Virus record (IMG/VR): IMGVR_UViG_3300034072_001395
Location: 32,571 to 96,570 of that record
DNA from: a virus
Length of the DNA stretch: 64,000 nucleotides
Reading direction: 5' to 3' (one strand)
Part shown: piece by piece, positions 1-64,000 of the stretch
Numbering within the stretch: the stretch's first letter is position 1
Layout: each line of letters opens with the position of its first letter
Program-made: the position numbers and the translations under genes
The notes under the pieces: model-generated
Databases searched by the model: none
What the model was told of the DNA's origin: nothing
The model's input: only the letters and a program-made list of their open reading frames with translations

Positions 1-927
1 GCACCGGCGCCCCTGCCGCCCGAGGTCGCCCCCTGGAACGGCGAGCTGCCGGGCCTGGACAACGTGCTCTCCGTCGCCCCCGAGAACGTGCGCGACGCGC
101 TGCGCAAGGGCATCGCGTCCGTGCGCTCGAACATGGACCGCGCGCTCAGCGAGCGGATGCAGAAGATCGCCGAGGAGCGGCGCGAGGCCGCCCAGCAGCG
201 CCAGCTCGCCGAGACGGAGTACCGGGCCGCCAAGGACGCCGCGCGCAAGTGGGCGATGGCCGTCGACAACGGCGACGTGCAGAGCGTTCTTGAGGCGCTC
301 CAGGCCGACGCCGAAGGGCAGATCGCCGAGTTCCGCTCGCGCGCCGAGGTCGCCGAGGCCCAGGCCGAGGCCCTGGAGGCCCGCCAGCGGTCCATCGTCG
401 CCAGCGTGACCGAGGCCCTCCGCAGCGAGTACGACGCCAAGTACGCGCCCATCCTCGCCGAGCGGGACGCCGAGCGTGCCGAGCTGGAGGCCGCCCGGAA
501 GCGCCAGCGGGAGGCCGAGGCGGCCCAGGAGGCCCTGTGGGCCCAGCAGATCGCCGAGGAGCAGGCCGCCCTCGCCAAGCGGATCGTGGCTGCCGCCGAC
601 GCCAAGGGCGCCGCCGTGCCTGCCCACATGCAGAAGTTCGATGGCCTGGCCCCGCTGTTCAACGCCATCGTGCAGACGCTCCAGGCCGAGAGCGGGATCA
701 CGGTCACCGACGACACCCCCGACGAGATCACGAAGCCGCTGATCGAGAAGGCCGAGCAGCGTGTGGCCGCCGCGATCGCGGCCCTCCACCCGAAGCCCGC
801 CACGGCCGCGAGCCCGAACACCGTGTCGGCGCCGCCCGTCGGTGAGGCCGTGGCGACGCAGGGGCGGTCGGGCACCAGCGTCCCGACCACCCCGCAGACC
901 CCGAAGAAGCAGATCCGCCTCTACTGA
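1..927 (+). CDS. Coiled-coil protein, 5' end outside the window
   Basis: The frame is open from base 1 to the TGA at 925-927 (308 codons). A GTG at 64 has no ribosome binding site in front of it, so the true start is probably upstream of the window. The middle of the protein is Ala/Glu/Arg/Gln-rich with heptad character, predicting a long coiled coil; the last 40 residues are Pro/Thr/Ala-rich and end KKQIRLY. Size and composition would suit a scaffold or assembly factor, but no family is recognised. The stop overlaps the convergent gene on the other strand by 7 bases. Confidence 0.75.
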   Translation, partial: APAPLPPEVAPWNGELPGLDNVLSVAPENVRDALRKGIASVRSNMDRALSERMQKIAEERREAAQQRQLAETEYRAAKDAARKWAMAVDNGDVQSVLEALQADAEGQIAEFRSRAEVAEAQAEALEARQRSIVASVTEALRSEYDAKYAPILAERDAERAELEAARKRQREAEAAQEALWAQQIAEEQAALAKRIVAAADAKGAAVPAHMQKFDGLAPLFNAIVQTLQAESGITVTDDTPDEITKPLIEKAEQRVAAAIAALHPKPATAASPNTVSAPPVGEAVATQGRSGTSVPTTPQTPKKQIRLY

Positions 928-1880
928 GGCGGGCGCGAGTTGGAGAGCATGGCGATCAGCGCCTCGTAGGAGAGGGCGCCACCCTCGACGAGGGGCGCGA
1001 GCCGGGCGGCCGCAGCCTCGCGCTTGGCGGCGGCGCGGGCCATCTCCTTCGAGGTGCGCACGTCCTCCTCGTAGACGGAGATCGCGGCGTACTCCCCGGG
1101 GCACGTCGGCGACGTGAAGATCGGGGTCGTGTCGAAGTCGCCGAGGAAGTGGACGGCGTACTCAACCCCGTCGTCGGGGAAGTACGCGCCGATCTTCGTC
1201 GGAGCCGACGTGTCGCCGGTGGTGAAGGGCGGGACGGCCGCGTCCTTCGGGGTGACGACGGCCAGGAACACCATCGGGAGCCCCGCGAGCGGGTTGTCGC
1301 CGCGGCCACGGTTCGGCGGGCGCTCGTCCCGCAGGGCGTGGGCCGTGAGGCTGTAGGCGCCGTACTGCGAGTAGTGCTCGTTGAGCGCCGACATCACGGC
1401 GGGCGAGAAGGGGACCTCGTGGGCCAGCGGCGCACCCTGCCACACGGGGACCTGGCCCACGCTGGAGGCCACCGGCACCTCGATGTCGAAGGTGTCGGCC
1501 TCCTCGACGGGTGCGGGGGGCTGCATGGGCGCCGGAGCGGGCGCCGGGGGCGGCGCGGGGGGCGCCTTCGGGCGCACGGGGAGCGGCGGAGGGGCCGGGA
1601 CGGGCGCCTGGACGGGGCGCGCGGGCGGCAGGACGGCCTCGGGGGCGCCATCGAGGGCGTGAGCGAGCAGCGCGGCGCGGGATCGCTGGAACTTGCCCGG
1701 CAGGATGGTCTCCCGGCCCGGCGGCGGCTCCTTGGTGGCGCCGAACTGGAACAGGATCTCCCCGATCAGCCAGTCCTCGACGTACTCGCGCGGCGGAGGA
1801 GGCGCCCAGGGCGCCATCCGGCCCATCTCGGCGTGCATGGCGGACACGATCGTGTCGAACATCGGCTTTCCGCGGCTCAT
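921..1880 (-). CDS. Hypothetical protein with proline-rich linker
   Basis: 319 aa. AGGAGG lies 6 bases before the ATG, which overlaps the stop of the upstream gene as ATGA. Residues 83-125 are an almost pure Pro/Ala linker separating an N-terminal region of about 80 residues from a C-terminal domain of about 190 residues. It is the last gene of the leftward operon that starts near 7426. No family is recognised; the two-domain, linker-joined layout is seen in many phage accessory proteins. Confidence 0.75.
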   Translation of the reverse strand: MSRGKPMFDTIVSAMHAEMGRMAPWAPPPPREYVEDWLIGEILFQFGATKEPPPGRETILPGKFQRSRAALLAHALDGAPEAVLPPARPVQAPVPAPPPLPVRPKAPPAPPPAPAPAPMQPPAPVEEADTFDIEVPVASSVGQVPVWQGAPLAHEVPFSPAVMSALNEHYSQYGAYSLTAHALRDERPPNRGRGDNPLAGLPMVFLAVVTPKDAAVPPFTTGDTSAPTKIGAYFPDDGVEYAVHFLGDFDTTPIFTSPTCPGEYAAISVYEEDVRTSKEMARAAAKREAAAARLAPLVEGGALSYEALIAMLSNSRPPQ

Positions 1881-2089
1881 GGAGCCTCCTTGTCGGGCAT
1901 CAGCTCGAAGCGGACGCCGTCGAACGCCTCTGGCGGGCGGGTGAAGTAGTGGTGGCGCACGATGTCTTGGTAGACAGCGAGCAAAGGGAACTTCTGGCGG
2001 TCGTCTGCGACCTCGTTGGCGATCGCCACGATGACGTAGTACCCGCCGGTGCGCTTGTGGCGCCACACCTGGCCGACTTTGACGCTCAC
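1877..2089 (-). CDS. DUF1653-like small protein
   Basis: 70 aa. Two GTG codons are possible; the second (2089) is chosen because AGGAGG then lies 6 bases away and the start forms a GTGA overlap with the upstream stop. The pattern GQVWRHKRTGGYYVIVAI, then LAVYQDI, then YFTRPPEAFDG matches the small DUF1653 fold as I know it (a Y-V-A-x-VVYQ-x-RP-F pattern). That family's function is unknown. It is translationally coupled on both sides. Confidence 0.7.
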   Translation of the reverse strand: MSVKVGQVWRHKRTGGYYVIVAIANEVADDRQKFPLLAVYQDIVRHHYFTRPPEAFDGVRFELMPDKEAP

Positions 2090-2421
2090 CACAGCCCTCC
2101 TGGCTCCAGATCGGCGTATCCAGGCAGCGTCGTGGGGTCAACTGGCGTGCGATCGACGCCAGAAGCCTCCCGATCGCCGCAGAAGGCGTGCTGATCGTAC
2201 CACGCGCCGAGCTTCACGACCCTCCAGGCCCACAGAACAGGCCCGCGAGAGCGGAAACCGCCTCCTCCGTCGAAGCCGCCGTTGGCCTGGCGCACGAAAC
2301 CGACCGCTTCTTGCCACGATCCGTGGCGGAAGTGGGCGTATTCGGCTCCGCAGACGCACTTACGGGCGTCGACGTGCGCCCCTGGAGGCTCCGGCGGCCT
2401 GATCTTGACGTTGACGGGCAT
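2086..2421 (-). CDS. Hypothetical protein
   Basis: 111 aa, ATG at 2421. It has one Cys pair (CVCG) near residue 23, a third Cys near residue 81, and a Gly-rich middle. The stop overlaps the next gene as GTGA. It is 10 bases downstream of the preceding cistron in the same leftward operon. No family is recognised. Confidence 0.6.
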   Translation of the reverse strand: MPVNVKIRPPEPPGAHVDARKCVCGAEYAHFRHGSWQEAVGFVRQANGGFDGGGGFRSRGPVLWAWRVVKLGAWYDQHAFCGDREASGVDRTPVDPTTLPGYADLEPGGLW

Positions 2422-2431
2422 GGATCACCCG

Positions 2432-2773
2432 TCAATCGGGGTAGACGTAGGGCTTGTAGTCCGCGCGACGGCTCCGCGGGTCGGGCGATCCGGTCCGCGC
2501 GTGCTCCGCCATCGCCCGCCACCACGCCATCTTCTCGATGTCGCCCTCTGGATCGCCCTTCCGGCCGCCTCGGACGGCGTACTTGAGGGCGTGCGTGTCG
2601 CAGGCGTGCGCGAACAGCTTGTCCGCGACCACCCGGATGTGCCCGTCGGGCGTGCCGGGAGGACAGAGAGCCTCCTTGGCGGTGACGAAGGCCATGTCGC
2701 GCATCATGTCGACGGCCTCGCGGGCGCCGACGAGGTAGCGCGCGGGCGCCTTGGTGTTGCCGTTGTCGCTCAT
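2432..2773 (-). CDS. Hypothetical protein
   Basis: 113 aa, soluble, with a charged C-terminus ending YKPYVYPD. There is no good ribosome binding site; its ATG overlaps the stop of the upstream 49-residue membrane protein as ATGA, so translation is probably coupled. No family is recognised. Confidence 0.65.
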   Translation of the reverse strand: MSDNGNTKAPARYLVGAREAVDMMRDMAFVTAKEALCPPGTPDGHIRVVADKLFAHACDTHALKYAVRGGRKGDPEGDIEKMAWWRAMAEHARTGSPDPRSRRADYKPYVYPD

Positions 2774-2919
2774 GCGCGCCACGCGAAGGCCGCGAAGGCC
2801 AGGAAGGGCAGGCCCGCCAGCGAGAGCATCGGGTTGTGCCCCTGGCTGTGGAGGGCCAGGGTGTTCCCGAGGACGATGGCGGCGCCGACGATGAGCGTGG
2901 GCCAGGGTGCGCGCAGCAT
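2770..2919 (-). CDS. Small membrane protein (49 aa)
   Basis: Short gene with GAGGAG before the ATG at 2919 and an ATGA overlap with the next gene. The 49 residues hold two hydrophobic segments (about 9-21 and 34-46), so it probably spans the membrane twice. Size and topology would fit a holin-like or membrane-stress peptide, but nothing shows that directly. Confidence 0.6.
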   Translation of the reverse strand: MLRAPWPTLIVGAAIVLGNTLALHSQGHNPMLSLAGLPFLAFAAFAWRA

Positions 2920-2930
2920 GTTGGGGCTCC

Positions 2931-3326
2931 TCAGTTGTAGTCGCTGGCGTCGGCGGCGTCTCCGCCGGCGTCAGGAGCCCCGTACTCCGCTTCCAGCTCC
3001 AGCGCAAGGCCCTGCATGCGCAGCCGAGCGATCCCAGCGTCGCCGCCCGCCTCGGCGAAGCACGCCTGATAGGCGATCTCCGCGAGCGTGCGGGCGGTCC
3101 CGAATGTCATCGGGCCCTTGTCACGGGCCGTCCGCTTGATGTAGTCGGCCAGCACGTCGCTGTCGTCGAGCAGGGTGGCGCTGGGCGCACTGAACACAGC
3201 GAACACCAGCACCTCCTCGTCGCCGTCGAACCGCTCGCGCCCGATGGGCAGCGCGCAGTCGGCCATCTCGACGGGCACGGGCCCGTCCTTGCGAGTGGCG
3301 CGCTGAAGTCGGACGCGATCGGCCAT
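2931..3326 (-). CDS. Hypothetical protein
   Basis: 131 aa with GGGAG before the ATG at 3326. The N-terminal half is beta-like with an acidic FDGDEEV stretch; the C-terminal half is helical and ends in an Asp/Ala-rich tail. It sits directly downstream of the Acb2/Tad1-like gene (9-base gap). No family is recognised. Confidence 0.65.
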   Translation of the reverse strand: MADRVRLQRATRKDGPVPVEMADCALPIGRERFDGDEEVLVFAVFSAPSATLLDDSDVLADYIKRTARDKGPMTFGTARTLAEIAYQACFAEAGGDAGIARLRMQGLALELEAEYGAPDAGGDAADASDYN

Positions 3327-3335
3327 GACGGCTCC

Positions 3336-3767
3336 CTACTGCGCGTTGACGCCGAGGACACCGCGCGCCTTGCGCTCGGTCCCCCGGCTGCGGATGATGT
3401 CCAGGGCGTCGCGGATGTGCGCCAGCGCGCGGGCGTTGCTCTCGTGCGCGAAGGGGCCGGCCTGGAACGCCTCCAGGCGGTCGACCAGCACGGCGGCCAG
3501 GGCGGCGTCGACGCAGCCGGTGAGCTTGCCGTCGGGGCCGCGGGGGCCGTGCTGGAAGTCCACGGCCGCGACGATCTTGCCGCCGACGTTGACCTCGTAG
3601 TGGTGCGAGGCGCCGCCCGCGGCGGGGTCGCGCTCATCGCAGGTGATCACGAGGTCGGCGGCGCCGAAGGGGTCGATGTGTGCGAGGACCTTGCGCGGGA
3701 GCGGGTAGGGCAGGGAGCCCGTGAAGCCGGGGCAGGATGGGTTCAGGTCGATGATCTCGTCAGACAC
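3336..3767 (-). CDS. Acb2/Tad1 hairpin-like protein, candidate cyclic-nucleotide sponge
   Basis: 143 aa, GTG start at 3767 after GAGGTG. Residues 56-75 are beta-like and end FQHGP. They are followed by a helical hairpin: about 93-103 (VLVDRLEAFQ), then GPFAHESN, then a second helix (ALAHIRDALDII) and the ending ERKARGVLG. As I recall them, phage proteins with an Acb2/Tad1-type hairpin share FQxGP, the DRLxxFQxGPF turn, a helix with xALxHI, and the RGVxG end. Acb2 and Tad1 bind cyclic nucleotides or gcADPR made by CBASS and Thoeris and so block those defences. The family match is a pattern reading; the function is inferred. Confidence 0.6.
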   Translation of the reverse strand: MSDEIIDLNPSCPGFTGSLPYPLPRKVLAHIDPFGAADLVITCDERDPAAGGASHHYEVNVGGKIVAAVDFQHGPRGPDGKLTGCVDAALAAVLVDRLEAFQAGPFAHESNARALAHIRDALDIIRSRGTERKARGVLGVNAQ

Positions 3768-3993
3768 CGGACACCTCGGTGGACGCGGGGGCGTCCTCGG
3801 TCTCGGAGGGCGGCAGCTCGATGATCTCGGGCGCGGCCTCGACGGGCTCGCCGACCTCGGCCTCGACCTCGACGACGGGCGGGGCCTCCTCGACGGTCAG
3901 GATGATGGCGCCGTCGGTGAGCTTGAACACCAGCAGGCCGAGCAGGGTGAGAAGCAGGGCGAAGATGCCGTGCTTGCGGTTCAGAGACGACAT
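3760..3993 (-). CDS. Single-pass membrane protein with acidic tail
   Basis: 77 aa. The ATG at 3993 has only a weak GGGGG upstream. Residues 9-26 form one hydrophobic helix; the rest is strongly acidic and Pro/Glu/Val-rich. An N-in single-pass topology with a long acidic extramembrane tail is likely. It overlaps the Acb2/Tad1-like gene by 8 bases, so the two are co-translated. Function unknown. Confidence 0.65.
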   Translation of the reverse strand: MSSLNRKHGIFALLLTLLGLLVFKLTDGAIILTVEEAPPVVEVEAEVGEPVEAAPEIIELPPSETEDAPASTEVSGV

Positions 3994-3998
3994 GACGG

Positions 3999-4223
3999 TC
4001 AGACCCCCGGGTGGGTGAGCAGGTAGAGCATGAAGTTGAAGGCGACGAAGAAGGCTCCGCCGTCGCGGTCGAAGAACTCGGTCAGGATGCGCCAGTACGT
4101 CTTGGCGTCGAGCGTCCAGGGCGGGAACTCCTGGCGGACGCGGATGAGCGTCAGAGCGCCCACGATCAGGTAGACGCAGCACATCAGGAAGTTCAGCAGC
4201 CAGAGGACCACGGGCGGCTCCAT
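3999..4223 (-). CDS. Small two-helix membrane protein
   Basis: 74 aa with AGGA before the ATG at 4223. Two hydrophobic segments (about 4-26 and 56-70) flank a charged loop. It is the first gene after a consensus promoter at 4234-4262, so this and the downstream small genes can be expressed apart from the primase-helicase. Function unknown. Confidence 0.7.
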   Translation of the reverse strand: MEPPVVLWLLNFLMCCVYLIVGALTLIRVRQEFPPWTLDAKTYWRILTEFFDRDGGAFFVAFNFMLYLLTHPGV

Positions 4224-4233
4224 TGTCCTGCCG

Positions 4234-4262
4234 AGCGTAGCCCGGCGAGGCGCACCTGTCAA
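4234..4262 (-). promoter_or_regulatory. Sigma70-type promoter inside end of primase gene
   Basis: On the minus strand: TTGACA, 17 bases, TACGCT, with the ATG at 4223 about 10 bases past the -10 box. The -35 overlaps the primase-helicase stop codon. Confidence 0.75.
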
Positions 4263-7200
4263 CTCGACCGGATGGCGTCGTCGGGGGCGTCCTTCCGGGC
4301 GACGTACATGCCGTCCGCGTCGTCGCCAGTTGCGGCGGCCCGGCGCTCGCGGTAGTCGTCGTCCTCGACGATCCGCTCCTGCCAGCGGCGGGAGAGCGCG
4401 TCCACCAGCTCCAGGCGGTCGGTGTCGACGTGGTAGACGCGCACGATCGCGCCGTCCAGGCCGCGGGACCGACGGGACTTCAACCGGAGGCCGACGCTGC
4501 GGAGCACCTGGGCGAGATACTGCGCGTGCGAGAGCGTCGGGCCCTCGGGGATCCCGAGCGCGGCCTGCTCGCGCCGGGTGGCCGAGAGGATCTCGGCGAG
4601 CCACTCGAAGGGGATCGCGCGACCATCGAGCAAGTTGCGGCGGGCCAGCTCACGCATCGTGAAGGCCGCGAGGCGAGCCGCGGGCAAGACCGTGCGGTAC
4701 GTCATCGCCGTCTCACCGCGGGAGCGGTTGACCTCGTAGCGGGCCACGGCGTCCCGCTTGCCCGTGCGCAGGAGCGACTGCTGCGCGTAGGCGAGCACCT
4801 GCTTCGGCAGCTTCCCGCGCAGAGCCTCGGAGCAGATGTCGACCTTCTGCTCGAAGTCCGCGGAGGACAGCGCGCCGCCGAACATGTGCAGGTAGCGGGT
4901 GGCCGTGTGCCGGATCTGCTCGTCGCGGGACCGGGGGCCCGACCGGGCGATCCGCGTCATGTCCGCTTCGGGGAGCGGCTCGGCCTCGGCGATCTTCGTG
5001 GCGCGCTCCAAGTGGATCGCCTTGGCGATCTCGCGCACGGCCTCGGCGGCGCCGCTGTCGAGCACGTCCTCGACGTACTCCTCGAAGTTGTGCGTCTCCC
5101 GCAGCTTCGGGAGCGTCCAGCCGCGGCCCGAGAGGTAGCTGGCGGCGATGGAGGCCGCCTGCGCCGAGCCGAGGCGCTGGAGGTTGAGGTCCTGGCGGTA
5201 CTCGGAGAGCAGGTAGGCCGTGGACTTGGCCTCGACGCCGAGCGCCCGGCGGGCCGTCTCCACGTCGCGGAGGAAGTGCTGCTCGATGGCCGTCGGCGAG
5301 AAGCGCCAGGAGTCGGCCGCGGGCGGCTTGCGGCTGGTGCCCGAGATGAACACCCGCGGGTCGTTGGGATGGCGGACGCGGTGGAGCATCTGCTCGACGA
5401 CCGACGCGCTGCCGATGAAGTCGCGCCCGACGAGGACGTGGCGGTGGTCGTACCAGCCCACCCGGTCGAACGAGACGCCGGTGGACATCGCCGTGTTGTA
5501 GACCAGAACGTCGTGGGAGAGCGCGTCCTGGGAGAAGTCCTCGGGGTCCGCCTCGCCGTCGCTGCCGACGATCACGCGCACCGTGCGGCCGGTGCCGGCG
5601 ACCCGCCCCTCCAGCAACTTGCCGATGGCCTGCGCCATCTTGCGCTCGTAGCAGGCGATCGCCACCCGCTTGCCGGCCTCGACCTGCGACACGATCAGCT
5701 CGATGTGCTTGTCGGAGGACGACGGACCCTCGCCGGGCGCGCCATCGTACACCTCGTCCTCCTCGTCGGACGGCGGGGTGCCCAGGTGGACGAAGGGCCA
5801 GCAGTGGCCGATGGTCGTCATCTCGACGAAGTTGCAAGCGCCCTGCGCGAGCGCCGACCGGGCGTGCTCGATGTCGCGGATCAGGTTGAGGGTGCCGAGG
5901 CTCGCGTGCGCGTCGGCCAGGATGATCCGCGAGGCCAGGGAGCAGCAGTAGACCAGCCGGGAGTACGTCTGCTGGGCGTCCTTCGACTTCAACATCGAGT
6001 AGATCTGCGTGAGCATCTGCTCGATCTCGTCGATGAGGATCACGCTGCCGTCGGGCTTCCACTTCTCCGTGACGTTCCGCAGGGCGGCGAAGGACGAGGA
6101 CGTGTCCGCGTCGGCCACCTTGCTCCCCGAGCCAGCGGCCGCGTGGACCAGGTCGAGCCGGGCGGCGAGGTTCTTGGCGAGGGAGACGAAGGGGCTGATC
6201 GCCAGGACGCGCCGACGCTCGGCCCGCGCCTGCTTGACGGCGGCCTCCATCAAGTGCGTCTTGCCGCTGCCGGTGCGGGCCGTCAGGAGCACGAAGTCGG
6301 GCAGGTTCTCGGGGAACTGCGCGTAGCCGCGCTCGTCGAGGGGCAGCTCGACGGACGCGCGCAGGATGCCCTCGCAGTCCTGCATGGACAGCGCGTGGCG
6401 GGGCATCGCCGTGGGCACGATCTCGGACGGCAGCGCGTCGACCGTCGAGGCCACACGCGCGGACAACCGCGGCGACGTGCCCTGCTTGAACCGGGCGTAG
6501 TCGTAGCGGAACACCGTATGGCACTTCCAGCAGGTGAAGTCATCCTTGTCCTCGACGGCCCGCAGCGAGGTGTTGCTGCCGCACGACGGGCAGCCCGTCC
6601 GGTCCTCGGGACGCTCGGCGCGCGGCCAGACCGCGAAGGTCCACGGCACCTTCTCTCGCTCGGCGCGCGGCTTCAGCGTGCGGCCCTCCTTCTTGGCCTT
6701 GCGCTGCTCGGCGCGCAGCGCACGCAGCTCGTCGCGCGACATGCGCGAAGGGGCCGGGAGCCAGTCGCTCTCGTGCTTGATGCGGTCGAACCAGGGGTCG
6801 AACGAGGGCGTGTCGTTGTGGAACAGGTCCGGCCGGTACAGCCGGGCGGTCTTGTCCGAGGCGCGGTGGCCGCCGCCAGGGACCGGGAAGATGCGGGTGC
6901 CGATGTCCTTGGCGCTGGCGTCCCACCACCAGAGCGACTCGCCCTTGAAGTTGTGCCACGCCTTGATCACGTCCTTCATACGGGAAGGCGACCAGGGGGA
7001 CGAGGGGTAGCCCTCGCCATCGGGCATCCAGTAGATCAGGCAGAGGCCGTGGCCGGTGTAGATGATCCGGTTGGGACGGCCGAGTCCCGCCTCGCCGGTG
7101 GCTTCGAGGACGTGCTCGACGAACTGCACGCCGTCCATCCAGGCCAGCACGGCGTCCTCGGACATCGCGTAGAGAGCGGCCTTCCGGGCGCTGCGGTCCT

Positions 7201-7426
7201 CGCCGAGCGAGACAGCCAGCGGGCTATCGCAGATGTCAACGTCGATGGTGAGCGCCGCGACCTTCGCCAGGTCGCAGGCCCGCATCTTGTTGCCGTCGGC
7301 GTCCTTGCGGAAGAAGCCGCCGGCGGTGAACCACTGAGCCCGGATGTCGCCGGCGCGCTTGACGGAGCGTGCCCGGAGTTCCATGCCCGCCGGAGGGCGC
7401 GGGAGGTAGTCGGCCTGGATCGCCAT
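4259..7426 (-). CDS. Primase-helicase (AEP-type primase, zinc finger, origin-binding-type helicase)
   Basis: 1055 aa. The ATG at 7426 is chosen for GAGGA 8 bases upstream. Residues 58-64 (ALTIDVD) fit the catalytic DxD of archaeo-eukaryotic primases; GHGLCLIYW (126-133) and FPVPGGGHRASDKTARLYRP (about 180-199) match later primase motifs. A four-Cys zinc ribbon follows (C279, C282, C299, C302). The helicase part has Walker A (TGSGKT, about 385-390) and Walker B (DEIE, about 466-469), then a region (STGVSFDRVGW, QMLHRVRHP) like the conserved C-terminal motifs of herpes-type origin-binding helicases. It probably opens and primes the phage origin. It is the first gene of the leftward operon; domain reading is firm, exact subfamily is not. 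Confidence 0.8.
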   Translation of the reverse strand: MAIQADYLPRPPAGMELRARSVKRAGDIRAQWFTAGGFFRKDADGNKMRACDLAKVAALTIDVDICDSPLAVSLGEDRSARKAALYAMSEDAVLAWMDGVQFVEHVLEATGEAGLGRPNRIIYTGHGLCLIYWMPDGEGYPSSPWSPSRMKDVIKAWHNFKGESLWWWDASAKDIGTRIFPVPGGGHRASDKTARLYRPDLFHNDTPSFDPWFDRIKHESDWLPAPSRMSRDELRALRAEQRKAKKEGRTLKPRAEREKVPWTFAVWPRAERPEDRTGCPSCGSNTSLRAVEDKDDFTCWKCHTVFRYDYARFKQGTSPRLSARVASTVDALPSEIVPTAMPRHALSMQDCEGILRASVELPLDERGYAQFPENLPDFVLLTARTGSGKTHLMEAAVKQARAERRRVLAISPFVSLAKNLAARLDLVHAAAGSGSKVADADTSSSFAALRNVTEKWKPDGSVILIDEIEQMLTQIYSMLKSKDAQQTYSRLVYCCSLASRIILADAHASLGTLNLIRDIEHARSALAQGACNFVEMTTIGHCWPFVHLGTPPSDEEDEVYDGAPGEGPSSSDKHIELIVSQVEAGKRVAIACYERKMAQAIGKLLEGRVAGTGRTVRVIVGSDGEADPEDFSQDALSHDVLVYNTAMSTGVSFDRVGWYDHRHVLVGRDFIGSASVVEQMLHRVRHPNDPRVFISGTSRKPPAADSWRFSPTAIEQHFLRDVETARRALGVEAKSTAYLLSEYRQDLNLQRLGSAQAASIAASYLSGRGWTLPKLRETHNFEEYVEDVLDSGAAEAVREIAKAIHLERATKIAEAEPLPEADMTRIARSGPRSRDEQIRHTATRYLHMFGGALSSADFEQKVDICSEALRGKLPKQVLAYAQQSLLRTGKRDAVARYEVNRSRGETAMTYRTVLPAARLAAFTMRELARRNLLDGRAIPFEWLAEILSATRREQAALGIPEGPTLSHAQYLAQVLRSVGLRLKSRRSRGLDGAIVRVYHVDTDRLELVDALSRRWQERIVEDDDYRERRAAATGDDADGMYVARKDAPDDAIRSS

Positions 7427-7543
7427 GCGGTGTCCTCGAAGGTGCCGGCCGCGTAGCGCGTGCATCGGCGGCACGCCAGCCACTTAGCACGGCGGAGCGC
7501 AACGCGCACTTGACGGTGTGTGGGCGCCTCGGCCACGATCGCG

Positions 7544-7566
7544 TATCGGTCAACGATCTCACCACT
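7544..7566 (+). repeat. Intergenic control element, copy 1
   Basis: Reads TATCGGTCAACGATCTCACC then ACT. The match with other copies continues downstream to GCTGATCCACG. This and seven other good copies occur only in the gene-free regions between operons. Confidence 0.75.
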
Positions 7567-7624
7567 GGCGGGCTGATCCACGCTGCACACGGCGCGGCAT
7601 TAGATCCCTTCTGGCTTGCCGCCG

Positions 7625-7647
7625 CTTGGTGCGATCGTCGATGGACA
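7625..7647 (-). repeat. Intergenic control element, copy 2
   Basis: On the minus strand it reads TGTCCATCGACGATCGCACC then AAG, preceded by GAGAACGCCG. It points towards copy 1 with starts about 81 bases apart, the same arrangement as the pair at 58594/58674. Confidence 0.65.
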
Positions 7648-7670
7648 CGGCGTTCTCGGCGTGTTACAGC
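7642..7670 (+). promoter_or_regulatory. Possible sigma70-type promoter
   Basis: TGGACA, 17 bases, TACAGC, about 60 bases before the ATG at 7734. The -35 overlaps element copy 2. Confidence 0.5.
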
Positions 7671-7733
7671 ATACGCGCCTACGGCGCCCGTAGGTCCGTC
7701 GGGTTCTACTGATCTCACCACTGGAGGCATCGC

Positions 7734-8153
7734 ATGACGCCCTTTATCACGCACGTCCTCGCGTCCCCGGACGGCTACCGCACCCGCGGCCTGCTCCTCC
7801 GCGCGTCGCCGAAGCGCGTCAGCGACCTGGCGCGGCACATCCGCCTGCTGGCCGGCGTCCCGCCGGAGGGTCTGACCGAGTCGCCGCCGACGGGCTCGCT
7901 GATCAACGGGGGCTTCCTGCACACCGAAGATCCGCACCACCTGACGCCTGGTGGTGTGATGCTCCTCCACTACCGCAAGTACGGCTTCCTGGCCGACCAT
8001 GCGGTGCGTGCCCTGGCCCTGCACGTCCGCGGCGTGGAGTTCGACGCCGAGCTGGCCGAGGACGCCATCCAGGCGATCCGCGACAACTTCACGCCGGCGA
8101 GCGATGCGATCGTCGACCTGTCGGGCGTTGAGGATGTGATTGTCGAAGTGTGA
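7734..8153 (+). CDS. Hypothetical protein
   Basis: 139 aa, GGAGG 6 bases before the ATG. Soluble, mixed alpha/beta, with a His-rich stretch (DPHHL) and an acidic C-terminus. It is the first gene of the rightward operon that carries the DUF262 protein and an amino-methyltransferase. No family is recognised. Confidence 0.75.
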   Translation: MTPFITHVLASPDGYRTRGLLLRASPKRVSDLARHIRLLAGVPPEGLTESPPTGSLINGGFLHTEDPHHLTPGGVMLLHYRKYGFLADHAVRALALHVRGVEFDAELAEDAIQAIRDNFTPASDAIVDLSGVEDVIVEV

Positions 8154-8219
8154 CGCGGGAGGGTTGACAGCGGCGGCCGGGCGGGTGACCTGAATGGCAC
8201 CCAGCACCGGAGGCCATTC

Positions 8220-9041
8220 ATGCCGCCCCGCCGCAAGTCCGTCGCACAGATCACGCACTCCCGTCCGCCGCCGACGCCCGAGGAGATCGCTGCCGCCGAG
8301 CAGGGCGAGGCGTTCGCCCGAGCCTTGTTCCCGAAGGCGAAGGAGCGCGGCCTCAACGTCCAGTTCAGCTCGACGCCCGCGGAGCAGACCCGCAACGGCT
8401 ACATGCGCCTGCCCGGCTTCCAGCGCCCGGCCGTGTGGTCGCCCGAGATGGCGCTCGGCTACGTCCGCAGTGTGCTGTGTGAGCGGAAGTTCCCGGGGCT
8501 GTTCATCGCGCGGGCGCGGTACGCGGACGGCGGGCGCGACGTGCTCGACATCCTCGACGGTCAGCAGCGCATCCTGGCGCTCGGCGGCGTGCTCCAGCGG
8601 GGCTCCGTCGCCGACGTGGCCGCCATGCGCGGTGAGCGGATCGTGGGCGCGGCGCCACACCTAAACCTCCTGGCGAGGTCCGCGGACGACGTGCTCGTGG
8701 CCCGGGGCGCTGACGAGCAGCCGCCACCAGTGTTCGGCGACCCGGAGGAGGGCGCGCTGGACTGCTCGCGCATCCCGGTCGCGTGCATGCGACGGGTCGC
8801 GTACTTCACCCACCGGCGTTTCTCGGACTACATCTGCGAGAACACCGGATGCTCCCGCGAGCAGGGCTTCTCCGTTTCCGCCTGGGCCTACGCCGCCTGC
8901 GGCAACATCTACCTGCCGTTCCTGATCGTCTACCAGAGCGCCAGCTTGCAGGATGTCAAGGACATGTTCCGGTCGATCAACACGCCCGGCGTGCAGATCA
9001 CGGAGGCGGAACTGGAGGCGCTGCTCGCCGCCGACGATTGA
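8220..9041 (+). CDS. DUF262/ParB-like protein (first of two)
   Basis: 273 aa, GGAGG before the ATG. The signature of the ParB/DUF262 fold is clear: GFQRPAVW near residue 65, then LDILDGQQR near residue 114, and an alpha-helical remainder containing FRSIN(T/S)PG near 255. In GmrSD-type nucleases DUF262 binds or hydrolyses nucleotides and partners an HNH domain; here the protein is short and has no HNH part. Its neighbour is a DNA methyltransferase. A second protein of this type lies at 59233. Role unknown: defence, modification-linked or DNA-binding are all possible. Confidence 0.7.
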   Translation: MPPRRKSVAQITHSRPPPTPEEIAAAEQGEAFARALFPKAKERGLNVQFSSTPAEQTRNGYMRLPGFQRPAVWSPEMALGYVRSVLCERKFPGLFIARARYADGGRDVLDILDGQQRILALGGVLQRGSVADVAAMRGERIVGAAPHLNLLARSADDVLVARGADEQPPPVFGDPEEGALDCSRIPVACMRRVAYFTHRRFSDYICENTGCSREQGFSVSAWAYAACGNIYLPFLIVYQSASLQDVKDMFRSINTPGVQITEAELEALLAADD

Positions 9042-9066
9042 CGCTCGCCTTGCGCCAAGTTATGCC
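9038..9066 (+). promoter_or_regulatory. Sigma70-type promoter for methyltransferase
   Basis: TTGACG, 17 bases, TATGCC, ending 26 bases before the ATG at 9092. The -35 overlaps the stop of the DUF262 gene. Confidence 0.7.
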
Positions 9067-9091
9067 CCGTTTGCCCGCAAAGGAGCCCCCA

Positions 9092-9946
9092 ATGTCCGTC
9101 GATACGATCCTCCTCCGCGCCGACTACCGCGACACCCTCGCCCACGTCGCTGCGTTGGGCGGCGCTGACCTCATCGCTTTCTCGCCGCCATACTGCGACG
9201 CCCGGAGCTACGGCATGGGCGCGTCATGGGGCGACGCTGACTATGCTGCGCTCGGAGACGCGGTGTTCGCCGCGCTCAAGCCGGGCGGGCACGCGCTGGT
9301 GAACGTCGACGCGCCGGTGCGCAACTGGCGCCCTGGCTTCGGCACCGAACGCGGCTTCCATCCGTGGCGCCTGATGCTGGACTGGGCCGAGCGTGTCGGT
9401 TTCCGGGTGCCGGACAGGCTCGCCTTCGGGCGGCTCGGCACGCCGGGCGCCTATAGCGGCCGCTTCCGCAACGACTGGGAGCCGCTGCTGTGGTTCCAGC
9501 GGCCTGGCGGTACGCCCTGGATGGACCGCTGGGCTATCGCGGAGCGGTGCGCGCCGTCCGCCGGAAAGTCTGGCGCTCGCCGAGTGGACGGCCAATTGGC
9601 TGTGCGGAAGCGGACGGGCCGTGCGGCTGAGGAGGGCTGGCGCCACCGCGGTACATTGTGGCATTACGGCGCCGTGGGTGGTGGCAACTCCGGCTCGCGT
9701 GATCTTGAGGCCGTCAACCACCCTGCCCGCTGGCCTTTGCGCCTCGCCCGCGACATCGTGCTCTGCTTCTGCCCCCCCGACGGGCTCGTGTGCGACCCGT
9801 TCGTGGGCGCGGGCACTACCGCGGTCGCAGCAGCCACCCAGGGCCGGCGCTTCGTCGGCGGGGACCTCGGCGCTCGGCAGGAGGACGGCGTACCGTGGGT
9901 GGACGTTGCGCGGGACGTGGTGCGGCGGGCGACGGCGCAACCGTGA
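9092..9946 (+). CDS. DNA amino-methyltransferase (N4-C or N6-A)
   Basis: 284 aa, AGGAG before the ATG. SPPY (residues 31-34) is the catalytic motif IV and comes first; DPFVGAGTT near residue 240 is the AdoMet-binding motif I. That order (IV before I) is typical of the beta class, and SPPY rather than DPPY or NPPY favours, but does not prove, N4-cytosine methylation. No endonuclease partner is adjacent, so it looks like an orphan phage methylase, probably protecting phage DNA from restriction. Confidence 0.85.
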   Translation: MSVDTILLRADYRDTLAHVAALGGADLIAFSPPYCDARSYGMGASWGDADYAALGDAVFAALKPGGHALVNVDAPVRNWRPGFGTERGFHPWRLMLDWAERVGFRVPDRLAFGRLGTPGAYSGRFRNDWEPLLWFQRPGGTPWMDRWAIAERCAPSAGKSGARRVDGQLAVRKRTGRAAEEGWRHRGTLWHYGAVGGGNSGSRDLEAVNHPARWPLRLARDIVLCFCPPDGLVCDPFVGAGTTAVAAATQGRRFVGGDLGARQEDGVPWVDVARDVVRRATAQP

Positions 9947-9950
9947 CGTG

Positions 9951-9979
9951 TTGACGCTCGAAGCCATTCGCGTTACGCA
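9951..9979 (+). promoter_or_regulatory. Sigma70-type promoter
   Basis: TTGACG, 17 bases, TACGCA, just after the methyltransferase stop. It precedes a GAGGT ribosome binding site and a nine-codon reading frame leading into the gene at 10029. Confidence 0.65.
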
Positions 9980-10002
9980 AGGGGCAAGTGAGGTAGACGC
10001 CG

Positions 10003-10032
10003 ATGGTGCCGCAGTCCACGAGCACACAATGA
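10003..10032 (+). CDS. Possible nine-residue leader peptide
   Basis: ATG 8 bases after GAGGT; encodes MVPQSTSTQ and its TGA overlaps the next ATG as ATGA. The following gene has no ribosome binding site of its own, so this frame would explain how it is translated. Confidence 0.4.
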   Translation: MVPQSTSTQ

Positions 10033-10442
10033 CCTTCCGTGGCAAGCGCCTCCCCGAGGACGCATGGTGGCGTCCAGACGAGTTCACGCCCGACGGGCGT
10101 GAGCCGAAGACGGCACTGCCGTCGATCCCGCACCTGCTCACGCAGAAGCACCTGAAGCGCCCGGCAGAACTGCCTCCAGACGTCCGGCAAGCCCTGAGCG
10201 CGGTACGCGAGTTCTCGCACCCGGAGCGCCAGTTGCTCCGTGAGAGTCCGCTGGGCCGGCCGAGCTGGGCGCCGACGCTCGCGCGCCGAGGCTACCTGAC
10301 CATCGGCCCGATGGGCGTCCGCACGCTCACGCCGACCGGGCGCTGGATGAAGTGGTGCCTGGAGGTCCTGTTCGACTACCAGATGGGCGTTCCGCTGCGC
10401 CCAGCGCCGGCCGACGTGGTCGCCTTCCTGGCGGACGAATGA
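10029..10442 (+). CDS. Hypothetical protein
   Basis: 137 aa starting at the ATG that overlaps the leader peptide stop. Basic N-terminal region, Trp-rich (AWWRPDEF), and a C-terminal part with a helix-turn-helix-like look (TLARRGYLTIGPMGVRTLTP). Overlaps the next gene as ATGA. No family is recognised. Confidence 0.65.
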   Translation: MTFRGKRLPEDAWWRPDEFTPDGREPKTALPSIPHLLTQKHLKRPAELPPDVRQALSAVREFSHPERQLLRESPLGRPSWAPTLARRGYLTIGPMGVRTLTPTGRWMKWCLEVLFDYQMGVPLRPAPADVVAFLADE

Positions 10443-10846
10443 CGCCCTGGAGCATCCGCCGCGCGCTGCGCCTGCGGGCCGCCGACGCCATCGTCGGCGT
10501 CGTCGACCGGGTGGACGACCTGGCCGACGCGCTCAACGGTCTCGCCGACCGCGTGCGCGGCGAAGACGCTGAGCATGGAGAGGCCGCCCCCACCGACGGC
10601 GAGCCGACTGGCGACATCGTGGCGAAGGCGATGGCCGGCTGCATCGAGATCCCCGAGGGCCTCCCGAAGATCATGCGGATGATCGACCGCGACTACAAGG
10701 GGATGAAGATCGCAGATTTCGTCGTGGCGTACCTTGACGCTGATGGGCAACTGGCGATAGGTCTTGCGGGCCACCACCCCGACCTCTTCGCGCTCCTGTT
10801 GTGGGAACTGCAAGAGCAAGTCAGGGGAACCCGCCAGGAGGAATGA
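10439..10846 (+). CDS. Hypothetical protein
   Basis: 135 aa. ATG coupled to the preceding stop (ATGA). Basic, helical N-terminus followed by an acidic middle and a compact C-terminal domain. Its 3' end carries the AGGAGG used by the Nudix gene. No family is recognised. Confidence 0.65.
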   Translation: MTPWSIRRALRLRAADAIVGVVDRVDDLADALNGLADRVRGEDAEHGEAAPTDGEPTGDIVAKAMAGCIEIPEGLPKIMRMIDRDYKGMKIADFVVAYLDADGQLAIGLAGHHPDLFALLLWELQEQVRGTRQEE

Positions 10847-10851
10847 CCCGC

Positions 10852-11337
10852 ATGGACACCGCCCCCGTCAAGCTCGCCTACGCCGTCCTCGTGTTCCGCT
10901 ACAAGCACCGGAAGGACACCGACTTCCAGTGGGGCGTGCTGTGCAACGGCAAGCGCCTGATGCCGTCGAAGCTCGCGCAGTTCGAGGGCACGACCGCCTT
11001 CTTCGGCGGCAAGATCGAGGACGGAGAGACGCCGGAGGACGCGATGGAGCGCGAGCTGCGCGAGGAGCTGGCCTGGAACGACGAGGACTTCGACACGATG
11101 GGCCACCTCATCCGCCTCGACAGCATGGGTGGCGCGGCCTTCTTCGCCATCGACATCGGCGTCCTCGACGAGGACCGCCTGAGCAGCTTCGCGTCTGGCT
11201 GCGCCGAGGGCATCGTGGACCCGGTGCTGGAGAGCGCCTTCGCCGACACCCGCTGGGTGTCCTGGCCCGGCGGCCCGGACATCGGCGCCATCGCGCAGAA
11301 GGCCGTCGACAGCATCAAGGCCGCTGCGGCCGGGTGA
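10852..11337 (+). CDS. Nudix hydrolase
   Basis: 161 aa. The ATG at 10852 is 10 bases after AGGAGG; an earlier ATG at 10843 is too close to it. The Nudix box is clear near residues 52-74: GGKIEDGE then RELREEL, giving the metal-binding REUxEE. Such enzymes cleave nucleoside diphosphates linked to another group; phage examples act on damaged dNTPs, NAD-type molecules or RNA caps. Substrate cannot be told from sequence. Confidence 0.85.
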   Translation: MDTAPVKLAYAVLVFRYKHRKDTDFQWGVLCNGKRLMPSKLAQFEGTTAFFGGKIEDGETPEDAMERELREELAWNDEDFDTMGHLIRLDSMGGAAFFAIDIGVLDEDRLSSFASGCAEGIVDPVLESAFADTRWVSWPGGPDIGAIAQKAVDSIKAAAAG

Positions 11338-11362
11338 CACGCGCGCCTCGGCGTGTTAGGAT
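11334..11362 (+). promoter_or_regulatory. Sigma70-type promoter with near-leaderless start
   Basis: GTGACA, 17 bases, extended -10 TGTTAGGAT. The expected transcript begins about 6 bases before the ATG at 11375. Confidence 0.65.
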
Positions 11363-11374
11363 GCCTGCACGCCG

Positions 11375-11689
11375 ATGTCCGACTTCACTCGCGCCATACA
11401 ACGGGCCGTCAAGGCGCTTGAGGGCCCCGACGGATGGTGCGACGAAGAACCGTCGGCCATCGCGGCCCGCGTGGCCGAGTTGCTCGGGCAGGACGTAACG
11501 CCCGAGCTGGAGCGCATGGTGCCGGTCGTCATGCGCCGGATGGCCGGCTACCGTGCGCTCCTCCACCGCCAAGACCCGCCCCCTCCTGCCTGGTCGAAGT
11601 CGCTCGCCGAGAAGCAAGCGGCCGGCAGGCAAGAGGGGGTCGAGGTCATCCGGCTGAGGGCACCTCGGCGGAGGGGAACGCCCGATTGA
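11375..11689 (+). CDS. Hypothetical protein, near-leaderless
   Basis: 104 aa, mostly helical, with a basic Arg-rich C-terminus. There is no ribosome binding site; the predicted transcript start lies about 6 bases before the ATG. It is the last rightward gene of the block and its 3' end overlaps the convergent gene by 44 bases. No family is recognised. Confidence 0.65.
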   Translation: MSDFTRAIQRAVKALEGPDGWCDEEPSAIAARVAELLGQDVTPELERMVPVVMRRMAGYRALLHRQDPPPPAWSKSLAEKQAAGRQEGVEVIRLRAPRRRGTPD

Positions 11690-12161
11690 GGCGCGCCTCG
11701 ATGCTGCTGCGGATCTCGCCTCGGAAGGTGTCGAAGAACTCGGGCGTGAACCAGACCGTGATGCCCGTCACGCTCTCCTGCGGCTGCACGTCGTCGCGCC
11801 CGAACAGGAAGGACGACACCTTCTTCGGCGGAACGTCGAACACGAACTCACGCCCTTCGAAGGGGATTCGCGCCAGCGCGTTGTCGACCGTGATGTCGTA
11901 GGCGAAGAACTCCGCCGGGTAGCGCGGCCACCTGCACGTCATCTGCTCCAGCACCATCTCCTGCGCACGTACGACGCCGCACATGGCAAGCTCCGTCTCG
12001 GTCAGCGCGTGCGAGGCCAGATGCGGATGGTTGTGCCACAGGTTGTGGCCCCTTGCGGGCGTCAGCAACCACCAGCCGGCGTCACTGTCGCCGACGCGGC
12101 GGACCCTCGCTGCCCCGTTGGCGTCCTTGTAGATCACGAACCGGCGCTTGTTTTCAGGCAT
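11646..12161 (-). CDS. Hypothetical protein with HxH-P motif
   Basis: 171 aa, GGAGG before the ATG at 12161. Contains WHNHPHL (residues 42-48), then a helical stretch with ETEL. The HNHP pattern recalls JAB/RadC-type metal sites, but the expected companion Glu and Asp residues are not clearly placed, so this is only a hint. Last gene of the long leftward operon from 19716. Overlaps the upstream gene by 8 bases. Confidence 0.6.
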   Translation of the reverse strand: MPENKRRFVIYKDANGAARVRRVGDSDAGWWLLTPARGHNLWHNHPHLASHALTETELAMCGVVRAQEMVLEQMTCRWPRYPAEFFAYDITVDNALARIPFEGREFVFDVPPKKVSSFLFGRDDVQPQESVTGITVWFTPEFFDTFRGEIRSSIEARLNRAFPSAEVPSAG

Positions 12162-12741
12162 GCTGCACCTCCAGAACGCAGCGGAGGCTCTCGCAGACCT
12201 GCTCGGTGAGGCACTCCTGCATGTTGGTGTTGAAGTGTTCGAGGAAGGCGCGCGCCTGCACGTCGTACAGGTCAACGGCGCAGGCGGCGACGGTGCCGCC
12301 CTCCGGCGTGCCCGTCAGCCAGGCGTGGAGCTTCCGCATCATGATCTGCCCGAGGAACGCGATGGCGTTGTCGAAGCAGAGGTAGACGTGGACGACGTTG
12401 CTCGCAGGCTCAAGGACGGTGCGAAGCCGCGCCACGCCCGGTGCTCCGGCGTCGGCGGACGGGGCAGAGGACGTGTGGATGCCCACCAACAGCCGTCGCG
12501 CGATGCTAAGGTAGAGGGCGGCGGCCTCGCGGGGGCTGAGGCGCGCGTCGCCCTCGGCCGTCGCTTGCAGCACGTTCCACACCGGAGACGTGATCTGCTC
12601 CGGCAGCGGCAGGTCGCTGAAGAGCTGCTCACCGTAGTCCTTCTGCTCGTAGAACGTGCGGAAGTGCCACGTCACGTTGCCGAGGGCGTCGGGGCCGTGG
12701 CACAGGGAGATCATCTTCTCGTCGGGGTCAATCTTCAGCAC
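12154..12741 (-). CDS. Hypothetical protein
   Basis: 195 aa, GTG at 12741 after GGAG. Helical C-terminal half with several Cys (LTEQVCESLRCVLEVQ). Its start overlaps the preceding stop by 7 bases. The two genes around it have similar length and spacing, suggesting a co-translated set. No family is recognised. Confidence 0.65.
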   Translation of the reverse strand: MLKIDPDEKMISLCHGPDALGNVTWHFRTFYEQKDYGEQLFSDLPLPEQITSPVWNVLQATAEGDARLSPREAAALYLSIARRLLVGIHTSSAPSADAGAPGVARLRTVLEPASNVVHVYLCFDNAIAFLGQIMMRKLHAWLTGTPEGGTVAACAVDLYDVQARAFLEHFNTNMQECLTEQVCESLRCVLEVQHA

Positions 12742-13274
12742 TTGCCACGCTCCTTGGCGTACTTGATGTTGCTCACGTCGTTCTTGAAGCCTCGCAGCGC
12801 GGCGGCGACGAACGCCTGGCGCACGCTGGTCAGGACGCGCGCGAAGGCGCTCCTGCGAGGGTACATGCGCCCGGCCATCGACAGCGCCGCGAGATCCGCG
12901 TCGCGCCGCCCCGTGAAGATGGCGATCAGGTCCTCGGACGGGACTTCCACTTCGAGCACACACCGAGGCGCCGCGAAGGTGACGAAGCCGACCTCGGTGC
13001 GCCCCTCGTCGTCGAAGAACTCGATGTGCAGGTCGTCGCACAGCCCCCGCTGCCGCTTCGCGCGTTCCAGCATGTACGCGACCTGGGCCTCCGCGGCCTG
13101 CTCCAGCGTCACCGTCGCGGGCAGTCCCTCCGGAGGAAGGAAGCGCGCGTCCATCTCGGCGTGCGCCCGGGAGCACACGCTCCCATCCTCGAACTCCACG
13201 ACCACGCGAAGCTCGCGGATCCCGGGCTGGTGTGGCATCTCGACGACAGCCACATGCGCACTTCGCACTTCCAT
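12735..13274 (-). CDS. Hypothetical protein
   Basis: 179 aa. ATG at 13274 with AAGGAGG 7 bases upstream. Beta-rich N-terminal half (ELRVVVEFEDGS) and a helical, basic C-terminus. No family is recognised. Confidence 0.65.
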   Translation of the reverse strand: MEVRSAHVAVVEMPHQPGIRELRVVVEFEDGSVCSRAHAEMDARFLPPEGLPATVTLEQAAEAQVAYMLERAKRQRGLCDDLHIEFFDDEGRTEVGFVTFAAPRCVLEVEVPSEDLIAIFTGRRDADLAALSMAGRMYPRRSAFARVLTSVRQAFVAAALRGFKNDVSNIKYAKERGKC

Positions 13275-13297
13275 CGAAGCCTCCTTGCCCACAGGGC

Positions 13298-13657
13298 CTA
13301 TCGCTGCTGGGCGAAGTCGTCAAGCAGGCAGTCGAGGTGCCAGAGCAGGTCGATCCGCTCGCCGTCATCCGGCGTCGGGCAGAAGGCCAGGACCTCGGGC
13401 GGCAGGCGCGCCCACGCACGGAGCGCCTGGGCCTCGATGACGCGGGCACGAGCGCGCTTGCGGGCGGCGTTGCTCATGTGGTAGTCGCGCCAAGCAGGGT
13501 CACCGTCCGCGCGGGCCTCCCGATCTGCGCACTCATCCGCGTCCTCCGCGGCCATGCTCCAGGCGCCCGCTGTACCCATCAGCAAGCGCGCACGCGCCAC
13601 CCGTTTGCGGCAGAGGGTGACGTAGGTGTAGGAGCCGAGGGGCGGCTTGATGGTCAT
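13298..13657 (-). CDS. Hypothetical protein
   Basis: 119 aa, ATG coupled to the stop of the upstream HTH gene (ATGA). Very Arg/Ala-rich and helical in the middle, acidic at the end (DLLWHLDCLLDDF). No family is recognised. Confidence 0.65.
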   Translation of the reverse strand: MTIKPPLGSYTYVTLCRKRVARARLLMGTAGAWSMAAEDADECADREARADGDPAWRDYHMSNAARKRARARVIEAQALRAWARLPPEVLAFCPTPDDGERIDLLWHLDCLLDDFAQQR

Positions 13658-14070
13658 GCCATCTCCGCGCCACCCAGGGCGGCGATGCTGTCGCGGATGC
13701 CCGCCGCTGCGAAGGCGAGGGCAAGCATGGCGTCGGTGTCGAGGACACCCTTGGTCTCCAGGGCGTGCGCGAGCGCCTTGGTGGCGTTCTCATCCGCACG
13801 GATGAGCATGTCCAGGGTGTTCTGCGCGTTGTCCGGCGCCCTGCTGACGGTCGGCGTACTCGCAGCGTGGCGCCGGTGCCCCGTGCGACCGCCCGGCTTC
13901 CGTCGCATGATCTTGTAGCCCTGCTCTCCGAGGCGAAGGGTCGCGGTGTGGACCCAGGCGTAGGAGCGGTTGAAGGCATACGCGATCTCCACGACCGAGT
14001 CGCCGCGCTCCCACATGTGCAGGAACCGCTCGGCATCTTGCGGGGAGAACAACCACTTCTTACGGCTCAT
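13654..14070 (-). CDS. Helix-turn-helix protein
   Basis: 138 aa. Residues 8-45 fit a GcrA/SANT-like helix-turn-helix (FSPQDAERFLHMWERGDSV, then IAYAFNRSYAWV). The rest is a basic linker and a helical domain of about 60 residues. A DNA-binding or regulatory role is inferred. Confidence 0.65.
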   Translation of the reverse strand: MSRKKWLFSPQDAERFLHMWERGDSVVEIAYAFNRSYAWVHTATLRLGEQGYKIMRRKPGGRTGHRRHAASTPTVSRAPDNAQNTLDMLIRADENATKALAHALETKGVLDTDAMLALAFAAAGIRDSIAALGGAEMA

Positions 14071-14141
14071 CGGTCACTCCAATCGCCTTGTTGGCGATCC
14101 ACAGGTAGCCCACGCCGGCGGGAGGCGCCAGCCCCCGTCAC

Positions 14142-14453
14142 CTATCGATCGGCAACGTCGATCAGGGCATCGCGGATCTTGCCGCCGATCGTGAGCCTGA
14201 CGGTCCGGCGGGGGACCGTCATGCGCTCCGCGCCGGTGATCTTGTCGACCATCATGCGCTCGCTCGTGCGCATGGCCGTCAGGGTGCCGAAGCCGCCGAG
14301 CGACACCTCGGCCGCGTCGATGTCCGGGTCGGTGAGCGCCGTGATGAGCGCGCCGTTCCGGGGGTTGAAGATCGCGTCGACGACCACGGAGGCCACTTCG
14401 ACATCGACGCCGGCGTTCTGCGCGACGTGCGCCACGAGCTGCTTGTAGTTCAC
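14142..14453 (-). CDS. HU/IHF-like DNA-bending protein
   Basis: 103 aa, GTG at 14453 five bases after AGGAGG. The HU fold pattern is visible: helical N-terminus (YKQLVAHVAQNAGV), then VSLGGFGTL matching the conserved GFGTF, then the arm region (TGAERMTVPRRTVRLTIGGK) and a C-terminal helix. HU-like proteins bend and compact DNA as dimers; in phages they can assist packaging, replication or transcription. It has its own ribosome binding site in a coupled operon. Confidence 0.75.
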   Translation of the reverse strand: MNYKQLVAHVAQNAGVDVEVASVVVDAIFNPRNGALITALTDPDIDAAEVSLGGFGTLTAMRTSERMMVDKITGAERMTVPRRTVRLTIGGKIRDALIDVADR

Positions 14454-14929
14454 GGGGCCTCCTTGCGGCGGATGACATCGGCGAAGTTGCGGATGTGCAG
14501 GGTGTCGATCATCATCGGGGCGGCCAGGCCGCGCGCCGTCGTGCTCAGCGTGAGGATGAACGCGGTGCCCTGGTGGTCGACGCACCAGACGTGCCGGTTG
14601 GAGCGGTGCCAGGCCACCTCGGCGCGGCGCAGGTACATGGTCGAGCAGATCGGCGTGCCGTCCGAGGCGGGCGACGTGATGACCTCCCGCAGTCCGGCGT
14701 CCCGGTGCCACAGGTCGGCGTTCTCGCCGGGGCCGCCAGGGAGGATCCAGCCGTAGTGCGTGATCGCCGAGGACGCTTCACGCAGGGTGGCGGGACCGTA
14801 GCGGGCCAGGAGTTCGTCCACCTGAGCATCGGCGCAGGGCGCCAGGCAGGCGACGATCTCGGGCAGCGAGCGGAGGCGCCCGTCGAGGAGCGCCTCGTGG
14901 ACGGCGTTGAGCCGTGGGTCGATGGTCAC
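14450..14929 (-). CDS. Hypothetical protein
   Basis: 159 aa, GTG at 14929 overlapping the upstream stop as GTGA. Helical N-terminal part (EIVACLAPCADAQVDELLARYG), then a beta-rich region with several Trp and His. A winged-helix-like start is possible. No family is recognised. Confidence 0.65.
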   Translation of the reverse strand: MTIDPRLNAVHEALLDGRLRSLPEIVACLAPCADAQVDELLARYGPATLREASSAITHYGWILPGGPGENADLWHRDAGLREVITSPASDGTPICSTMYLRRAEVAWHRSNRHVWCVDHQGTAFILTLSTTARGLAAPMMIDTLHIRNFADVIRRKEAP

Positions 14930-15330
14930 GACGGCACCGAGATCGCGTCGTCGATCATCTCCGCCATGAAGTCGGCGTCGATGTTGCGGATGGCGTCGTC
15001 GATGTCGTCGGGCAGATCGGCGCGAGCCTCGTCGGCCAGGTCCCACCACGCATCGAGGAGCTGGTTGGCGGCGGCATCCCGTTCACTGCGGGATGCCGCA
15101 ACAGCCTTGTCGGCACGCAGGGCCGCGACTACGGCCATGACGACGGCCAGGTCGTCCTCGCGCGCGCTCTCGCCGGCGAACTGCTCCCAGGACTGGAGGA
15201 CCACGCTCCCGGTCGAGCGGACGGCCGCCCAGGCGGCGCGGCGCGCGTCACGCGCCTCGCTGTGGCGCAGCTCGGCGGCCTGCGCCGCGCTGAGCAGGCT
15301 GCGGAGGTTGTTGGCGATCTCGCTGTCCAT
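14926..15330 (-). CDS. Hypothetical helical protein
   Basis: 134 aa, Ala/Asp/Glu-rich and predicted all-helical. The start overlaps the upstream stop by one base (TGATG). It resembles its neighbours in size and helical character; no family is recognised. Confidence 0.65.
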   Translation of the reverse strand: MDSEIANNLRSLLSAAQAAELRHSEARDARRAAWAAVRSTGSVVLQSWEQFAGESAREDDLAVVMAVVAALRADKAVAASRSERDAAANQLLDAWWDLADEARADLPDDIDDAIRNIDADFMAEMIDDAISVPS

Positions 15331-15710
15331 CAGTCCTCCGAGCCGCCGAACCGGCGATCGTCGAGGGCGCAGACGTAGTCGCAGAACTTGTCGCCGAAGC
15401 GTTCGCGCCCGGCGCTGTAGGCGAAGATCCTGTCAACGGCACACATGCCGTACCAGGCGTTGTCGAACGCCGTCGTGGTGTCGCGCGCAGACCAGTCGTG
15501 GCGGGGGCGGTTCTCGTAGCTGCGCCAGGCGTCGACGAAGGCACGCGCGTCCTCGTCCGTGTACGAGGGGCCGCTGACGCGAGAGGACGCCGCGTTGAGG
15601 GCGTTGTTGCGCCGCAAGAACTCGCGCTGGATCTCGTCCGCGCGCTTCGACGCGGCGATCATCGCCTCGTAGAGCCCCAGCACCTTCTCGGTCACGTCAT
15701 GCTCGCCCAT
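15330..15710 (-). CDS. Hypothetical helical protein
   Basis: 126 aa with AAGGAG before the ATG at 15710. Helical N-terminus, aromatic-rich C-terminus (FDNAWYGMCAVDRIFAYSAG). Overlaps the upstream gene by 19 bases. No family is recognised. Confidence 0.65.
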   Translation of the reverse strand: MGEHDVTEKVLGLYEAMIAASKRADEIQREFLRRNNALNAASSRVSGPSYTDEDARAFVDAWRSYENRPRHDWSARDTTTAFDNAWYGMCAVDRIFAYSAGRERFGDKFCDYVCALDDRRFGGSED

Positions 15711-16099
15711 CGCGGCTCCTTGCTGTATTCGGTGATCCAGACGGCACGGATGCGGCGCAGGATGGCGTCGTCCGCGTCGGCCGGCACGGGGCGGGCCATC
15801 ATGTAGGCCGCCTCCGAGACGATCACGTCGTATTCCGACGCGAGCCAGCGCGCAAGCTCGGAAGCGCGCGTGAACTCGAACCACGCCTCCGCGTGTGCCT
15901 TGCCGAGCGCGTGCCAGGGCGTGTCGAGCGGCGGGCGGTCGTTGACGTAGGAGACGCGCAGGTTGGCGAGCGTGCGCTGCACGGCGGCGTCCGCCGAGGC
16001 GACGGCCTGGCGCGCGTCGAGGAGGCGCTGACGCACAGCCTCGGCGTCCTCAAGCCACGCCTCGACGACGGGCTTGTCCATGTAGTCGATGCAGCGCAT
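15692..16099 (-). CDS. Hypothetical helical protein
   Basis: 135 aa, GGAG before the ATG at 16099, TGATG overlap with the upstream gene. A long Ala-rich helix (residues 14-45) precedes an aromatic C-terminal part. Layout is like the neighbouring genes. No family is recognised. Confidence 0.65.
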   Translation of the reverse strand: MRCIDYMDKPVVEAWLEDAEAVRQRLLDARQAVASADAAVQRTLANLRVSYVNDRPPLDTPWHALGKAHAEAWFEFTRASELARWLASEYDVIVSEAAYMMARPVPADADDAILRRIRAVWITEYSKEPRWASMT

Positions 16100-16410
16100 C
16101 AGGTGTTCTCCTTCGTGGCTTCCGCGCGTCCCGCGTAGTAGCCGTTCGCGTAGGCGATGCTGACCGCCTCGAAGATGTCGGTGGGCCGATTGGTCCCGAG
16201 CGCGAGCATGGCGCGGCGCTCCTCTCCGGAGCGCCTGTCGATGTCGCCGGAGAACTCCAGGCGCATGGTGGCGCGCATCTTCTCGATGTCGTCGCCCTCG
16301 ACCATCGACTTCACGGCCGCCTTCAGGCGCTCGACTTCAGCCCTCAGCGCCGAGGTCTGCGCGCGGAGGTCGTCGTAGTCGGCGAGGGCCATCGTCACGG
16401 TCGAGGGCAT
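16099..16410 (-). CDS. Hypothetical coiled-coil protein
   Basis: 103 aa. The ATG at 16410 is taken because it overlaps the upstream stop (TGATG); an internal ATG at 16392 has no ribosome binding site. Residues 12-40 form a heptad-like helix. The last residues are ATKENT, and four other operon genes here also end ENT or EST because the stop region carries a GGAGAACACCTGA ribosome binding site. Confidence 0.6.
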   Translation of the reverse strand: MPSTVTMALADYDDLRAQTSALRAEVERLKAAVKSMVEGDDIEKMRATMRLEFSGDIDRRSGEERRAMLALGTNRPTDIFEAVSIAYANGYYAGRAEATKENT

Positions 16411-16658
16411 CACCGCACAACGCGGGCCACGCGGCGCACGATCATCAGCGGCGTCACGAGGATGGCGTACACGACGACGAGCAGGTAGCCGAGGATCCGC
16501 TGCGAGAGCGACAGGACCATGTACCGCTGGGTCGCGTTGGCCGCGTCGACGTGGAGGTACACGCTGGCCGCGGTGAGCAGCAGATAGACGGCCGCGAGGG
16601 CCGCCAGGACAGGGTGCTGGTGCGCGAAGGTCAGGGCGTCCGAGAAGAAGGGCATCAT
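16410..16658 (-). CDS. Two-helix membrane protein
   Basis: 82 aa, GGAG 7 bases before the ATG at 16658. Two hydrophobic segments (about 17-36 and 54-74), the second followed by a basic end (RRVARVVR). First gene behind a strong promoter at 16681-16709. Function unknown; a small membrane or holin-like role is possible. Confidence 0.7.
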   Translation of the reverse strand: MMPFFSDALTFAHQHPVLAALAAVYLLLTAASVYLHVDAANATQRYMVLSLSQRILGYLLVVVYAILVTPLMIVRRVARVVR

Positions 16659-16680
16659 GGCGAAGCTCCGTTGTACCAGT

Positions 16681-16709
16681 CAAGTACCCCGGCAGTCGGC
16701 GTGCGTCAA
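16681..16709 (-). promoter_or_regulatory. Sigma70-type promoter
   Basis: Minus strand: TTGACG, 17 bases, TACTTG, followed by GACTGGTAC. It lies at the end of the gene at 16706-17044 and can restart transcription of the leftward operon. Confidence 0.75.
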
Positions 16710-17044
16710 GGCTCTTGAGGCTCGTTTGCGATGTGCTTCTCCAGCGCGAGGATGTCCGCCTGGCGCGCTCCGAACGGCCACCGCTTCAAGCGCTCGGCCA
16801 GCTCTCGGGCCGCGGAGGCCACGTCGAACGCCTCCTCCGTGCCGGCCATCAGGTCGCAGATCACGGCGCCCGCGTAGGGATGCGCGCCCCTGCCGTGCCA
16901 GCACTCCGTCACGAGGCTGATGTGCTGCTTCAGCGCCCCGCGCGACCCCCACACCTTCCCGTTGCGGCTGGACTTGAGGTACGACCCTCCGCAGGCGAAC
17001 CGGCCGTTGGGGAGGCGGATCTTGAAGGCTTCGTTGCGCTGCAT
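16706..17044 (-). CDS. Hypothetical protein
   Basis: 112 aa. ATG at 17044 chosen for GGAGG 6 bases upstream and the TGATG overlap. Residues 8-45 are basic and contain LPNGRFACGGSYLKSS, which could be a small nucleic-acid or ligand-binding fold. C-terminal half helical. No family is recognised. Confidence 0.65.
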   Translation of the reverse strand: MQRNEAFKIRLPNGRFACGGSYLKSSRNGKVWGSRGALKQHISLVTECWHGRGAHPYAGAVICDLMAGTEEAFDVASAARELAERLKRWPFGARQADILALEKHIANEPQEP

Positions 17045-17487
17045 CACGCGCCTCCGATGAGCGACACGCCCGTGCGCGCGAAGGTCGACACGTCCGCGAT
17101 CACGTTCTGGTCGACGAGCACCCAGGAGCCGTGGTAGCCGCGCCCAGCGGGGTCCTGCCAGTTCCGCTTCCAGACGCAGAAGTCGCCGTCGGCGCCGACC
17201 ATGATGGCCGCGTAGCGGAGGGAGCCGCCGTTCTCGCGCAACTCCGCGCTCATGTAGTAGATCGCCAGACCGCGGTTGCCCTCGTCACCGACGATCATGG
17301 TCGGCGGCGCGCCGAGTTCCGCGGCGAGCGTGACGATGCGCACGGCCTCGGCGATGACCGCATCCGGCACATCGTACCCGGCCGTCGTGACGCGCATGCC
17401 TCCGCGCCCTTGGATGGGACGCAGCGCGTCGGCGAGGCGCCGGGTGGCCGGGTCGTCAAAGATGGCGAGGTCGTCGGTGTCAGACAT
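17044..17487 (-). CDS. Hypothetical protein
   Basis: 147 aa, ATG at 17487, overlapping the upstream gene by 8 bases. Beta-rich C-terminal half with aromatic residues (VWKRNWQDPAGRGYHGSWV). No family is recognised. Confidence 0.65.
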   Translation of the reverse strand: MSDTDDLAIFDDPATRRLADALRPIQGRGGMRVTTAGYDVPDAVIAEAVRIVTLAAELGAPPTMIVGDEGNRGLAIYYMSAELRENGGSLRYAAIMVGADGDFCVWKRNWQDPAGRGYHGSWVLVDQNVIADVSTFARTGVSLIGGA

Positions 17488-17914
17488 CGGGGTGTTCCGA
17501 GACGTACTTGAGGGTGGCCCACAGAGCGTTGAAGCTGGCGGCCATGCAGGCGCGCTTGGCGCTGTCGCACTGCCGGATCGTCGCCCTGCGCCAGTCGGCC
17601 AAGGAGTCCCCGGGCGAACTGCGCCAAGCGCGCTCGGCCTCCGTCATCCGCGCCTCCGCCTCAGCGCGCGCCTTCCGCGCGTCGGCCCACGAGCGGGCGT
17701 GCTCGTCCAGAGAGCCGTCGGGCGCGATGACGTTCAGCGCCGGAGGGAGAAGGCCCGCGAGCCCGGTGGACCCGACCTCGACGTAGCCCTGGCGTTTGAG
17801 GCTATCGAGCAGAGTCGCCTCGAAGTAGTTCGCCGCAGTAGCGCCACGCGCCAGGATGAGCAGCGCCGCTCGGATGTCGGCGCGGGAGGGCTCGGGGGTC
17901 TTGCGGGGTGTCAT
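17480..17914 (-). CDS. Member of tandem small-protein family
   Basis: 144 aa, TGATG overlap with the gene upstream. N-terminal winged-helix-like part (LLDSLKRQGYVEV), then a Pro-Asp loop and a long Ala/Arg/Glu helix. The same order (recognition-like helix, linker, long helix) occurs in the three genes upstream, so it is read as a diverged paralogue. Confidence 0.6.
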   Translation of the reverse strand: MTPRKTPEPSRADIRAALLILARGATAANYFEATLLDSLKRQGYVEVGSTGLAGLLPPALNVIAPDGSLDEHARSWADARKARAEAEARMTEAERAWRSSPGDSLADWRRATIRQCDSAKRACMAASFNALWATLKYVSEHPDV

Positions 17915-18366
17915 CAGGTGCTCTCCAGCAATGCACGGAGTTCGCGGACGGCGGCCTGGCGGGCATCGCGGGCGACCATCGCCGCCTGCCCTCCGCGGTC
18001 CTGCGCTTCGTCGAGGCGGAGCTGCGCCATCGCGCGCTCGGAGTTCGTCACGGTGCGCCCCCAGGCGCGGTTGGCTTCGCGGACATCGTGCGCGGCGTCC
18101 AGAAGGGCGATGTGCGCAACCGCGTAGGCGCGCAGCACGGGGGACACCGCGTTGCCCGGCGTGAGATACCGGATGCCACGGGGCGTGACCTGGCGCTGCG
18201 TGAAGTCGTCGACGCAGGCGAGCCCCCGCAAGCAGGAGAGCATGTCGGGCGTGTAGCGCCGAGCGACGCCGTTGGCGAGGTCGAGGAGCGCCTTGCGCTG
18301 GCCCGGCGTCAGCTTGAGGCCGGCGAGGTCGAGGTGGCGGTCTGGCCGGTTGTCGTTGTGCGTCAC
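17914..18366 (-). CDS. Member of tandem small-protein family
   Basis: 150 aa, GTG at 18366 overlapping the upstream stop (GTGA). Shares with the next two genes upstream: LTPGQRKALLDLA near residue 20, RQVTPRGIRYLTPG near 57, and a following long helix with LRAYAVAHIALLDAA. Function unknown; the first part resembles a small winged-helix domain. Confidence 0.65.
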   Translation of the reverse strand: MTHNDNRPDRHLDLAGLKLTPGQRKALLDLANGVARRYTPDMLSCLRGLACVDDFTQRQVTPRGIRYLTPGNAVSPVLRAYAVAHIALLDAAHDVREANRAWGRTVTNSERAMAQLRLDEAQDRGGQAAMVARDARQAAVRELRALLEST

Positions 18367-18827
18367 TTCCACTGTACCTCCAGAATGGAACGGAGTTCTT
18401 CGCCCGCCGCGGCGCAGGGCTCTTGACACGCAACCCACGCATCTCCACGGCGGCCAAGTGCTTCGTCGTGCGCGGAGATCGTAGCAACGACATACGGGGT
18501 CATCTGGAAGTGGTCGCGCAGGTAAGCGTCAGTCATCACCCGCTCAAGGGAGCCCACTGCTCGATCCAGAGCGAGGTACACCGCGAAAGCATCAGCGTAA
18601 GCCCTGAGCGCCTCGGAGATGACGTGCCCTGGCGTGACAAGGCGGATGCCCTTCGGTGTCGCGCGCTGCTGGCAGTACGGATCGAGGAGGCCGGCGTTGA
18701 GCAGCGCGATCCGTGTGCCCACCGCCATGCGAGGGCAGGTGCCGAGGGCGCGGAACAGCAAGGCGCGCTTCTGGCCGCGGGTCAGCGTTATGCCGTCGAT
18801 GTCGAGGACTTCTTCGATGGTCGGCAT
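18363..18827 (-). CDS. Member of tandem small-protein family
   Basis: 154 aa. LTRGQKRALLFRALG near residue 15, RATPKGIRLVTPG near 55 and LRAYADAFAVYLALDRA near 73 align with the downstream neighbour. Start overlaps the upstream stop by one base. Function unknown. Confidence 0.65.
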   Translation of the reverse strand: MPTIEEVLDIDGITLTRGQKRALLFRALGTCPRMAVGTRIALLNAGLLDPYCQQRATPKGIRLVTPGHVISEALRAYADAFAVYLALDRAVGSLERVMTDAYLRDHFQMTPYVVATISAHDEALGRRGDAWVACQEPCAAAGEELRSILEVQWK

Positions 18828-19282
18828 TAGAGGATCTCCCGAAGTTCTGCGAGAGCCACATCACGCGCGCTGCGGCACTTGTCAAGGGCCGCCTCGTACT
18901 TCGCGTGCTCGGCGGTCACAAGCGCGGAGAGCTGCGCGCTCGTGAGGTCGGGGAGGAGCCAGATCCGTCCTGCTTTGCTCCACTCGTGTGCGGCGGCGAC
19001 GTATGCGTCGTGCGCGATGGACCACTGGATGAGCGACCACGGTAAGGCAGCGTCAGGCTGCAAGCAGCGAGCGCCGAGGGGTGAGACCGTCAAGCAGCAG
19101 CTCTCGTAGTAGCACAGGAGGCCCTTGCGCAGAAGCGCGTCGACCACCTGCTGTTTGTAGCGCACAGGCGCGCCAGTTGCAAGGTCGCGCAGGAGCGTCA
19201 CCTGCGCCGCCGACAGTTTGATGCCCGTGGTGTCGAGGTGCTCGCGGGCGCGCTCCTTCAAGTCGTTGGCGATCTTGTCCAT
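18827..19282 (-). CDS. Member of tandem small-protein family
   Basis: 151 aa. LSAAQVTLLRDLATG near residue 23, LTVSPLGARCL near 64 and a C-terminal helix match the two genes downstream at lower identity. The start overlaps the upstream stop by one base. Function unknown. Confidence 0.65.
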   Translation of the reverse strand: MDKIANDLKERAREHLDTTGIKLSAAQVTLLRDLATGAPVRYKQQVVDALLRKGLLCYYESCCLTVSPLGARCLQPDAALPWSLIQWSIAHDAYVAAAHEWSKAGRIWLLPDLTSAQLSALVTAEHAKYEAALDKCRSARDVALAELREIL

Positions 19283-19716
19283 CAGGTGTTCTCCTTCAGA
19301 AGGTGCGCCCGCAGAGCCTCGACCATGCGCGCCTCGGCCTCGGCGGCGAGAACGCGCATCGCTTCGTGCGCTGCGGCAGCCGCTTCGATCGCGTCGAGCA
19401 GCGTCGGAGTGAAGTTCTCCCGGTCGTTGGCGTAGTCGTTCACGCCCGTGAGCGTGTGGCCCGTCTCCCAGTGAAGCGATGCGGCATCGAACCACGCCTT
19501 GTAGGCGCGTGTGCCCGTGAAGTCGCGGGCCACCATGCCCAGGCCGAGCGATGTGAGCATCCAGGGCGGTGACTTGTCGTAGCGCCCGCGCTGGATCAGG
19601 CCGGCGTCGATCAGCTTGTGGCGCACGGCCCGCGGGATGCCGACCAGCATGCCGGTGAGGGCCACTTTGCGCAGATCCTCGATGAGGTGCCCGTGGGCGG
19701 CGGTGTTCTTGTTCAT
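19282..19716 (-). CDS. First gene of the tandem small-protein operon
   Basis: 144 aa, GGAG before the ATG at 19716. PRAVRHKLIDAGLI, then a turn and LTSLGLGMVARDF, then a long Ala/Glu helix and the ending LLKENT. The architecture is like the paralogues downstream, though sequence identity is weak. Promoter at 19747-19775. Confidence 0.65.
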   Translation of the reverse strand: MNKNTAAHGHLIEDLRKVALTGMLVGIPRAVRHKLIDAGLIQRGRYDKSPPWMLTSLGLGMVARDFTGTRAYKAWFDAASLHWETGHTLTGVNDYANDRENFTPTLLDAIEAAAAAHEAMRVLAAEAEARMVEALRAHLLKENT

Positions 19717-19746
19717 GGCGGCTGCATCTCCAGTGATGACACACAT

Positions 19747-19775
19747 CGCATAGCCGGCCGAGCGTCCGAGCGCAA
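19747..19775 (-). promoter_or_regulatory. Sigma70-type promoter of tandem-family operon
   Basis: Minus strand: TTGCGC, 17 bases, TATGCG, about 30 bases before the ATG at 19716. Confidence 0.7.
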
Positions 19776-20043
19776 GGGGGCGCCCCAGCGAAACAGGTTG
19801 AACGAACCATCCAGCCCTATGGCAGCCCCCCATGCGCAAACACTCGAACCACCTGGCAACTCCTACCCTCACCGGCTCGAACGGGTCATGCAAGGGCCAG
19901 ATAGCCAGGCGAGACTCGGTGCGAGAACATTCAGCATCCAACCGCCATCAGGCGCAACAAGACCACCGCACACCCCCGCAACATCACACGCCTGGGGACG
20001 TTCCATAACGGACAACTTCGCCCGTCAGTCGTCGAGAACGTAG

Positions 20044-20066
20044 CATCGGTCAACGATCTCGTCACC
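20044..20066 (+). repeat. Intergenic control element, copy 3
   Basis: Reads CATCGGTCAACGATCTCGTC then ACC; preceded by GTCGAGAACGTAG. Same strand as copy 4, 107 bases upstream of it. Confidence 0.65.
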
Positions 20067-20150
20067 GGAAGGCGCCAAACGGCCGTTCGGGCGCGGAAAG
20101 TGGGTCCGTAGACCTACGGATGACAAGAAGTACGTTCGGCGAGAACGTCG

Positions 20151-20173
20151 TATCGGTCAACGATCTCACCACT
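20151..20173 (+). repeat. Intergenic control element, copy 4
   Basis: Reads TATCGGTCAACGATCTCACC then ACT. The upstream 35 bases (GGATGACAAGAAGT, then TCGGCGAGAACG) are also shared with copy 5 at 37495, giving an extended match of about 60-70 bases. Confidence 0.75.
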
Positions 20174-20221
20174 CGGCTGTGTCGCGGTGCTCGCAAAAAG
20201 CCCCTTGGAGGAAGGAGGCAC

Positions 20222-20263
20222 ATGGTGACCGCGATGCGCGGTACTTGTGGCTGTAGAGTATGA
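20222..20263 (+). CDS. Possible 13-residue leader peptide
   Basis: ATG closely follows GGAGGAAGGAGG, the strongest ribosome binding site in this gene-free region, and lies 50 bases after element copy 4. Encodes MVTAMRGTCGCRV. Spacing to the ATG is short; a GTG three bases later is an alternative. Confidence 0.3.
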   Translation: MVTAMRGTCGCRV

Positions 20264-20416
20264 GCCGGATACCGCACACCGGCCGTCAGGTGCGTAGGTG
20301 GTTCGCCCGATGTGGGTGGGCTATCGGCAGGTAGGCGGGTGGGCGGGTGGTCGGTGGGACATATGTAACTGGAGTTGGCTGGAGAATGACACATAGCAAA
20401 CGGAAGGGGTCGTGTA

Positions 20417-20441
20417 CCCCCCGCGCGTGTGTCGCGGGGGG
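20417..20441 (+). repeat. Strong GC hairpin
   Basis: Arms CCCCCCGCG and CGCGGGGGG, 9 perfect base pairs around a 7-base loop. No T run follows, so it is not a classical terminator. Confidence 0.55.
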
Positions 20442-20560
20442 ACCGCCCCGGGGGCCCTTGAGCTGGCGCATCGTCGATGCCCCCATCGGTGTCATCGCTG
20501 GGGGAGGTGGGGGGTGTCCCTCTCACCCGGGGGGTGGGCGGACATCCCCTCTCCCCGCGC

Positions 20561-20576
20561 ATGACCGGACGGTCAT
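20561..20576. promoter_or_regulatory. Palindromic operator-like site
   Basis: ATGACCG, GA, CGGTCAT: seven-base perfect arms, the size and symmetry of a dimeric repressor site. No adjacent promoter is evident. Confidence 0.35.
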
Positions 20577-20614
20577 CATGCAACGGGCGCGCGGGGCGGC
20601 CCCTCCCTTGAGGG

Positions 20615-20691
20615 GGGCAGACTCACCCGATGACACCGGGCGCGGCGCGGCGGGAGCTCCGGTGTTCGGGAGGCCCGGGCAGACTCACCCG
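20615..20691. repeat. Direct repeat pair
   Basis: GGGCAGACTCACCCG occurs exactly at 20615-20629 and 20677-20691. Confidence 0.6.
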
Positions 20692-20793
20692 TGGTCGACG
20701 GTTCGGGGCGCCTGTCAGGGGACAGGGAGGGGAGGCAGGGAGGGGGGCGCTTGTGGTAGCTGCCCCGGCGGCGGGCGCCTTGCCCCGAACGCG

Positions 20794-20825
20794 AAAAGCC
20801 CCCCGGCGCGTGAGCACCGAGGGGC
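20794..20825 (-). terminator. Intrinsic terminator
   Basis: Minus strand: arms GCCCCTCGGTG and CGCCGGGGGGC (11 pairs with two G-U) around a 6-base loop, followed by TTTT. It is placed to end the leftward membrane-protein gene at 20895. Confidence 0.75.
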
Positions 20826-20894
20826 CTACAGGGCGGGCGGCTATGTCGGGCGGGCGAGGGTACCGGCTACCAGGGAGGCGCGCTCCTTGCCCCC

Positions 20895-21389
20895 TTAGCG
20901 CCCGATGCGCGGCCCGTCCGTCCGGCGCACCAGCTCCGCCACCGACGGGCGAGCGGCCCGAATCCAGGCGCCCCCGATGGCGAGGGCTGCCACGTAGCCC
21001 GCCACGGTGAAGCCCGTACCAGCGGCAAGCTCCAGCATCGTCCACGGGGCGAGCCAAACGGCCAGCGTCAACGCGAGGGCGCCCGCCCGATCCGTCTGAC
21101 GGTCCGCGGCGAGGGCGGCCCGGCGGGCGGAGCGGGTGACAGTCTCCCCGATGGCGCGGGTGAGGGTCAGCGCGGCGCGCCCGGCGCGGGTGAGGCTGCC
21201 CCGGTTGATGCGGATCGACCCGATGACCCGCTGACCCTTCGCGCCCACCTTCGACCGGCGCGAGACAACAACGGCAATCTCAAGCCCGTCACAAGCGCGG
21301 GTGAGGATCGATGCGACAATCGCCAGCGCGGCGATCGGGAAGGCGAGCAGGTACGCGAGGGACAGAGCGAAGAGGGCGGGGAGGAACAT
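20895..21389 (-). CDS. Membrane protein with basic loop
   Basis: 164 aa. ATG at 21389 taken for AGGA 8 bases upstream; the frame extends further 5' without a better site. Hydrophobic segments at about 3-28, 101-121 and 124-142; between the first two lies a strongly basic stretch with several Arg. It is a single-gene unit, isolated by a promoter-operator region upstream and an intrinsic terminator downstream, pointing to separate regulation. It could act in immunity or superinfection exclusion; this is inference. Confidence 0.65.
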   Translation of the reverse strand: MFLPALFALSLAYLLAFPIAALAIVASILTRACDGLEIAVVVSRRSKVGAKGQRVIGSIRINRGSLTRAGRAALTLTRAIGETVTRSARRAALAADRQTDRAGALALTLAVWLAPWTMLELAAGTGFTVAGYVAALAIGGAWIRAARPSVAELVRRTDGPRIGR

Positions 21390-21424
21390 CGGCGGGATCC
21401 TGTGTCGGTTCGGGGTGCCCACAC

Positions 21425-21452
21425 TGTCTATCGAGCTTCCATGGATTGTCCA
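21425..21452 (-). promoter_or_regulatory. Possible promoter for membrane protein
   Basis: Minus strand: TGGACA, 16 bases, TAGACA, about 35 bases before the ATG at 21389. Confidence 0.45.
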
Positions 21453-21489
21453 GCCTGTTTTATAGATAGCTGCACTATCCGTAGGAGGG

Positions 21490-21529
21490 TGTTTCATGCA
21501 ATGTTTCACCGTGTTTCACCGTGAAACAT
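21490..21529. promoter_or_regulatory. parS-like inverted repeat with extra half-sites
   Basis: TGTTTCAC, one C, GTGAAACA at 21512-21528. These are exactly the two half-sites of the bacterial ParB site parS, but separated by one extra base. Two further direct half-sites lie at 21490-21497 (TGTTTCAT) and 21502-21509 (TGTTTCAC). Confidence 0.5.
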
Positions 21530-21738
21530 GCAAGTAGATCCCCGTACAGTCTACGATCCGATCCGCAAGGCGGACAGATTCTGTCCGGGCCCGTCCATCG
21601 GGCGGGCGGGCTCGAGCTTCGCCCGGAGTGACAGATATAGCGGTGTCGGTGGCGGCCTGGTCGATCGGCTACGATCCGCATGAATAGCGCACCTTAGAAG
21701 TTTTTTCGGAAAGTTAGAGGTTTCGGGGTCGATTCTAC

Positions 21739-21767
21739 TTGGCACGGGGCGTAGCGTTGACTATGCT
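21739..21767 (+). promoter_or_regulatory. Sigma70-type promoter of small-gene array
   Basis: TTGGCA, 17 bases, TATGCT, 70 bases before the ATG at 21837. A second, overlapping TACTTG box at 21736-21741 resembles the -10 of the promoter at 49495. Confidence 0.65.
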
Positions 21768-21836
21768 TTGTGTGTCGGCGGGCGGCGCCCCCGACAGATT
21801 GACCGGCTCCCCTCCCCCTCCCTACAGGATGCCCCG

Positions 21837-22112
21837 ATGACCTTCGCGCCCGATACCGTCGAATACTGCCTCATCACCGCCCGCGGCTTCACCGCCTCCC
21901 CCGCGGGCGACGCCCTGACCGCCCCGAACGGCTGCCACGTCTCCTGCCCCGTCTCCATCGTTGACGGGCACGTCAACGTCACCGGCCCCGATGGGAACGA
22001 TGTGGAAGACGTGCGCGTTCCCGTCTTTCCCGAAACTGCCCCGGGCGCGGTCGCGGTCTTCGTCGCCATGGCGACCCGCAAGGCCGCTGACATCATGCGC
22101 GCCCGGCGCTGA
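21837..22112 (+). CDS. Hypothetical protein
   Basis: 91 aa, AGGA 8 bases before the ATG. Beta-rich with Pro/Gly turns, then an Ala-rich C-terminal helix (AVAVFVAMATRKAADIMRARR). First gene of the rightward array of tiny genes. No family is recognised. Confidence 0.6.
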   Translation: MTFAPDTVEYCLITARGFTASPAGDALTAPNGCHVSCPVSIVDGHVNVTGPDGNDVEDVRVPVFPETAPGAVAVFVAMATRKAADIMRARR

Positions 22113-22292
22113 CCTGCCCCTCTGCCCGGCCGGCCCCTGCCCCGGTCCGGTCGGGCTCCCCCTCCCACGTTTGGGCCCGCCCGCCGGACCGCCGGGTAGC
22201 TTATCGAGCTATTCGACGGTCCGCCCGGCCCGCCCGGCCGACACGGGTGCGCAATACCGCGCACCCTCCCCTGTAGATACTGGAGTGTCGCC

Positions 22293-22502
22293 ATGTCCGG
22301 TAAGGCTTTCAAGCGCGCGATCCGCGCGGCGGTCAACGTCACCCGCGAGAACATCGCCTATGAGGCGGAGCAGGCCGAACACGCGGCCCGTTGCGCGCAG
22401 TCTCGCGCGGACATGGACGAGGCCCGGCGGGCTGCGGCCTTCGACGCTTCGGCCGAATGGCGCGCGGAGAACGCCGTGCGAGACTTCTACTACTTCGCCT
22501 GA
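22293..22502 (+). CDS. Small helical protein
   Basis: 69 aa; TGGAGTGTC before the ATG is the ribosome binding site type shared by several genes of this array. Highly charged, Ala/Glu/Arg-rich, predicted as one long helical hairpin; ends FYYFA. Function unknown. Confidence 0.6.
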   Translation: MSGKAFKRAIRAAVNVTRENIAYEAEQAEHAARCAQSRADMDEARRAAAFDASAEWRAENAVRDFYYFA

Positions 22503-22529
22503 CCCTTGCGCCCCTGGTGCGGGCGCCCC

Positions 22530-22563
22530 TTGACCGGCCGGTCTGTTCCGGTCGGCCGGTCAA
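22530..22563. repeat. Intercistronic hairpin
   Basis: TTGACCGGCCG and CGGCCGGTCAA: 11 perfect pairs with a 12-base loop, between two small genes. No T run. Related hairpins lie in the next two spacers. Confidence 0.6.
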
Positions 22564-22628
22564 CGGGCTATCGCGCCCATGCTGAACACTCGTTCAGGCC
22601 AGACCGACCTGGCCTAAAGGATGCTGCT

Positions 22629-22952
22629 ATGTCTCGCTTCGGCCGCAAGCCCTCCCCCCTGCTCACGCTCCCCCGCCCGCCGACGCCCTACCCGGAGCAG
22701 TCTTTCATCACGCTGGACGGTCGCGCCGTCTGGCACACGACGGTCGAGGCGCCGTGGTCCGGCCGCACGGCCAGCGGCTACGGCGCCCGGATCCCCACGT
22801 CTCGCGCCGTCTTCGACGGGCACCGCTGGCGGCGCGTCAAGGTCGCTGTGTGGTCGAATAGCGGATCGCCCTATGTCGGGCGAGACCTCCGCTCCGGGCG
22901 CAGCGTCGGCGGCTTCTTTGTCGCCGGTGATCCCGGCTACCTCGCCCCGTAG
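22629..22952 (+). CDS. Hypothetical protein
   Basis: 107 aa; AAAGGA upstream of the ATG. Basic N-terminus with Pro, then a beta-rich domain (FITLDGRAVWHTTVEAPW) and a Gly/Ser-rich end. Small beta-barrel fold possible. No family is recognised. Confidence 0.6.
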   Translation: MSRFGRKPSPLLTLPRPPTPYPEQSFITLDGRAVWHTTVEAPWSGRTASGYGARIPTSRAVFDGHRWRRVKVAVWSNSGSPYVGRDLRSGRSVGGFFVAGDPGYLAP

Positions 22953-22988
22953 GGGCGTCCCCGCTCCCCCCTTCGGGGGGCCCCGCGC

Positions 22989-23030
22989 TTGACGTAGCGG
23001 CCGGGTTTGTGCGCTCGCCTGCTACGTCAA
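22989..23030. repeat. Intercistronic hairpin
   Basis: TTGACGTAGC and GCTACGTCAA: 10 perfect pairs around 22 bases, in a GC-rich spacer whose left side (GGGGGGCCCCGCGCTT) resembles that of the hairpin at 23567. Confidence 0.6.
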
Positions 23031-23094
23031 CCCCGGCGCCCGCCGGCTGCAAGGGCCGTCGCCCTTGCCCCTCACACTGTATGGAGTGTCCACA

Positions 23095-23520
23095 ATGCGC
23101 GGATCTGTCGCTTCCCTCCTCGTTACCTTCAATCGCATGACCGCCAGCCGGCCGGATCTCCGCGCCGCGGACGTGGTCAAGACCCTCGTCGACCGCCTGC
23201 CCCACGGGTCCGGCTTCGACGCCCCGCCGACGGTCGAGATCCGCCCCGCCCGCCGCAAGGGCGCCCCGCCTGAGCTGCGGATCGCGGTCCCCTTTCACCG
23301 GATGAACGATGCCGGGTTCTACGTGGGATGGGTCGAGTACCGGATCGCCGTCTACCCCGCGTGGGACGGCGGGATCGACCTGACGATCCGGGGGCCCGAC
23401 GCTGACGGGTTGCGGGAGTATGTCGAGACCACGTACTTCAACACTTTGAGCGAACCCGCTGACGCTGACTACATCCCGGGCGAGGGCTGGCGCCTGCTGC
23501 CCCTCCCCGCCGACGGGTAG
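23095..23520 (+). CDS. Hypothetical protein
   Basis: 141 aa, with GGAGTGTCCACA before the ATG. Helical N-terminus, then beta-rich (VEYRIAVYPAWDGGIDLTIRGPD). No family is recognised. Flanked by hairpin-bearing spacers on both sides. Confidence 0.65.
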   Translation: MRGSVASLLVTFNRMTASRPDLRAADVVKTLVDRLPHGSGFDAPPTVEIRPARRKGAPPELRIAVPFHRMNDAGFYVGWVEYRIAVYPAWDGGIDLTIRGPDADGLREYVETTYFNTLSEPADADYIPGEGWRLLPLPADG

Positions 23521-23566
23521 CCCGCCCGCCGGCTGCCCCGCCCTGCCCCTCCCGGGGGCCCCGAGC

Positions 23567-23602
23567 TTACCCGCCGGTCCGACCTTCGGATCGACGGGTA
23601 AC
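23567..23602. repeat. Intercistronic hairpin
   Basis: TTACCCGCCGGTCCGA opposite TCGGATCGACGGGTAA: 14 of 16 positions pair. Third of a series of hairpins that open with TTGAC or TTAC and close with GTCAA or GTAA. Confidence 0.5.
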
Positions 23603-23643
23603 CCCGGCGCCCCGCCGGACCCGCCCACCTATGGAGATATCCC

Positions 23644-23868
23644 ATGCCCTCCCCGATCCGCTTTGACGTGTACCGCTCCGATCGCCACGGGCCCGCCCTC
23701 GCCGCTGACGGTTGGCCCGATGTCACCCGCGCCCGCGCCGCCCGCGCCCGCCGGCTGAGCTACGCGCGCGCCGTCAAGGTCGACCGTGCGATCGCCGCGG
23801 CCGCCGGCGCCGTGGCCGTCGGGGCTGAGCTTCCCCGCCGGGCCGGCCGCCGGGGCGATCGGATCTGA
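23644..23868 (+). CDS. Small basic protein
   Basis: 74 aa, TGGAGAT before the ATG. Strongly Arg/Ala-rich from residue 28 onward; likely nucleic-acid binding or a helical adaptor. No family is recognised. Confidence 0.55.
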   Translation: MPSPIRFDVYRSDRHGPALAADGWPDVTRARAARARRLSYARAVKVDRAIAAAAGAVAVGAELPRRAGRRGDRI

Positions 23869-23887
23869 GGATCTTTCGGCCGGACGC

Positions 23888-23916
23888 TTGACGGTATCCG
23901 GCCGATAGAGTAAGAT
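23888..23916 (+). promoter_or_regulatory. Sigma70-type promoter
   Basis: TTGACG, 17 bases, TAAGAT. The -35 lies in the loop of a GGCCGGA/TCCGGCC hairpin. The first 11 bases after the -35 (GTATCCGGC) recur in the promoter at 26033. Confidence 0.75.
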
Positions 23917-23999
23917 AGCAACGTAACCCGGGCGCTCCGCCGCCCCCCTCCCCTCCCCGCCGCCGGCCGGTCTGCCGGCACCCCGTAGGAGTGTCCACA

Positions 24000-24371
24000 A
24001 TGCCCCGCAAGCCCGACCCCCGCGCCGCCGTCGCGCGGATCCTCAACGCCCCCCGCCGCCACACCGATCACATCATGGGCGTGGTCGACGGGAAGATCGC
24101 CGTCATCGCCCGCCTGACGTGGTCGCTCCCGAAGGACGGCATGGGCCCGCTCCGGGTCGCCGTCTGGAGCTGGGGCCCCGACGGGGGCGCCGCGTGCGAC
24201 GGGCCTCAGGTCGGCAGCGCCTCCGGGTGCGGCTACGATAAGGAGACCGCCGCCCTCACCGGCTTGACGATCGGGGGCGTGGAGCTGGGCGATCACTGCG
24301 ACCACCGCGGCCGCCCCCGGCTGGAGACCGTCTGCAACGAGCGCGGGTGGTGCTGGGTCCGCGGCCGATAG
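24000..24371 (+). CDS. Hypothetical protein
   Basis: 123 aa; AGGAGTGTCCACA before the ATG. Basic N-terminus, then a beta-rich domain with Trp and His (VAVWSWGPDGGA; GDHCDHRGRP). Four Cys in the C-terminal half might bind metal. No family is recognised. Confidence 0.65.
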   Translation: MPRKPDPRAAVARILNAPRRHTDHIMGVVDGKIAVIARLTWSLPKDGMGPLRVAVWSWGPDGGAACDGPQVGSASGCGYDKETAALTGLTIGGVELGDHCDHRGRPRLETVCNERGWCWVRGR

Positions 24372-24523
24372 CAGTTACCCACGGCGAACGGCGCCCGCCG
24401 ACAAACGGCGCCGGCACGGTCTGTATCGGAGGTCTGCCGCGTGGTGCGGCGACCGCCGGTGTAGTCCGCCCCGCGGCTGTACGATGCCGCATAGGTCCGG
24501 GGTATGGGCCGGGAGAGAGATTG

Positions 24524-24928
24524 ATGGATGACCGCCGCCCTGTTTGGGGCCTGTACGCGCACCACGTCGCCGCCCACCCGCGCGGATACTGGCCGGAACA
24601 CGTCGAGGTCCTGCTCGTGGACCGCGCCTTCAACGGCGGCGGCGTCATGGACGCATGCGCCGCGTTCTACGCCGACCCGACGACGGGCAAGGCTCAGGGG
24701 GACCCGACGGATCCGGGGGAGTGTTCCGCCGCCGAACGTCCCTACACCGTCCATGACGGCACGATCGATGACGCCGGCATCCTGACCCCCGGCCCCGCCT
24801 TCCGCCCGCTCCCCCTCCCCCCGTCCGTCCGCCGGGCGCGCGACTGGCCCACCGCCATGCGCGCCGCGACCGGGAAGCGGACCCTGCCCCGCCTGCTCCG
24901 CGCCGCGCGGGAGGTGACCCGTGCCTGA
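24524..24928 (+). CDS. Hypothetical protein
   Basis: 134 aa; GGGAGA before the ATG. Mixed alpha/beta N-terminal part and a basic C-terminal tail (RTLPRLLRAAREVTRA). Overlaps the next gene by 8 bases. No family is recognised. Confidence 0.6.
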   Translation: MDDRRPVWGLYAHHVAAHPRGYWPEHVEVLLVDRAFNGGGVMDACAAFYADPTTGKAQGDPTDPGECSAAERPYTVHDGTIDDAGILTPGPAFRPLPLPPSVRRARDWPTAMRAATGKRTLPRLLRAAREVTRA

Positions 24929-25292
24929 GTTCTACGTCATCCGCTACACTGAGCGATACCCCGCTCCCCCCGATGACGCCGACGACGCCGACGACGGGTG
25001 CCCGGATCCCGAGGTCGACGGGCCGGAAGAGATCCCGATCGACCTCGACGAGCTGGACCTCGACGATGCCGACGGCTTCCGCGACGCCGTGCGCGAGGTC
25101 GGCCGCGCCGTCGACGTGTGCGGCGAGCCGTCCTGCCTGCCGCTCCCGGCCGGGGATCTGGACCACGTCTGGGTCACGGGTGAGGGGAGCATGGACCCCC
25201 GCACGGGCGAGACTGAGCGCCCCAGCTTCCACCGCGGCACCGTCCCCGGCCCTTTGTGGGCCGCCTTCCTCCGCCACCGCTTTGTCAAGTGA
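24921..25292 (+). CDS. Acidic hypothetical protein
   Basis: 123 aa, GTG start after GGAGG. Residues 17-55 are extremely acidic (Asp/Glu), followed by an alpha/beta part. An acidic DNA-mimic-like surface is conceivable, which would fit an anti-defence role, but this is composition only. Confidence 0.6.
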   Translation: MPEFYVIRYTERYPAPPDDADDADDGCPDPEVDGPEEIPIDLDELDLDDADGFRDAVREVGRAVDVCGEPSCLPLPAGDLDHVWVTGEGSMDPRTGETERPSFHRGTVPGPLWAAFLRHRFVK

Positions 25293-25303
25293 GGACATTC
25301 ACC

Positions 25304-25537
25304 ATGCTGAACCCCGATGATCTGACCTTGCGCAAGGGCGCCGTCAGCGTTGACCTCTACTGCGGCGATCGCGTGATCGCGCGTGACCTGCTCGACACGG
25401 CGGCCGCGGAAGACGCCGTGTTTGACGCCCTCGTCTCGGCCGGCATGACGCGCGGGCCAGCAAGCACCGCCGCCCGTCGGCGGGTGCGAGACGAGGAGGC
25501 GCGCCTGACCGCGCTGTACCCGCCGCCCGCCGAGTAG
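25304..25537 (+). CDS. Hypothetical protein
   Basis: 77 aa, GAGGA before the ATG. Two short beta segments then an Ala/Arg-rich helix. The pattern LTLRKGAVSVDLYCGDRV is compact and beta-like. No family is recognised. Confidence 0.6.
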   Translation: MLNPDDLTLRKGAVSVDLYCGDRVIARDLLDTAAAEDAVFDALVSAGMTRGPASTAARRRVRDEEARLTALYPPPAE

Positions 25538-25662
25538 CCCCCACCGCGCCCGCCTCGCCCCCTCCCCCACGCCGGGGGAGGGCGTGACACCGGCCCCTCT
25601 CCCCTCCCTCTCCCCGTGCGAGGGGGGCCGCTTTCACGCCCTCGCCTATCTGGAGTGCCCCT

Positions 25663-26013
25663 ATGCCCTCGCCTGGCTTTACCTGCCCCTCCCCCGTCGC
25701 CCGCGCCGCGCTTCGGCGCTGGCTCGCCGCCCTCCCCGCCGGCCGCCGCGCCCGGCTCGACGCCGACGATCTGCCGGGCTGGTACGATGCCGATCTTGGG
25801 GAGCTGCTCGCCGGCTGGCCGGACGGCGGCGCCCTTCGGACCTGCCCCGCGTGCCGGGGCACGGGCTGGGCCGTGGCGGGCGCCGTGGCGGGCGAGGTCG
25901 GCGGTGAGGTCTGCCCGATCTGCGACGGTGAGCGGGTGCAGGTCTACACCGGGTCTGACGCCGTGATCTTGGGGATCACTGAGGCCGATCGGGCCGCCGC
26001 GCTGGCCGACTGA
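25663..26013 (+). CDS. Zinc-ribbon-like protein
   Basis: 116 aa, TGGAGTG before the ATG. Two CxxCxG(x)G-type knuckles (CPACRGTG near 66, CPICDGE near 88) as in DnaJ-type zinc fingers, spaced about 20 residues. The flanking parts are short and helical. Zinc binding is likely; the partner is unknown. Confidence 0.65.
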   Translation: MPSPGFTCPSPVARAALRRWLAALPAGRRARLDADDLPGWYDADLGELLAGWPDGGALRTCPACRGTGWAVAGAVAGEVGGEVCPICDGERVQVYTGSDAVILGITEADRAAALAD

Positions 26014-26032
26014 GATTGTTTGCGGGTATCGC

Positions 26033-26061
26033 TTGACGGTATCCGGCTGGAATGATAAGTA
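26033..26061 (+). promoter_or_regulatory. Sigma70-type promoter
   Basis: TTGACG, 17 bases, TAAGTA, 53 bases before the ATG at 26114; shares GCTTGACGGTATCCGGC with the promoter at 23888. Confidence 0.7.
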
Positions 26062-26113
26062 AACAGTGTCCCCCGCCGGCCGCAACGCCGGCCACCTGAG
26101 AGGAGAGACCGCC

Positions 26114-26386
26114 ATGACGTATGCGATGATCCATATCCCCGGCGACTGCCGCACCCCCACGGGGCGCCTCGCGCCGGCCGCCCGGAAGCGCATCGTGCGC
26201 GCCCTCGCCCGCCGCTGGGGCGCGAACCCCACCACCGGCGCGCACCTCGTCGGGGTGCGCAACGGGACCGTGACCGTGGCGTGCTCGGACTTCCACGCCG
26301 GGCAGGGATACAACCTGCGCGACGCGCTGGAGGCCGTCACGGTCGCCGCCCTCGCCGGCGGCCGGCGGGAGGTGTCCGATGTCTGA
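26114..26386 (+). CDS. Hypothetical protein
   Basis: 90 aa, AGGAG before the ATG. Basic helical middle (AARKRIVRALARRWG) and a beta part. Start of a run of four coupled genes. Overlaps the next gene by 8 bases. No family is recognised. Confidence 0.6.
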   Translation: MTYAMIHIPGDCRTPTGRLAPAARKRIVRALARRWGANPTTGAHLVGVRNGTVTVACSDFHAGQGYNLRDALEAVTVAALAGGRREVSDV

Positions 26387-26708
26387 GGTCACCCTGACGG
26401 TTTACGACGCGGGCCGCCCCTGGATCTTGCGGGTTGTCCCGCAGGGCGGCCGCTACGGCCTCGACGACTGCCTGACGTGGGATGATCCGTCGCCCCTCGT
26501 GGAGTTCTACGATGCGCGCGGCATCGACCGCTTCGGCCCGCGCGGTCAGTTCGCCAGCCGCTACCGGCTGGCGGAGCTGGCCGGCCACGAGGGCGGCCTG
26601 CTCCTGCACGGCGGCGTGCCGGAATGGTCCGTGTCCGCCGAGACCGTGAGCATCGCCGTGGGCCTCGCCCGCAACGTGGCTGAGGGCCTGGAGGTGGCCG
26701 ATGTCTGA
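26379..26708 (+). CDS. Hypothetical protein
   Basis: 109 aa, beta-rich N-terminal half and helical end. Both ends overlap neighbours by 8 bases with the same GGAGGTGNCCGATGTCTGA junction sequence type, so these junctions look duplicated. No family is recognised. Confidence 0.6.
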   Translation: MSEVTLTVYDAGRPWILRVVPQGGRYGLDDCLTWDDPSPLVEFYDARGIDRFGPRGQFASRYRLAELAGHEGGLLLHGGVPEWSVSAETVSIAVGLARNVAEGLEVADV

Positions 26709-26946
26709 GCCGTACAACCGCCCGTGTGACCCGGGCTTCAACCCCCGCCTGCCCCACGTCGTCCGGGTCGACGCCCGCTGCTACGTCGTCGCGCGGCAGG
26801 ATCCTACCGACCCCCGCGTCTGGTGCGCGAACGCGGGGAAGTACGGCACGGCGTACGGCCGACTGCCCGACCTCCCCACGCTGGCCGGCGTGCGCGTCTT
26901 CCGGTGCGCGCCGCCCGCGCAACGCTACCTCGACGGGGGCTTGTGA
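26701..26946 (+). CDS. Hypothetical protein
   Basis: 81 aa. Four Cys and many Arg/Tyr; compact. Starts in the same GATGTCTGAG junction as the gene before it. No family is recognised. Confidence 0.6.
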   Translation: MSEPYNRPCDPGFNPRLPHVVRVDARCYVVARQDPTDPRVWCANAGKYGTAYGRLPDLPTLAGVRVFRCAPPAQRYLDGGL

Positions 26947-27359
26947 TGCCTGCGACCCTGCCTGACCGACTGCGCTTCACGCGCTACGCCGACGCCCGGC
27001 ACGCCGTCGACACCGCCGCCGACGTGCGGGATGTCGCGGATGGCCTGGCCGAAGACTTCGGCCTGCTCGTCGAGGCCCTCGACGACTTGGCCGACGAGGT
27101 CGAGGCCGTCCGCAAGGAGGGTGACGACGCCGTCGCCGCCGTCGAGGCGAAGTACGCCGACGCGGCGGCCGCCGTCAAGGCTGCCGAGGAGCCGCTTCAG
27201 CGGCAGATCGCGGACCTCGAACACGAGCTGCGCCGGACGCTGACCCGTCGTAACGATCTCCTGCGCCGTCTGGCGAAGGAGGTCAAGGCCGCCCGAAAGG
27301 ACCCGACGCTCTGCCTCGATCGCATCGACGCGATCCTGGCAACCCACCTCGCCGGCTGA
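26946..27359 (+). CDS. Coiled-coil protein
   Basis: 137 aa, start overlapping the previous stop (TGATG). Residues 35-120 form a long heptad-repeat helix rich in Ala, Glu, Asp and Val. Possibly an oligomeric scaffold or regulator; function unknown. Confidence 0.65.
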   Translation: MPATLPDRLRFTRYADARHAVDTAADVRDVADGLAEDFGLLVEALDDLADEVEAVRKEGDDAVAAVEAKYADAAAAVKAAEEPLQRQIADLEHELRRTLTRRNDLLRRLAKEVKAARKDPTLCLDRIDAILATHLAG

Positions 27360-27372
27360 GAGGCCCCCCGCC

Positions 27373-27708
27373 ATGACCACCGTGCCACCCACCGCGCCCC
27401 TCGTCCTCCCCTTCGCCGCCGTCGACGCTGACGGGGTGCCGCACTTCGGCACGGTCACGGTCACGGGGCTGCGCCGCCTCCCGATGATCGCCCTGGTCGG
27501 GGTGCCCGACCCTCGGACTGCCCGCGACCTCATCGATCTGGCTTTCGCTGGGGCGCGCCTGAGCCGCCCGCGGTGGCGCCTCGTGGTCGAAGTCGACGTG
27601 CCGGGCGCTGACGAGCGCACCGTGGCGCGCATGGGCCCCGGCATCCATGCGGCCGTGACGATGAGCTTGATGGTTTACGCCGCCCGGTGCGGTCTGGTTG
27701 TTGAGTAA
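27373..27708 (+). CDS. Hypothetical protein
   Basis: 111 aa. A short GAGAGG lies upstream of the ATG. Beta-alpha pattern (MIALVGVPDPRTARDLIDLAF) and a C-terminal Met-rich helix. No family is recognised. Confidence 0.6.
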   Translation: MTTVPPTAPLVLPFAAVDADGVPHFGTVTVTGLRRLPMIALVGVPDPRTARDLIDLAFAGARLSRPRWRLVVEVDVPGADERTVARMGPGIHAAVTMSLMVYAARCGLVVE

Positions 27709-27711
27709 CCC

Positions 27712-27740
27712 TTGCGCCTGTCGTATGGCCGAGATACTGT
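27712..27740 (+). promoter_or_regulatory. Sigma70-type promoter
   Basis: TTGCGC, 17 bases, TACTGT, 90 bases before the ATG at 27830; it opens the second half of the small-gene array. Confidence 0.7.
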
Positions 27741-27829
27741 ATAGAGAGACATCGAGCCCGCCGGTCGGCCACGTCGACCCGCGCGCCCGGTGCCTCTGCC
27801 GGACCTGACCGCCTGAACTTGGAGCCCAC

Positions 27830-28123
27830 ATGCCCACCACCCGTCACGACTTCTTCCCCCCTCCGGCCATCGACCAGGACGTGCGGGCCATCCGCAGCGC
27901 CCTCGCCATCGCATACGGCGGGGCATCGCAGTACGGGCCCGCGGTGTTCGGGGCCTGCATCTTTGGCCACCAGAACAACGGCGGCATCCTGAGCGCGTAC
28001 CCGCCGGCCGAGGTGGCCGCGGAGTTCGGCCGACAGGAGGCCGAGCAGTTTGAGGCGCTCGACGCTGCCGTCGAGGCCGCCGTCGTGCTGCAGGCCGTGC
28101 AGGCCCTTTGGGGGCAGGTGTGA
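27830..28123 (+). CDS. Hypothetical protein
   Basis: 97 aa, GGAG before the ATG. Mixed fold, acidic Ala-rich C-terminal helix. Stop overlaps a 25-codon coupled frame (GTGA). No family is recognised. Confidence 0.6.
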   Translation: MPTTRHDFFPPPAIDQDVRAIRSALAIAYGGASQYGPAVFGACIFGHQNNGGILSAYPPAEVAAEFGRQEAEQFEALDAAVEAAVVLQAVQALWGQV

Positions 28124-28197
28124 GCGCCTGGACCTTCGCCGCCGACGCGGCCCTCACCACCGCCCACGCCTCCTCTCACCTCTGGAGCCTGCAATGA
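28120..28197 (+). CDS. Possible 25-residue microprotein
   Basis: GTG overlaps the previous stop (GTGA) and the TGA overlaps the next ATG (ATGA), so it is coupled on both sides. Encodes an amphipathic Ala/His/Trp peptide. It fills the whole gap between two real genes, which favours translation. Confidence 0.4.
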   Translation: MSAWTFAADAALTTAHASSHLWSLQ

Positions 28198-28805
28198 ATG
28201 ACCCGACCTTCCTGCACTGGAACATTCACCTTGCCGTCGCGGGCGCGCTTTCCGTCGCCAGCCTCAACCTCGCGGGCCCCGCTCGTGACGGCGAGAAGCC
28301 CACGCATGCTTTCGTTCGCCGCATGCTCCCGCAACTCCGCCGGGCCTACGGAAGCCTGGTCAACATCAGCGGCGTGGAGGCCCTCATCGAGCCGTGGAAC
28401 GTCCTCGGCTGCGAGATCGCAACCCGCATGGGCTGGATCGATGCCAGCGCGTTTGTGAACTTCCGGTCGGTGCGGCACACCCAGGAGGGCCACGACATCT
28501 CGCGTGCGACGGAGATCCTCTACAAGTGGGCGCTTCGCGGCTACCCTGCTGGCTGGGTGGTGCCTCCGGCCAAGGAGCCCTTCTACTGGATCCGCATCGC
28601 CGATGTCCGGTTCGCGCTCAAGTTCACCCTCGGGCAGCACGACCCGCGGCCCATCACCTGCGCCATCCTCCCCGAGGAGGCCATGGTTCCGTGGCCGGTG
28701 GCCGGCCAGCCCGCGCCCGCCGAGGCAGCCTACGCCGTCCGCTACCACGCGCGCCCCGAGGACACGCGGCAGGCCGTCAAGGATCTTTCCGGGGAGGACT
28801 GGTAG
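28194..28805 (+). CDS. Hypothetical protein
   Basis: 203 aa, GGAG before the ATG. Largest product in this stretch; mixed alpha/beta with several Trp, and a core stretch FYWIRIADVRFALKFTLGQ. The next gene follows directly after its stop. No family is recognised. Confidence 0.7.
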   Translation: MNDPTFLHWNIHLAVAGALSVASLNLAGPARDGEKPTHAFVRRMLPQLRRAYGSLVNISGVEALIEPWNVLGCEIATRMGWIDASAFVNFRSVRHTQEGHDISRATEILYKWALRGYPAGWVVPPAKEPFYWIRIADVRFALKFTLGQHDPRPITCAILPEEAMVPWPVAGQPAPAEAAYAVRYHARPEDTRQAVKDLSGEDW

Positions 28806-29078
28806 ATGCCCGTCTACAACGTCTCACGCTACCGCCCCGGCCCCAACGCCACGCCGCAGCCCGGCCTCATCGAGCGCGCAGTCATCGTCTCGGAGCGCGG
28901 CCTGCCCCCCGAAACGCCCGGCACGCTGTTCTTCTGCGACACGGCGGTCGCCGTTCGGGCCGCTGGCCTCGGCCGGAAGGACGTGGCGGGCGAGCAACTC
29001 GGCTGGGTCCTGCGCGACGACGCCCCTGCGTTTGCGCCCCCGCCGCCGACCTGGGCGGACCTCACCCGCATCCCGTGA
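28806..29078 (+). CDS. Hypothetical protein
   Basis: 90 aa; GGGAGG before the ATG. Basic N-terminus, beta-rich middle, Pro-rich end (PPPPTWADLTRIP). No family is recognised. Confidence 0.6.
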   Translation: MPVYNVSRYRPGPNATPQPGLIERAVIVSERGLPPETPGTLFFCDTAVAVRAAGLGRKDVAGEQLGWVLRDDAPAFAPPPPTWADLTRIP

Positions 29079-29088
29079 TGGAGCACCC

Positions 29089-29340
29089 GTGACTTCCCCT
29101 GGGACCCTCTCCACCCTCACCCTCCGCCGCTCCGCCCTCCGAGGCGCCCGTGGCGTTGGCCGCCTGGCCCGGCTGCGCCCCCTCGACCTGGGCCGCTGGC
29201 TCCTCGTGGTGCCGGCCACCGCCCGCGTCGGGCGCATCCACCGGCTCCGCCTGATCGCCGAGGACTACATGCCCGGCGACCTGTCGGACACCTTCACCCT
29301 GGTCCCGGGCCATCGCCGGCCCGACCTCCTCCCCTTCTGA
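29089..29340 (+). CDS. Small basic protein
   Basis: 83 aa, GTG after GGAG. Very Arg/Leu-rich, with a hydrophobic stretch LGRWLLVVPATARVG. Likely binds nucleic acid or membrane. No family is recognised. Confidence 0.55.
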   Translation: MTSPGTLSTLTLRRSALRGARGVGRLARLRPLDLGRWLLVVPATARVGRIHRLRLIAEDYMPGDLSDTFTLVPGHRRPDLLPF

Positions 29341-29348
29341 GGCCCCGC

Positions 29349-29684
29349 ATGACTGACCCCTCCCCTCCGCCGATGTCCGCCCGCCCGTGGGGGCTGGATG
29401 ACGACCGGCTCCGCGAGCTGGTCGCCACCAGCACGGCCGCGACGTTCGATGTCGAGGCCATCGCCGCTGACCTCGGCCGCACGGTGTCCGCCGTGCGGAT
29501 GCGGATGTCCTCCCTCGGCATCCCCTCACCCCGCCCGCAGGGCAAGCCGCGGAGCGTGGTGTCCTTCTCGGACCCCACCCTGTACGCGAAGCTCCAGGCG
29601 CATGGCGATCCGGGCGAGGTTGCCAAGTCCATCATCACCGACTACTTCGCTGCGCAGGAGGCCGCCCGTGTCCACGATCGCTGA
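29349..29684 (+). CDS. Helix-turn-helix protein
   Basis: 111 aa. Residues 22-56 fit a GcrA/SANT-like helix-turn-helix (DDRLRELVATS, then IAADLGRTVSAVRMRMSSLG). The C-terminal helical part may dimerise. A small transcription regulator is the natural reading. Confidence 0.6.
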   Translation: MTDPSPPPMSARPWGLDDDRLRELVATSTAATFDVEAIAADLGRTVSAVRMRMSSLGIPSPRPQGKPRSVVSFSDPTLYAKLQAHGDPGEVAKSIITDYFAAQEAARVHDR

Positions 29685-29841
29685 CCAGTCCGCCACAGCG
29701 GCGGCGCTGCTGATGCTCGCCGCCGCCATCAACCTCCTCCTCGGCGTGACGCTTCACGTCGACCACCTGCTCGCCGCCCTGGCGTGCAGCACCATCTCCG
29801 CCCTGGCTCTCACCGTCCACGTCCTCACCCGGAGCGTCTGA
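29668..29841 (+). CDS. Two-helix membrane protein (57 aa)
   Basis: GTG at 29668, AGGAG 7 bases upstream, overlapping the preceding gene by 17 bases. Two hydrophobic helices (about 9-28 and 33-53). Function unknown. Confidence 0.55.
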   Translation: MSTIADQSATAAALLMLAAAINLLLGVTLHVDHLLAALACSTISALALTVHVLTRSV

Positions 29842-29843
29842 CT

Positions 29844-30134
29844 ATGCCCATCACCGCAAACGGAACGCCCACGTTCAACGTCGGCCGCCTGCCCTTCACC
29901 CCGAGCCTGCGCGTCGAGCCCGACACCGACGGCGACAAGTGCGCCCTGGTGGTCGGCAACTGCATCGACCCCATGGGCGCCTGGGGGGAGTGGTACGTCA
30001 CGGACACGCCCGCCTACTCCTACAAGGAGCTGGAGGGCCTGCTCGCCGAGGCCGTCGTGCGCGGCGACCTCGACACCGCCCAGCGCGACGCGCTGCTGAC
30101 CCAGGCGCATGGCGTCTGGAAGGTGGTCGCATGA
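29844..30134 (+). CDS. Hypothetical protein
   Basis: 96 aa, GGAG before the ATG. Beta-rich N-terminal half, helical C-terminal half. Coupled to the next gene (ATGA). No family is recognised. Confidence 0.6.
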   Translation: MPITANGTPTFNVGRLPFTPSLRVEPDTDGDKCALVVGNCIDPMGAWGEWYVTDTPAYSYKELEGLLAEAVVRGDLDTAQRDALLTQAHGVWKVVA

Positions 30135-30523
30135 GCGCGCGTGTGATGGGTATTCTGAATGCCCGGCCGGCGACGGCCTTCGAGAAGAGCCAGATCGACA
30201 AGCTGATCGTCCTCGTCCGTGAGGAGGAGGGCATCAAGGTCGAGCTGTTCGAGGACCGTATCGCCCTTCTCACTGAGGACGACGACACCCTGGCGTGCGC
30301 TGCGGATCGCCTCTCACTCTGCATCGAGTTCACCGGCAGCGCCCTGTCGTGGCCGAACATCACGGGGGAGTGGCGCTATCGGGAGGACGACACGCGCTGC
30401 CGCGTTGACGAGATGGTCCGCTACGCCTACGGCAAAGAGGCCCAGGCCATCGCCAACCTCACCGGCGTCGCCATCACGGACGACTGCACCGGCGCCGTCT
30501 ACCGCCCCGAGGAGATCAACTGA
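30131..30523 (+). CDS. Hypothetical protein
   Basis: 130 aa, acidic, alpha/beta. Start and stop overlap neighbours by four and one base. No family is recognised. Confidence 0.6.
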   Translation: MSARVMGILNARPATAFEKSQIDKLIVLVREEEGIKVELFEDRIALLTEDDDTLACAADRLSLCIEFTGSALSWPNITGEWRYREDDTRCRVDEMVRYAYGKEAQAIANLTGVAITDDCTGAVYRPEEIN

Positions 30524-30936
30524 TGGATCCGATCATCAAGCTGCCCGCCCCCATCGAGACGCCCGCCACCGACCGCCTGCGCGCCCTGATCGCGGCCTGC
30601 GCTGAGGCTGACGCGAAGTACCGCGCGGCGTCCACCGCGCATGACGCCGAGGTCCTGGCGGCGGCCTACGCGGGCGACACGGAGAGGGTCCAGGCCCTCG
30701 CGCAGTCGGCGCCGAAACCCAACACCGATCCGGAGCAGGCCCTTCGGCGCGAGGCAAGCGGCTTGCGCACGGCGGCGTGGCAGGAATACAGCGCCCTCCA
30801 AGTGCGGGCGCACACGCTGGAGGTGCTGATCGCGTGCGCGGATGAGGCGCTGTACGAGTGCCGTCGCCGCCAGGATGACATCCACGCCGCGATCGAGTAC
30901 GCCGAGAACCTGCCCGCAGAGAAGGAGAACACCTGA
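30523..30936 (+). CDS. Helical protein
   Basis: 137 aa, Ala/Arg/Glu-rich, predicted as two or three long helices; ends EKENT with a GGAGAACACCTGATG junction, the same kind of junction used in the leftward operon at 16099 and 19282. Function unknown. Confidence 0.6.
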   Translation: MDPIIKLPAPIETPATDRLRALIAACAEADAKYRAASTAHDAEVLAAAYAGDTERVQALAQSAPKPNTDPEQALRREASGLRTAAWQEYSALQVRAHTLEVLIACADEALYECRRRQDDIHAAIEYAENLPAEKENT

Positions 30937-31160
30937 TGGGCGTCATCGGTACGCCGGCCACCTACCGCTGCGATGCGTGTGGTGCGCTCGGCCAGGGCTT
31001 CACCCGCGAGATCCCCGACGGCTGGCTGGCGATCGTGTGGGTGCCCGGCTACCTTCGCCCGCCCGGCTTCGTGCCGCCACCCACCCGCGTCGTGTGCTCG
31101 AAGGCTTGCGCCGACGCGCTCGCCCCCCTCTGCAAGCCCCCGGAGATCGATCTGCCATGA
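30936..31160 (+). CDS. Small zinc-binding protein
   Basis: 74 aa. CDACG (12-16) and CSKAC (about 52-56) make a CxxC...CxxxC set, as in treble-clef zinc knuckles. Pro-rich middle. Likely a structural zinc site; role unknown. Confidence 0.6.
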   Translation: MGVIGTPATYRCDACGALGQGFTREIPDGWLAIVWVPGYLRPPGFVPPPTRVVCSKACADALAPLCKPPEIDLP

Positions 31161-31423
31161 GCACCATCGCCCTCGACCACCCGCACCTGACGCTGCCCCG
31201 CCTCGACGGGAAGTTCCCGCCCGAGATGCTGGACGAGTTCTACTTCTACTGCCTCCACTTCGACGGGGAGCGCGACGCGGACGGGAAGCTCACATACCTC
31301 GTCATGGCGTCCTCCCTCGTCACCAACCGGGAGATGGCCGTCGGGTTCCTGCGCTCGACCGAGCGGGCCTCCAAGGCGCAGGTCGCCGCGCATGTCGGCA
31401 TCCCCCTGGAGATGCTGCGTTGA
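31157..31423 (+). CDS. Hypothetical protein
   Basis: 88 aa, ATGA overlap with the gene before. Aromatic, acidic first half (FYFYCLHFDGERDAD), helical second half. Coupled to the next gene (TTGA). No family is recognised. Confidence 0.6.
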   Translation: MSTIALDHPHLTLPRLDGKFPPEMLDEFYFYCLHFDGERDADGKLTYLVMASSLVTNREMAVGFLRSTERASKAQVAAHVGIPLEMLR

Positions 31424-31566
31424 TCCCGCTCACCATCACGGCGATCACGGCCGCCTACATCATCTTCGTCTGCGTCAAGTCCTGCTCCATGTCCTACCCC
31501 GAGGCCGTCATGTTCCGCGTGTTCTTCCTGCTCATCGCGCCCTGCGCGCTGCTGGTGGTGTTCTGA
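31420..31566 (+). CDS. Small membrane protein (48 aa), TTG start
   Basis: TTG at 31420 overlaps the preceding stop (TTGA), with GGAG 6 bases upstream. Two hydrophobic segments (about 3-19 and 30-47) separated by a Cys-containing turn. The next gene starts in its stop codon. Function unknown. Confidence 0.5.
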   Translation: MIPLTITAITAAYIIFVCVKSCSMSYPEAVMFRVFFLLIAPCALLVVF

Positions 31567-32414
31567 TGCGCTTCGTCGAGCTGGACTACCTGAGCTACCT
31601 GCGCGCCCTGGTGCTTGGCACCGGCGCCGCCATGTCCTCCTGGCAGTCGGGCCGGACGAAGGAGCGGTGGCGCGCCCTGACCGTGCCCGTCACCCTCACC
31701 CACGAGGACAGGGATGACGGCAGCATCCCGCTCCTCCAGTCCAAGCGCATGCCGCCCGGCGTGCTGCTCACCGAGTTGGTCGGTTTCATCCGCGGTGAGA
31801 CCAACGAGCGGTGGTACAGCGAGCGCGGCTGCTCCATCTGGAAGGAGTGGGCCGCCGAGGATGGCGCGCTCGGGCCCATCTACGGCGCGCAGTGGCGTCG
31901 CTGGGACGGCGGCGGCGACGACATGCCTCCGCGTGACCAGTTGCTCGGCCTGGTCACCGCCCTGCGCCGTCAGGGCAACGACCGCCGCGGGCTCGTCTCC
32001 GCCTGGAACGTGGCCGACCTCAAGCGCATGGCGCTGCCGCCCTGCCACTTCGCCTTCCAGGCGATCGTGCTCGACGGCCGGCTCAACCTCACGGCCTTCA
32101 TGCGCAGCGGCGACTGGTTCCTGGGCGTGCCCTTCAACCTCGCCAGCTACGCCGTGCTCATGCACCTCCTGGCGCGCGAGGTCGGCGTCGCGCCGGGTCG
32201 GGTGTCGCTGGTTGTGAACAACCCGCACATCTACGAGAACCACCTCGACGCGGCCCGCGCACAGCTCGCCGTGGCCTACGGTGAGGCGGACTGCCCGACG
32301 CTCAGCGTCGCCGATGGCGTGTCGATCTTCAACCACGACTTCGACGTTGCGGCCGTGCGCATCGTCGGCTACAAGCCCCACGGTCCCCGCATCCCGGCCC
32401 CCGTGGCCGTCTGA
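31566..32414 (+). CDS. thyA: Thymidylate synthase
   Basis: 282 aa, start overlapping the previous stop (TGATG). Converts dUMP and methylene-tetrahydrofolate to dTMP and dihydrofolate. Motifs in order: WRRWDG near 110, DRRGLVSAWN (139-148), LPPCH with catalytic Cys160, RSGDWFLGVPFN (180-191) and NNPHIYENHLD (218-228). Asn191 is the dUMP-specifying Asn; dCMP hydroxymethylases have Asp there. The N-terminal RTGT-type loop is not obvious. The DHFR-like gene at 35965 would recycle its dihydrofolate. Confidence 0.9.
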   Translation: MRFVELDYLSYLRALVLGTGAAMSSWQSGRTKERWRALTVPVTLTHEDRDDGSIPLLQSKRMPPGVLLTELVGFIRGETNERWYSERGCSIWKEWAAEDGALGPIYGAQWRRWDGGGDDMPPRDQLLGLVTALRRQGNDRRGLVSAWNVADLKRMALPPCHFAFQAIVLDGRLNLTAFMRSGDWFLGVPFNLASYAVLMHLLAREVGVAPGRVSLVVNNPHIYENHLDAARAQLAVAYGEADCPTLSVADGVSIFNHDFDVAAVRIVGYKPHGPRIPAPVAV

Positions 32415-32426
32415 AGGAGGTGCTCG

Positions 32427-32579
32427 ATGGCGAAGAAGAAGCAGCCGAAGTCCGATGGCGAGTTGGCCTGGCGTGCCGTGGGCAAGAGCGTCCGTGGCGC
32501 GGCGAACCTCGTCCGCGCGGTCGACAACATCCGCGCCGCGGCCGACAGCGTGAAGACGTTGCTCGGGGGCAAGGAGTAG
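32427..32579 (+). CDS. Small basic protein (50 aa)
   Basis: AAGGAGG lies 6 bases before the ATG, one of the best ribosome binding sites here. Lys-rich start (MAKKKQPK), then an amphipathic Ala/Val helix. Function unknown. Confidence 0.6.
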   Translation: MAKKKQPKSDGELAWRAVGKSVRGAANLVRAVDNIRAAADSVKTLLGGKE

Positions 32580-32584
32580 TCACC

Positions 32585-32878
32585 GTGTGCTTCGACAGCA
32601 CCAACCCCAAGGTCCAGGCCCGGCGAGCCCGTCACGCCGAGCGTGATCTGGAGTGGCGCATCCGTGCGGCGCTCCGGCGTGTGCGCCCGACGACCGCCGC
32701 GCGATGGCGCGTGAAGCTGCGCGCGATGGACGCCGCAGTGGACGTGCTTGAAGGGGCGGAGGGGGACGAGGCGCAGATGGCCGCCTCGGTCGCCTGCATG
32801 GAAGCATGGGACGCCTTGCCACAACCCATCCGACGGGCTATCGACGGCAGCTTCACCTACCGCAACTACGAGCCGTAA
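32585..32878 (+). CDS. Small basic helical protein
   Basis: 97 aa, GTG at 32585 with AAGGAG upstream inside the end of the previous gene. N-terminal half very Arg-rich, C-terminal half acidic and helical. No family is recognised. Confidence 0.6.
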   Translation: MCFDSTNPKVQARRARHAERDLEWRIRAALRRVRPTTAARWRVKLRAMDAAVDVLEGAEGDEAQMAASVACMEAWDALPQPIRRAIDGSFTYRNYEP

Positions 32879-32897
32879 CGGCTAAGGAGAACAACCG

Positions 32898-35405
32898 ATG
32901 AGCAAGAACCTGATCAAGAACCTCACCAACGCGCGCGTCGAGAAGGACGTGGAGAACGGCTACCGCTCCGAGATCAGCGCAGCCCGCCCCTCCGCCGTGT
33001 GGGCGTCGCCTCACGGCTGCGACGGGCACGCGACCTGGGAGGGCGCCGAGGCGCCCGCCACCGTGCGTCTGCTGCTCGAAGCCAAGCTCGACCAGAACCT
33101 CAAGGACCGCACCGCCGCGTGCAACGTGCTCGGGCAGATCGTCCTGTACCTCAAGCGGTTCGAGCAGTCCGGCGCGCCGCTCCCAAACGTCATCCTCGTG
33201 GGCGACCGGAACGAGTGCTTCGTGCTCGCCACGAGCGCGGTGCGCGGCTTCCTCGACATGAAGATCGACTGGACCGTGGCGCCCTCCAAGGGCAACCCCG
33301 AGCTGACGCGCGCCCTGGTCAGCGGCGTCAACGTCCTCCCCTTCGTCCACGAGGTCGGCGACGGCTTCGACTTCCGGGCCCTCGTGCGACACGTCGAGGT
33401 GCTCGCCGCGGGTGAACGGGCCAGCGTGCGCGCGACCCCGGCGAACCTCGGCGCCATCTTCGCCTACTGGCGCGACCGGGTGTTCCGCACCGGCAAGGGC
33501 GGGCAGGCGCTCTCACCGGCCGCGCAGGCCGACGTGTTCCTGCGCGCGCTGTTCGACCCCGAGGGCGTCTACCTGCACCCGATCAAGCCAGGCATCCTCG
33601 TGGTCCCCGGCTACGCCGACGGCGTGCTGGTCGACGCCGACCACTGGCGCTCGTTCTTCGCGCACTTCGAGCAGGGCTACCGCCCGTCCGAGGTCGCCGT
33701 GTTCATGGCGATGAAGGACCGCCTGCTGGATGACGACGCGCGCCGCCGGCAGGGCGCCTTCTTCACGCCGGCGCTGTGGGTCGCCGAGGCGCACAAGGAG
33801 GTCGAGCGCGTGCTCGGACCGGACTGGCGCCGCGACTGCGTGGTGTGGGACCCGGCTGCCGGCACGGGCAACCTGACGCGCGACTACTACGACTTCGGCT
33901 GCCTCATCTCCTCGACGGCCGAGAAGTCCGACGTGGAGGGCATGCGCCAGCACGGCTGGGGCGGGCACCACGTGTTCCAGTACGACTTCCTCAACCCGGG
34001 CGGCCCGTCTCCGTTCTTCGAGGACGCCGAGCAGAACGTGATCCCGGCGCGCGCGGACCGCGCTCTGCGGGAGGCGGCCCGTGAGGGCAAGCGCCTGGTG
34101 TTCTTCATGAACCCGCCCTACGGGACGGCAAACGACATGGGCGCCAAGGGAACGAGCAAGACCGGGATCGCGGACACGATGGTCGGCGCGAGCATGCGAA
34201 AGAAGAAGCTGGGCAGCGGCAGCGCGCAGCTCTACGCGCAGTTCATGTACCAGTGCCGACAGGTGGCAGAGCAGTACGGCTTCGGGGATTATCTGGTCGC
34301 CGTGTTCAGCCCGACGGCGTTCGTGTCGTCTGGCGGGTACCGGGGGTTCCGCGACTGGTGGTACGAGGGGCACGGGTACGAGGGCGGTTTCATGTTCCGG
34401 GCGTCGCACTTCGCAGATGTCTCGGGCGCCTGGGGGATCGCGCTGACCATGTGGAGCGGACGTGGAGAGACGTGCGCGCAGGAGCCAATCGACGTGCGGC
34501 TCACCGACGTGGAGGGCTTCAGCGTCCGCCGCGCTGGCACGAAGCGCCTCTACACGGCGGGCGGGCGGGCGGCGTCCGCGTGGGTGCGCGAGGGGAGCAA
34601 GGCGGACCCGGCGCAGGCGCCCGGGATGAGCAGCGGGCTGGTGCTCTCGCCGTCGCACCTCTGCGCCCCGCGTCTTGGTGCCCTGGCGTACATGAACTCG
34701 ATGGGCAACAACGTGCGAGAGTCGGGCGGAGGTGTCTACTACCTGTCTTGTGCGTCCAGCCGAGGTGACTTCCCCGTCCTCCCCTCCAACTGGCGCCGCG
34801 CCGTCGCCCTCTTCGGTGCGCGCAAGCTCGTCACGGGCAACTGGATCAACGACAAGGACGAGTACCTCGCCCCCGACGAGGCCGCGCCCGGCTACGAGCA
34901 GTGGGTCAACGACTGCCACGTCTACGCGCTCCTGCACCCGTCCAACAACTGCACCGCCATGCGCGACGTGCAGTATAAGGGCAAGTCCTGGCGCATCAAG
35001 AACCACTGGTTCTGGATCAAGCGGGCCGACGCGCTGCGGGCGCTGGACGACAAGCGCACGCCGACCCTGTACCGCGACTGCCAGATCGAGCAGGCGGGCG
35101 ACGCCTACTTCGCTGAGCAGATCGACACCATCACGCTGAGCCCCGACGCCCAGCGCGTCATCGACCTGGCCCGCTCGCTCTGGCACAAGTCGCTGCCCCT
35201 CCGCGAGAACTACTACGCCGGCCGCCACGTCTCGGACAAGGAGCCCGACCTGCACCTCAACGCCTGGGACGCCGGCGTGTACCAGTTGAAGAACATGTGG
35301 CGCGGCCTGTTCCCGGCGGAGTGGGAGGAGCTGCGGGCGGCGCACAAGGCCCTCGCCGAGCGCCTGCGCCCCGGCGTCTACGACTACGGGTTCCTCCGCC
35401 CTTAG
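32898..35405 (+). CDS. Type IIG-like nuclease-methyltransferase fusion
   Basis: 835 aa, AAGGAG before the ATG. N-terminal region has LLLEAK (58-63) then Q80 and Y84, the E-x-K...Q...Y pattern of PD-(D/E)XK nucleases. The central methyltransferase has GAFFTP (about 286-291), DPAAGTG motif I (about 318) and NPPYG motif IV (about 405), the N6-adenine gamma-class order. The C-terminal 350 residues could be target recognition. Single-chain type IIG restriction enzymes share this layout. It may modify phage DNA and cut host or rival DNA; whether the nuclease is active is not shown by sequence. Confidence 0.75.
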   Translation: MSKNLIKNLTNARVEKDVENGYRSEISAARPSAVWASPHGCDGHATWEGAEAPATVRLLLEAKLDQNLKDRTAACNVLGQIVLYLKRFEQSGAPLPNVILVGDRNECFVLATSAVRGFLDMKIDWTVAPSKGNPELTRALVSGVNVLPFVHEVGDGFDFRALVRHVEVLAAGERASVRATPANLGAIFAYWRDRVFRTGKGGQALSPAAQADVFLRALFDPEGVYLHPIKPGILVVPGYADGVLVDADHWRSFFAHFEQGYRPSEVAVFMAMKDRLLDDDARRRQGAFFTPALWVAEAHKEVERVLGPDWRRDCVVWDPAAGTGNLTRDYYDFGCLISSTAEKSDVEGMRQHGWGGHHVFQYDFLNPGGPSPFFEDAEQNVIPARADRALREAAREGKRLVFFMNPPYGTANDMGAKGTSKTGIADTMVGASMRKKKLGSGSAQLYAQFMYQCRQVAEQYGFGDYLVAVFSPTAFVSSGGYRGFRDWWYEGHGYEGGFMFRASHFADVSGAWGIALTMWSGRGETCAQEPIDVRLTDVEGFSVRRAGTKRLYTAGGRAASAWVREGSKADPAQAPGMSSGLVLSPSHLCAPRLGALAYMNSMGNNVRESGGGVYYLSCASSRGDFPVLPSNWRRAVALFGARKLVTGNWINDKDEYLAPDEAAPGYEQWVNDCHVYALLHPSNNCTAMRDVQYKGKSWRIKNHWFWIKRADALRALDDKRTPTLYRDCQIEQAGDAYFAEQIDTITLSPDAQRVIDLARSLWHKSLPLRENYYAGRHVSDKEPDLHLNAWDAGVYQLKNMWRGLFPAEWEELRAAHKALAERLRPGVYDYGFLRP

Positions 35406-35947
35406 ATCGCGGTCACGTCGATGATGACCCCGGCGTTCTCGGATGCCGGGGTCTTCTGCGTCCCGGCGCGGATGGCCTCGGTGAGCGCCTGGCCGACGGC
35501 CGCGAGCTGCTCCGCAGCGACCTGGCCCGCATCCTTCACGCCGGCGTAGCGGTCCTCGATCTTGCTGGCGTCGGCGCCCGTGAGCCCGGCGACTTCGAGG
35601 ATCTTGGCCGCCGCAGCGACGCGCGCCGCCGCCGGGAGGTCCGTGTTCTGGTGGATGTCGGCGAGGCTGGCGATGGCGTCCTGCGCCATCTCCAGCACCA
35701 CGTCACGCATCCCGACGCGCTTGCGGTTGAGCGCCGCCACCTTCGCTCGGGCGAGGTCCGGCACGGCATGGATGCCCAGGACAAGGGCGCTCTCGTCGAG
35801 CCCCGTCTCACGGGCGATGGCGGCCATCGACTTGTCGAGGCCGATGGCCGCCTCGACCTGGCGGACGAGCACATCGTCGAACGTCCAGGCCGGAGCGGCT
35901 GAGGTCGAGGCCCCGTAGGGCACCACGGCTTGCGTCTTCGGCGGCAT
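35402..35947 (-). CDS. Hypothetical protein, leaderless
   Basis: 181 aa. The predicted -10 (TAGACT) places the transcript start at the A of the ATG, so it has no leader and no ribosome binding site. Helix-turn-helix-like region near residues 35-55 (LDKSMAAIARETGLDES), then Ala-rich helices. It has a terminase-small-subunit-like feel, but this is a weak impression. Ends 4 bases into the convergent fusion gene. Confidence 0.6.
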   Translation of the reverse strand: MPPKTQAVVPYGASTSAAPAWTFDDVLVRQVEAAIGLDKSMAAIARETGLDESALVLGIHAVPDLARAKVAALNRKRVGMRDVVLEMAQDAIASLADIHQNTDLPAAARVAAAAKILEVAGLTGADASKIEDRYAGVKDAGQVAAEQLAAVGQALTEAIRAGTQKTPASENAGVIIDVTAI

Positions 35948-35958
35948 GCGGGTAGTCT
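35930..35958 (+). promoter_or_regulatory. Promoter with shared palindromic -10 (leaderless both ways)
   Basis: Plus strand: TTGCGT, 17 bases, TAGTCT; start expected at the GTG at 35965. The -10 overlaps TAGACT on the other strand, expected to start at the ATG at 35947. Confidence 0.65.
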
Positions 35959-35964
35959 AACACG

Positions 35965-36354
35965 GTGATCCGCATCGTGCTCGCCATGACCCAGGACGGC
36001 TTCATCGCCCGACCCGACGGGCGCCTGCCCGTCCATGACCGGGAGGACCTGCGCGCCTTCCGCGCGATGACGATGGGGACCGACTGTGTGGTCGGCCGTG
36101 TCACGGCTGACACGTTGCCGCCGCTGCCGGGGCGACGCCTGCTTGTGATGTCGAGGTCGGCGGGTCTGCCCGACGTGGCCGCCGTCCTCCGAGAGCGCCG
36201 ACCTGGCGTGCCGCTCAGCGTCATCGGCGGCGCCCAGGTCTACGAGCTGTTCGCCAACATCGCCGATGCGTGGTCGGTCACCACGCTGGAGATGCGAGGA
36301 GGCCCAGGCTGGATCGGCCTGGGCCCTCGGATGCGGGAGGTGCTGGGACTGTAG
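35965..36354 (+). CDS. Dihydrofolate reductase-like protein
   Basis: 129 aa, leaderless GTG at 35965. Start IRIVLAMTQDGFIARPDG matches the DHFR/RibD beginning (V-A-x-x-x-x-G-x-I). Then VVGRVTADTLP, LLVMSR (like the NVVLSR strand) and SVIGGAQVYELF (the IGGxxIY motif). About 30 residues shorter than typical DHFR. Reduces dihydrofolate, needed after ThyA. A RibD-type reductase is the main alternative. Confidence 0.75.
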   Translation: MIRIVLAMTQDGFIARPDGRLPVHDREDLRAFRAMTMGTDCVVGRVTADTLPPLPGRRLLVMSRSAGLPDVAAVLRERRPGVPLSVIGGAQVYELFANIADAWSVTTLEMRGGPGWIGLGPRMREVLGL

Positions 36355-36366
36355 CTGGAGGTCCGG

Positions 36367-36894
36367 CTACATCGTGCGCAGGTGCTCGGGATGGGCCATC
36401 GACAGCAGATGCAGACGGGACTTGACGGCACCGAGCGCAACAGCGTGAAGGCTCCCGCCGTTGAACTCGATGTCGTACACGGGCTGGAACGCCAGCGACC
36501 CCGTGCCATCTTCGAGGCGGATGTAGGGGCAGACGCGCACGCCCGTCAGGTATCCGCCTGCCACGAACACAGGGTCGATGTCGAACCAACCGTCGTCGTT
36601 GCCATCGACATGGATGAAGCGCGACCGGATGCGCAGCTCAAGGCAGAGCCGGCTCATCGCTTCGGTCACCGCCGCCGCGCGGGAGGCTTCTGCGTCCTCG
36701 GCGAGGCGCTCCAGCGTCGTGGCCACGTCGTGCTGACTGCGCCCCAGCGGCCGGAGGACGATGCCCACCTCCTTGTTGTGGATCGTCCACGCCATCGCGT
36801 TGCCGGGTGCCAGGAGGATGACGGTGTCACGACGACCACCAACGCGCCAGCCCTGTGGCAGGACTTCACGGATGACGCTGCGGGTGACGGTCAT
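36367..36894 (-). CDS. Hypothetical protein
   Basis: 175 aa, alpha/beta. Start overlaps the upstream stop by one base. A TGTAGC/GCTACA hairpin (10-base loop) sits in the 12-base gap to the convergent DHFR gene and overlaps both gene ends. No family is recognised. Confidence 0.65.
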   Translation of the reverse strand: MTVTRSVIREVLPQGWRVGGRRDTVILLAPGNAMAWTIHNKEVGIVLRPLGRSQHDVATTLERLAEDAEASRAAAVTEAMSRLCLELRIRSRFIHVDGNDDGWFDIDPVFVAGGYLTGVRVCPYIRLEDGTGSLAFQPVYDIEFNGGSLHAVALGAVKSRLHLLSMAHPEHLRTM

Positions 36895-37367
36895 CAGGGG
36901 CTCCGCTCGTTGGCCTTGGCGATCTCGTCGTCGATCGCCTGGGCGATCTTCGACACGACGCCGAGGATGGCGGCCTGCTCACCGGCGTCGCGCGCATCGT
37001 TGCGCCGGTGGAACTCGCGGTCGACGATCTGCCGGGCGAGGAGGAGGCCGATGCCGGCGCTCTGCCGCTCCGCGGGCGCCATCTCGTCGAGATGCACGGA
37101 CGACAGAGACCCGAGAGCACGCTCCTCGTGGAAGCGGAGGATGGCCTCACGGACGTGGGCGGGCGAGAGGCCGCGCAGGGTGACGTAGCCGAGGATGGCG
37201 GCGACGAGTTCCTCCGATCGGGCTGCTGCGTTCATGTGAGCTTGGCTGGTCGTCTTGTTGGCGCGCGCCTCGTCCCACGCATCGACGGCTGCCTCCAGAC
37301 GGGGCAGGGTGCCGGCGTTGCGCGTGACGTGCTTCGGCAGCTCGAATACTGCGTAGGGATGCTCCAT
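36894..37367 (-). CDS. Helical hypothetical protein
   Basis: 157 aa. ATG at 37367 taken for GGAGG about 10 bases upstream. Almost all helical, with Arg/Glu/Ala. First gene of a two-gene leftward operon behind the promoter at 37398-37426. No family is recognised. Confidence 0.65.
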   Translation of the reverse strand: MEHPYAVFELPKHVTRNAGTLPRLEAAVDAWDEARANKTTSQAHMNAAARSEELVAAILGYVTLRGLSPAHVREAILRFHEERALGSLSSVHLDEMAPAERQSAGIGLLLARQIVDREFHRRNDARDAGEQAAILGVVSKIAQAIDDEIAKANERSP

Positions 37368-37397
37368 GTGCGTGCGCCCTCCTCGTGGCGCCCACAA

Positions 37398-37426
37398 GTT
37401 GTAGCCCGGCGCTCGGACATGTGCAA
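37398..37426 (-). promoter_or_regulatory. Sigma70-type promoter
   Basis: Minus strand: TTGCAC, 17 bases, TACAAC, followed by TTGTGG; ends about 30 bases before the ATG at 37367. Confidence 0.7.
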
Positions 37427-37494
37427 GTCTGATCCACCGACGACGGCTGCCCTGGTTGTCTTACGCGGTGCGTGGCAGGTACGTGGATCAGTCG

Positions 37495-37517
37495 AGTGGT
37501 GAGATCGTTGATGGATA
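37495..37517 (-). repeat. Intergenic control element, copy 5
   Basis: Minus strand: TATCCATCAACGATCTCACC then ACT, continuing to CGACTGATCCACG. Upstream GGATGACAAGAAGT and TCGGCGAAAGCG match copy 4. Confidence 0.75.
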
Positions 37518-37652
37518 CTGCGCTTTCGCCGATCGCACTTCTTGTCATCCGTCAAAGTGCGTAGGCTTCCGAGGCGGCGATCCTACCCTTGTTGGCGCGT
37601 TCGGCATGGCTGAGACGCCGATCTCTGCCCCCTTGCATCGGCTACGATCCAG

Positions 37653-37675
37653 CGTTGGTCAACGATCACGCTACT
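37653..37675 (+). repeat. Intergenic control element, degenerate copy
   Basis: CGTTGGTCAACGATCACGCT then ACT; keeps the GGTCAACGATC core but differs elsewhere. Confidence 0.4.
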
Positions 37676-37715
37676 TGCGCGCCGTCTGGTGCGCGACATT
37701 CTGCGCGCCAACATG

Positions 37716-37744
37716 TTGCACTCGCACGGTGCCTCGGCTACTTG
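37716..37744 (+). promoter_or_regulatory. Sigma70-type promoter, TACTTG class
   Basis: TTGCAC, 17 bases, TACTTG, then TTGTCTGCC; 55 bases before the ATG at 37800. Same class as 49495 and 58759. Confidence 0.7.
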
Positions 37745-37799
37745 TTGTCTGCCTGCGGGCACTGATCGCCACCCACAAGCCCCTCTGAAGGAGGACAAC

Positions 37800-38786
37800 A
37801 TGCTCGACGCGAACGAAGACATGCAGCCCATCTACAACCCCGCCCGAGAGGCCCGCACGGCGCGTCTCCTCGCCACCGCCAGCAACGCCATGCGCGCGGG
37901 CAAGTCGCCCGTGGAAGTGTCGTTCTACCTGGCCCGCGCCGCCCTGCTGGTCGACTCGATCGGCGTCCCCTTCGCTCAGTACGAGGGCCCCGTCTGGCAC
38001 CTCTACCAGAACGTGCGGAGCATCGCCGGAGATCAGCCGCAGGCCGACCCGCCCATGGTCCCCGGGGAGTTCGAGGAGTTCACCGACATCATCGAGAACG
38101 CCATCGCGCTGTCGTCGAGCGGCCGCTTCGGGCACCCCGGCCTGTACGGTCGGTGGGTCGAGTGCGCCAGCGCGATCATGCCCTGGGTCGTCGAGTACGG
38201 CGCAGACGAACCCGCGGGCGACGTGTACCCCGAGACGGAGCCGAAGGCTGAGCCGGAGGCGGAGACGGAGCAGGCCGAGCCGGAGAAGCCCAAGGGCGTC
38301 CCCGTCATTCGGCGGCGCGCCTACAGCATCCGCGAAGTCGACGACGTGGCCGAGGCTGCGGAGCGCCTCTGCGCCGAGGCGAAGGCGCTGGGCAAGGCCG
38401 TCGCGCGCCCGTTCAACGGCGTCGACCTGCTCGCGTACCCGGACAGCACGCCGGCGCGCGTCGTGATGTGGTGGTCCTCCGAGTGGGATCTCCGCGTCGG
38501 CGACAAGTTCACGAAGCGGATCGTCTCGCTGGAGCGGGATCTTCACTGGGAGCGTGTGCGCCACAAGGACACCAACGAGCGCATGACCAAGGCGGAGCGC
38601 AAGGTCCGCGCCATGCATGCTGCGAGCATCACGACCACGCCGCCCGCCGACCCGGACCATGTGTTCTCCGTCGCCATCGAGGTCCTCGTGAAGGAGACTG
38701 GCGCCACCGACCTGCCCGACATGATCGACCGCGTGCGGACGAACACGGTCCTCGCCGACATGTGGCGCTTGCACCACGGCAAGTGA
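37800..38786 (+). CDS. Hypothetical protein, first gene of replication block
   Basis: 328 aa, AAGGAGG before the ATG. Helical N-terminal half, an acidic Glu/Pro/Ala linker (about 142-166), then a second domain with Trp-rich segment VVMWWSSEWDLRVGDKF and a helical end. No family is recognised. Position and promoter class suggest an early or replication-linked gene. Confidence 0.7.
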   Translation: MLDANEDMQPIYNPAREARTARLLATASNAMRAGKSPVEVSFYLARAALLVDSIGVPFAQYEGPVWHLYQNVRSIAGDQPQADPPMVPGEFEEFTDIIENAIALSSSGRFGHPGLYGRWVECASAIMPWVVEYGADEPAGDVYPETEPKAEPEAETEQAEPEKPKGVPVIRRRAYSIREVDDVAEAAERLCAEAKALGKAVARPFNGVDLLAYPDSTPARVVMWWSSEWDLRVGDKFTKRIVSLERDLHWERVRHKDTNERMTKAERKVRAMHAASITTTPPADPDHVFSVAIEVLVKETGATDLPDMIDRVRTNTVLADMWRLHHGK

Positions 38787-38800
38787 CGTGTTACGGGTGT

Positions 38801-38840
38801 GGAGCCGCTTGATGTCGGATGTTCTGCTTCAAGCGGCTCC
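38801..38840 (+). terminator. Strong hairpin, possible attenuator
   Basis: GGAGCCGCTTGA and TCAAGCGGCTCC: 12 perfect pairs with a 16-base loop in the gap between two genes. No T run follows, so termination would be partial or factor-dependent. Confidence 0.5.
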
Positions 38841-38870
38841 CGCCCCCTGACACTGACAATGGAGGCCCCG

Positions 38871-39149
38871 ATGGGCTCCCGCCGCACCAAGGCCGACTAC
38901 CACTACATCCTGAGCACCATCGTCGATGGTGATGGCTGCTTCACCACCGAGGAGGCCAAGACCGCCTTCGGTGTGACCGCCACCGCGGTCGTCAGCACCC
39001 TGAACGGCCTCGCCAAGATCGGGCTGGTCGTGCGCACCAAGCGCGGCAACTACAAGCTGCTCATCACCGACACCGAGCAGGCCAGCCAGATCGTGCTGAG
39101 CACTGACGGTCGGCGGCTCCGGCGCAAGAACTCCGAGGCCAGCGCCTAA
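38871..39149 (+). CDS. Winged-helix protein
   Basis: 92 aa, GGAGG before the ATG. FTTEEAKTAFGVTATAVVST (helix-turn-helix), then LAKIGLVVRTKRGNYKLL (wing). A compact DNA-binding regulator is likely. Convergent with the DUF927-like gene, 4-base overlap. Confidence 0.65.
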   Translation: MGSRRTKADYHYILSTIVDGDGCFTTEEAKTAFGVTATAVVSTLNGLAKIGLVVRTKRGNYKLLITDTEQASQIVLSTDGRRLRRKNSEASA

Positions 39150-40525
39150 GCACCGAACGCGCTGCTCGCCAGCGCGTACCCCAGTGCCTCCTGCGGGCGA
39201 CCGCGATCGAGGACCTGCCGACTGATCTGGCAGGCGTTGATCCAGTCGCCCGCAGCCGCGCTCCGCTCGGCCGCCTTCGTGGCCGCCATCTTGACGATGT
39301 GCGTCGCAGCCCACTGGCCGAGCACGTCGTTGATGGCGTAGCCGTTCGCCATGCACCACTCGTGCAAGGCACGCGCGGCGACGAAGCCGTCCTCGCCTGG
39401 CGCCGTCGGCCACACGGCCAGCGGTGCCTCGGACCCATCGTAGGCGAGGCCGATGACGGCGTGTGGCGATGCGCGCAGGTGGGCGCACAGCTCGACGAAG
39501 GAGCTGGCCGCGATGTTCGTGCGCGACGCCACGAGGCACACGGCCTCGACCAGCACTTCAAGCACCTCGGACGTGGGCACCTCGGGCAGTGCGCCCATCT
39601 TGTTGATCCGCTCGGCGGTCAGCATGATCAGCCCGGCGTACCGCGCGACCCGCGCTGAGGTCACGTCCGTCGTGCGCGCGATGGTACGCACGGCCTCCGT
39701 CCATCGCGTGTGCCCTTCGGCCAGGACGGCGCGCTCCGCTGGGCGGAAGGCCACCGGGAACATCGCCGTCACGAACATCGGGCCGATGTGCCCGTAGTTG
39801 CTCGCGCCCACCCCCTTCAACACCACAATGTCGCTGCGGGCTTCATCGCTCACGCCGCCGAACAGCGGCCGGGTGAGGGGCAGGAGGCGCGCCTTGGCGC
39901 CGTGGCGCTCTCGCGTCAGGTCGAACAGCGGCTCCTCGTTCGTGGACACGGCGAGGTTGTGCCACTGGCGGTAGCCGCCCTGCTGCGTCCGCTGCCCCTC
40001 GTGGAAGGCGTACACGAAGTCGAGCAGGCCGTCGGCCTTTCCGCTCCGGGTGCTCCGCGACTGCGCCTCGTTGACGAGCAGCGGCAGGTTGCGCAGCACG
40101 CTGGCGTGCTTCAGGAGATCACCGTTTGACGACTGCCATGTGTCCATGAAGGACATCGGCGCGCCCCACATGGCCTCCATCACGCCCAGGGACACGGACT
40201 TCCCCGTGCCGGACGGCCCGCCCACGTCGATGATGAAGGGCGCGATGTCGGCGCCGGCCTGCTGGAGCGGCTCGATGAGCGTGCTGGCGAGGCTTGCGAC
40301 GGCGAGCGCGGCCACGCCCGGGTAGCGCATCGCCGTCTGCCATACCCGCAGGGCCTCGGCGGCGTCGCCGCCCTTGGCGATCCGGCTGTAGTCCCGCGCT
40401 CGGAGTGGCGCGGCGAACACGGCGGGGTGCGTCTTCGCGGCCCCGCACCGCCACGTCGGGAGGGTGAAGTGGGTGGTCGGCTGCCAGCCGAGGTGGAGCG
40501 TGGTCTTGAACGTGGCGCGCGGCAT
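39146..40525 (-). CDS. DUF927-like P-loop protein
   Basis: 459 aa, ATG at 40525 with an extended -10 (TGTTAGAGG) just before it, so perhaps leaderless. Residues around 100-115 hold Walker A (GGPSGTGKS) followed by LGVMEAMWG, then LPLLVNEAQ as a Walker B-like strand; this order and surrounding sequence match DUF927, found in phage and plasmid replication loci as a helicase-like ATPase. Divergent from the SF2 helicase with only 60 bases between starts. Confidence 0.7.
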   Translation of the reverse strand: MPRATFKTTLHLGWQPTTHFTLPTWRCGAAKTHPAVFAAPLRARDYSRIAKGGDAAEALRVWQTAMRYPGVAALAVASLASTLIEPLQQAGADIAPFIIDVGGPSGTGKSVSLGVMEAMWGAPMSFMDTWQSSNGDLLKHASVLRNLPLLVNEAQSRSTRSGKADGLLDFVYAFHEGQRTQQGGYRQWHNLAVSTNEEPLFDLTRERHGAKARLLPLTRPLFGGVSDEARSDIVVLKGVGASNYGHIGPMFVTAMFPVAFRPAERAVLAEGHTRWTEAVRTIARTTDVTSARVARYAGLIMLTAERINKMGALPEVPTSEVLEVLVEAVCLVASRTNIAASSFVELCAHLRASPHAVIGLAYDGSEAPLAVWPTAPGEDGFVAARALHEWCMANGYAINDVLGQWAATHIVKMAATKAAERSAAAGDWINACQISRQVLDRGRPQEALGYALASSAFGA

Positions 40526-40547
40526 AATGCCCCTCTAACACGGGGCC

Positions 40548-40576
40548 TTGCACTTGTCCGGTCGCCGGGGTATGTG
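40548..40576 (+). promoter_or_regulatory. Sigma70-type promoter, near-leaderless
   Basis: TTGCAC, 17 bases, TATGTG; the transcript start is expected 2-4 bases before the ATG at 40586, which has no ribosome binding site. Confidence 0.7.
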
Positions 40577-40585
40577 GCTTGAACC

Positions 40586-42523
40586 ATGCGCGCCCTGTAC
40601 CAGAACCCGCACGCCGTCTACCGCGTCGAGGCTCCGCCGTCGGCGGTGTCCTGCCTCCGCGACCTCGTGCCAGGCACCTTCGTCCACGGCCTCGCCGCTG
40701 GGCGGTGGGTCAACGTCCGCTCCGTGTGGGAAGCCCCGGACGCGGAGCCCCTGACGTGCCGGGTGACTGTGGCGACGCCCGGCGCGGCCTGGGTCGAGGC
40801 GTACCTCCGAGCCCAGGGCATCACGTTTGACGGCACCCAGCGGGGCGACGCAGCCCCGGTTGACCGCCGGGACGTGTCCGCCTTCGTCCGCGAGGGGCGA
40901 GCGGTTGTAGGCCGCCTGGAGCGCGAGGGATGGGTGCGCCCTGGCCTCGCATCCCGGGTCTACGACGCGCAGGCAGAACTCGTCGGGCGCATCGAGGCCG
41001 GCGTCAAGTCGCTGTTACTGGTCTGGCCTGGCGGGTCGGGCAAGACGTGGGCGGCCTACCTCGCCGCCTTCACGGCCATGTCCAAGGACCGCTCGCCGAT
41101 CGTCTGTGTCGTCCCCTCGACGGTGCGCATCGGCTGGGGTCGGGACGCCGCGCGGATCACGGACACGGAGATCCACGTCGCCCTCCCCGACACCAAGGGC
41201 GGTGGCATCGGCGGCCTGCACTCATACCTCGAACGGATGCGCGCGGCCGACCGCCCGCCCATCATCGTCGTCGGCCAGGAGCATCTGGCCTACTGGCTCC
41301 CGCACTTGGAGGTCGCCGCCCCGGGCGTCGTCATCTTCGACGAGATCGACACGATCGCCAATCGGGACCTGTTCAAGGTACGCTACCTGCCGGACGGCAG
41401 CGTGGACATCTCCTACCGGGAGACGCGCGGAGGCAAGGCCGTCCGGGGCGTCGCCGCCCTGGAGTTGTCCATGCTCCCGACGGTGCGCACCCGCATCGGC
41501 CTGACGGCGACCCCGCTCTGGAACGGGGTGCCCGAGAAGCTGTGGCCGGTGTCGCACCTCGTCTGGCCCGGCGTCTTCGGCTTCGGCTTCCACGCCTTCG
41601 GGTTGCGCTACTGCGGCGGCCACGTCCCCGACACCGGGTACGGCACCGTGTTCGACCGCCCGACCAACATCGTCGAGTTGAAGCGGCGGGCCCAGTTCTT
41701 CGTCCACTACGTTTCCTACGCCGAGTCGCACGGCAAGTTGCCGCCGATCACCTACAAGGTGTCGCCAGTGGCGCCCTCGGAGCAGGACGCCAGCGCCCGG
41801 TTCTCGGAGGCGATGACCTGGTCACAGGCGTTCAAGGCCGTCGCCAAGGGCACCGTCATCACGGACGACGACGGCGTCTCCTACGGGACGGCCAGCGGCG
41901 GCGCGGTGAACACCTACGAGTTGACGCTGGCCCACTCGTGCGCCGTGAAGCGCACTGCGGTCGTGGACCGGGCCGTCGCCACGGCGCTCGGCGGCGGTCG
42001 CGTCATCGTCGCCGTCGGGCGCATCTCCGAGGCGCGCGCCTGGATCGCCGCCATCGAGCGCGACCTGAGCCGGCGGACGCCGAAGGCGTCGGCGACCACG
42101 CCCCGGTGCTGGCTGATGGTCGGCGAGGGCATGAGCGCCGAGGAGCGCATGGCGAACCTCGACGCCTGGGCCGCGCACGAAGGAGGCGCCGTCGGCGTCA
42201 TCACCTATCAGGCGATGGGCGCCGGCGTGGACGGGATGCAGGTCGCCGACCACGCGATCATCGCCATGCTCCCGCCGACCGGCCGCGACTTGGAGCAGTT
42301 GATCAAGCGGTTCGACCGGGCCAACCGCACGAAGAACGTGCTCATCGAGATCATGTTCGCCGCCGGCCACCGCGACGAGGACCACCTGAAGCGGCAGGCC
42401 GCCAACTACGCCGCCTTCGCCGACTTCCTCGGAGACGCCAACTTCAAGCGCGTCTCCGACGTGCTCGCCCCTCCCAAGCCCATCGAGGATGTCGTCGCTG
42501 ACTTCCTCTCCGGCATCATCTGA
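40586..42523 (+). CDS. SF2 (SNF2/RAD3-type) DNA helicase
   Basis: 645 aa. Walker A (GGSGKT, about 149-154), DEID (252-255), TATP (307-310), and motif VI QLIKRFDRANR near 575. The fold is a DEAD-box-like two-domain helicase of the SNF2/UvsW kind. Likely unwinds or remodels replication or recombination intermediates. It opens the rightward replication operon (helicase, nuclease, RecA-like ATPase, SSB, Dam, polymerase). Confidence 0.85.
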   Translation: MRALYQNPHAVYRVEAPPSAVSCLRDLVPGTFVHGLAAGRWVNVRSVWEAPDAEPLTCRVTVATPGAAWVEAYLRAQGITFDGTQRGDAAPVDRRDVSAFVREGRAVVGRLEREGWVRPGLASRVYDAQAELVGRIEAGVKSLLLVWPGGSGKTWAAYLAAFTAMSKDRSPIVCVVPSTVRIGWGRDAARITDTEIHVALPDTKGGGIGGLHSYLERMRAADRPPIIVVGQEHLAYWLPHLEVAAPGVVIFDEIDTIANRDLFKVRYLPDGSVDISYRETRGGKAVRGVAALELSMLPTVRTRIGLTATPLWNGVPEKLWPVSHLVWPGVFGFGFHAFGLRYCGGHVPDTGYGTVFDRPTNIVELKRRAQFFVHYVSYAESHGKLPPITYKVSPVAPSEQDASARFSEAMTWSQAFKAVAKGTVITDDDGVSYGTASGGAVNTYELTLAHSCAVKRTAVVDRAVATALGGGRVIVAVGRISEARAWIAAIERDLSRRTPKASATTPRCWLMVGEGMSAEERMANLDAWAAHEGGAVGVITYQAMGAGVDGMQVADHAIIAMLPPTGRDLEQLIKRFDRANRTKNVLIEIMFAAGHRDEDHLKRQAANYAAFADFLGDANFKRVSDVLAPPKPIEDVVADFLSGII

Positions 42524-42538
42524 ACAGGTGAACCACCG

Positions 42539-43657
42539 ATGTCCCTCCTCGAACGCGCCCGCCGTGCTGCCATCCCGACCGCCACCGCCGCCCACATGCC
42601 CGCACACGCCGGGCAGAGCAGCACCGGGACGCGCCTCGTCAACGCCTCGATGTCGATGCGTGGATGGTCGCGCCTCTCCCGGTTCGTGTCCTGCCCCTAC
42701 CGCTTCGCCCGGCACGGCTCCGAGCAGGAGGAGTCCGAGGCCCTGTCCCGCGGCAGTCTCGGCCACGTCATCCTCGCCCACCTCGCCATCCACGAGGCCG
42801 CCGAGCAGGGCTTCTCCATCACCGTCAACAACGAGGTCGTGACGCCTGAGCAGGCCGGGGAGTGGATGTCCCCGCTCGCCGCCCTGCGCGCGTCCGCCAC
42901 GTCGCAGTTCCGCGGTGTGGAGCTGCTGGCCTCGATGCAGGACATCTTCGCGGGCCACCTGATCTCGCGCACGCCGCCCTCCACGGGGACGTACCGACAC
43001 GTCGAGGTCGAGAGCGAGCTGGCCGGTGTGATCGGCTACCGCAACAAGGAGCGCGGCCTGTGGCTCGTCCATCCGTCGGAGTGGGACAAGCTGCGTGACA
43101 AGTCCCAGCATTGGCAGGACGAGAACGGCGAGACGCGCTTCCGCGCCTACGACGGCGGCACCATCCGGGTGACGAAGCAGGGCTCTGCGGGCGGCGACGT
43201 GGTGTGGATGTCCCGGCGCCTGGACGCCGTGTGGGACACCCCGAACGGGATCGTGGTCGTCGACCACAAGCACAAGGCCAAGATCGACGGCAAGGTCGCC
43301 GAGCGGTCCTACCACCATGACCTCGGCTTCACCGTCATCTCCGTGCTCGCCGCGCAGCGGTGGCCCGTGTCGTACTCGCACACGGCGCTCCAGTTCGTGA
43401 GCACGGCCAGCGCGGACTACGGGCGCACCAAGATCGTGATCCTCCCGCGCGACGCGAGCAACGAGCGCCGGGCCTGGCGCGACGTGTTCGACCACGAGGT
43501 CGACCTGGCGCGCTACAAGCAGGAGCAAGAGGCCGGCACGCGCTCGATGTACGAGTGGCCCCGGCGCCGCCTGGAGGTGGGCGGCCCGTGCCAGACCACC
43601 TACGGCCGGTGCCCGTTCTTCGACGAGTGCCACCCGATGAGTTACATGACCGTGTGA
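42539..43657 (+). CDS. Cas4/RecB-like nuclease with Fe-S cysteines
   Basis: 372 aa. PD-(D/E)XK core: SRGSLGHVILAHL (about 70-82; His motif I), RLDAV near 228 and VVVDHKHKAKI near 240 (the D...(E/H)xK site). Four Cys, FVSCPYRF near 52 and CQTTYGRCPFFDEC at the end, are placed as in AddB/Cas4 iron-sulfur clusters. Such enzymes resect DNA ends for recombination. Sits between helicase and RecA-like gene. Confidence 0.8.
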   Translation: MSLLERARRAAIPTATAAHMPAHAGQSSTGTRLVNASMSMRGWSRLSRFVSCPYRFARHGSEQEESEALSRGSLGHVILAHLAIHEAAEQGFSITVNNEVVTPEQAGEWMSPLAALRASATSQFRGVELLASMQDIFAGHLISRTPPSTGTYRHVEVESELAGVIGYRNKERGLWLVHPSEWDKLRDKSQHWQDENGETRFRAYDGGTIRVTKQGSAGGDVVWMSRRLDAVWDTPNGIVVVDHKHKAKIDGKVAERSYHHDLGFTVISVLAAQRWPVSYSHTALQFVSTASADYGRTKIVILPRDASNERRAWRDVFDHEVDLARYKQEQEAGTRSMYEWPRRRLEVGGPCQTTYGRCPFFDECHPMSYMTV

Positions 43658-43686
43658 CTGCGCAAGCAGAGACAAGCGACAACAGA

Positions 43687-43707
43687 GGCGGACACATTCT
43701 GTCCGCC
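43687..43707 (+). repeat. Hairpin shared with 21571
   Basis: GGCGGACA, CATTC, TGTCCGCC: 8 pairs, 5-base loop. The core CGGACA-nATTC-TGTCCG also occurs at 21571-21587. Likely attenuator, processing or protein-binding site. Confidence 0.55.
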
Positions 43708-43730
43708 ACACCAACAAGCAGGAGCCAGCG

Positions 43731-44810
43731 ATGGCAGAGAACAGCAACGAGCCGCTCACGTCGACGAGGACCATGAGCGGCGGCACCGACACCTACGTCC
43801 TCTACGGCCCGCCGGGCGTCGGCGGCACGACGGCGGCGATCCTCGCCGACCCGTCGGCCCTCGCGTTCGGCGCCGAACAGGACATGCGGAACATCTACAA
43901 GCAGTACCAGATCCCCCGGCGTCTGGCGTCCGACGCCACGGCCGGGTCGTGGAAGGGGCGCACGCTCTGGACGATCTTCGACCTGGAGGCGGCGGTCAAC
44001 ATCCTCCGCAAGCGCAAGGCCGACGGCAAGCAGACGCTCTGCGGCGTCTTCGTCGACGACTTCACGCTCATGGCCCAGCGCACGATGGACCAGATGCAGC
44101 AGTGGGCCGTCGAGGACGCCGGCGGCCTCGGCGCTCCGTACACCACTCGGGATGGCAAGCCCCTGGCCTCCGTCATGTTCCGCACCCTGACGGAGAAGGT
44201 TCACAAGCTGGTCGATGACTTCAAGGACCTGGGCATCAACCTGATCCTGCGCTGCCATGAGCGCGAGCCTGGGATGGGCAAGGACATCAACACGCAGGAG
44301 GCGACGTTCTACCCGGGCGGGCCCATGTTCCCGAGCCGGAAGATGGGCTGGACGATCCAGCGGCGCCTCAGCACCATCATCCGGTGCGGCATGATGTCGG
44401 AGTTCGCCGACCCCCTCAGTCCGCCGGGGCTGCCCTTCACGTCCGTGATGATGCGCTACCCGCCCTCGGCCGAGTGGTCGACCCGCGATCGGGGTGACGC
44501 GCTCCTCAACGTGGCGCCGCTGTCGCTCGCCGCGATCATGCTGGAGCACGGCACCTTCCCGGTGATCCCCGAGCGCGAGTGGTTCATCGAGAAGTCTTTC
44601 GCCGCTCGGGACTTGACGCTCGCCCTCGGAGCGGGCTACATGGATTTCGCCGAACGGTCGAAGGTCGCCAAGAGCTTCGCCGCCGGCAGCAACCTGGCGC
44701 CTCACGACGCTCGTGCGACGTGGCAGACCGGCTCTGCGCTGGCTGTCATGCGCATGGTGCGCGAAGGCGTCATCCCGCCCGTCAACCTGTCCGCTGCGCA
44801 GAACAAGTAG
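43731..44810 (+). CDS. RecA/Sak4-like P-loop protein lacking the Walker A lysine
   Basis: 359 aa. Walker A region reads GPPGVGGTT (about 26-34), where GPPGxGKS or GKT is expected, so the lysine is Gly here. The Walker B-like strand is VFVDDF near 105. Gene order (nuclease, this, SSB) matches phage recombination modules with Sak4-type recombinases. It could be inactive as an ATPase, a partner subunit, or use a different lysine. Confidence 0.65.
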   Translation: MAENSNEPLTSTRTMSGGTDTYVLYGPPGVGGTTAAILADPSALAFGAEQDMRNIYKQYQIPRRLASDATAGSWKGRTLWTIFDLEAAVNILRKRKADGKQTLCGVFVDDFTLMAQRTMDQMQQWAVEDAGGLGAPYTTRDGKPLASVMFRTLTEKVHKLVDDFKDLGINLILRCHEREPGMGKDINTQEATFYPGGPMFPSRKMGWTIQRRLSTIIRCGMMSEFADPLSPPGLPFTSVMMRYPPSAEWSTRDRGDALLNVAPLSLAAIMLEHGTFPVIPEREWFIEKSFAARDLTLALGAGYMDFAERSKVAKSFAAGSNLAPHDARATWQTGSALAVMRMVREGVIPPVNLSAAQNK

Positions 44811-44838
44811 CAGCACAACCACCCAGGAGAACCGAACC

Positions 44839-45537
44839 ATGTCCCTTCTCAACAAGGCCAAGGCCGCCGCCGTCAAGGGCGGCACCTCCTTCACCCCCGC
44901 GCCCGCCTCCGGCTACTACGTCGCGTCCTTCGACGCCGAGCGGACCAAGATCGCCCAGGGCGGCAGCCTCATGCTGGGGCTGAAGTTCGAGGGCTACAGC
45001 ACCTCGAAGTTCGTGTCCGACCCCTCCGCCACCCTCCAGAAGCCCGACACCCGCGCGCCCAAGTGGGCCCTCAACGAGTGCATCGAGGTCGGCGCCATCG
45101 CCGAGAACCTGGGCCTGCTCCAGACCATCGCCGACAGCGACGCCGACTTCGACAACAAGAAGCCCTCGCCGCAGTCGGCGAAGCGCCTGGACGACGCCGG
45201 CTTCGACGCCGAGGACCAGACCACCTTCGCCCAGGCCCAGGCCGTATTCGGCCGCCTCTCCGACCCCGCCTGGATGAAGCGGCAGTCCCCCTCGCAGGTC
45301 GTCGTGAAGTGGGCGGCCCCCGAGCGCGGCGCGCGCAACAAGAAGGGCGGCCCGCTCTACGGCGAGATCCAGGGCATCTACCCGGTCGGCATGCTCGACG
45401 AGCTGCGCGCCGGCCCCCCGGTCGAGGACATCAAGGGCTTCGTCGGCGCCCCCGCGGCCTCCGGCGGCAACGCCTCCGGCTCCAGCGCCGCGGCCGCCTC
45501 GGCCGACGTGCCCGATGATGGGGACATTCCCTTCTAA
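44839..45537 (+). CDS. ssb: Single-stranded DNA-binding protein
   Basis: 232 aa, AGGAG before the ATG. The C-terminus is a Gly/Ala/Ser linker ending DDGDIPF, the classic SSB tip that recruits partner proteins (DDDIPF). The body is an OB-fold-like beta region with an acidic insertion. Downstream of the recombinase-like gene, as usual in phage recombination modules. Length is above the typical 150-180 residues. Confidence 0.8.
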   Translation: MSLLNKAKAAAVKGGTSFTPAPASGYYVASFDAERTKIAQGGSLMLGLKFEGYSTSKFVSDPSATLQKPDTRAPKWALNECIEVGAIAENLGLLQTIADSDADFDNKKPSPQSAKRLDDAGFDAEDQTTFAQAQAVFGRLSDPAWMKRQSPSQVVVKWAAPERGARNKKGGPLYGEIQGIYPVGMLDELRAGPPVEDIKGFVGAPAASGGNASGSSAAAASADVPDDGDIPF

Positions 45538-45546
45538 GGGCTGTCG

Positions 45547-45576
45547 CTGACACAACCACAGGGCGGGCCGTAGGCT
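45547..45576 (+). promoter_or_regulatory. Promoter for Dam methylase
   Basis: CTGACA, 18 bases, TAGGCT; 66 bases before the ATG at 45643. Confidence 0.6.
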
Positions 45577-45642
45577 GCCGGCGTTACACTCCCGCCGCAC
45601 GCAGTCTACGCGCCCGCCCTCTCTCATTCTGGAGATCACCGC

Positions 45643-46521
45643 ATGTACCAGTCCCCCTTCAAGTACCCAGGCAGCAAGGCCCGCGCGCTCCCCGCCATCG
45701 CATCTACCCTCCGTCGCCTCGCCGAGCCGGGCGGCGCCCTGGCCGTCCCCTTCGTCGGCGCCGGCTGGGAGCCGATGTCCGTGCTGGAGGACCGTGAGGT
45801 CGCCGCGCGCACGCACCTGATCCTCGCCGACAGCAGCCCCTACATCGCCCGCTTCTGGATGGCGCTCAACGAGCGGCCCGACGACGTGGACACTGTGTTC
45901 GACCAGCTCGCGTCGGAGTGGGCGACGGTCGCCCCCGCGAAGCGGCGCGCGGCCTACGTCCACATGCGCGAGGCCATGTCCGACTCCCTGGGCGACGACT
46001 GCCACGTCACGGCCGCCTACCTGATGATCGTCCAGCGGCTCGCCTTCAACGGCCTGTTCCGCACGAACGTCTCCGGCCGCCTCAACGTCCCGCCCGGGTC
46101 GGCGTGCGCCGAGGACGCGCCGCTTGTTGCGTGGGCCGACACGCGCGCCAACATCAAGGGTGCCGTCGAGCGCCTCAAGCGGGCGGCCTCCGTGAAGGTC
46201 CTCTGCGGCGACTGGTCCGACACGCTCGACTTCGCGCTCGACCACCACGGCGGTGGGTACGTCCTCTGTGACCCGCCCTACGTCAAGACGCACGCGGCGT
46301 ACACCCGCGCCGGCTTCGGCATGGCCGACCAGAAGGCCCTCATCGAGCGCCTCGCCGACCTGCCGCCCGCCTGGCGCGCGTCCATCACGAACTCGGTGGA
46401 CGCTGACGGGCTGTTCGACCGTGCCTCGTGGGACGTTGTGTGTTACGCGGTCAGGCGCAGTATCTCCTGCACCAACGAGGCCCGCGGTGCGGCGGGCGAG
46501 ATCATCGCCGTCAAGAAGTAG
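45643..46521 (+). CDS. Dam-type N6-adenine DNA methyltransferase
   Basis: 292 aa, GGAG before the ATG. Motifs of the D12/alpha class: SPFKYPGSKAR at the start, PFVGAG (about 35), then NGLFRTN (about 139) and DPPYVKTH (about 208). Methylates adenine in a short site; in phages it usually blocks host restriction or marks replicated DNA. No nuclease partner next to it. Confidence 0.85.
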   Translation: MYQSPFKYPGSKARALPAIASTLRRLAEPGGALAVPFVGAGWEPMSVLEDREVAARTHLILADSSPYIARFWMALNERPDDVDTVFDQLASEWATVAPAKRRAAYVHMREAMSDSLGDDCHVTAAYLMIVQRLAFNGLFRTNVSGRLNVPPGSACAEDAPLVAWADTRANIKGAVERLKRAASVKVLCGDWSDTLDFALDHHGGGYVLCDPPYVKTHAAYTRAGFGMADQKALIERLADLPPAWRASITNSVDADGLFDRASWDVVCYAVRRSISCTNEARGAAGEIIAVKK

Positions 46522-46535
46522 CGGAGGCAGAGCCC

Positions 46536-49469
46536 GTGACTTGCACGTCCTTCCGAGGCGCACGCTGCGACGATTGCCCGCTGGGCCCGAAAGGCGCGCT
46601 CCGGTCCACCGACCGCGAGTGGCGCCCCGTGGCGATGGAGGACCACCGCCTGCGCGGGTCCGAGATCCTGGCAGTGCATCAAGCACCGACGCCGGAGGAC
46701 GAGAAGAACGGCAACCTGCTCTCCGGGCGCGACGGCGGCACCTGGGGGCGCGGCCTCGCCAACGCGGGGATGCGCCGCCCGGACGTGTCGAGCACGACGC
46801 TGATCGCGTGCGCGCCTCCGGGCGGCACGGGCGGCGCGTACCGCCGGATGGAGGACAGCCTCCGCCGGCTCAACAAGCTGCGCCAGAAGCAGGGGCTCGC
46901 GCTTCTGGAGCACCCGGCGGCGTGCTGCCGGCCCCGGCTCGAAGCCGACCTGGCCGGGTTCAAGAACATCATCACGCTCGGCAAGAGCGCCACGCAGGCG
47001 CTCACCGGGCTGAACCGGGACATCACGAAGCTGCGCGGCGCGCCGATGGGCGTCGACGCCGAGTGGCAGAAGGTCCCCTACGACGACCCGAAGGCCGTGA
47101 AGCTCGCGCTCGCCAGCTTCGACGTGTCCTTCGTCGCCCGCAACGCGCACTTCATGGGGACGTGGGTGCGCGACATCGCCAAGGCGCGTCGGCTGTTCGA
47201 GGGGCGCCTGCGCTGGACGGACCCGGCGATGGTCTGGCGCCCGTCCCCGGACGAGCTGCGCCTCTGGCTCCGCGAGCTGGCCCGGCGCAAGGAGCGCACA
47301 GCCGTCTTCGACGTGGAGACCTCGCGGCACCCCCAGGGCATGCGCCCCCGGGCGCTCTCGCTCTACACCCTCGCCATCGCGCGTTGGGGCCCGGAGGGCG
47401 AGGGCGGCGCCATCGAGGCGATCGGCATCCAGTTCCTCGACCCGGCGACCGGGACGCGCTGGTACACCGCCGAGCAGGAGGCCGAGGTCAAGGACCTCCT
47501 GCGTACGTTCTTCACCTACGGCGCCGTCACGAAGATGGGGCACAACGCGGGAGCGTTCGACCGGGCCGTCATCGAGGAGCACTTCGGCGTGACGCCGACG
47601 CCGCTGGTGGACAGCATCTTCGCCACGCGGGCGGCCAACCCGGGGCTTCCGAAGGGCCTGAAGCCGACGGGCCGGACGTTCACGGACGTGGGCGAGTGGG
47701 ACAGCGACGACAAGGACGAGGACGGCGGAGGCGCTGCGTCCAAGGACGCGGACGTGTTGTTGCGGTACAACATGATGGACTGCGCGGTCAACCTCGCCAT
47801 GTGGCCGACGATCCGCGAGATCGCGCGGCGGTCGGGCTACTACGACCCGATCCGCCAGGACCTCGCCGACATGATGCTGCCGCCCGAGAAGGCTGGCTCG
47901 CCGCTCACGCTCTCGGACATCGACCACATCGCGCAGGACCGCGCCCTGCGCATGACCGACATCGGCATCTGGATCGACCAGCGCAAGCGCGCCGAGCTGC
48001 ATCAGGAGGCCGAGGCCCAGGCGGCCGCCGTCCTTGACCTGCTCCAGCGCCGTCTGCGGGAGGCCGGCGTCGAGGGCCTGACCGACGCCGACCTGGACAG
48101 CGACGAGGACGAGGACCGCCTGGAGGTCAACCCGAACTCGACGGCCAAGCTGCGCGACATCTACTTCGGCCCCGCGCCCCGCGGCTGGGACCTGCCCTTC
48201 CTGCCCGTCACGGGCGGCGTCGACGCGGCCGGCGACCCGATCTACAGCCGCAAGGACTTCCTCACGGGGACGGGCGACCTGTCCACGTCGGACACGGTCC
48301 ACCGGATGTACCTCGCGTCGGGCGTCCTGAAGCCGCACCAGTTCGACATCATGTACCTCGTGCGGGTCTACCGCCGGCTCAAGACCAAGATCATCGGGAC
48401 GACGCTCCGGCCGCTCGCGCCTGAGCAGAAGAAGTACCAGAAGGGGATCATCTCCGGTATCACGAAGTCGTGGCTGCACTTCGACGGGCGCGTCCACAGT
48501 ATCTTCTCGGCGCACACGACCAGCGTGGGGCGGTACGCGAGTAGTTCCCCTAATGTCACCAACATCGGCAACAAGAAGGGCCAGGGGCAGTTGAAGAAGG
48601 TGTTCGCGGCACCACCCGGCTTCTTCTTCGTGGGCGCCGACCTCAATCAGGCGCACCTGTTCATCATCGCAAACGTCTGGAAGATCCCCGCGTTGTGCGA
48701 GGCCATCGCCAACGGGTACGATCCGCATAACTTCAACGCGGCCACCACATTCAGGGACAACTTCACGCGGGCGCGCGGCTTCCGCGGCCTCAGCGAGAAG
48801 CCCGAGAAGGGCACGCCCGCCGAGGCGATGCGCAACGTCATCAAGACCTTCATCTACGCATCCGTCTACGGCGCCATGCCCGAGACGATCTGGCGCGTGC
48901 TCACGAGCACGGAGACGGATCCACCGCCGGACTGGCTCAAGGACGTGGCGGCCGACAGCGGGCTGACCATCGACGCCCTGGTCAAGTCCACGATGCCGTA
49001 CCTCGGCAAGGCGCTCGACAGCGTGCGCGCCCTGCGGGCCGACTGGCTCGCCGGCCAGCCCGAGTGGCTCGAAGCCTGGCAGCGGGAGGAGGACTTCTAC
49101 GGCCGGCACGGCTACGTCAAGTCCTACCTGTTCGGGCGGTCGAGCGGCGACCTCGGCGAGGACAAGAACAAGGTCGTGAACTTCGGCGTGCTCTCCACGG
49201 AGAGCGACATCATGCGGATCGTCGAGGCCCGCATCGACCGCGCGTTCCCCGGTAAGCTGTTCTACCAGTGTCACGACAGCGCGGCGATCGTGCTCCCGCT
49301 CCCCGAGGGCTACGCGCCGGACTGGCGCCCCAAGAAGGGTGAGCCGCTGCCCGCCTACTTCGAGGACGTGCGCCAGCGGTACGAGGCGCTGTTCCGCGTC
49401 GAGGTCCCCGGCTGGCGCTTCCCGATCACGGGCGAGGCGAGCGTCGGCTTCAACCTCGCCGAGGTCTGA
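46536..49469 (+). CDS. polA: DNA polymerase I family with N-terminal UDG-like domain
   Basis: 977 aa, GTG at 46536 with GGAGG 8 bases upstream. Residues 11-170 resemble family 4 uracil-DNA glycosylase (CDDC, a GSEILAVHQAPTPEDE loop, LIACAPP and LGKSATQAL). Exonuclease: FDVET (D259, E261), GHNAGAFD (335-342), YNMMD (411-415). Polymerase: TSVGRYASSSPNVTNI (662-677), motif A D702, motif B R766/K770/Y778, motif C HDS (913-915). It is the replicative polymerase candidate; SPO1-type phages have the same UDG-exo-Pol order. HDS replaces the usual HDE. Whether the UDG part is active is unknown. Confidence 0.9.
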   Translation: MTCTSFRGARCDDCPLGPKGALRSTDREWRPVAMEDHRLRGSEILAVHQAPTPEDEKNGNLLSGRDGGTWGRGLANAGMRRPDVSSTTLIACAPPGGTGGAYRRMEDSLRRLNKLRQKQGLALLEHPAACCRPRLEADLAGFKNIITLGKSATQALTGLNRDITKLRGAPMGVDAEWQKVPYDDPKAVKLALASFDVSFVARNAHFMGTWVRDIAKARRLFEGRLRWTDPAMVWRPSPDELRLWLRELARRKERTAVFDVETSRHPQGMRPRALSLYTLAIARWGPEGEGGAIEAIGIQFLDPATGTRWYTAEQEAEVKDLLRTFFTYGAVTKMGHNAGAFDRAVIEEHFGVTPTPLVDSIFATRAANPGLPKGLKPTGRTFTDVGEWDSDDKDEDGGGAASKDADVLLRYNMMDCAVNLAMWPTIREIARRSGYYDPIRQDLADMMLPPEKAGSPLTLSDIDHIAQDRALRMTDIGIWIDQRKRAELHQEAEAQAAAVLDLLQRRLREAGVEGLTDADLDSDEDEDRLEVNPNSTAKLRDIYFGPAPRGWDLPFLPVTGGVDAAGDPIYSRKDFLTGTGDLSTSDTVHRMYLASGVLKPHQFDIMYLVRVYRRLKTKIIGTTLRPLAPEQKKYQKGIISGITKSWLHFDGRVHSIFSAHTTSVGRYASSSPNVTNIGNKKGQGQLKKVFAAPPGFFFVGADLNQAHLFIIANVWKIPALCEAIANGYDPHNFNAATTFRDNFTRARGFRGLSEKPEKGTPAEAMRNVIKTFIYASVYGAMPETIWRVLTSTETDPPPDWLKDVAADSGLTIDALVKSTMPYLGKALDSVRALRADWLAGQPEWLEAWQREEDFYGRHGYVKSYLFGRSSGDLGEDKNKVVNFGVLSTESDIMRIVEARIDRAFPGKLFYQCHDSAAIVLPLPEGYAPDWRPKKGEPLPAYFEDVRQRYEALFRVEVPGWRFPITGEASVGFNLAEV

Positions 49470-49494
49470 TCTGCGGAAAGTTCTTCGGAAGCAC

Positions 49495-49523
49495 TTGCAG
49501 GTTTCGGGGGCGTAGGCTACTTG
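49495..49523 (+). promoter_or_regulatory. Sigma70-type promoter, TACTTG class
   Basis: TTGCAG, 17 bases, TACTTG, then CTGTTCATG. The upstream AAGTTCTTCGGAA and AGGTTTCGGGG are shared with the region at 21700-21740. Confidence 0.7.
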
Positions 49524-49576
49524 CTGTTCATGCCGCGGGCGCTGGAGCGCCAACCGACCAACGCGGCGGAGACAGC

Positions 49577-50083
49577 ATGAAGCGCGCCCTCGTACTCAAC
49601 AGCCACAAGATCGGCACCGACTTCGCCCGGCAGCTCGCCCTGGCGATCAACAACCTGCCCGACGAGATCACCCGGTCCTACGAGGTGGTCACGGCCACCG
49701 AGGTGTGGGGCGCCCACGCCACCGAGTTCGGCGGCTTCAAGGGCTGGCAGGACTTCACGCTCGGCAAGGACGCCTTCGGCCAGCCCCGCTTCGCCGCCTT
49801 CGTCCTCCTCGACGAGCGCGCGATGGGCGCGCCCGAGGGCTTCAACGCCATCGTGCAGGTCAGCGGCACCGAGGCGCTGCTCCCCAAGGTGACCGGCGAC
49901 ATCGTGTGCAAGGCCGCCGAGAAGGGCCTCCGCATCTTCACCCACGAGGGCCGCCGCCTGGAGGGGCAGCCCGAGGTCGAGGTCATGCACTTCGACATCC
50001 CCGACGCCAAGCCGTTCAAGAACGGCAACATGCCGAAGCACACCTGCTACGGCCTCCGCTTCCCCCTCGCCACCACCATCTGA
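49577..50083 (+). CDS. Hypothetical protein
   Basis: 168 aa, GGAG before the ATG. Alpha/beta protein beginning MKRALVLNSHKIGTDFARQ. Sits between polymerase and Rad50-like ATPase behind its own promoter, so a replication or recombination role is likely but unproven. Confidence 0.65.
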   Translation: MKRALVLNSHKIGTDFARQLALAINNLPDEITRSYEVVTATEVWGAHATEFGGFKGWQDFTLGKDAFGQPRFAAFVLLDERAMGAPEGFNAIVQVSGTEALLPKVTGDIVCKAAEKGLRIFTHEGRRLEGQPEVEVMHFDIPDAKPFKNGNMPKHTCYGLRFPLATTI

Positions 50084-50103
50084 TCCATCAAGGAGACCTC
50101 GCC

Positions 50104-52371
50104 ATGCGCATCAGCCAGATCGACACCAACTTCCGCCACGCCAACGGCCTCACCTGCGCCTTCAACCGGCACCGGGGCGTCATCGTCCTCGCCGGCGCCA
50201 ACGGCGCGGGCAAGACCTCGATCCTCAACGCCCTGGCGCTCGCCGCCTTCAACGAGGCGTACTCGGACGCCAAGGGCGCCTTCTTCTCCTCCGGCCCGAT
50301 CATCGCCGAGGAGGGCCTGCCCGCCGGCCAGACGGCGCTGACGGCCACCGTGGCCTGGAGCACCACGGATGGGCGTGAGGTCAAGTCCGACTACACGCTC
50401 AAGGTCGACAAGAAGGGCGCCACGAAGGTCACCCGCGACGGCCTGTCCTTCGGCAACGCGCCGCACGCGGCCGTGACCGACATCCTGCGCCGGAACGCCG
50501 AGGTCCTGGCCCGCGACATGGCCGGCTTCGTCATCCCCGACACGAGCGGCGTGGTCGACCCCGAGTGGGGCGCTCCGCTCAAGGCCGTCATGGCCCGCGC
50601 CCAGCAGCGCAACCCGGCCGTGTGGTTCGAGCAGGCGCTCAACGTCCTGAACGTCGATCTGAAGTCCGAGCAGAGCGCCGCCGACGCCATCGCCCACCCG
50701 CCCGTCGGCGTCTACGAGGTCACGGACGAGGAGATCCTCACCGCGGACGAGGCCCGCGCCGAGATCGAGGCGGCCATCAAGAGCGCCGAGGACAACGTGC
50801 GGGCGTGGGCCCGCTACAACGAGAGCATGGGCCGCTGGCAGGAGCAGGAGCGCCAGCGCGATCAGCTCGTCATGCAGCTCGCGCAGATCGAGGCGGCCCC
50901 GTCCACCAACGAGGCGCGCGCCCGGATGCTCGACGATCTCGGCAACGTGATCGACTACTTCGTGCGCAACGCGAGCACCCCGCCGAAGGTCTGCCCGTGC
51001 TGCTGGCGCGGCGGCGACTTCACCATCGGCGAGGCGGAGGCCGCCAAGGTGCGTGACATGGCCGCCAAGGCCCGCGCCGCCGACGAGACGGCCGCCGCCA
51101 CGGCGCGGAAGCGCACCGCCATCCAGCGCAGCATCGACGCCCTGGACATGCGGTGCCCGACGCCGCCCGCCAGCGACGAGGTGGATGCCGACGATGTGGC
51201 CGAGGAGGTGGCCCGCCTCAAGGCGGACGCCGCGCACGCCGACGCCCGCGTCACCGAGCTGCGCAACGCCAAGGCCGCCTGGCTCGCCGACCAGCGGCGC
51301 CTCGCCGCCCTGGAGGCCAAGCGCGCGCGGATCGAGGCGCTGAAGTCGCAGATCGAGCAGGTCGCCGCCCGGCGCAAGAAGCTGGTCGAGGACGCCCTCG
51401 ACGACTTCATCGCCCGCGCCAAGGGCTACATGCCCGACGCCGAGGCGCTCGGTGGCCGCACCCTGGTCGTGGACCTGCGCTCCAGCCGCCCGTTCGTCGG
51501 GCTGGAGGACGCCGACGGCAACCGCTTCAAGCCCTGCGGCGGCGAGTGGCAGGCCATCGTGGTCGCCTTCGCGTGCGCCGGCTTCGAGCGGACGGCCTCG
51601 CCGATCCTCCTGCCCGACATCAACTGGGGCGCCGCGCTCCTCACGGCCTGCGCGAAGGCGTGGTGCGCCTACCCCGGCGTGGTGGTCGTGCAGACCAACA
51701 GCGCCCCCGAGGCGCTGGACAGCATCGCCAACGTCGTGCGCCTCACGCCGGCGGAGGGCAAGCCGCCCACGCCGACCGCCGAGCCCGTGGTCGAGGAGGC
51801 GCCCGCCGTGGTCGAGGGGCCGCCCGTCATCACGGAGGACGTGATCGAGGACCTGGCGCCCGTGGCCGTGGACTGGACCGACGAGGACCTGCGCGGCCTC
51901 CCCCGGGCGCTGTTCGCCCCGCGGCACCGGGCGCTGACCGCCCAGCCGACGAAGCCCCTGGCGGCGTGCCAGTGGGTCTTCGGCCCCGCCGGCGTGGAGC
52001 ACCTGAAGCACGGCGGCGCGGTGTGGATCGAGGACGCCAACGGCAAGTCGTACAAGGCCAGCGTGATGCTCCAGACCTCGTCGGTCTGCATCAACCACAC
52101 CTCGCTCGGCAAGGTGCTGATCGGCGGCGACAGCGCGTGCCTGGGGAAGTTCGAGGCCGTCGGCAAGCCGGAGTTCCGCATCATCGCCGTCGAGAAGATC
52201 GACGACATCGAGACGGCGCACGCTGACGCCACCGCGCGGATCCGCAGCTTCAGCCCGCGCTACCCGCTCTCGCGCGCCAAGACCGAGGGCGCCCCGGTCT
52301 GGCTGCTTGAACTCGCCATGAAGGTCGTGACGACCAGCGCCACGCTCCCCTACGGCCTCGTCGCCGAGTAG
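50104..52371 (+). CDS. Rad50/SbcC-like ATPase
   Basis: 755 aa, AAGGAG before the ATG. Walker A LAGANGAGKTS (about 33-43). Two coiled-coil stretches, about 205-285 and 310-430, flank CPCC (297-300), a zinc-hook-like CxxC. ILLPDIN near 500 fits a reduced Walker B. The last 180 residues are an extra Pro/Glu-linked domain. As in T4 gp46 it would process double-strand ends; no adjacent Mre11-like nuclease is seen, though a metallophosphoesterase lies at 62262. Confidence 0.7.
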   Translation: MRISQIDTNFRHANGLTCAFNRHRGVIVLAGANGAGKTSILNALALAAFNEAYSDAKGAFFSSGPIIAEEGLPAGQTALTATVAWSTTDGREVKSDYTLKVDKKGATKVTRDGLSFGNAPHAAVTDILRRNAEVLARDMAGFVIPDTSGVVDPEWGAPLKAVMARAQQRNPAVWFEQALNVLNVDLKSEQSAADAIAHPPVGVYEVTDEEILTADEARAEIEAAIKSAEDNVRAWARYNESMGRWQEQERQRDQLVMQLAQIEAAPSTNEARARMLDDLGNVIDYFVRNASTPPKVCPCCWRGGDFTIGEAEAAKVRDMAAKARAADETAAATARKRTAIQRSIDALDMRCPTPPASDEVDADDVAEEVARLKADAAHADARVTELRNAKAAWLADQRRLAALEAKRARIEALKSQIEQVAARRKKLVEDALDDFIARAKGYMPDAEALGGRTLVVDLRSSRPFVGLEDADGNRFKPCGGEWQAIVVAFACAGFERTASPILLPDINWGAALLTACAKAWCAYPGVVVVQTNSAPEALDSIANVVRLTPAEGKPPTPTAEPVVEEAPAVVEGPPVITEDVIEDLAPVAVDWTDEDLRGLPRALFAPRHRALTAQPTKPLAACQWVFGPAGVEHLKHGGAVWIEDANGKSYKASVMLQTSSVCINHTSLGKVLIGGDSACLGKFEAVGKPEFRIIAVEKIDDIETAHADATARIRSFSPRYPLSRAKTEGAPVWLLELAMKVVTTSATLPYGLVAE

Positions 52372-52381
52372 CCCGGCGGGC

Positions 52382-52834
52382 TCAGATGCCCGTCGAGCCC
52401 AGGCCGCCCTCGCCCCTCACGGCGAGGGCGTTGTCGTTGGCGAGCCCCGTGACCCACACGGGCTCCACGCAGGCGAACACCACCTGGGCGATGCGGTCGC
52501 CGCGAGCGACCTTGAACGCCGGGCCGGGCTGCGTGTTGTGCAGGATCACCTTCAGCTCGCCGTCGTAGTCGCTGTCGACGGTTCCGGGGGCGTTGAGCAC
52601 GCAGACACCGTACTTGGCGGCGAGGCCGCTGCGCGACCGGATCTGCGCCTCGATGCCGTGCGGCATGCGCAGCCGGATGCCCGTGCTGATGACGGCCACG
52701 GCACCGGGCTCGATGACGGCGTCGGCCGCCGCGCAGATGTCGAAGCCGGACGCCCCGGCGGTCATGCGGACGATCGGGAAGGCGTCGGGCGCGCCGGGGA
52801 ACTGCTCGATCTGGATCTGCGGGAGAGTGAACAC
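52382..52834 (-). CDS. dut: dUTPase
   Basis: 150 aa. GTG at 52834 taken for GGAG 6 bases upstream; an earlier TTG is less well placed. Motif 1 ASGFDICAA, motif 2 RSRSGLA, motif 3 GTVDSDYDGEL, motif 4 GDRIAQ, motif 5 GEGGLGSTG: all five motifs of trimeric dUTPases. Hydrolyses dUTP to dUMP, feeding ThyA and keeping uracil out of DNA. An AGCCCG/CGGGCT hairpin lies between it and the convergent Rad50-like gene. Confidence 0.92.
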   Translation of the reverse strand: MFTLPQIQIEQFPGAPDAFPIVRMTAGASGFDICAAADAVIEPGAVAVISTGIRLRMPHGIEAQIRSRSGLAAKYGVCVLNAPGTVDSDYDGELKVILHNTQPGPAFKVARGDRIAQVVFACVEPVWVTGLANDNALAVRGEGGLGSTGI

Positions 52835-52862
52835 TTGCAACTCCAGCGGCCCGGGTTATTGT
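52835..52862 (+). promoter_or_regulatory. Sigma70-type promoter
   Basis: TTGCAA, 16 bases, TATTGT; 54 bases before the ATG at 52916, in the gap to the divergent dUTPase. Confidence 0.6.
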
Positions 52863-52915
52863 TGGTGTGTCGCCGGGCTCGCGGACTGAGCCTAACGCGG
52901 CGGCAGGAGGTACGC

Positions 52916-53272
52916 ATGAGCGACAGCGAAGAACGGGACAGCCAGCCGTTCGTCTACAACAACGTCGACCTGGGGCCCGATCCGGGCGCCGACATGACCC
53001 GGTGGGTGCGCCAGCAGGACCCGAACCGCGTCGGGCGGACGGACGCCGCGATCCTGACGGCCGCGCTCCGTGAGGCGATCAACGAGATCGACGGCGACAA
53101 GTGGACGCTCACCGTGGCGTGCGATGGTCTCCGCTACACGGTGACCGTGTGCGTCGACGAGATGGAGATCGAGCACGTCGACGTGGGCGAGGCCAACGCC
53201 TTCCGCGGCATCCTGCGCCAGATCGACGACACATGGAACTACGCCAGGCCGCCCAAGCCGACGGCCCGCTGA
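52916..53272 (+). CDS. Hypothetical protein
   Basis: 118 aa, AGGAGG before the ATG. Acidic, alpha/beta; helix near 45-60 then a beta segment (LTVACDGLRYTVTVCVDE). No family is recognised. Followed by the RNase H gene. Confidence 0.65.
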   Translation: MSDSEERDSQPFVYNNVDLGPDPGADMTRWVRQQDPNRVGRTDAAILTAALREAINEIDGDKWTLTVACDGLRYTVTVCVDEMEIEHVDVGEANAFRGILRQIDDTWNYARPPKPTAR

Positions 53273-53312
53273 CCCGCCGGACGTGTTAGGCTCCCGCAAC
53301 GGCGAGGGCCTC

Positions 53313-53831
53313 ATGGGTCGACGGTCGGCGTTCCCGCGCAAGAGCCAGTGGGCCACCGTGTTCGCCGATGCCAGCGTGCGCCGAGACGACGGCTACGCCG
53401 GCGTCGGGCTGGTCCTGGCACGGTTCGACGAGGGTGAGGTCTGGCACCAGTTCACGGCGCTGGTGCCGCGCTCGCACGTCAAGCGCCGGCACGACGTAGA
53501 CCCGCTGTACGCCGAGATGTACGGCTGCGTGCTCGGCATCGAGACGGCGCTCGACCTCTGGTGGCACGACATCCAGGGCGTCCACCTGCGCTGCGACAAC
53601 AAGAACGCCGTCGACTTGCTCACGGCGGCCGAGCGCCTGCATCGCAAGGGTGCCGGCTGCGCAGCCTTCGACGCGCTGACCCGGCGACCCGACATCCGCG
53701 AGCTACTGATCTGGCGCTCGATGCTGCCGACCTTGTGCTCGCCGCGCTGGGTGCCGGGCCACCAGAAGTCCTGCTCGAAGGCGGCCAAGGCGAACCGCCT
53801 GGCCGACCGCCTCAGCCGTCTTGCGGGGTGA
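53313..53831 (+). CDS. rnhA: Ribonuclease H
   Basis: 172 aa. Preceded by an extended -10 (TGTTAGGCT at 53284-53292) and a weak GAGGG. FADAS (first Asp), YAEMYG (Glu), RCDNKNAV (second Asp) and WVPGHQK with NRLADRLS (last Asp) are the RNase HI residues in order. Cuts RNA in RNA-DNA hybrids, e.g. primers made by the primase-helicase. Confidence 0.8.
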   Translation: MGRRSAFPRKSQWATVFADASVRRDDGYAGVGLVLARFDEGEVWHQFTALVPRSHVKRRHDVDPLYAEMYGCVLGIETALDLWWHDIQGVHLRCDNKNAVDLLTAAERLHRKGAGCAAFDALTRRPDIRELLIWRSMLPTLCSPRWVPGHQKSCSKAAKANRLADRLSRLAG

Positions 53832-54069
53832 CTTCGGGCAGCACGAAAGGGTCCTCGCCGCAGAGGAGCATGTTGCGCATGAGGTAGCAGTCAACGTAGT
53901 ACGTTCCGGCACGGATCTGCCTCGAAAGGTTCTCGCCCATGCGCTTGCGCTCCTCCGCGGGGGCCGCCTCCAAGGCGGCGCTCAGGTCGGCGTTCTGCTC
54001 GGTCAGGTTGCGGATCTGCTCCCGCAAGAAGTCGTAGTCGCTCAGCTCGATCGTGACGGTGCCCTTCAT
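53812..54069 (-). CDS. Hypothetical coiled-coil protein
   Basis: 85 aa, AGGAG before the ATG at 54069. Residues 12-38 heptad-like (DYDFLREQIRNLTEQNADL). The start MKGTVTIELSDYDFL resembles MPSTVTMALADYDDL of the gene at 16410, hinting at common origin. Overlaps the convergent RNase H gene by 20 bases. Confidence 0.65.
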   Translation of the reverse strand: MKGTVTIELSDYDFLREQIRNLTEQNADLSAALEAAPAEERKRMGENLSRQIRAGTYYVDCYLMRNMLLCGEDPFVLPEVTPQDG

Positions 54070-54120
54070 GGGATGCTCCTGCTTTGTTGGCGTGTCTGCC
54101 GGCCCGCGCCGGCTGTTCAA

Positions 54121-54149
54121 CATGTACCCAGGTCAGAACAGGGTGTCAA
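54121..54149 (-). promoter_or_regulatory. Consensus sigma70-type promoter
   Basis: Minus strand: TTGACA, 17 bases, TACATG, then TTGAACAGCC. The -35 lies inside the end of the cytosine methylase gene. Confidence 0.75.
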
Positions 54150-55092
54150 GCGCCGCACGACCGAGCGCCGTCGCCAGGGGAGGCGGGACGGCGTTGCCGA
54201 TCTGCGCGTAGACCTGCGCCGACGTGCCAGCGAAGAAGAGCCCGGGGTGGAAGCCCTGGAGGATGGCGCACTCGGCCACGGTCAGGCGCCGGCGCCCGAC
54301 GGCCAGGAAGGCTGCGTCGGAGGCGCGATCGGGACCGCCGTTGAACGTCCAGCCCGACCGCTCCGAGGCCCGGGTGCCCTTGACCTCCGTGGTCATCACG
54401 GTGGGCGCCGGGCGGTCCAGGCGCCCAGGCTCGCTGCCGGCGCGTCCGGTGCCGACGGGGTAGACGACCTCGTCGCAGTGGGGACAGCGGTTGCGCGGCC
54501 CCGACGTGCAGCGCGCCAGGGAGGATAGGGCCTCGCGCATGGTGGGCGCCGGCGTCTCCCTCGCGTGAACCGTGGCGACGAAGGCCGCCAGGGCCTCGGC
54601 GCTGGCGTGCGCCGCGAGGATGATCCGCCAGCGCGTCTGTGCGACGCCGAAGGCACTGGCGTTCACCGCGATGACCTCGACGGCGTAGCCGAGGGCCTCG
54701 ACGGCTGGCTTCCACTCGCGCAGCGCCACGTCCTCGGCGGCGTACACGTTCTCGACCAGAACGGCTCGCGGGCGCGTGTGCGCGATGGCGGCGAGCGTCG
54801 CGGGCCAGCCGTCGAACGCCTCGTGGCGTCGGCGGCTGTTGGCCCTGCTGTGCAGTTGGCACGGCGGCGACGCCCACAGGAGGCCCGTCGGGATGCGCGG
54901 CAGGGCCTCGATGACACCGGGCGCCTCGATGTCCTCCTGGCGCACGACGCCCTCGTAGCCGAGGAAGCACCGCAGCGTGTCGCACGCCACCGGGTCGCGC
55001 TCGACGGCGGCGAGGTGCTTGAAGCCGGCGACGTGGAGCCCCCGAGAGGCTCCGCCGCCGCCGGCGAACAGGTCGATCAAGTAGGGCTTCAT
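54133..55092 (-). CDS. dcm: DNA cytosine-5 methyltransferase
   Basis: 319 aa, AGGAGGG before the ATG at 55092. DLFAGGGGAS (motif I, 7-16), SPPCQ (75-79; catalytic Cys78), VLVENV (motif VI), QTRWR (motif VIII) and QIGNAVPP (motif X). A ZnF-like CPHCDE sits between VIII and IX. Methylates cytosine C5; phage orphan of this type usually protects from restriction. Directly downstream of RNR. Confidence 0.9.
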   Translation of the reverse strand: MKPYLIDLFAGGGGASRGLHVAGFKHLAAVERDPVACDTLRCFLGYEGVVRQEDIEAPGVIEALPRIPTGLLWASPPCQLHSRANSRRRHEAFDGWPATLAAIAHTRPRAVLVENVYAAEDVALREWKPAVEALGYAVEVIAVNASAFGVAQTRWRIILAAHASAEALAAFVATVHARETPAPTMREALSSLARCTSGPRNRCPHCDEVVYPVGTGRAGSEPGRLDRPAPTVMTTEVKGTRASERSGWTFNGGPDRASDAAFLAVGRRRLTVAECAILQGFHPGLFFAGTSAQVYAQIGNAVPPPLATALGRAALDTLF

Positions 55093-55108
55093 CGAGCGCC
55101 CTCCTGGG

Positions 55109-57595
55109 TCAGACGATCGCGCAGGCTCCGCCGGCGCAGGCGAACGTGCCGTGCCCCTCGGAGATGCCCGTCTCGTACTGCGCCAGCATCGACCAGTCAA
55201 CGTCCGGCAGCTCCGCCGCCAGCTCGTTGTACCGGGCCTCGTCGATCTCCTCGTAGGGCGCGCCGTAGTAGACGTGATCGTCGTAGGGGAAGAAGGACAG
55301 GCCGCCGGCGTTCTCGATGTTCTGGAACACCCACTCGCCGACCTCCGCCCACTCGCTCTCGCGGACGTTGATCGTGGCCGACTGGTTGTGGCCCTTGTAG
55401 GCCAGCCAGGAACGGTTCAAGAGCGAGATGCGCTCCAGGGTGTCCAGGGCCGTCTCGTCCTTCCGGCACAGCGACCCCTCGGGCGCCTTCATCGGCAGCT
55501 CGAAGGTCCAGCCCGTGACATCCTCCTCGGGGAGGCCGACCTCGGCCTGGCGGGTCGGGATGCACCGGACACCGTGCGCGCGGAGGACGGCGCAGACGGG
55601 CGACTGCGAGGACACCTGCACGCGCCGGATGTAGTAGGGCGCGTGGTGCGCGTGGACGCCCGACGCGGTGCCGAGGAACACCGACGAGTTGCCGTCGGGC
55701 TTGCCGCAGGTGATCCCCGCGGCCGGTGCGATGCCGAAGATGCGCGCCCACCGGGCGTTGACGTTGTCCGCCGTGAAGCCCAGGATCGCCAGGACTTCCT
55801 CGTTCTGCGCGACCTGCGGGCACTCGACCTGGTTGGAGAGCCCGACGCCGAGCAGGGCATCCTCGCGGGTCAGCCGGATGGTGCCCTCACGGAGCAGCGG
55901 GAAGTTGGTGAGGCACGCCTGCATGGTGCCGATGAAGGTGGCGAGGTTGACCTTGCGAAAGGCCGTGTCCTCGTCATCGGAGGGGCGGAGAACCACGCTG
56001 GTGAGATTGCATACTTGCCCGCCGCCACCATCCCAGGTGCCGTTCGCCAGCTCGGAGGCGAGGCCGATCTCCACGCAGTTGTGGACGTAGAAGCCGTTGG
56101 CGTCGAAGGCGTGGACGCCCGGGATCGTGCAGTCGTAGACGGGCTCCTCGCCGTCAGGCACCAGGGCGCTGAACGTGGTGAGGCGCGGCCGGTCGGCGCG
56201 GAGGCTCATGCGCAGCTTGTCGCCCGCGCGAAGGTCGCCGGCCTCGACCTCCTCGTACTCGCCCGGCTTGCCCGTCGCGCGGAACATGACGTGGTTCGCC
56301 GTGAGGCGCACGCAGAAGCCCTCGACCGTCTCCAGGCGGAACACCGGCGCGAGGGCGTGCGTCTGCCAGAAGCCCCCAGCGGTCGAAGGATGCACCTGCT
56401 CATCCACGACGGCGGTGAACTGGCGGCCGATGAGGTGCTTGACCGGGAGCCCCACGAAGGTGCCGTGCGTGCCGTCGAACACGCGCACGATCGTGTCGCC
56501 CGTGACGCAGGGGTTCGCGCGGATCAGCCGCCCACGGTAGTCGAAGCGCGCCGGGCTGAAGATGCCCCGCTCGCCGGCACCGGAACGATGCAGGATGTCC
56601 CACTCCGCCATGAACTGCTCCCTCGTCAGGCCCGTCTTGACGACCCACGAGTTGTTGGCCTGGGAGAACTCCTCGGGCACGTCACCGTTCGGGTAGAACT
56701 TCGCCCAGCGCAGCTTGTCGTCGTCGCGGTCGCTGAACGAGATCATCGCCGAGCGGCGCACGCCGCCCACCTGCACGATGCTGCCGGCCGTGCAGAGCAG
56801 GGTGTGGCACTCCAGCGTGGTGAGCCGCCGACCCTCCCGCCCAGCCCGCTGGATGGTCGTGCGCAGGGCGTCGAGGTACTTGCGCAGGGGCTCGGGGCCG
56901 CTGGCCTCACCGCCCTTGGTGAGCAGCTTCGCGCCCTTCGGCCGGATCTGCGAGTAGTCGAAGGTCACGTTGGCGCCCGAGTACCACGCCGCCACGCCGT
57001 CGTAGACGGCGCGCATCCAGCCCTCGGTGCTGTCCTCGATGACGTGCGTGGACGAGGACAGGTCCTCGGAGGACGGAGGCGCCGGGATCGGCATGGCGTC
57101 GACGAACTCGCTCTCGACGGAGAAGCCGACGCCGGTGCCGTGCATGAGGATGTAGAGGGCCTCGGCGAACACCACCGGGGTGTCGCACACGGAGAAGTAG
57201 CAGTTGTAGGCCGCGATGTCCGAGCGGTCGAGCACGTCGCCGGCCGCCCACAGGGCGCGCATCGAGGGCATGACGTGGCGCAGGAACACGGCCTCCGTCG
57301 CCATCGCGTGCTGGATGTCGAAGGCGACGCGATGGAGGGCCGCGCGCCCGCCGGTCGCCGTCTCGTTGATCTGCTTGTGCATCCGGTAGCGCATGTAGGC
57401 GCTCCACCGGATGACCGTCTCGCGCCACGTCTCGCGGTGACCGTCGTGCTTCACCTTCGCGTAGGTGCGAAGCCGGACGATCTCGGACGCGAGGCGCGCA
57501 CCAGGGGTCAGGCCCTCCAGCGCGTCGTTGTCGTTGTGCGAGGCGAGGACCTTCGAGGCCCACTCGACGTGGGCCTCTCTCTGCTGGTGCCACAT
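55109..57595 (-). CDS. nrdJ: Class II (B12-dependent) ribonucleotide reductase with intein
   Basis: 828 aa, GGAG before the ATG at 57595. After splicing about 684 residues, close to Lactobacillus-type monomeric RTPR. NCYFSVCD (131-138) and VCNLTS hold the reactive Cys pair; the NP-C-EI radical-site motif is split by an intein (see 56078-56509); the C-terminus CAGGAC is the CxxxxC relay. It reduces ribonucleoside (tri)phosphates using adenosylcobalamin, independent of oxygen. First in a coupled set with three small genes upstream. Confidence 0.92.
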   Translation of the reverse strand: MWHQQREAHVEWASKVLASHNDNDALEGLTPGARLASEIVRLRTYAKVKHDGHRETWRETVIRWSAYMRYRMHKQINETATGGRAALHRVAFDIQHAMATEAVFLRHVMPSMRALWAAGDVLDRSDIAAYNCYFSVCDTPVVFAEALYILMHGTGVGFSVESEFVDAMPIPAPPSSEDLSSSTHVIEDSTEGWMRAVYDGVAAWYSGANVTFDYSQIRPKGAKLLTKGGEASGPEPLRKYLDALRTTIQRAGREGRRLTTLECHTLLCTAGSIVQVGGVRRSAMISFSDRDDDKLRWAKFYPNGDVPEEFSQANNSWVVKTGLTREQFMAEWDILHRSGAGERGIFSPARFDYRGRLIRANPCVTGDTIVRVFDGTHGTFVGLPVKHLIGRQFTAVVDEQVHPSTAGGFWQTHALAPVFRLETVEGFCVRLTANHVMFRATGKPGEYEEVEAGDLRAGDKLRMSLRADRPRLTTFSALVPDGEEPVYDCTIPGVHAFDANGFYVHNCVEIGLASELANGTWDGGGGQVCNLTSVVLRPSDDEDTAFRKVNLATFIGTMQACLTNFPLLREGTIRLTREDALLGVGLSNQVECPQVAQNEEVLAILGFTADNVNARWARIFGIAPAAGITCGKPDGNSSVFLGTASGVHAHHAPYYIRRVQVSSQSPVCAVLRAHGVRCIPTRQAEVGLPEEDVTGWTFELPMKAPEGSLCRKDETALDTLERISLLNRSWLAYKGHNQSATINVRESEWAEVGEWVFQNIENAGGLSFFPYDDHVYYGAPYEEIDEARYNELAAELPDVDWSMLAQYETGISEGHGTFACAGGACAIV
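56078..56509 (-). other. Mini-intein in RNR at the catalytic cysteine
   Basis: Residues 363-506 of the RNR (144 aa). Starts with Cys (CVTGDTIV), has the block B TANH (432-435) and ends GFYVHN before extein Cys507. No LAGLIDADG or HNH endonuclease. The insertion falls between NP and C in the NPC-EI motif, so the first extein residue is the radical cysteine itself. Confidence 0.9.
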
Positions 57596-57628
57596 GGGCG
57601 ATCTCCGTGGTGGGTCTGTAGCGGCCGG

Positions 57629-57832
57629 TCAGTAGCGGCCCGAGTTCTCTACCCTGCGCAGCGCGACACGCCAAGGGGCGAAGTGCCGGTAGAGTTCCTG
57701 CGCGGCGAGGCGCATGTCCGCGCGCCGTTCGACGGCCAGGTCGAGCGCCTCGCGCTCCGTCAAGATCGTGTCGGCTTCGTCAGCGTCGATCAGCCGAAGG
57801 GGCGGCGCGACCGCGGGACTACCTGGGGGCAT
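57629..57832 (-). CDS. Hypothetical protein
   Basis: 67 aa. Overlaps the preceding gene by 14 bases. Charged helical protein (DADEADTILTEREALDLAVERRADM); short, directly upstream of RNR. A helper of RNR is possible by position only. Confidence 0.5.
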   Translation of the reverse strand: MPPGSPAVAPPLRLIDADEADTILTEREALDLAVERRADMRLAAQELYRHFAPWRVALRRVENSGRY

Positions 57833-58151
57833 CGGAGATCCCCCGGCTGATCCGCGCGAGCATGTCGAGCACCTTGTCCATGTTCGGCTGCGTGGCGAGG
57901 AGCGCGCGGATGTCCGCCTTCATGGCGGCGATGTCCTGCTCCGCGAGCCGGAGGTGGTCGCGGGCGCGGTCCACGTCTTCCTCCAGGCGCTTGATGGTCG
58001 CGCGCAGGGCCTCGATGTCCTTGTTGTCGGCGCCCGCCGCCTGCTGGTTCTGGACCAACTTCCAGATGATCTGGAGGAGCGCGGTCACCATGACGCCGCC
58101 GGCCGCACCCATGCCCGCGTCACCGACGATGGGCACGAGGTTGTCGGCCAT
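57819..58151 (-). CDS. Holin-like membrane/coiled-coil protein
   Basis: 110 aa, GGAGG before the ATG at 58151. One hydrophobic segment (about 8-32) followed by a long coiled coil (about 45-95). This layout is common in phage holins and lysis-linked proteins, but the gene lies with RNR, not with the amidase, so the role is open. Confidence 0.6.
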   Translation of the reverse strand: MADNLVPIVGDAGMGAAGGVMVTALLQIIWKLVQNQQAAGADNKDIEALRATIKRLEEDVDRARDHLRLAEQDIAAMKADIRALLATQPNMDKVLDMLARISRGISDAPR

Positions 58152-58165
58152 CTCAGCACCTCCAG

Positions 58166-58423
58166 CTACTTGACGATCTTGTTGACCGGCTTGGCGGCCC
58201 ACGTCTTGCAGGCCCAATAGCGCGCCTTGTTCGGCGGCCCCGGGTCGTCGCAGCCGTGCCGGGACCGGAAGTTCTTGCGCCGATCGGGGTCGTCGCGCCG
58301 GATCTCCATGTTCGGATCACCGAACCGGACGGTGTACGGCTTGCCCTCGTACTCGCCCTTGACGACGAACTTCTTGTCGCCGTACCCAGGCTCCCCCGGG
58401 CGGATGCGTCGCGGCGTCGGCAT
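58166..58423 (-). CDS. Conserved small basic phage protein
   Basis: 85 aa. GKPYTVRFGDPNMEIRRDDP then a His/Cys-containing RSRHGCDDPGP and KARYWACKTW. I recognise this pattern (RFGDPNM...RxxxxxRHNCDxPGPKTKARYWSCKxW) from marine and T4-like phage genomes as a conserved small protein of unknown function. His, Cys and Cys might bind a metal. First gene of the RNR operon. Confidence 0.75.
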   Translation of the reverse strand: MPTPRRIRPGEPGYGDKKFVVKGEYEGKPYTVRFGDPNMEIRRDDPDRRKNFRSRHGCDDPGPPNKARYWACKTWAAKPVNKIVK

Positions 58424-58441
58424 GCGGCCCCCTGAAGCCCG

Positions 58442-58470
58442 AACCTATCACGCCGGAGGGCCTCCCGCAA
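58442..58470 (-). promoter_or_regulatory. Sigma70-type promoter of RNR operon
   Basis: Minus strand: TTGCGG, 17 bases, TAGGTT, about 18 bases before the ATG at 58423. Confidence 0.7.
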
Positions 58471-58593
58471 GGACGGAGCGACGGCCGATTGGCATAGGGG
58501 CGTCTACGCTGGCGAGGCGAGCGGAATATCCGGTAGGGGTAAGTAGAACTGGGTGGAAAGGGCGCCGTAGGCGCGTGTGTCGTTGAGAACGCC

Positions 58594-58616
58594 GTATCCA
58601 TCAACGATCGCACCAA
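58594..58616 (+). repeat. Intergenic control element, copy 6
   Basis: TATCCATCAACGATCGCACC then AAC, preceded by GAGAACGCCG as in copy 2. Confidence 0.7.
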
Positions 58617-58673
58617 CGGGCGGCAAAGCCGGTAGGATCTATAGCCGCGGTGGGTGAGGAGCGTGGATCAGTC

Positions 58674-58696
58674 GAGTGGTGAGATCGTTGACCGAT
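58674..58696 (-). repeat. Intergenic control element, copy 7
   Basis: Minus strand: TATCGGTCAACGATCTCACC then ACT, continuing CGACTGATCCACG as in copies 1 and 5. Confidence 0.75.
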
Positions 58697-58758
58697 ACTG
58701 GATCGTAGACGATCGCCAACAAGCCGTATGGCCTGGCCCGTATTCTTGCAGAAGTTGC

Positions 58759-58787
58759 TTGCGCCTCCAGAGCGCCCGGGGTACTTG
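58759..58787 (+). promoter_or_regulatory. Sigma70-type promoter, TACTTG class
   Basis: TTGCGC, 17 bases, TACTTG, then TTGTTCAGCC. Transcript leader of about 170 bases to the ATG at 58967. Confidence 0.7.
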
Positions 58788-58966
58788 TTGTTCAGCCAGG
58801 GCGTAGGACACTCTCACGCATGCCGCAGGTGCTCGCTGATCCTCCCACCGCGCGGCCGTCCGCCTCACCGCGAAGTCCGTGACCGGATGATGACTAAGCT
58901 GGTGATCTTGCATTGACGCCGGCACGTCGGACAGATACATCAACGACGCACACTCTGGAGACTTCG

Positions 58967-59194
58967 ATGACGCCCATCTACACTGACATCACCGCGCGTG
59001 CCGACGCCTTCGTCGGTCACCTCGACAAGCTCTGCCCCACGGGGCCCATCGACGACGACATGCTCACACGGGCCATCTCGGACGCGCTGCACGCCGGCGT
59101 CCTGCCCGCCCCCGACAGCCCCGGGCACTGGGAGGTGCTGGCGGCCATCGGGCAGCGCATCGCCTCCAGGCTGGCCCCCGGCGCCCTCGGGTAG
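58967..59194 (+). CDS. Small helical protein
   Basis: 75 aa, TGGAG before the ATG. Mostly helical with Pro/Gly ends. First gene of the second DUF262 operon; no family is recognised. Confidence 0.6.
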   Translation: MTPIYTDITARADAFVGHLDKLCPTGPIDDDMLTRAISDALHAGVLPAPDSPGHWEVLAAIGQRIASRLAPGALG

Positions 59195-59232
59195 CCTCGC
59201 CCCCGCTCACAGTGACGCAAGGAGAACACCCG

Positions 59233-60033
59233 ATGAAGCTCACCGCCGAACAGCTCAATGACATCGCCGCATGCGGCGACCGCGTGAACGTCTCCAACAA
59301 GGACAGAGGACCACCCATCGCCCAGCGTGGCGGCGCTCGTGTGGAGTTCCATGCGGCTCTGCCCGACGGCGGCGCCGTCCTGAGTCTGCTCGACGAGACG
59401 CTCGGCGCTCCTGACACCTGGCGTGATGCCGCCTGCGCTTCCTGGGCGGAGGCCGTCGAGGCTGCGCGTGCGTGCCTTGCCACCGGACGGACCTGCGCCT
59501 ACGGACCCGGCATCGGGCTCCACGCCATGCTTCCGCAGTCCGCGCAGTCTCCGGTCCACGAGTCCTGGGAGACGATCGCACACGCCGTCGATGGCGCCGG
59601 CGACAGCACCGATCCGCTCAACCTCGACGCCGACTACCAGCGGCCGCGAGCGTGGACGGAGGCGCAGCAGAGCGCCTTCGTCGGCTGGGCGATGACCGGC
59701 GGCGAGGTCCCCGTGGTCTACTGCCGGCGCATCGCGTGGGACCAGCCCACCGAAGTCGTCGACGGGAAGCAGCGGATCATCGCCATCCACGCCTTCGTGC
59801 GCGGCAAGATCCCCGCCACGTTCACGCACAACGGGCGCGAGCGCACCGTCTGGTGGCGCGACCTCGATGAGATCGACCGCCGCAGCATGTCGCTGGACCT
59901 GCGCGTGAGCTACAACAACTGGACGCGGAAGCAGGCGCTCGACTTCTACATCCGCCTCAACAGCGCCGGCACGCCCCACGCCCCCGAGGAGATCGACCGC
60001 GTGCGCCGCCTCCTCTTCGCCGAGCAGGAGTAG
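59233..60033 (+). CDS. DUF262/ParB-like protein (second of two)
   Basis: 266 aa, GGAG before the ATG. NLDADYQRPRAWT near 133 and VVDGKQRIIAIHAFV near 175 match the YQRxxxW and DGxQR signature; then FYIRLNSAGTPH. The N-terminal 120 residues are an added region not seen in the protein at 8220. No HNH domain. The two proteins are of near-equal length and stand first or second in their operons, each behind the same type of control region. Confidence 0.7.
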   Translation: MKLTAEQLNDIAACGDRVNVSNKDRGPPIAQRGGARVEFHAALPDGGAVLSLLDETLGAPDTWRDAACASWAEAVEAARACLATGRTCAYGPGIGLHAMLPQSAQSPVHESWETIAHAVDGAGDSTDPLNLDADYQRPRAWTEAQQSAFVGWAMTGGEVPVVYCRRIAWDQPTEVVDGKQRIIAIHAFVRGKIPATFTHNGRERTVWWRDLDEIDRRSMSLDLRVSYNNWTRKQALDFYIRLNSAGTPHAPEEIDRVRRLLFAEQE

Positions 60034-60036
60034 CCC

Positions 60037-60123
60037 GTGGCGCCAGCGGGACTGCTGAGGGGGTGCGCCGTGCGCCTGCGCGGCAGTCTGGTGTGGAACG
60101 ACTTCAACGCTCTGGAGGAATGA
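60037..60123 (+). CDS. Possible 28-residue microprotein
   Basis: GTG after CAGGAG, 3 bases past the DUF262 stop; its TGA overlaps the next ATG (TGATG). Basic (Arg-rich) then acidic. It fills the gap and supplies the GGAGGA used by the next gene. Confidence 0.45.
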   Translation: MAPAGLLRGCAVRLRGSLVWNDFNALEE

Positions 60124-60377
60124 TGCAGTATGTCTATTGCAGGGACGATTACCCGGGCTACCCGGAGCTGATCGAAGATGACCGCAGGAAGGAACAACTG
60201 CGGCGGATCGAGGAGAAGCTGGCCCGCGCCGAGCACGCCCACATGATGCGTCGGGACTACCCGCGGCAGGCTGAGGATCTGCGCGATGTGTTCGATGAGA
60301 CGGACAAGCTGCGGCAAGAACTCGCCAAGGCCCAGCGCGAACTCGCCGAGCTGCGGCGCCAAGTGGCCGCGCGATGA
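60123..60377 (+). CDS. Coiled-coil protein
   Basis: 84 aa. ATG at 60123 (second of two adjacent) with GGAGG upstream. N-terminal YVYCRDDYPGYPELI, then an unbroken charged helix to the end. After its stop a ten-codon frame leads into the next gene, repeating the DUF262 gene end. Confidence 0.6.
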   Translation: MQYVYCRDDYPGYPELIEDDRRKEQLRRIEEKLARAEHAHMMRRDYPRQAEDLRDVFDETDKLRQELAKAQRELAELRRQVAAR

Positions 60378-60410
60378 GCGTCGCCAGCCTCGTCGAACAG
60401 GAGTAGCCCC

Positions 60411-60770
60411 GTGGCACGCCCGCTTCTACCCGTGCGGGTAATCCCGCTCGGTGATGATCCGCATTCGTCGACCAACTGGGACGAGATCGTCGTCCGCGGT
60501 CACTTCCCGCCCGACAGTCCGCACATGGCCGAGGCCATCAAGGCGATCGCCGAGTTCTTGTACGAGGAGCGCCCCGACGTGTTCGACGAGGAGGACGGCG
60601 AAACGCCCGTCGTCAAGTTCGGCCGCATCGCTATGGCGCGCTGGCAGTTCTGCGGTTACGCTGAGCACTGGCGCGAACTCCAGATGTTCTCGTGCGCCAA
60701 CCCTCCGGCCAACTCCTTCCCCATCACCGTGTTCGACGTGGACACCGCAGCACCCTCCGAGGAGCCATGA
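60411..60770 (+). CDS. Hypothetical protein
   Basis: 119 aa, GTG after CAGGAG. Acidic helix near 40-60 (IAEFLYEERPDVFDEED), mixed fold otherwise. TGATG overlap with the next gene. No family is recognised. Confidence 0.6.
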   Translation: MARPLLPVRVIPLGDDPHSSTNWDEIVVRGHFPPDSPHMAEAIKAIAEFLYEERPDVFDEEDGETPVVKFGRIAMARWQFCGYAEHWRELQMFSCANPPANSFPITVFDVDTAAPSEEP

Positions 60771-61090
60771 TGGATAATGTCGTCCTGCCGCCTGGCGTAC
60801 TGCGAGCTGCGGACGAACTGCCAGCCGATGTGCGGAACGCAATCGTGCGGTGCCTGGACCAGTGCGAGGCGGCTTGCGACGTGTTCGACGCATCTGACCG
60901 CTGTTATCTGGACAGGCAGCGCAAGGAACTCGCGCACAACGCCGCCTACGCAGAGATCCTCGCGCTACGAAACAAAGCAGGCGGCGAGTTGGCGCGATAC
61001 GCTCTGGACTTCACTCTCTCGCTCATCGCCATGACGGGCTTTCCTCCCCCTCCAAAGGAGCTTCACGATGACGACCCCCGACGGTCTTGA
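60770..61090 (+). CDS. Hypothetical protein
   Basis: 106 aa, ATG at 60770 taken over 60767 for better spacing to GAGGAG. Helical with four Cys. No family is recognised. Confidence 0.6.
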   Translation: MDNVVLPPGVLRAADELPADVRNAIVRCLDQCEAACDVFDASDRCYLDRQRKELAHNAAYAEILALRNKAGGELARYALDFTLSLIAMTGFPPPPKELHDDDPRRS

Positions 61091-61628
61091 CCCCGAACTT
61101 CTCAGCGCCCTCGACAGCCGCCTCGTCGTCAGCGCCCTGAAGAGCGAGAACGCCGCCTTGCGAGAGGAGCTTGCCGAGGCCCGCGCGCTGGCCGCCAACA
61201 TGGAGCGCGCCTTCGAGGCCGTCCGCAAGCCACTGCGCGACCTCGCCCGCCGCCTCTGTGCCGCTATCGGCTACGGCGCGGGCGCCGAGCCCGAAGGTGC
61301 CGAGGCCGTGGCGTGGCTCGACTCCGAGCTGGAGCGCCAGCGTGTGCGCGGCGCCGATCTGGAGGAGGCCCTGATGTCGGCGCGCGCCGAGGTCGAAGCC
61401 CTCCGCGCCACGCGCCCGGACCCGGACGGCAAGCACTGGCGCGCCTGGCTCACGCTGGACAGCATCGCCAACGACATCCTGACGGCCGGCTGCATGGGCG
61501 CGGCGGAGGACCTGATCGCGCGCTACCCTGACGACGAACTGCGGGCGCGCCAGCTCGTCCAGGCGCTCCTCAAGCGGCAGGATGATGTCGGCGCCCTGCA
61601 CGCCCATGCCGAGGACGCCGTCGTCTGA
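61068..61628 (+). CDS. Coiled-coil protein
   Basis: 186 aa, AAAGGAG before the ATG. Residues 20-55 and 85-115 are heptad-like; the C-terminal third is a helical domain. Convergent with the amidase gene, 8-base gap. No family is recognised. Confidence 0.65.
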   Translation: MTTPDGLDPELLSALDSRLVVSALKSENAALREELAEARALAANMERAFEAVRKPLRDLARRLCAAIGYGAGAEPEGAEAVAWLDSELERQRVRGADLEEALMSARAEVEALRATRPDPDGKHWRAWLTLDSIANDILTAGCMGAAEDLIARYPDDELRARQLVQALLKRQDDVGALHAHAEDAVV

Positions 61629-61636
61629 TCGCCCGT

Positions 61637-62251
61637 CTACACCTTCAGGTGCTTGCGCACGCCGTCGGCCAGGGCGCGCCCCACGCGGGCGAGCCCTTCG
61701 GGCGTGGCGAGGACCGCCGCCACGCTCGGGTTGTCGACGAAGAAGGGCTCGAAGCAGATCCCGCTGACGTTGCCGGGCCCGGCGTAGATGCCCTCGATGG
61801 TCCCCTTGGCGCGTGGGTAGCCCTGCTCCCAGGACGCGGCCTTGACGGAGCGCAGCTCGGGCAGTCCGGCCTTCAGGCCGTCGGCCACCGCCACCGCCAG
61901 GGCCTTGCCTCCGGCGCTCCGCGGGTCGTGGATGACGAGCCCGTGGCTGCCGCCGCCAGCGTTCAGGTGGCAGGCGACGTAGACGACGCCCGACCGCGGA
62001 CGCGCCCGCGCGACGGCGTTGGCCTGGCGGTGCCGGTCGGCGTAGCTGCCGGCCTCGATGATCAGGGTGTCGATGCCGGCGGCGTTCAGTGCCTCCGCCG
62101 CGGCCGCGATGTAGACGGGCGTGAGGTTGGCCTCCGCCTCGTGCGCCTCGCGGAGCCCGTCGCCGTCGAGGTCGGCGACCGCCCCGAGGTCCTGGCGGCC
62201 GGGCTTGCCGTAGTGCTGCCGGTCGAAGATCACCAGATGGCGGACGGTCAT
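61637..62251 (-). CDS. N-acetylmuramoyl-L-alanine amidase endolysin
   Basis: 204 aa, GGGAGG before the ATG at 62251. Amidase_3 fold: VIFDRQHYGK (first zinc His near 13), EAHEAEANLT (zinc Glu near 40), VYVACHLNAGGGSHG (second zinc His near 94), and catalytic Glu near FEPFFVDN. Cleaves the peptide from the sugar backbone of peptidoglycan. No cell-wall-binding domain or signal peptide, so it needs a holin. Confidence 0.8.
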   Translation of the reverse strand: MTVRHLVIFDRQHYGKPGRQDLGAVADLDGDGLREAHEAEANLTPVYIAAAAEALNAAGIDTLIIEAGSYADRHRQANAVARARPRSGVVYVACHLNAGGGSHGLVIHDPRSAGGKALAVAVADGLKAGLPELRSVKAASWEQGYPRAKGTIEGIYAGPGNVSGICFEPFFVDNPSVAAVLATPEGLARVGRALADGVRKHLKV

Positions 62252-62261
62252 CTTGGCCTCC

Positions 62262-63134
62262 CTACCCGCGCGCTGCGCGGAGAAGCCGCAGCATCCGTGC
62301 GGCGTGCTTGACGTTGAGGTGGACGGTGATCCGGGCATCCTCGGGCGCGTCCGGGTCGATGATGATCACCGCGGCCTGGCCGTAGCGGTTCTCGGGGAGG
62401 TTGAGCGCCACGCCGTAGTCGTCGGCGCGCTTGTAGGAGCCGACCTGCACGCAGTGGGCCAGCGTGCCGTTCGGGCGCTCGATCCGCGCGTAGCCGTGCG
62501 TGTGCGTGTGCCCGGCGGTGAGCACGTCCGCCGGCCAGCCGCCGAGCTGCGCCGCCTTCTGGACGCCGTGCGTGACGTTCCAGACGGACCGCCCGGGGAA
62601 GCTGTGCCGGACGTGGACGCGCACGGGCGCGCTCCATCCAGGGCCCGTGAGCCGCAGCTTCGCGTCCTCGTACCGGATGCGCTGCACGCCGGACTGCTTG
62701 CCGATCAGGTCCACGATCGGGCCTCGGCGCCCCCAGGCGTCGTGGTTGCCGAGCATCCAGAGGAGCCACTTGCCCTTGAGCCGCTGGCCGTACAGTTCGA
62801 GCAGACGCCAGCCGTCGTCGGCGGTGCCCTCGTTGCTCGCGTAGAGGTCCGCCAGACGGCCGATCCAGTTGTCGGTCATGTCGCCGAGCGAGATGCCATA
62901 CATGCCCTCCGTCTCGGCCACGGTGTCGAGATCCTCCAGCAGCGAGTTGATGTCGCAGCCGTCGTTGTCGAGGTGCGGGTCACCGCCGATGTAGATCCCG
63001 ATGGGACCGCGCACGGGGACGTGGACTTCTTCGCCGTCGCTCGGCGTCTGCCGTGCCAACTTGCGCTTGAAGGCGTCGGTGCGCCGTGCCAGGAGTGCCT
63101 CGATGGGCTCCGCGGTGTCTTTCGGGTCGCTCAT
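62262..63134 (-). CDS. Calcineurin-like metallophosphoesterase
   Basis: 290 aa, AAGGAG before the ATG at 63134. GDPHLD (51-56), GDMTDN (about 84), GNHDAWG (about 127) and GHTHTH (about 204) are the five metal-binding motifs of this superfamily. Phage members act on nucleic-acid ends or nucleotides; an Mre11-like role with the Rad50-like ATPase is conceivable but the gene is far away and lies with structural and lysis genes. Confidence 0.8.
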   Translation of the reverse strand: MSDPKDTAEPIEALLARRTDAFKRKLARQTPSDGEEVHVPVRGPIGIYIGGDPHLDNDGCDINSLLEDLDTVAETEGMYGISLGDMTDNWIGRLADLYASNEGTADDGWRLLELYGQRLKGKWLLWMLGNHDAWGRRGPIVDLIGKQSGVQRIRYEDAKLRLTGPGWSAPVRVHVRHSFPGRSVWNVTHGVQKAAQLGGWPADVLTAGHTHTHGYARIERPNGTLAHCVQVGSYKRADDYGVALNLPENRYGQAAVIIIDPDAPEDARITVHLNVKHAARMLRLLRAARG

Positions 63135-63159
63135 CGAGCGTCTCCTTTGTGATGTCGCC

Positions 63160-63188
63160 ACTCTACCGAAGCGGGGCTTAGGATCCAA
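63160..63188 (-). promoter_or_regulatory. Sigma70-type promoter
   Basis: Minus strand: TTGGAT, 17 bases, TAGAGT; 26 bases before the ATG at 63134. Overlaps the end of the gene at 63178. Confidence 0.65.
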
Positions 63189-63402
63189 GCCCTACGGCGA
63201 CGGCGGCACTGATGAGGTCGGCGGCGACCGTGTGCGCGGAGGACGCGAGCGTCAGGGTGCCAGGCGGCGACACGCCTGCATTGATGCGCGCACGCGCCTC
63301 CGTGGCGGCGGCCTCGATGCTCGCTGCGTCGAGGTAGACATCGAAGCGGTGAACGCGCTGGCCGTCGGAGGTCTCGGCTTCGCCGATGTAGCGTGCGGAC
63401 AT
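63178..63402 (-). CDS. Hypothetical protein
   Basis: 74 aa, AGGAG before the ATG at 63402. N-terminal beta strands (RYIGEAETSDGQRVHRFDVY), then an Ala-rich helix and a Gly/Ala end. Eight bases after the probable structural gene. No family is recognised. Confidence 0.65.
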   Translation of the reverse strand: MSARYIGEAETSDGQRVHRFDVYLDAASIEAAATEARARINAGVSPPGTLTLASSAHTVAADLISAAVAVGLGS

Positions 63403-63410
63403 GGGGGCTC

Positions 63411-64000
63411 CTACCCGTACACGGAGACGCGGAGACGCGTGATGACGACCTCGGCCACACCGCCCGGAGAAGCCATCGCGTACAGGGCAGACCCGGTGTA
63501 GCGCGTGCCGGTGCCGGCGGCCGCGGCGTTGACCGCGACCCGGCGGGCCGTGCCGGCCGCCATGTCGGTGAGGCCGGGGGCCGGGAGGGTCGAGGTGCCG
63601 TCATCGAAGCGGCCGCAGACGATGGACCCGCCCACGATGTAGAGCGTCACCACGGTCTGCGTCGGGGTCGTGACCGCCGAGCCCCACGCCGTAGCAACGC
63701 CGTTGGTCATGGTCTGCCACGTCGCGGTCGAGGCCGTCGTCCGGGCCAGTCGCAGGCCGTCGGACACCGAGGTCGCCACGTCGGTCTGTGAGCCCACGGC
63801 CCAGCGGATGGATGAGCCGGAGGCGGTGTCCACGATGTCGGCGCAAGCCATCTGCACGCAGTAGACCTTGCCAAGCAGGTCCTCTGCGGAGACGGAGAGC
63901 AGCGCGTCGAGGTCGATGGCGGCGGTGACCCGGCCCGTTGCGTTCGGGCCGATGAGGACAACCCCGGTCCCGTTCGTGACGCCGACCGTGTGTACCGCGC
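63411..64000 (-). CDS. Probable structural protein, 5' part outside the window
   Basis: The frame is open to the right edge; 196 residues are seen. Thr/Ala/Gly/Val-rich, beta-type sequence with few charges, and repeated short strands, like phage tail, fibre or head-decoration proteins. Ends ITRLRVSVYG. It is co-directional with the lysis genes. Confidence 0.65.
   Translation of the reverse strand, partial: AVHTVGVTNGTGVVLIGPNATGRVTAAIDLDALLSVSAEDLLGKVYCVQMACADIVDTASGSSIRWAVGSQTDVATSVSDGLRLARTTASTATWQTMTNGVATAWGSAVTTPTQTVVTLYIVGGSIVCGRFDDGTSTLPAPGLTDMAAGTARRVAVNAAAAGTGTRYTGSALYAMASPGGVAEVVITRLRVSVYG

Follow-up and report, generated by a model that had tools for sequence, protein, structure and literature searches.

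A mini-intein, probably stripped of its homing endonuclease, interrupts a phage class II ribonucleotide reductase at its radical cysteine

The phage gene described here encodes a class II ribonucleotide reductase (RNR) that is interrupted, just before its radical cysteine, by an insert of 144 residues. From its sequence and predicted structure, we hold it very probable that this insert, which occupies the NP/C site (the slash marks the point of insertion), is a class 1 mini-intein able to splice, and that it derives from a homing intein of that site which has lost its LAGLIDADG endonuclease. The window, i.e. the whole stretch of DNA analysed, is 64,000 bases long and corresponds to bases 32571-96570 of an IMG/VR virus record of 96,570 bases (96.6 kb). 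The features on which the argument relies are as follows.

57603..57606 (-): likely Shine-Dalgarno sequence GGAG, 7 bases 5' of the ATG, read from the sequence
55109..57595 (-): open reading frame of the unspliced precursor, 828 aa with the intein; divergent class II (AdoCbl) ribonucleoside-triphosphate reductase by profile matches
56510..57595 (-): N-extein, residues 1-362, ending ...RANP, by alignment with L002 and L003, which are intein-free here
57200..57202 (-): Cys132, equivalent of Cys119 (redox pair) of ribonucleoside-triphosphate reductase (RTPR), by alignment
56078..56509 (-): 144-aa mini-intein (residues 363-506) that lacks an endonuclease domain, by profiles, alignment, AlphaFold2 and Foldseek
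56507..56509 (-): intein Cys1 (residue 363), predicted first nucleophile, invariant in 46 relatives
56291..56302 (-): block B TxxH, here TANH (residues 432-435), whose T and H do not vary across 46 relatives
56183..56188 (-): likely scar left by the lost endonuclease, at the junction that follows intein residue 108, where endonuclease-bearing relatives have up to about 310 extra alignment columns
56078..56140 (-): blocks F and G, VYDCTIPGVHAFDANGFYVHN, including the penultimate His505 and Asn506, TIGR01443 over its cut-off
55109..56077 (-): C-extein, residues 507-828, starting CVEIGLA, by alignment
56075..56077 (-): Cys507, predicted +1 splicing nucleophile and, after splicing, thiyl-radical cysteine (RTPR Cys408), by alignment
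56009..56011 (-): Cys529, equivalent of RTPR Cys419 (redox pair), by alignment
55121..55138 (-): C-terminal CAGGAC (Cys820, Cys825), equivalent of the RTPR C-terminal reducing cysteine pair, aligned with the 1l1l C-terminus

The insert and its predicted fold

An earlier note on this DNA had proposed a mini-intein at 56078-56509, and these limits proved exact. The interval holds 144 stop-free codons on the minus strand, from Cys363 to Asn506, and the precursor reads ...RLIRA-NP/CVTGDT...TANH...YDCTIPGVHAFDANGFYVHN/C-VEIGLA, with Cys1, the TxxH block and the HN ending all in place. The possibility that residues 363-506 are a conserved part of intein-free reductases falls away, as the stretch is absent from L002 and L004, which are intein-free and in which RANPCVEIGLA is continuous, and from 36 of the 41 viral relatives that we found with the extein alignment.

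Profile searches agree with this assignment. The insert exceeds the cut-off of TIGR01443 (intein_Cterm), matches the NpuDnaB intein (4o1r) by phmmer with an E-value of 3e-7, and scores 33.2 bits (E 5e-8) against Pfam Intein_splicing, 2.6 bits short of the cut-off of 35.8. Across 46 inteins from the same site the invariant columns include C1, T70, H73, D126, N138, G139, H143 and N144, all of which the window intein keeps. The AlphaFold2 model of the intein is all-beta with a mean pLDDT of 96.2, and its best solved matches in Foldseek are inteins, with 4o1r at a TM-score of 0.81 (E 1.5e-9). On its motifs, its modelled HINT fold and its absence from homologues with joined flanks, the insert is assigned to the class 1 inteins of the HINT superfamily, and these same lines of evidence show a real intein that is almost surely active. 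It seems extremely unlikely that we are looking at a degraded, non-splicing intein in a dead reductase gene: the Pfam score just under its cut-off would fit such decay, yet the 828-codon frame is open and preceded by a ribosome-binding site, the catalytic residues of both intein and reductase are all intact, and the HINT model is of high confidence.

The calculated masses are 91.3 kDa for the precursor, 15.8 kDa for the intein and 75.5 kDa for the spliced reductase, the last slightly above the 74 kDa or so given in the earlier note. Three cysteines lie within the intein (Cys1, Cys66 and Cys127). Its GC3 of 0.958 stands beside 0.959 and 0.941 for the exteins; we therefore rejected a recent arrival from a source that differs in base composition, since intein and exteins are alike in this measure.

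The host reductase and its radical cysteine

The 828-aa frame matches TIGR02505 (RTPR) in three stretches with an E-value of 3e-56 and 191 bits, under the equivalog cut-off of 340, which the intein-free relative L002 also misses (160 bits), and it matches Pfam RNR_Alpha just over the cut-off. Considering that intein-free viral relatives align with it at 55-59% identity in the set of 41 (59-61% in a three-way alignment with L002 and L003), the reductase is placed by sequence in a divergent phage branch of the monomeric class II reductases (RTPR, NrdJm). The catalytic cysteines expected of an RTPR are all present, with Cys132, Cys507, Cys529 and Cys820/825 aligned to Cys119, Cys408, Cys419 and the C-terminal pair.

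The assignment of the radical cysteine runs through L005, a homologue with an intein at the same site. With this intein removed, L005 aligns with the Lactobacillus RTPR 1l1l such that the cysteine of GTNPCGEI falls on Cys408, that of GEPCNL on Cys419, and VNCW at Cys119; the NPC of L005 in turn falls on that of the window protein. Cys408 of RTPR is established as the carrier of the thiyl radical, and by way of this bridge the radical cysteine of the mature protein would be Cys507, the +1 residue. The claim that the radical cysteine doubles as the +1 nucleophile thus stands for Cys507, but not for the NPC that is visible in the precursor, which uses the intein's own Cys1 (residue 363). The alignment thus puts the intein of this class II RNR immediately in front of the radical cysteine. 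Reductase activity should therefore need splicing, as had been proposed; a search of the record for another RNR copy found none. Inteins close to active-site residues are common; indeed, native insertion sites lie on average 8.3 Å from active-site residues, against 21.1 Å for other Cys/Ser/Thr sites (PMC3359363).

How might this protein be activated? From the conserved residues we infer a class 1 mechanism, in which Cys363 would attack the Pro362 carbonyl after translation (N-S shift), the N-extein would pass to Cys507 by transesterification, Asn506 would cyclise with the aid of His505, and an S-N shift would yield ...ANPCVEIGL.... The native NPCxE loop around the radical cysteine would then arise only on splicing, with the reductase inactive at birth and active thereafter. 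Many inteins tolerate proline at -1 badly, and the Methanothermobacter RIR1 intein (Mth RIR1), with its native Pro-1, reportedly spliced poorly in E. coli; by analogy, splicing of the window intein could be slow or context-dependent. If it does occur, the window would add another small intein with proline as its natural upstream neighbour in splicing.

Occupied and empty sites, and the origin of the short form

A profile built from six same-site inteins recovered 20 viral and 80 cellular loci, and at nearly all of these roughly 100 loci the intein sits at the NP/C of an RNR (NP/C...HN/C), in hosts that include phages, Pseudomonadota, Bacillota, Chloroflexota, archaea and others. NP/C is thus a common RNR intein site. 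With its insertion between NP and the radical cysteine, and a splicing domain homologous to the other inteins there (33-48% identity to the splicing domains of 45 same-site members), the window intein is an allele of the RIR1 NP/C site.

Most inteins at this site are 340-400 aa long; a simple pattern picks out a DADG motif in roughly half, and 87 of the 101 distinct ones in our (biased) collection reach at least 301 aa. The profile scans required the C-terminal motif NG[FI][YT]VHNC or similar, so the counts with and without an endonuclease are no census and do not represent population frequencies. Shorter forms do exist. In the order to which L062 (a Methanobacteriaceae archaeon) belongs, 150 genomes were searched; seven carry inteins of 133-137 aa and five carry inteins of 211-231 aa, all at ATNP/C...VHN/CGEQPLL, the identical site. 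The novelty implied by the earlier note is therefore not upheld: given these Methanobacteriales forms and the literature on the Methanothermobacter RNR intein (Mth RIR1), a class II RNR with a mini-intein at its radical cysteine was on record before, from a methane-making archaeon, and the window intein adds a phage case to this small endonuclease-free set.

Mth RIR1 (MTH652) is indeed the closest named counterpart, likewise in a class II RNR at the identical insertion point (NP/C...HN/C-x-E), without an endonuclease and of similar size. It lies, however, on an archaeal chromosome rather than in a phage, and its C-extein starts CGEQPLLP rather than CVEIGLA. Mth RIR1 is 134 aa long; two inteins of that length, L118 and L119, come from the order of L062, and by length, order and the published sequence L118 is probably Mth RIR1 itself. 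A near neighbour is presumably the NrdJ-1 split intein (GOS metagenome), in a phage-like class II RNR at nearly the same motif; it is split, and its site would be NPC/SEI, one residue downstream. A second viral mini-intein, L010 (136 aa, endonuclease-less, at 3185-5833 of a 105-kb contig), shares the NP/C site, but its host is a NrdJ_Z-type B12-dependent RNR rather than an RTPR, and identity between the two inteins is no more than 45%. In the two Methanothermobacter species, no protein other than the AdoCbl RNR contains an intein (PMC3087415), and Mth RIR1, called a mini-intein, is used in expression vectors (PMC9033041).

The long forms (L005, L007, L036 and some 85 others) share the site and blocks A, B, F and G with the window intein, and differ from it in an extra endonuclease block of roughly 160-260 aa. 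After residue 108 the window intein skips 313 alignment columns that are filled by the endonuclease in these long forms, and its identity to endonuclease-bearing splicing domains reaches about 48-49%. The intein has no endonuclease domain, as had been noted, and LAGLIDADG_3 and HNH had no match anywhere in the 96.6-kb record, intein included, in a search that covered these two families. A second or trans-acting endonuclease of either family was set aside on the same result.

In a tree of the inteins (133 columns) the window intein falls in no starred set and has no supported neighbours; by the starred branches, a switch between the mini and the long form must have happened two or more times. 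Taken together, the gap, the identity to endonuclease-bearing forms and these changes make the loss of the endonuclease from a same-site homing intein the likeliest origin, and the sequences suggest that this loss was probably separate from that in Methanobacteriales. Could the insert rather be an ancestral mini-intein that never held an endonuclease? Endonuclease-less forms also occur in L010 and in Methanobacteriales, and the AU test does not reject a tree in which all minis group together (p 0.11). Considering the at least two mini/long changes, the predominance of long forms in our biased collection and the existence of 211-231-aa intermediates, we judge this decidedly unlikely, and retain endonuclease loss as our reading.

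Among the 41 viral relatives, five carry an insert of about 350-365 aa at NP/C, and the 36 with an empty site include the ten closest (55-59% identity). With these ten lacking an intein, the site is polymorphic among viral reductases, which present it in three states: empty, with a homing intein, and with a mini-intein. Such a set is handy for asking whether regulation or plain decay follows the loss of an endonuclease. Our searches for closer kin were negative: no very near relative of the window gene was found for a test of purifying selection, annotated phage records gave nothing closer to the intein than a Planktothrix phage DnaB intein at 27%, and a single-sequence search of viral contigs for intein relatives returned one locus, L009, which is a different intein.

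The other two catalytic cysteines are also invaded in some viral relatives: L149/L003, L157 and L161 have an insertion at the Cys119 site, as do L003 and L007 at the Cys419 site. L003 (1552-5739, on the same contig as L149) is a close relative with two long inteins, before the Cys119 and Cys419 equivalents, and none at the radical cysteine. In L007 (1162-6600), one viral RTPR frame of 1812 aa contains no fewer than three inteins, located before the cysteine of a CVVAGGVRR motif, at NP/C and at the Cys419 site; the first of these shares the ending HAFDANGFYVHN with the window intein. Across the viral RTPRs of L157, L161, L162, L164, L165, L166 and L168, each of the three catalytic cysteines is the +1 residue of an intein in at least one phage. 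Different intein lineages seem to be present at NP/C in viral RTPRs, some ending in HAFDANGFYVHN and others in THSFIANGLVVHN.

Regulation or simple inheritance

From the missing endonuclease, the earlier note had concluded that the intein must be fixed or conditional. This does not follow. Inteins commonly end their life cycle by losing the endonuclease, and such a loss implies no regulation; vertical persistence suffices to explain an endonuclease-less intein, since only an exact deletion restores the enzyme, and the site is empty in the closest relatives. We posit that the window intein would now be inherited vertically, and kept because its loss requires such a deletion.

One could nonetheless suppose that the intein is retained because slow or conditional splicing delays or gates the activation of the reductase, perhaps through Pro-1, through redox chemistry at Cys1, Cys66 or Cys127, or through phage timing. 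The strict dependence of activity on splicing that the insertion predicts, the three intein cysteines, the persistence of endonuclease-less same-site inteins in several Methanobacteriales genomes and in the viral L010, and the existence of redox-sensitive inteins (PMC4031507) are all in keeping with such a switch. On the other hand, no sequence feature here indicates conditionality, none of the ten closest viral reductases has an intein, and most relatives are plain homing inteins, for which protection from deletion accounts for a position in the active site; we therefore consider a conditional switch unlikely. Its more specific version, in which the endonuclease-less intein is kept as a timer or redox gate and a slow Pro-Cys junction defers activation to a given stage of infection, strikes us as very unlikely, though it would place deoxynucleotide synthesis under splicing control.

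The genes around the reductase (dUTPase, cytosine methylase, thymidylate synthase, DNA polymerase and primase/helicase) are consistent with a phage that makes its own nucleotides. The C-5 cytosine DNA methylase (window 54133-55200, minus strand) lies directly downstream of the reductase gene, and its longest frame overlaps the 3' end of the latter. Elsewhere in the record, a GmrSD_N domain is found in two ORFs, at window 8220-9041 and 59212-60033, both on the plus strand.
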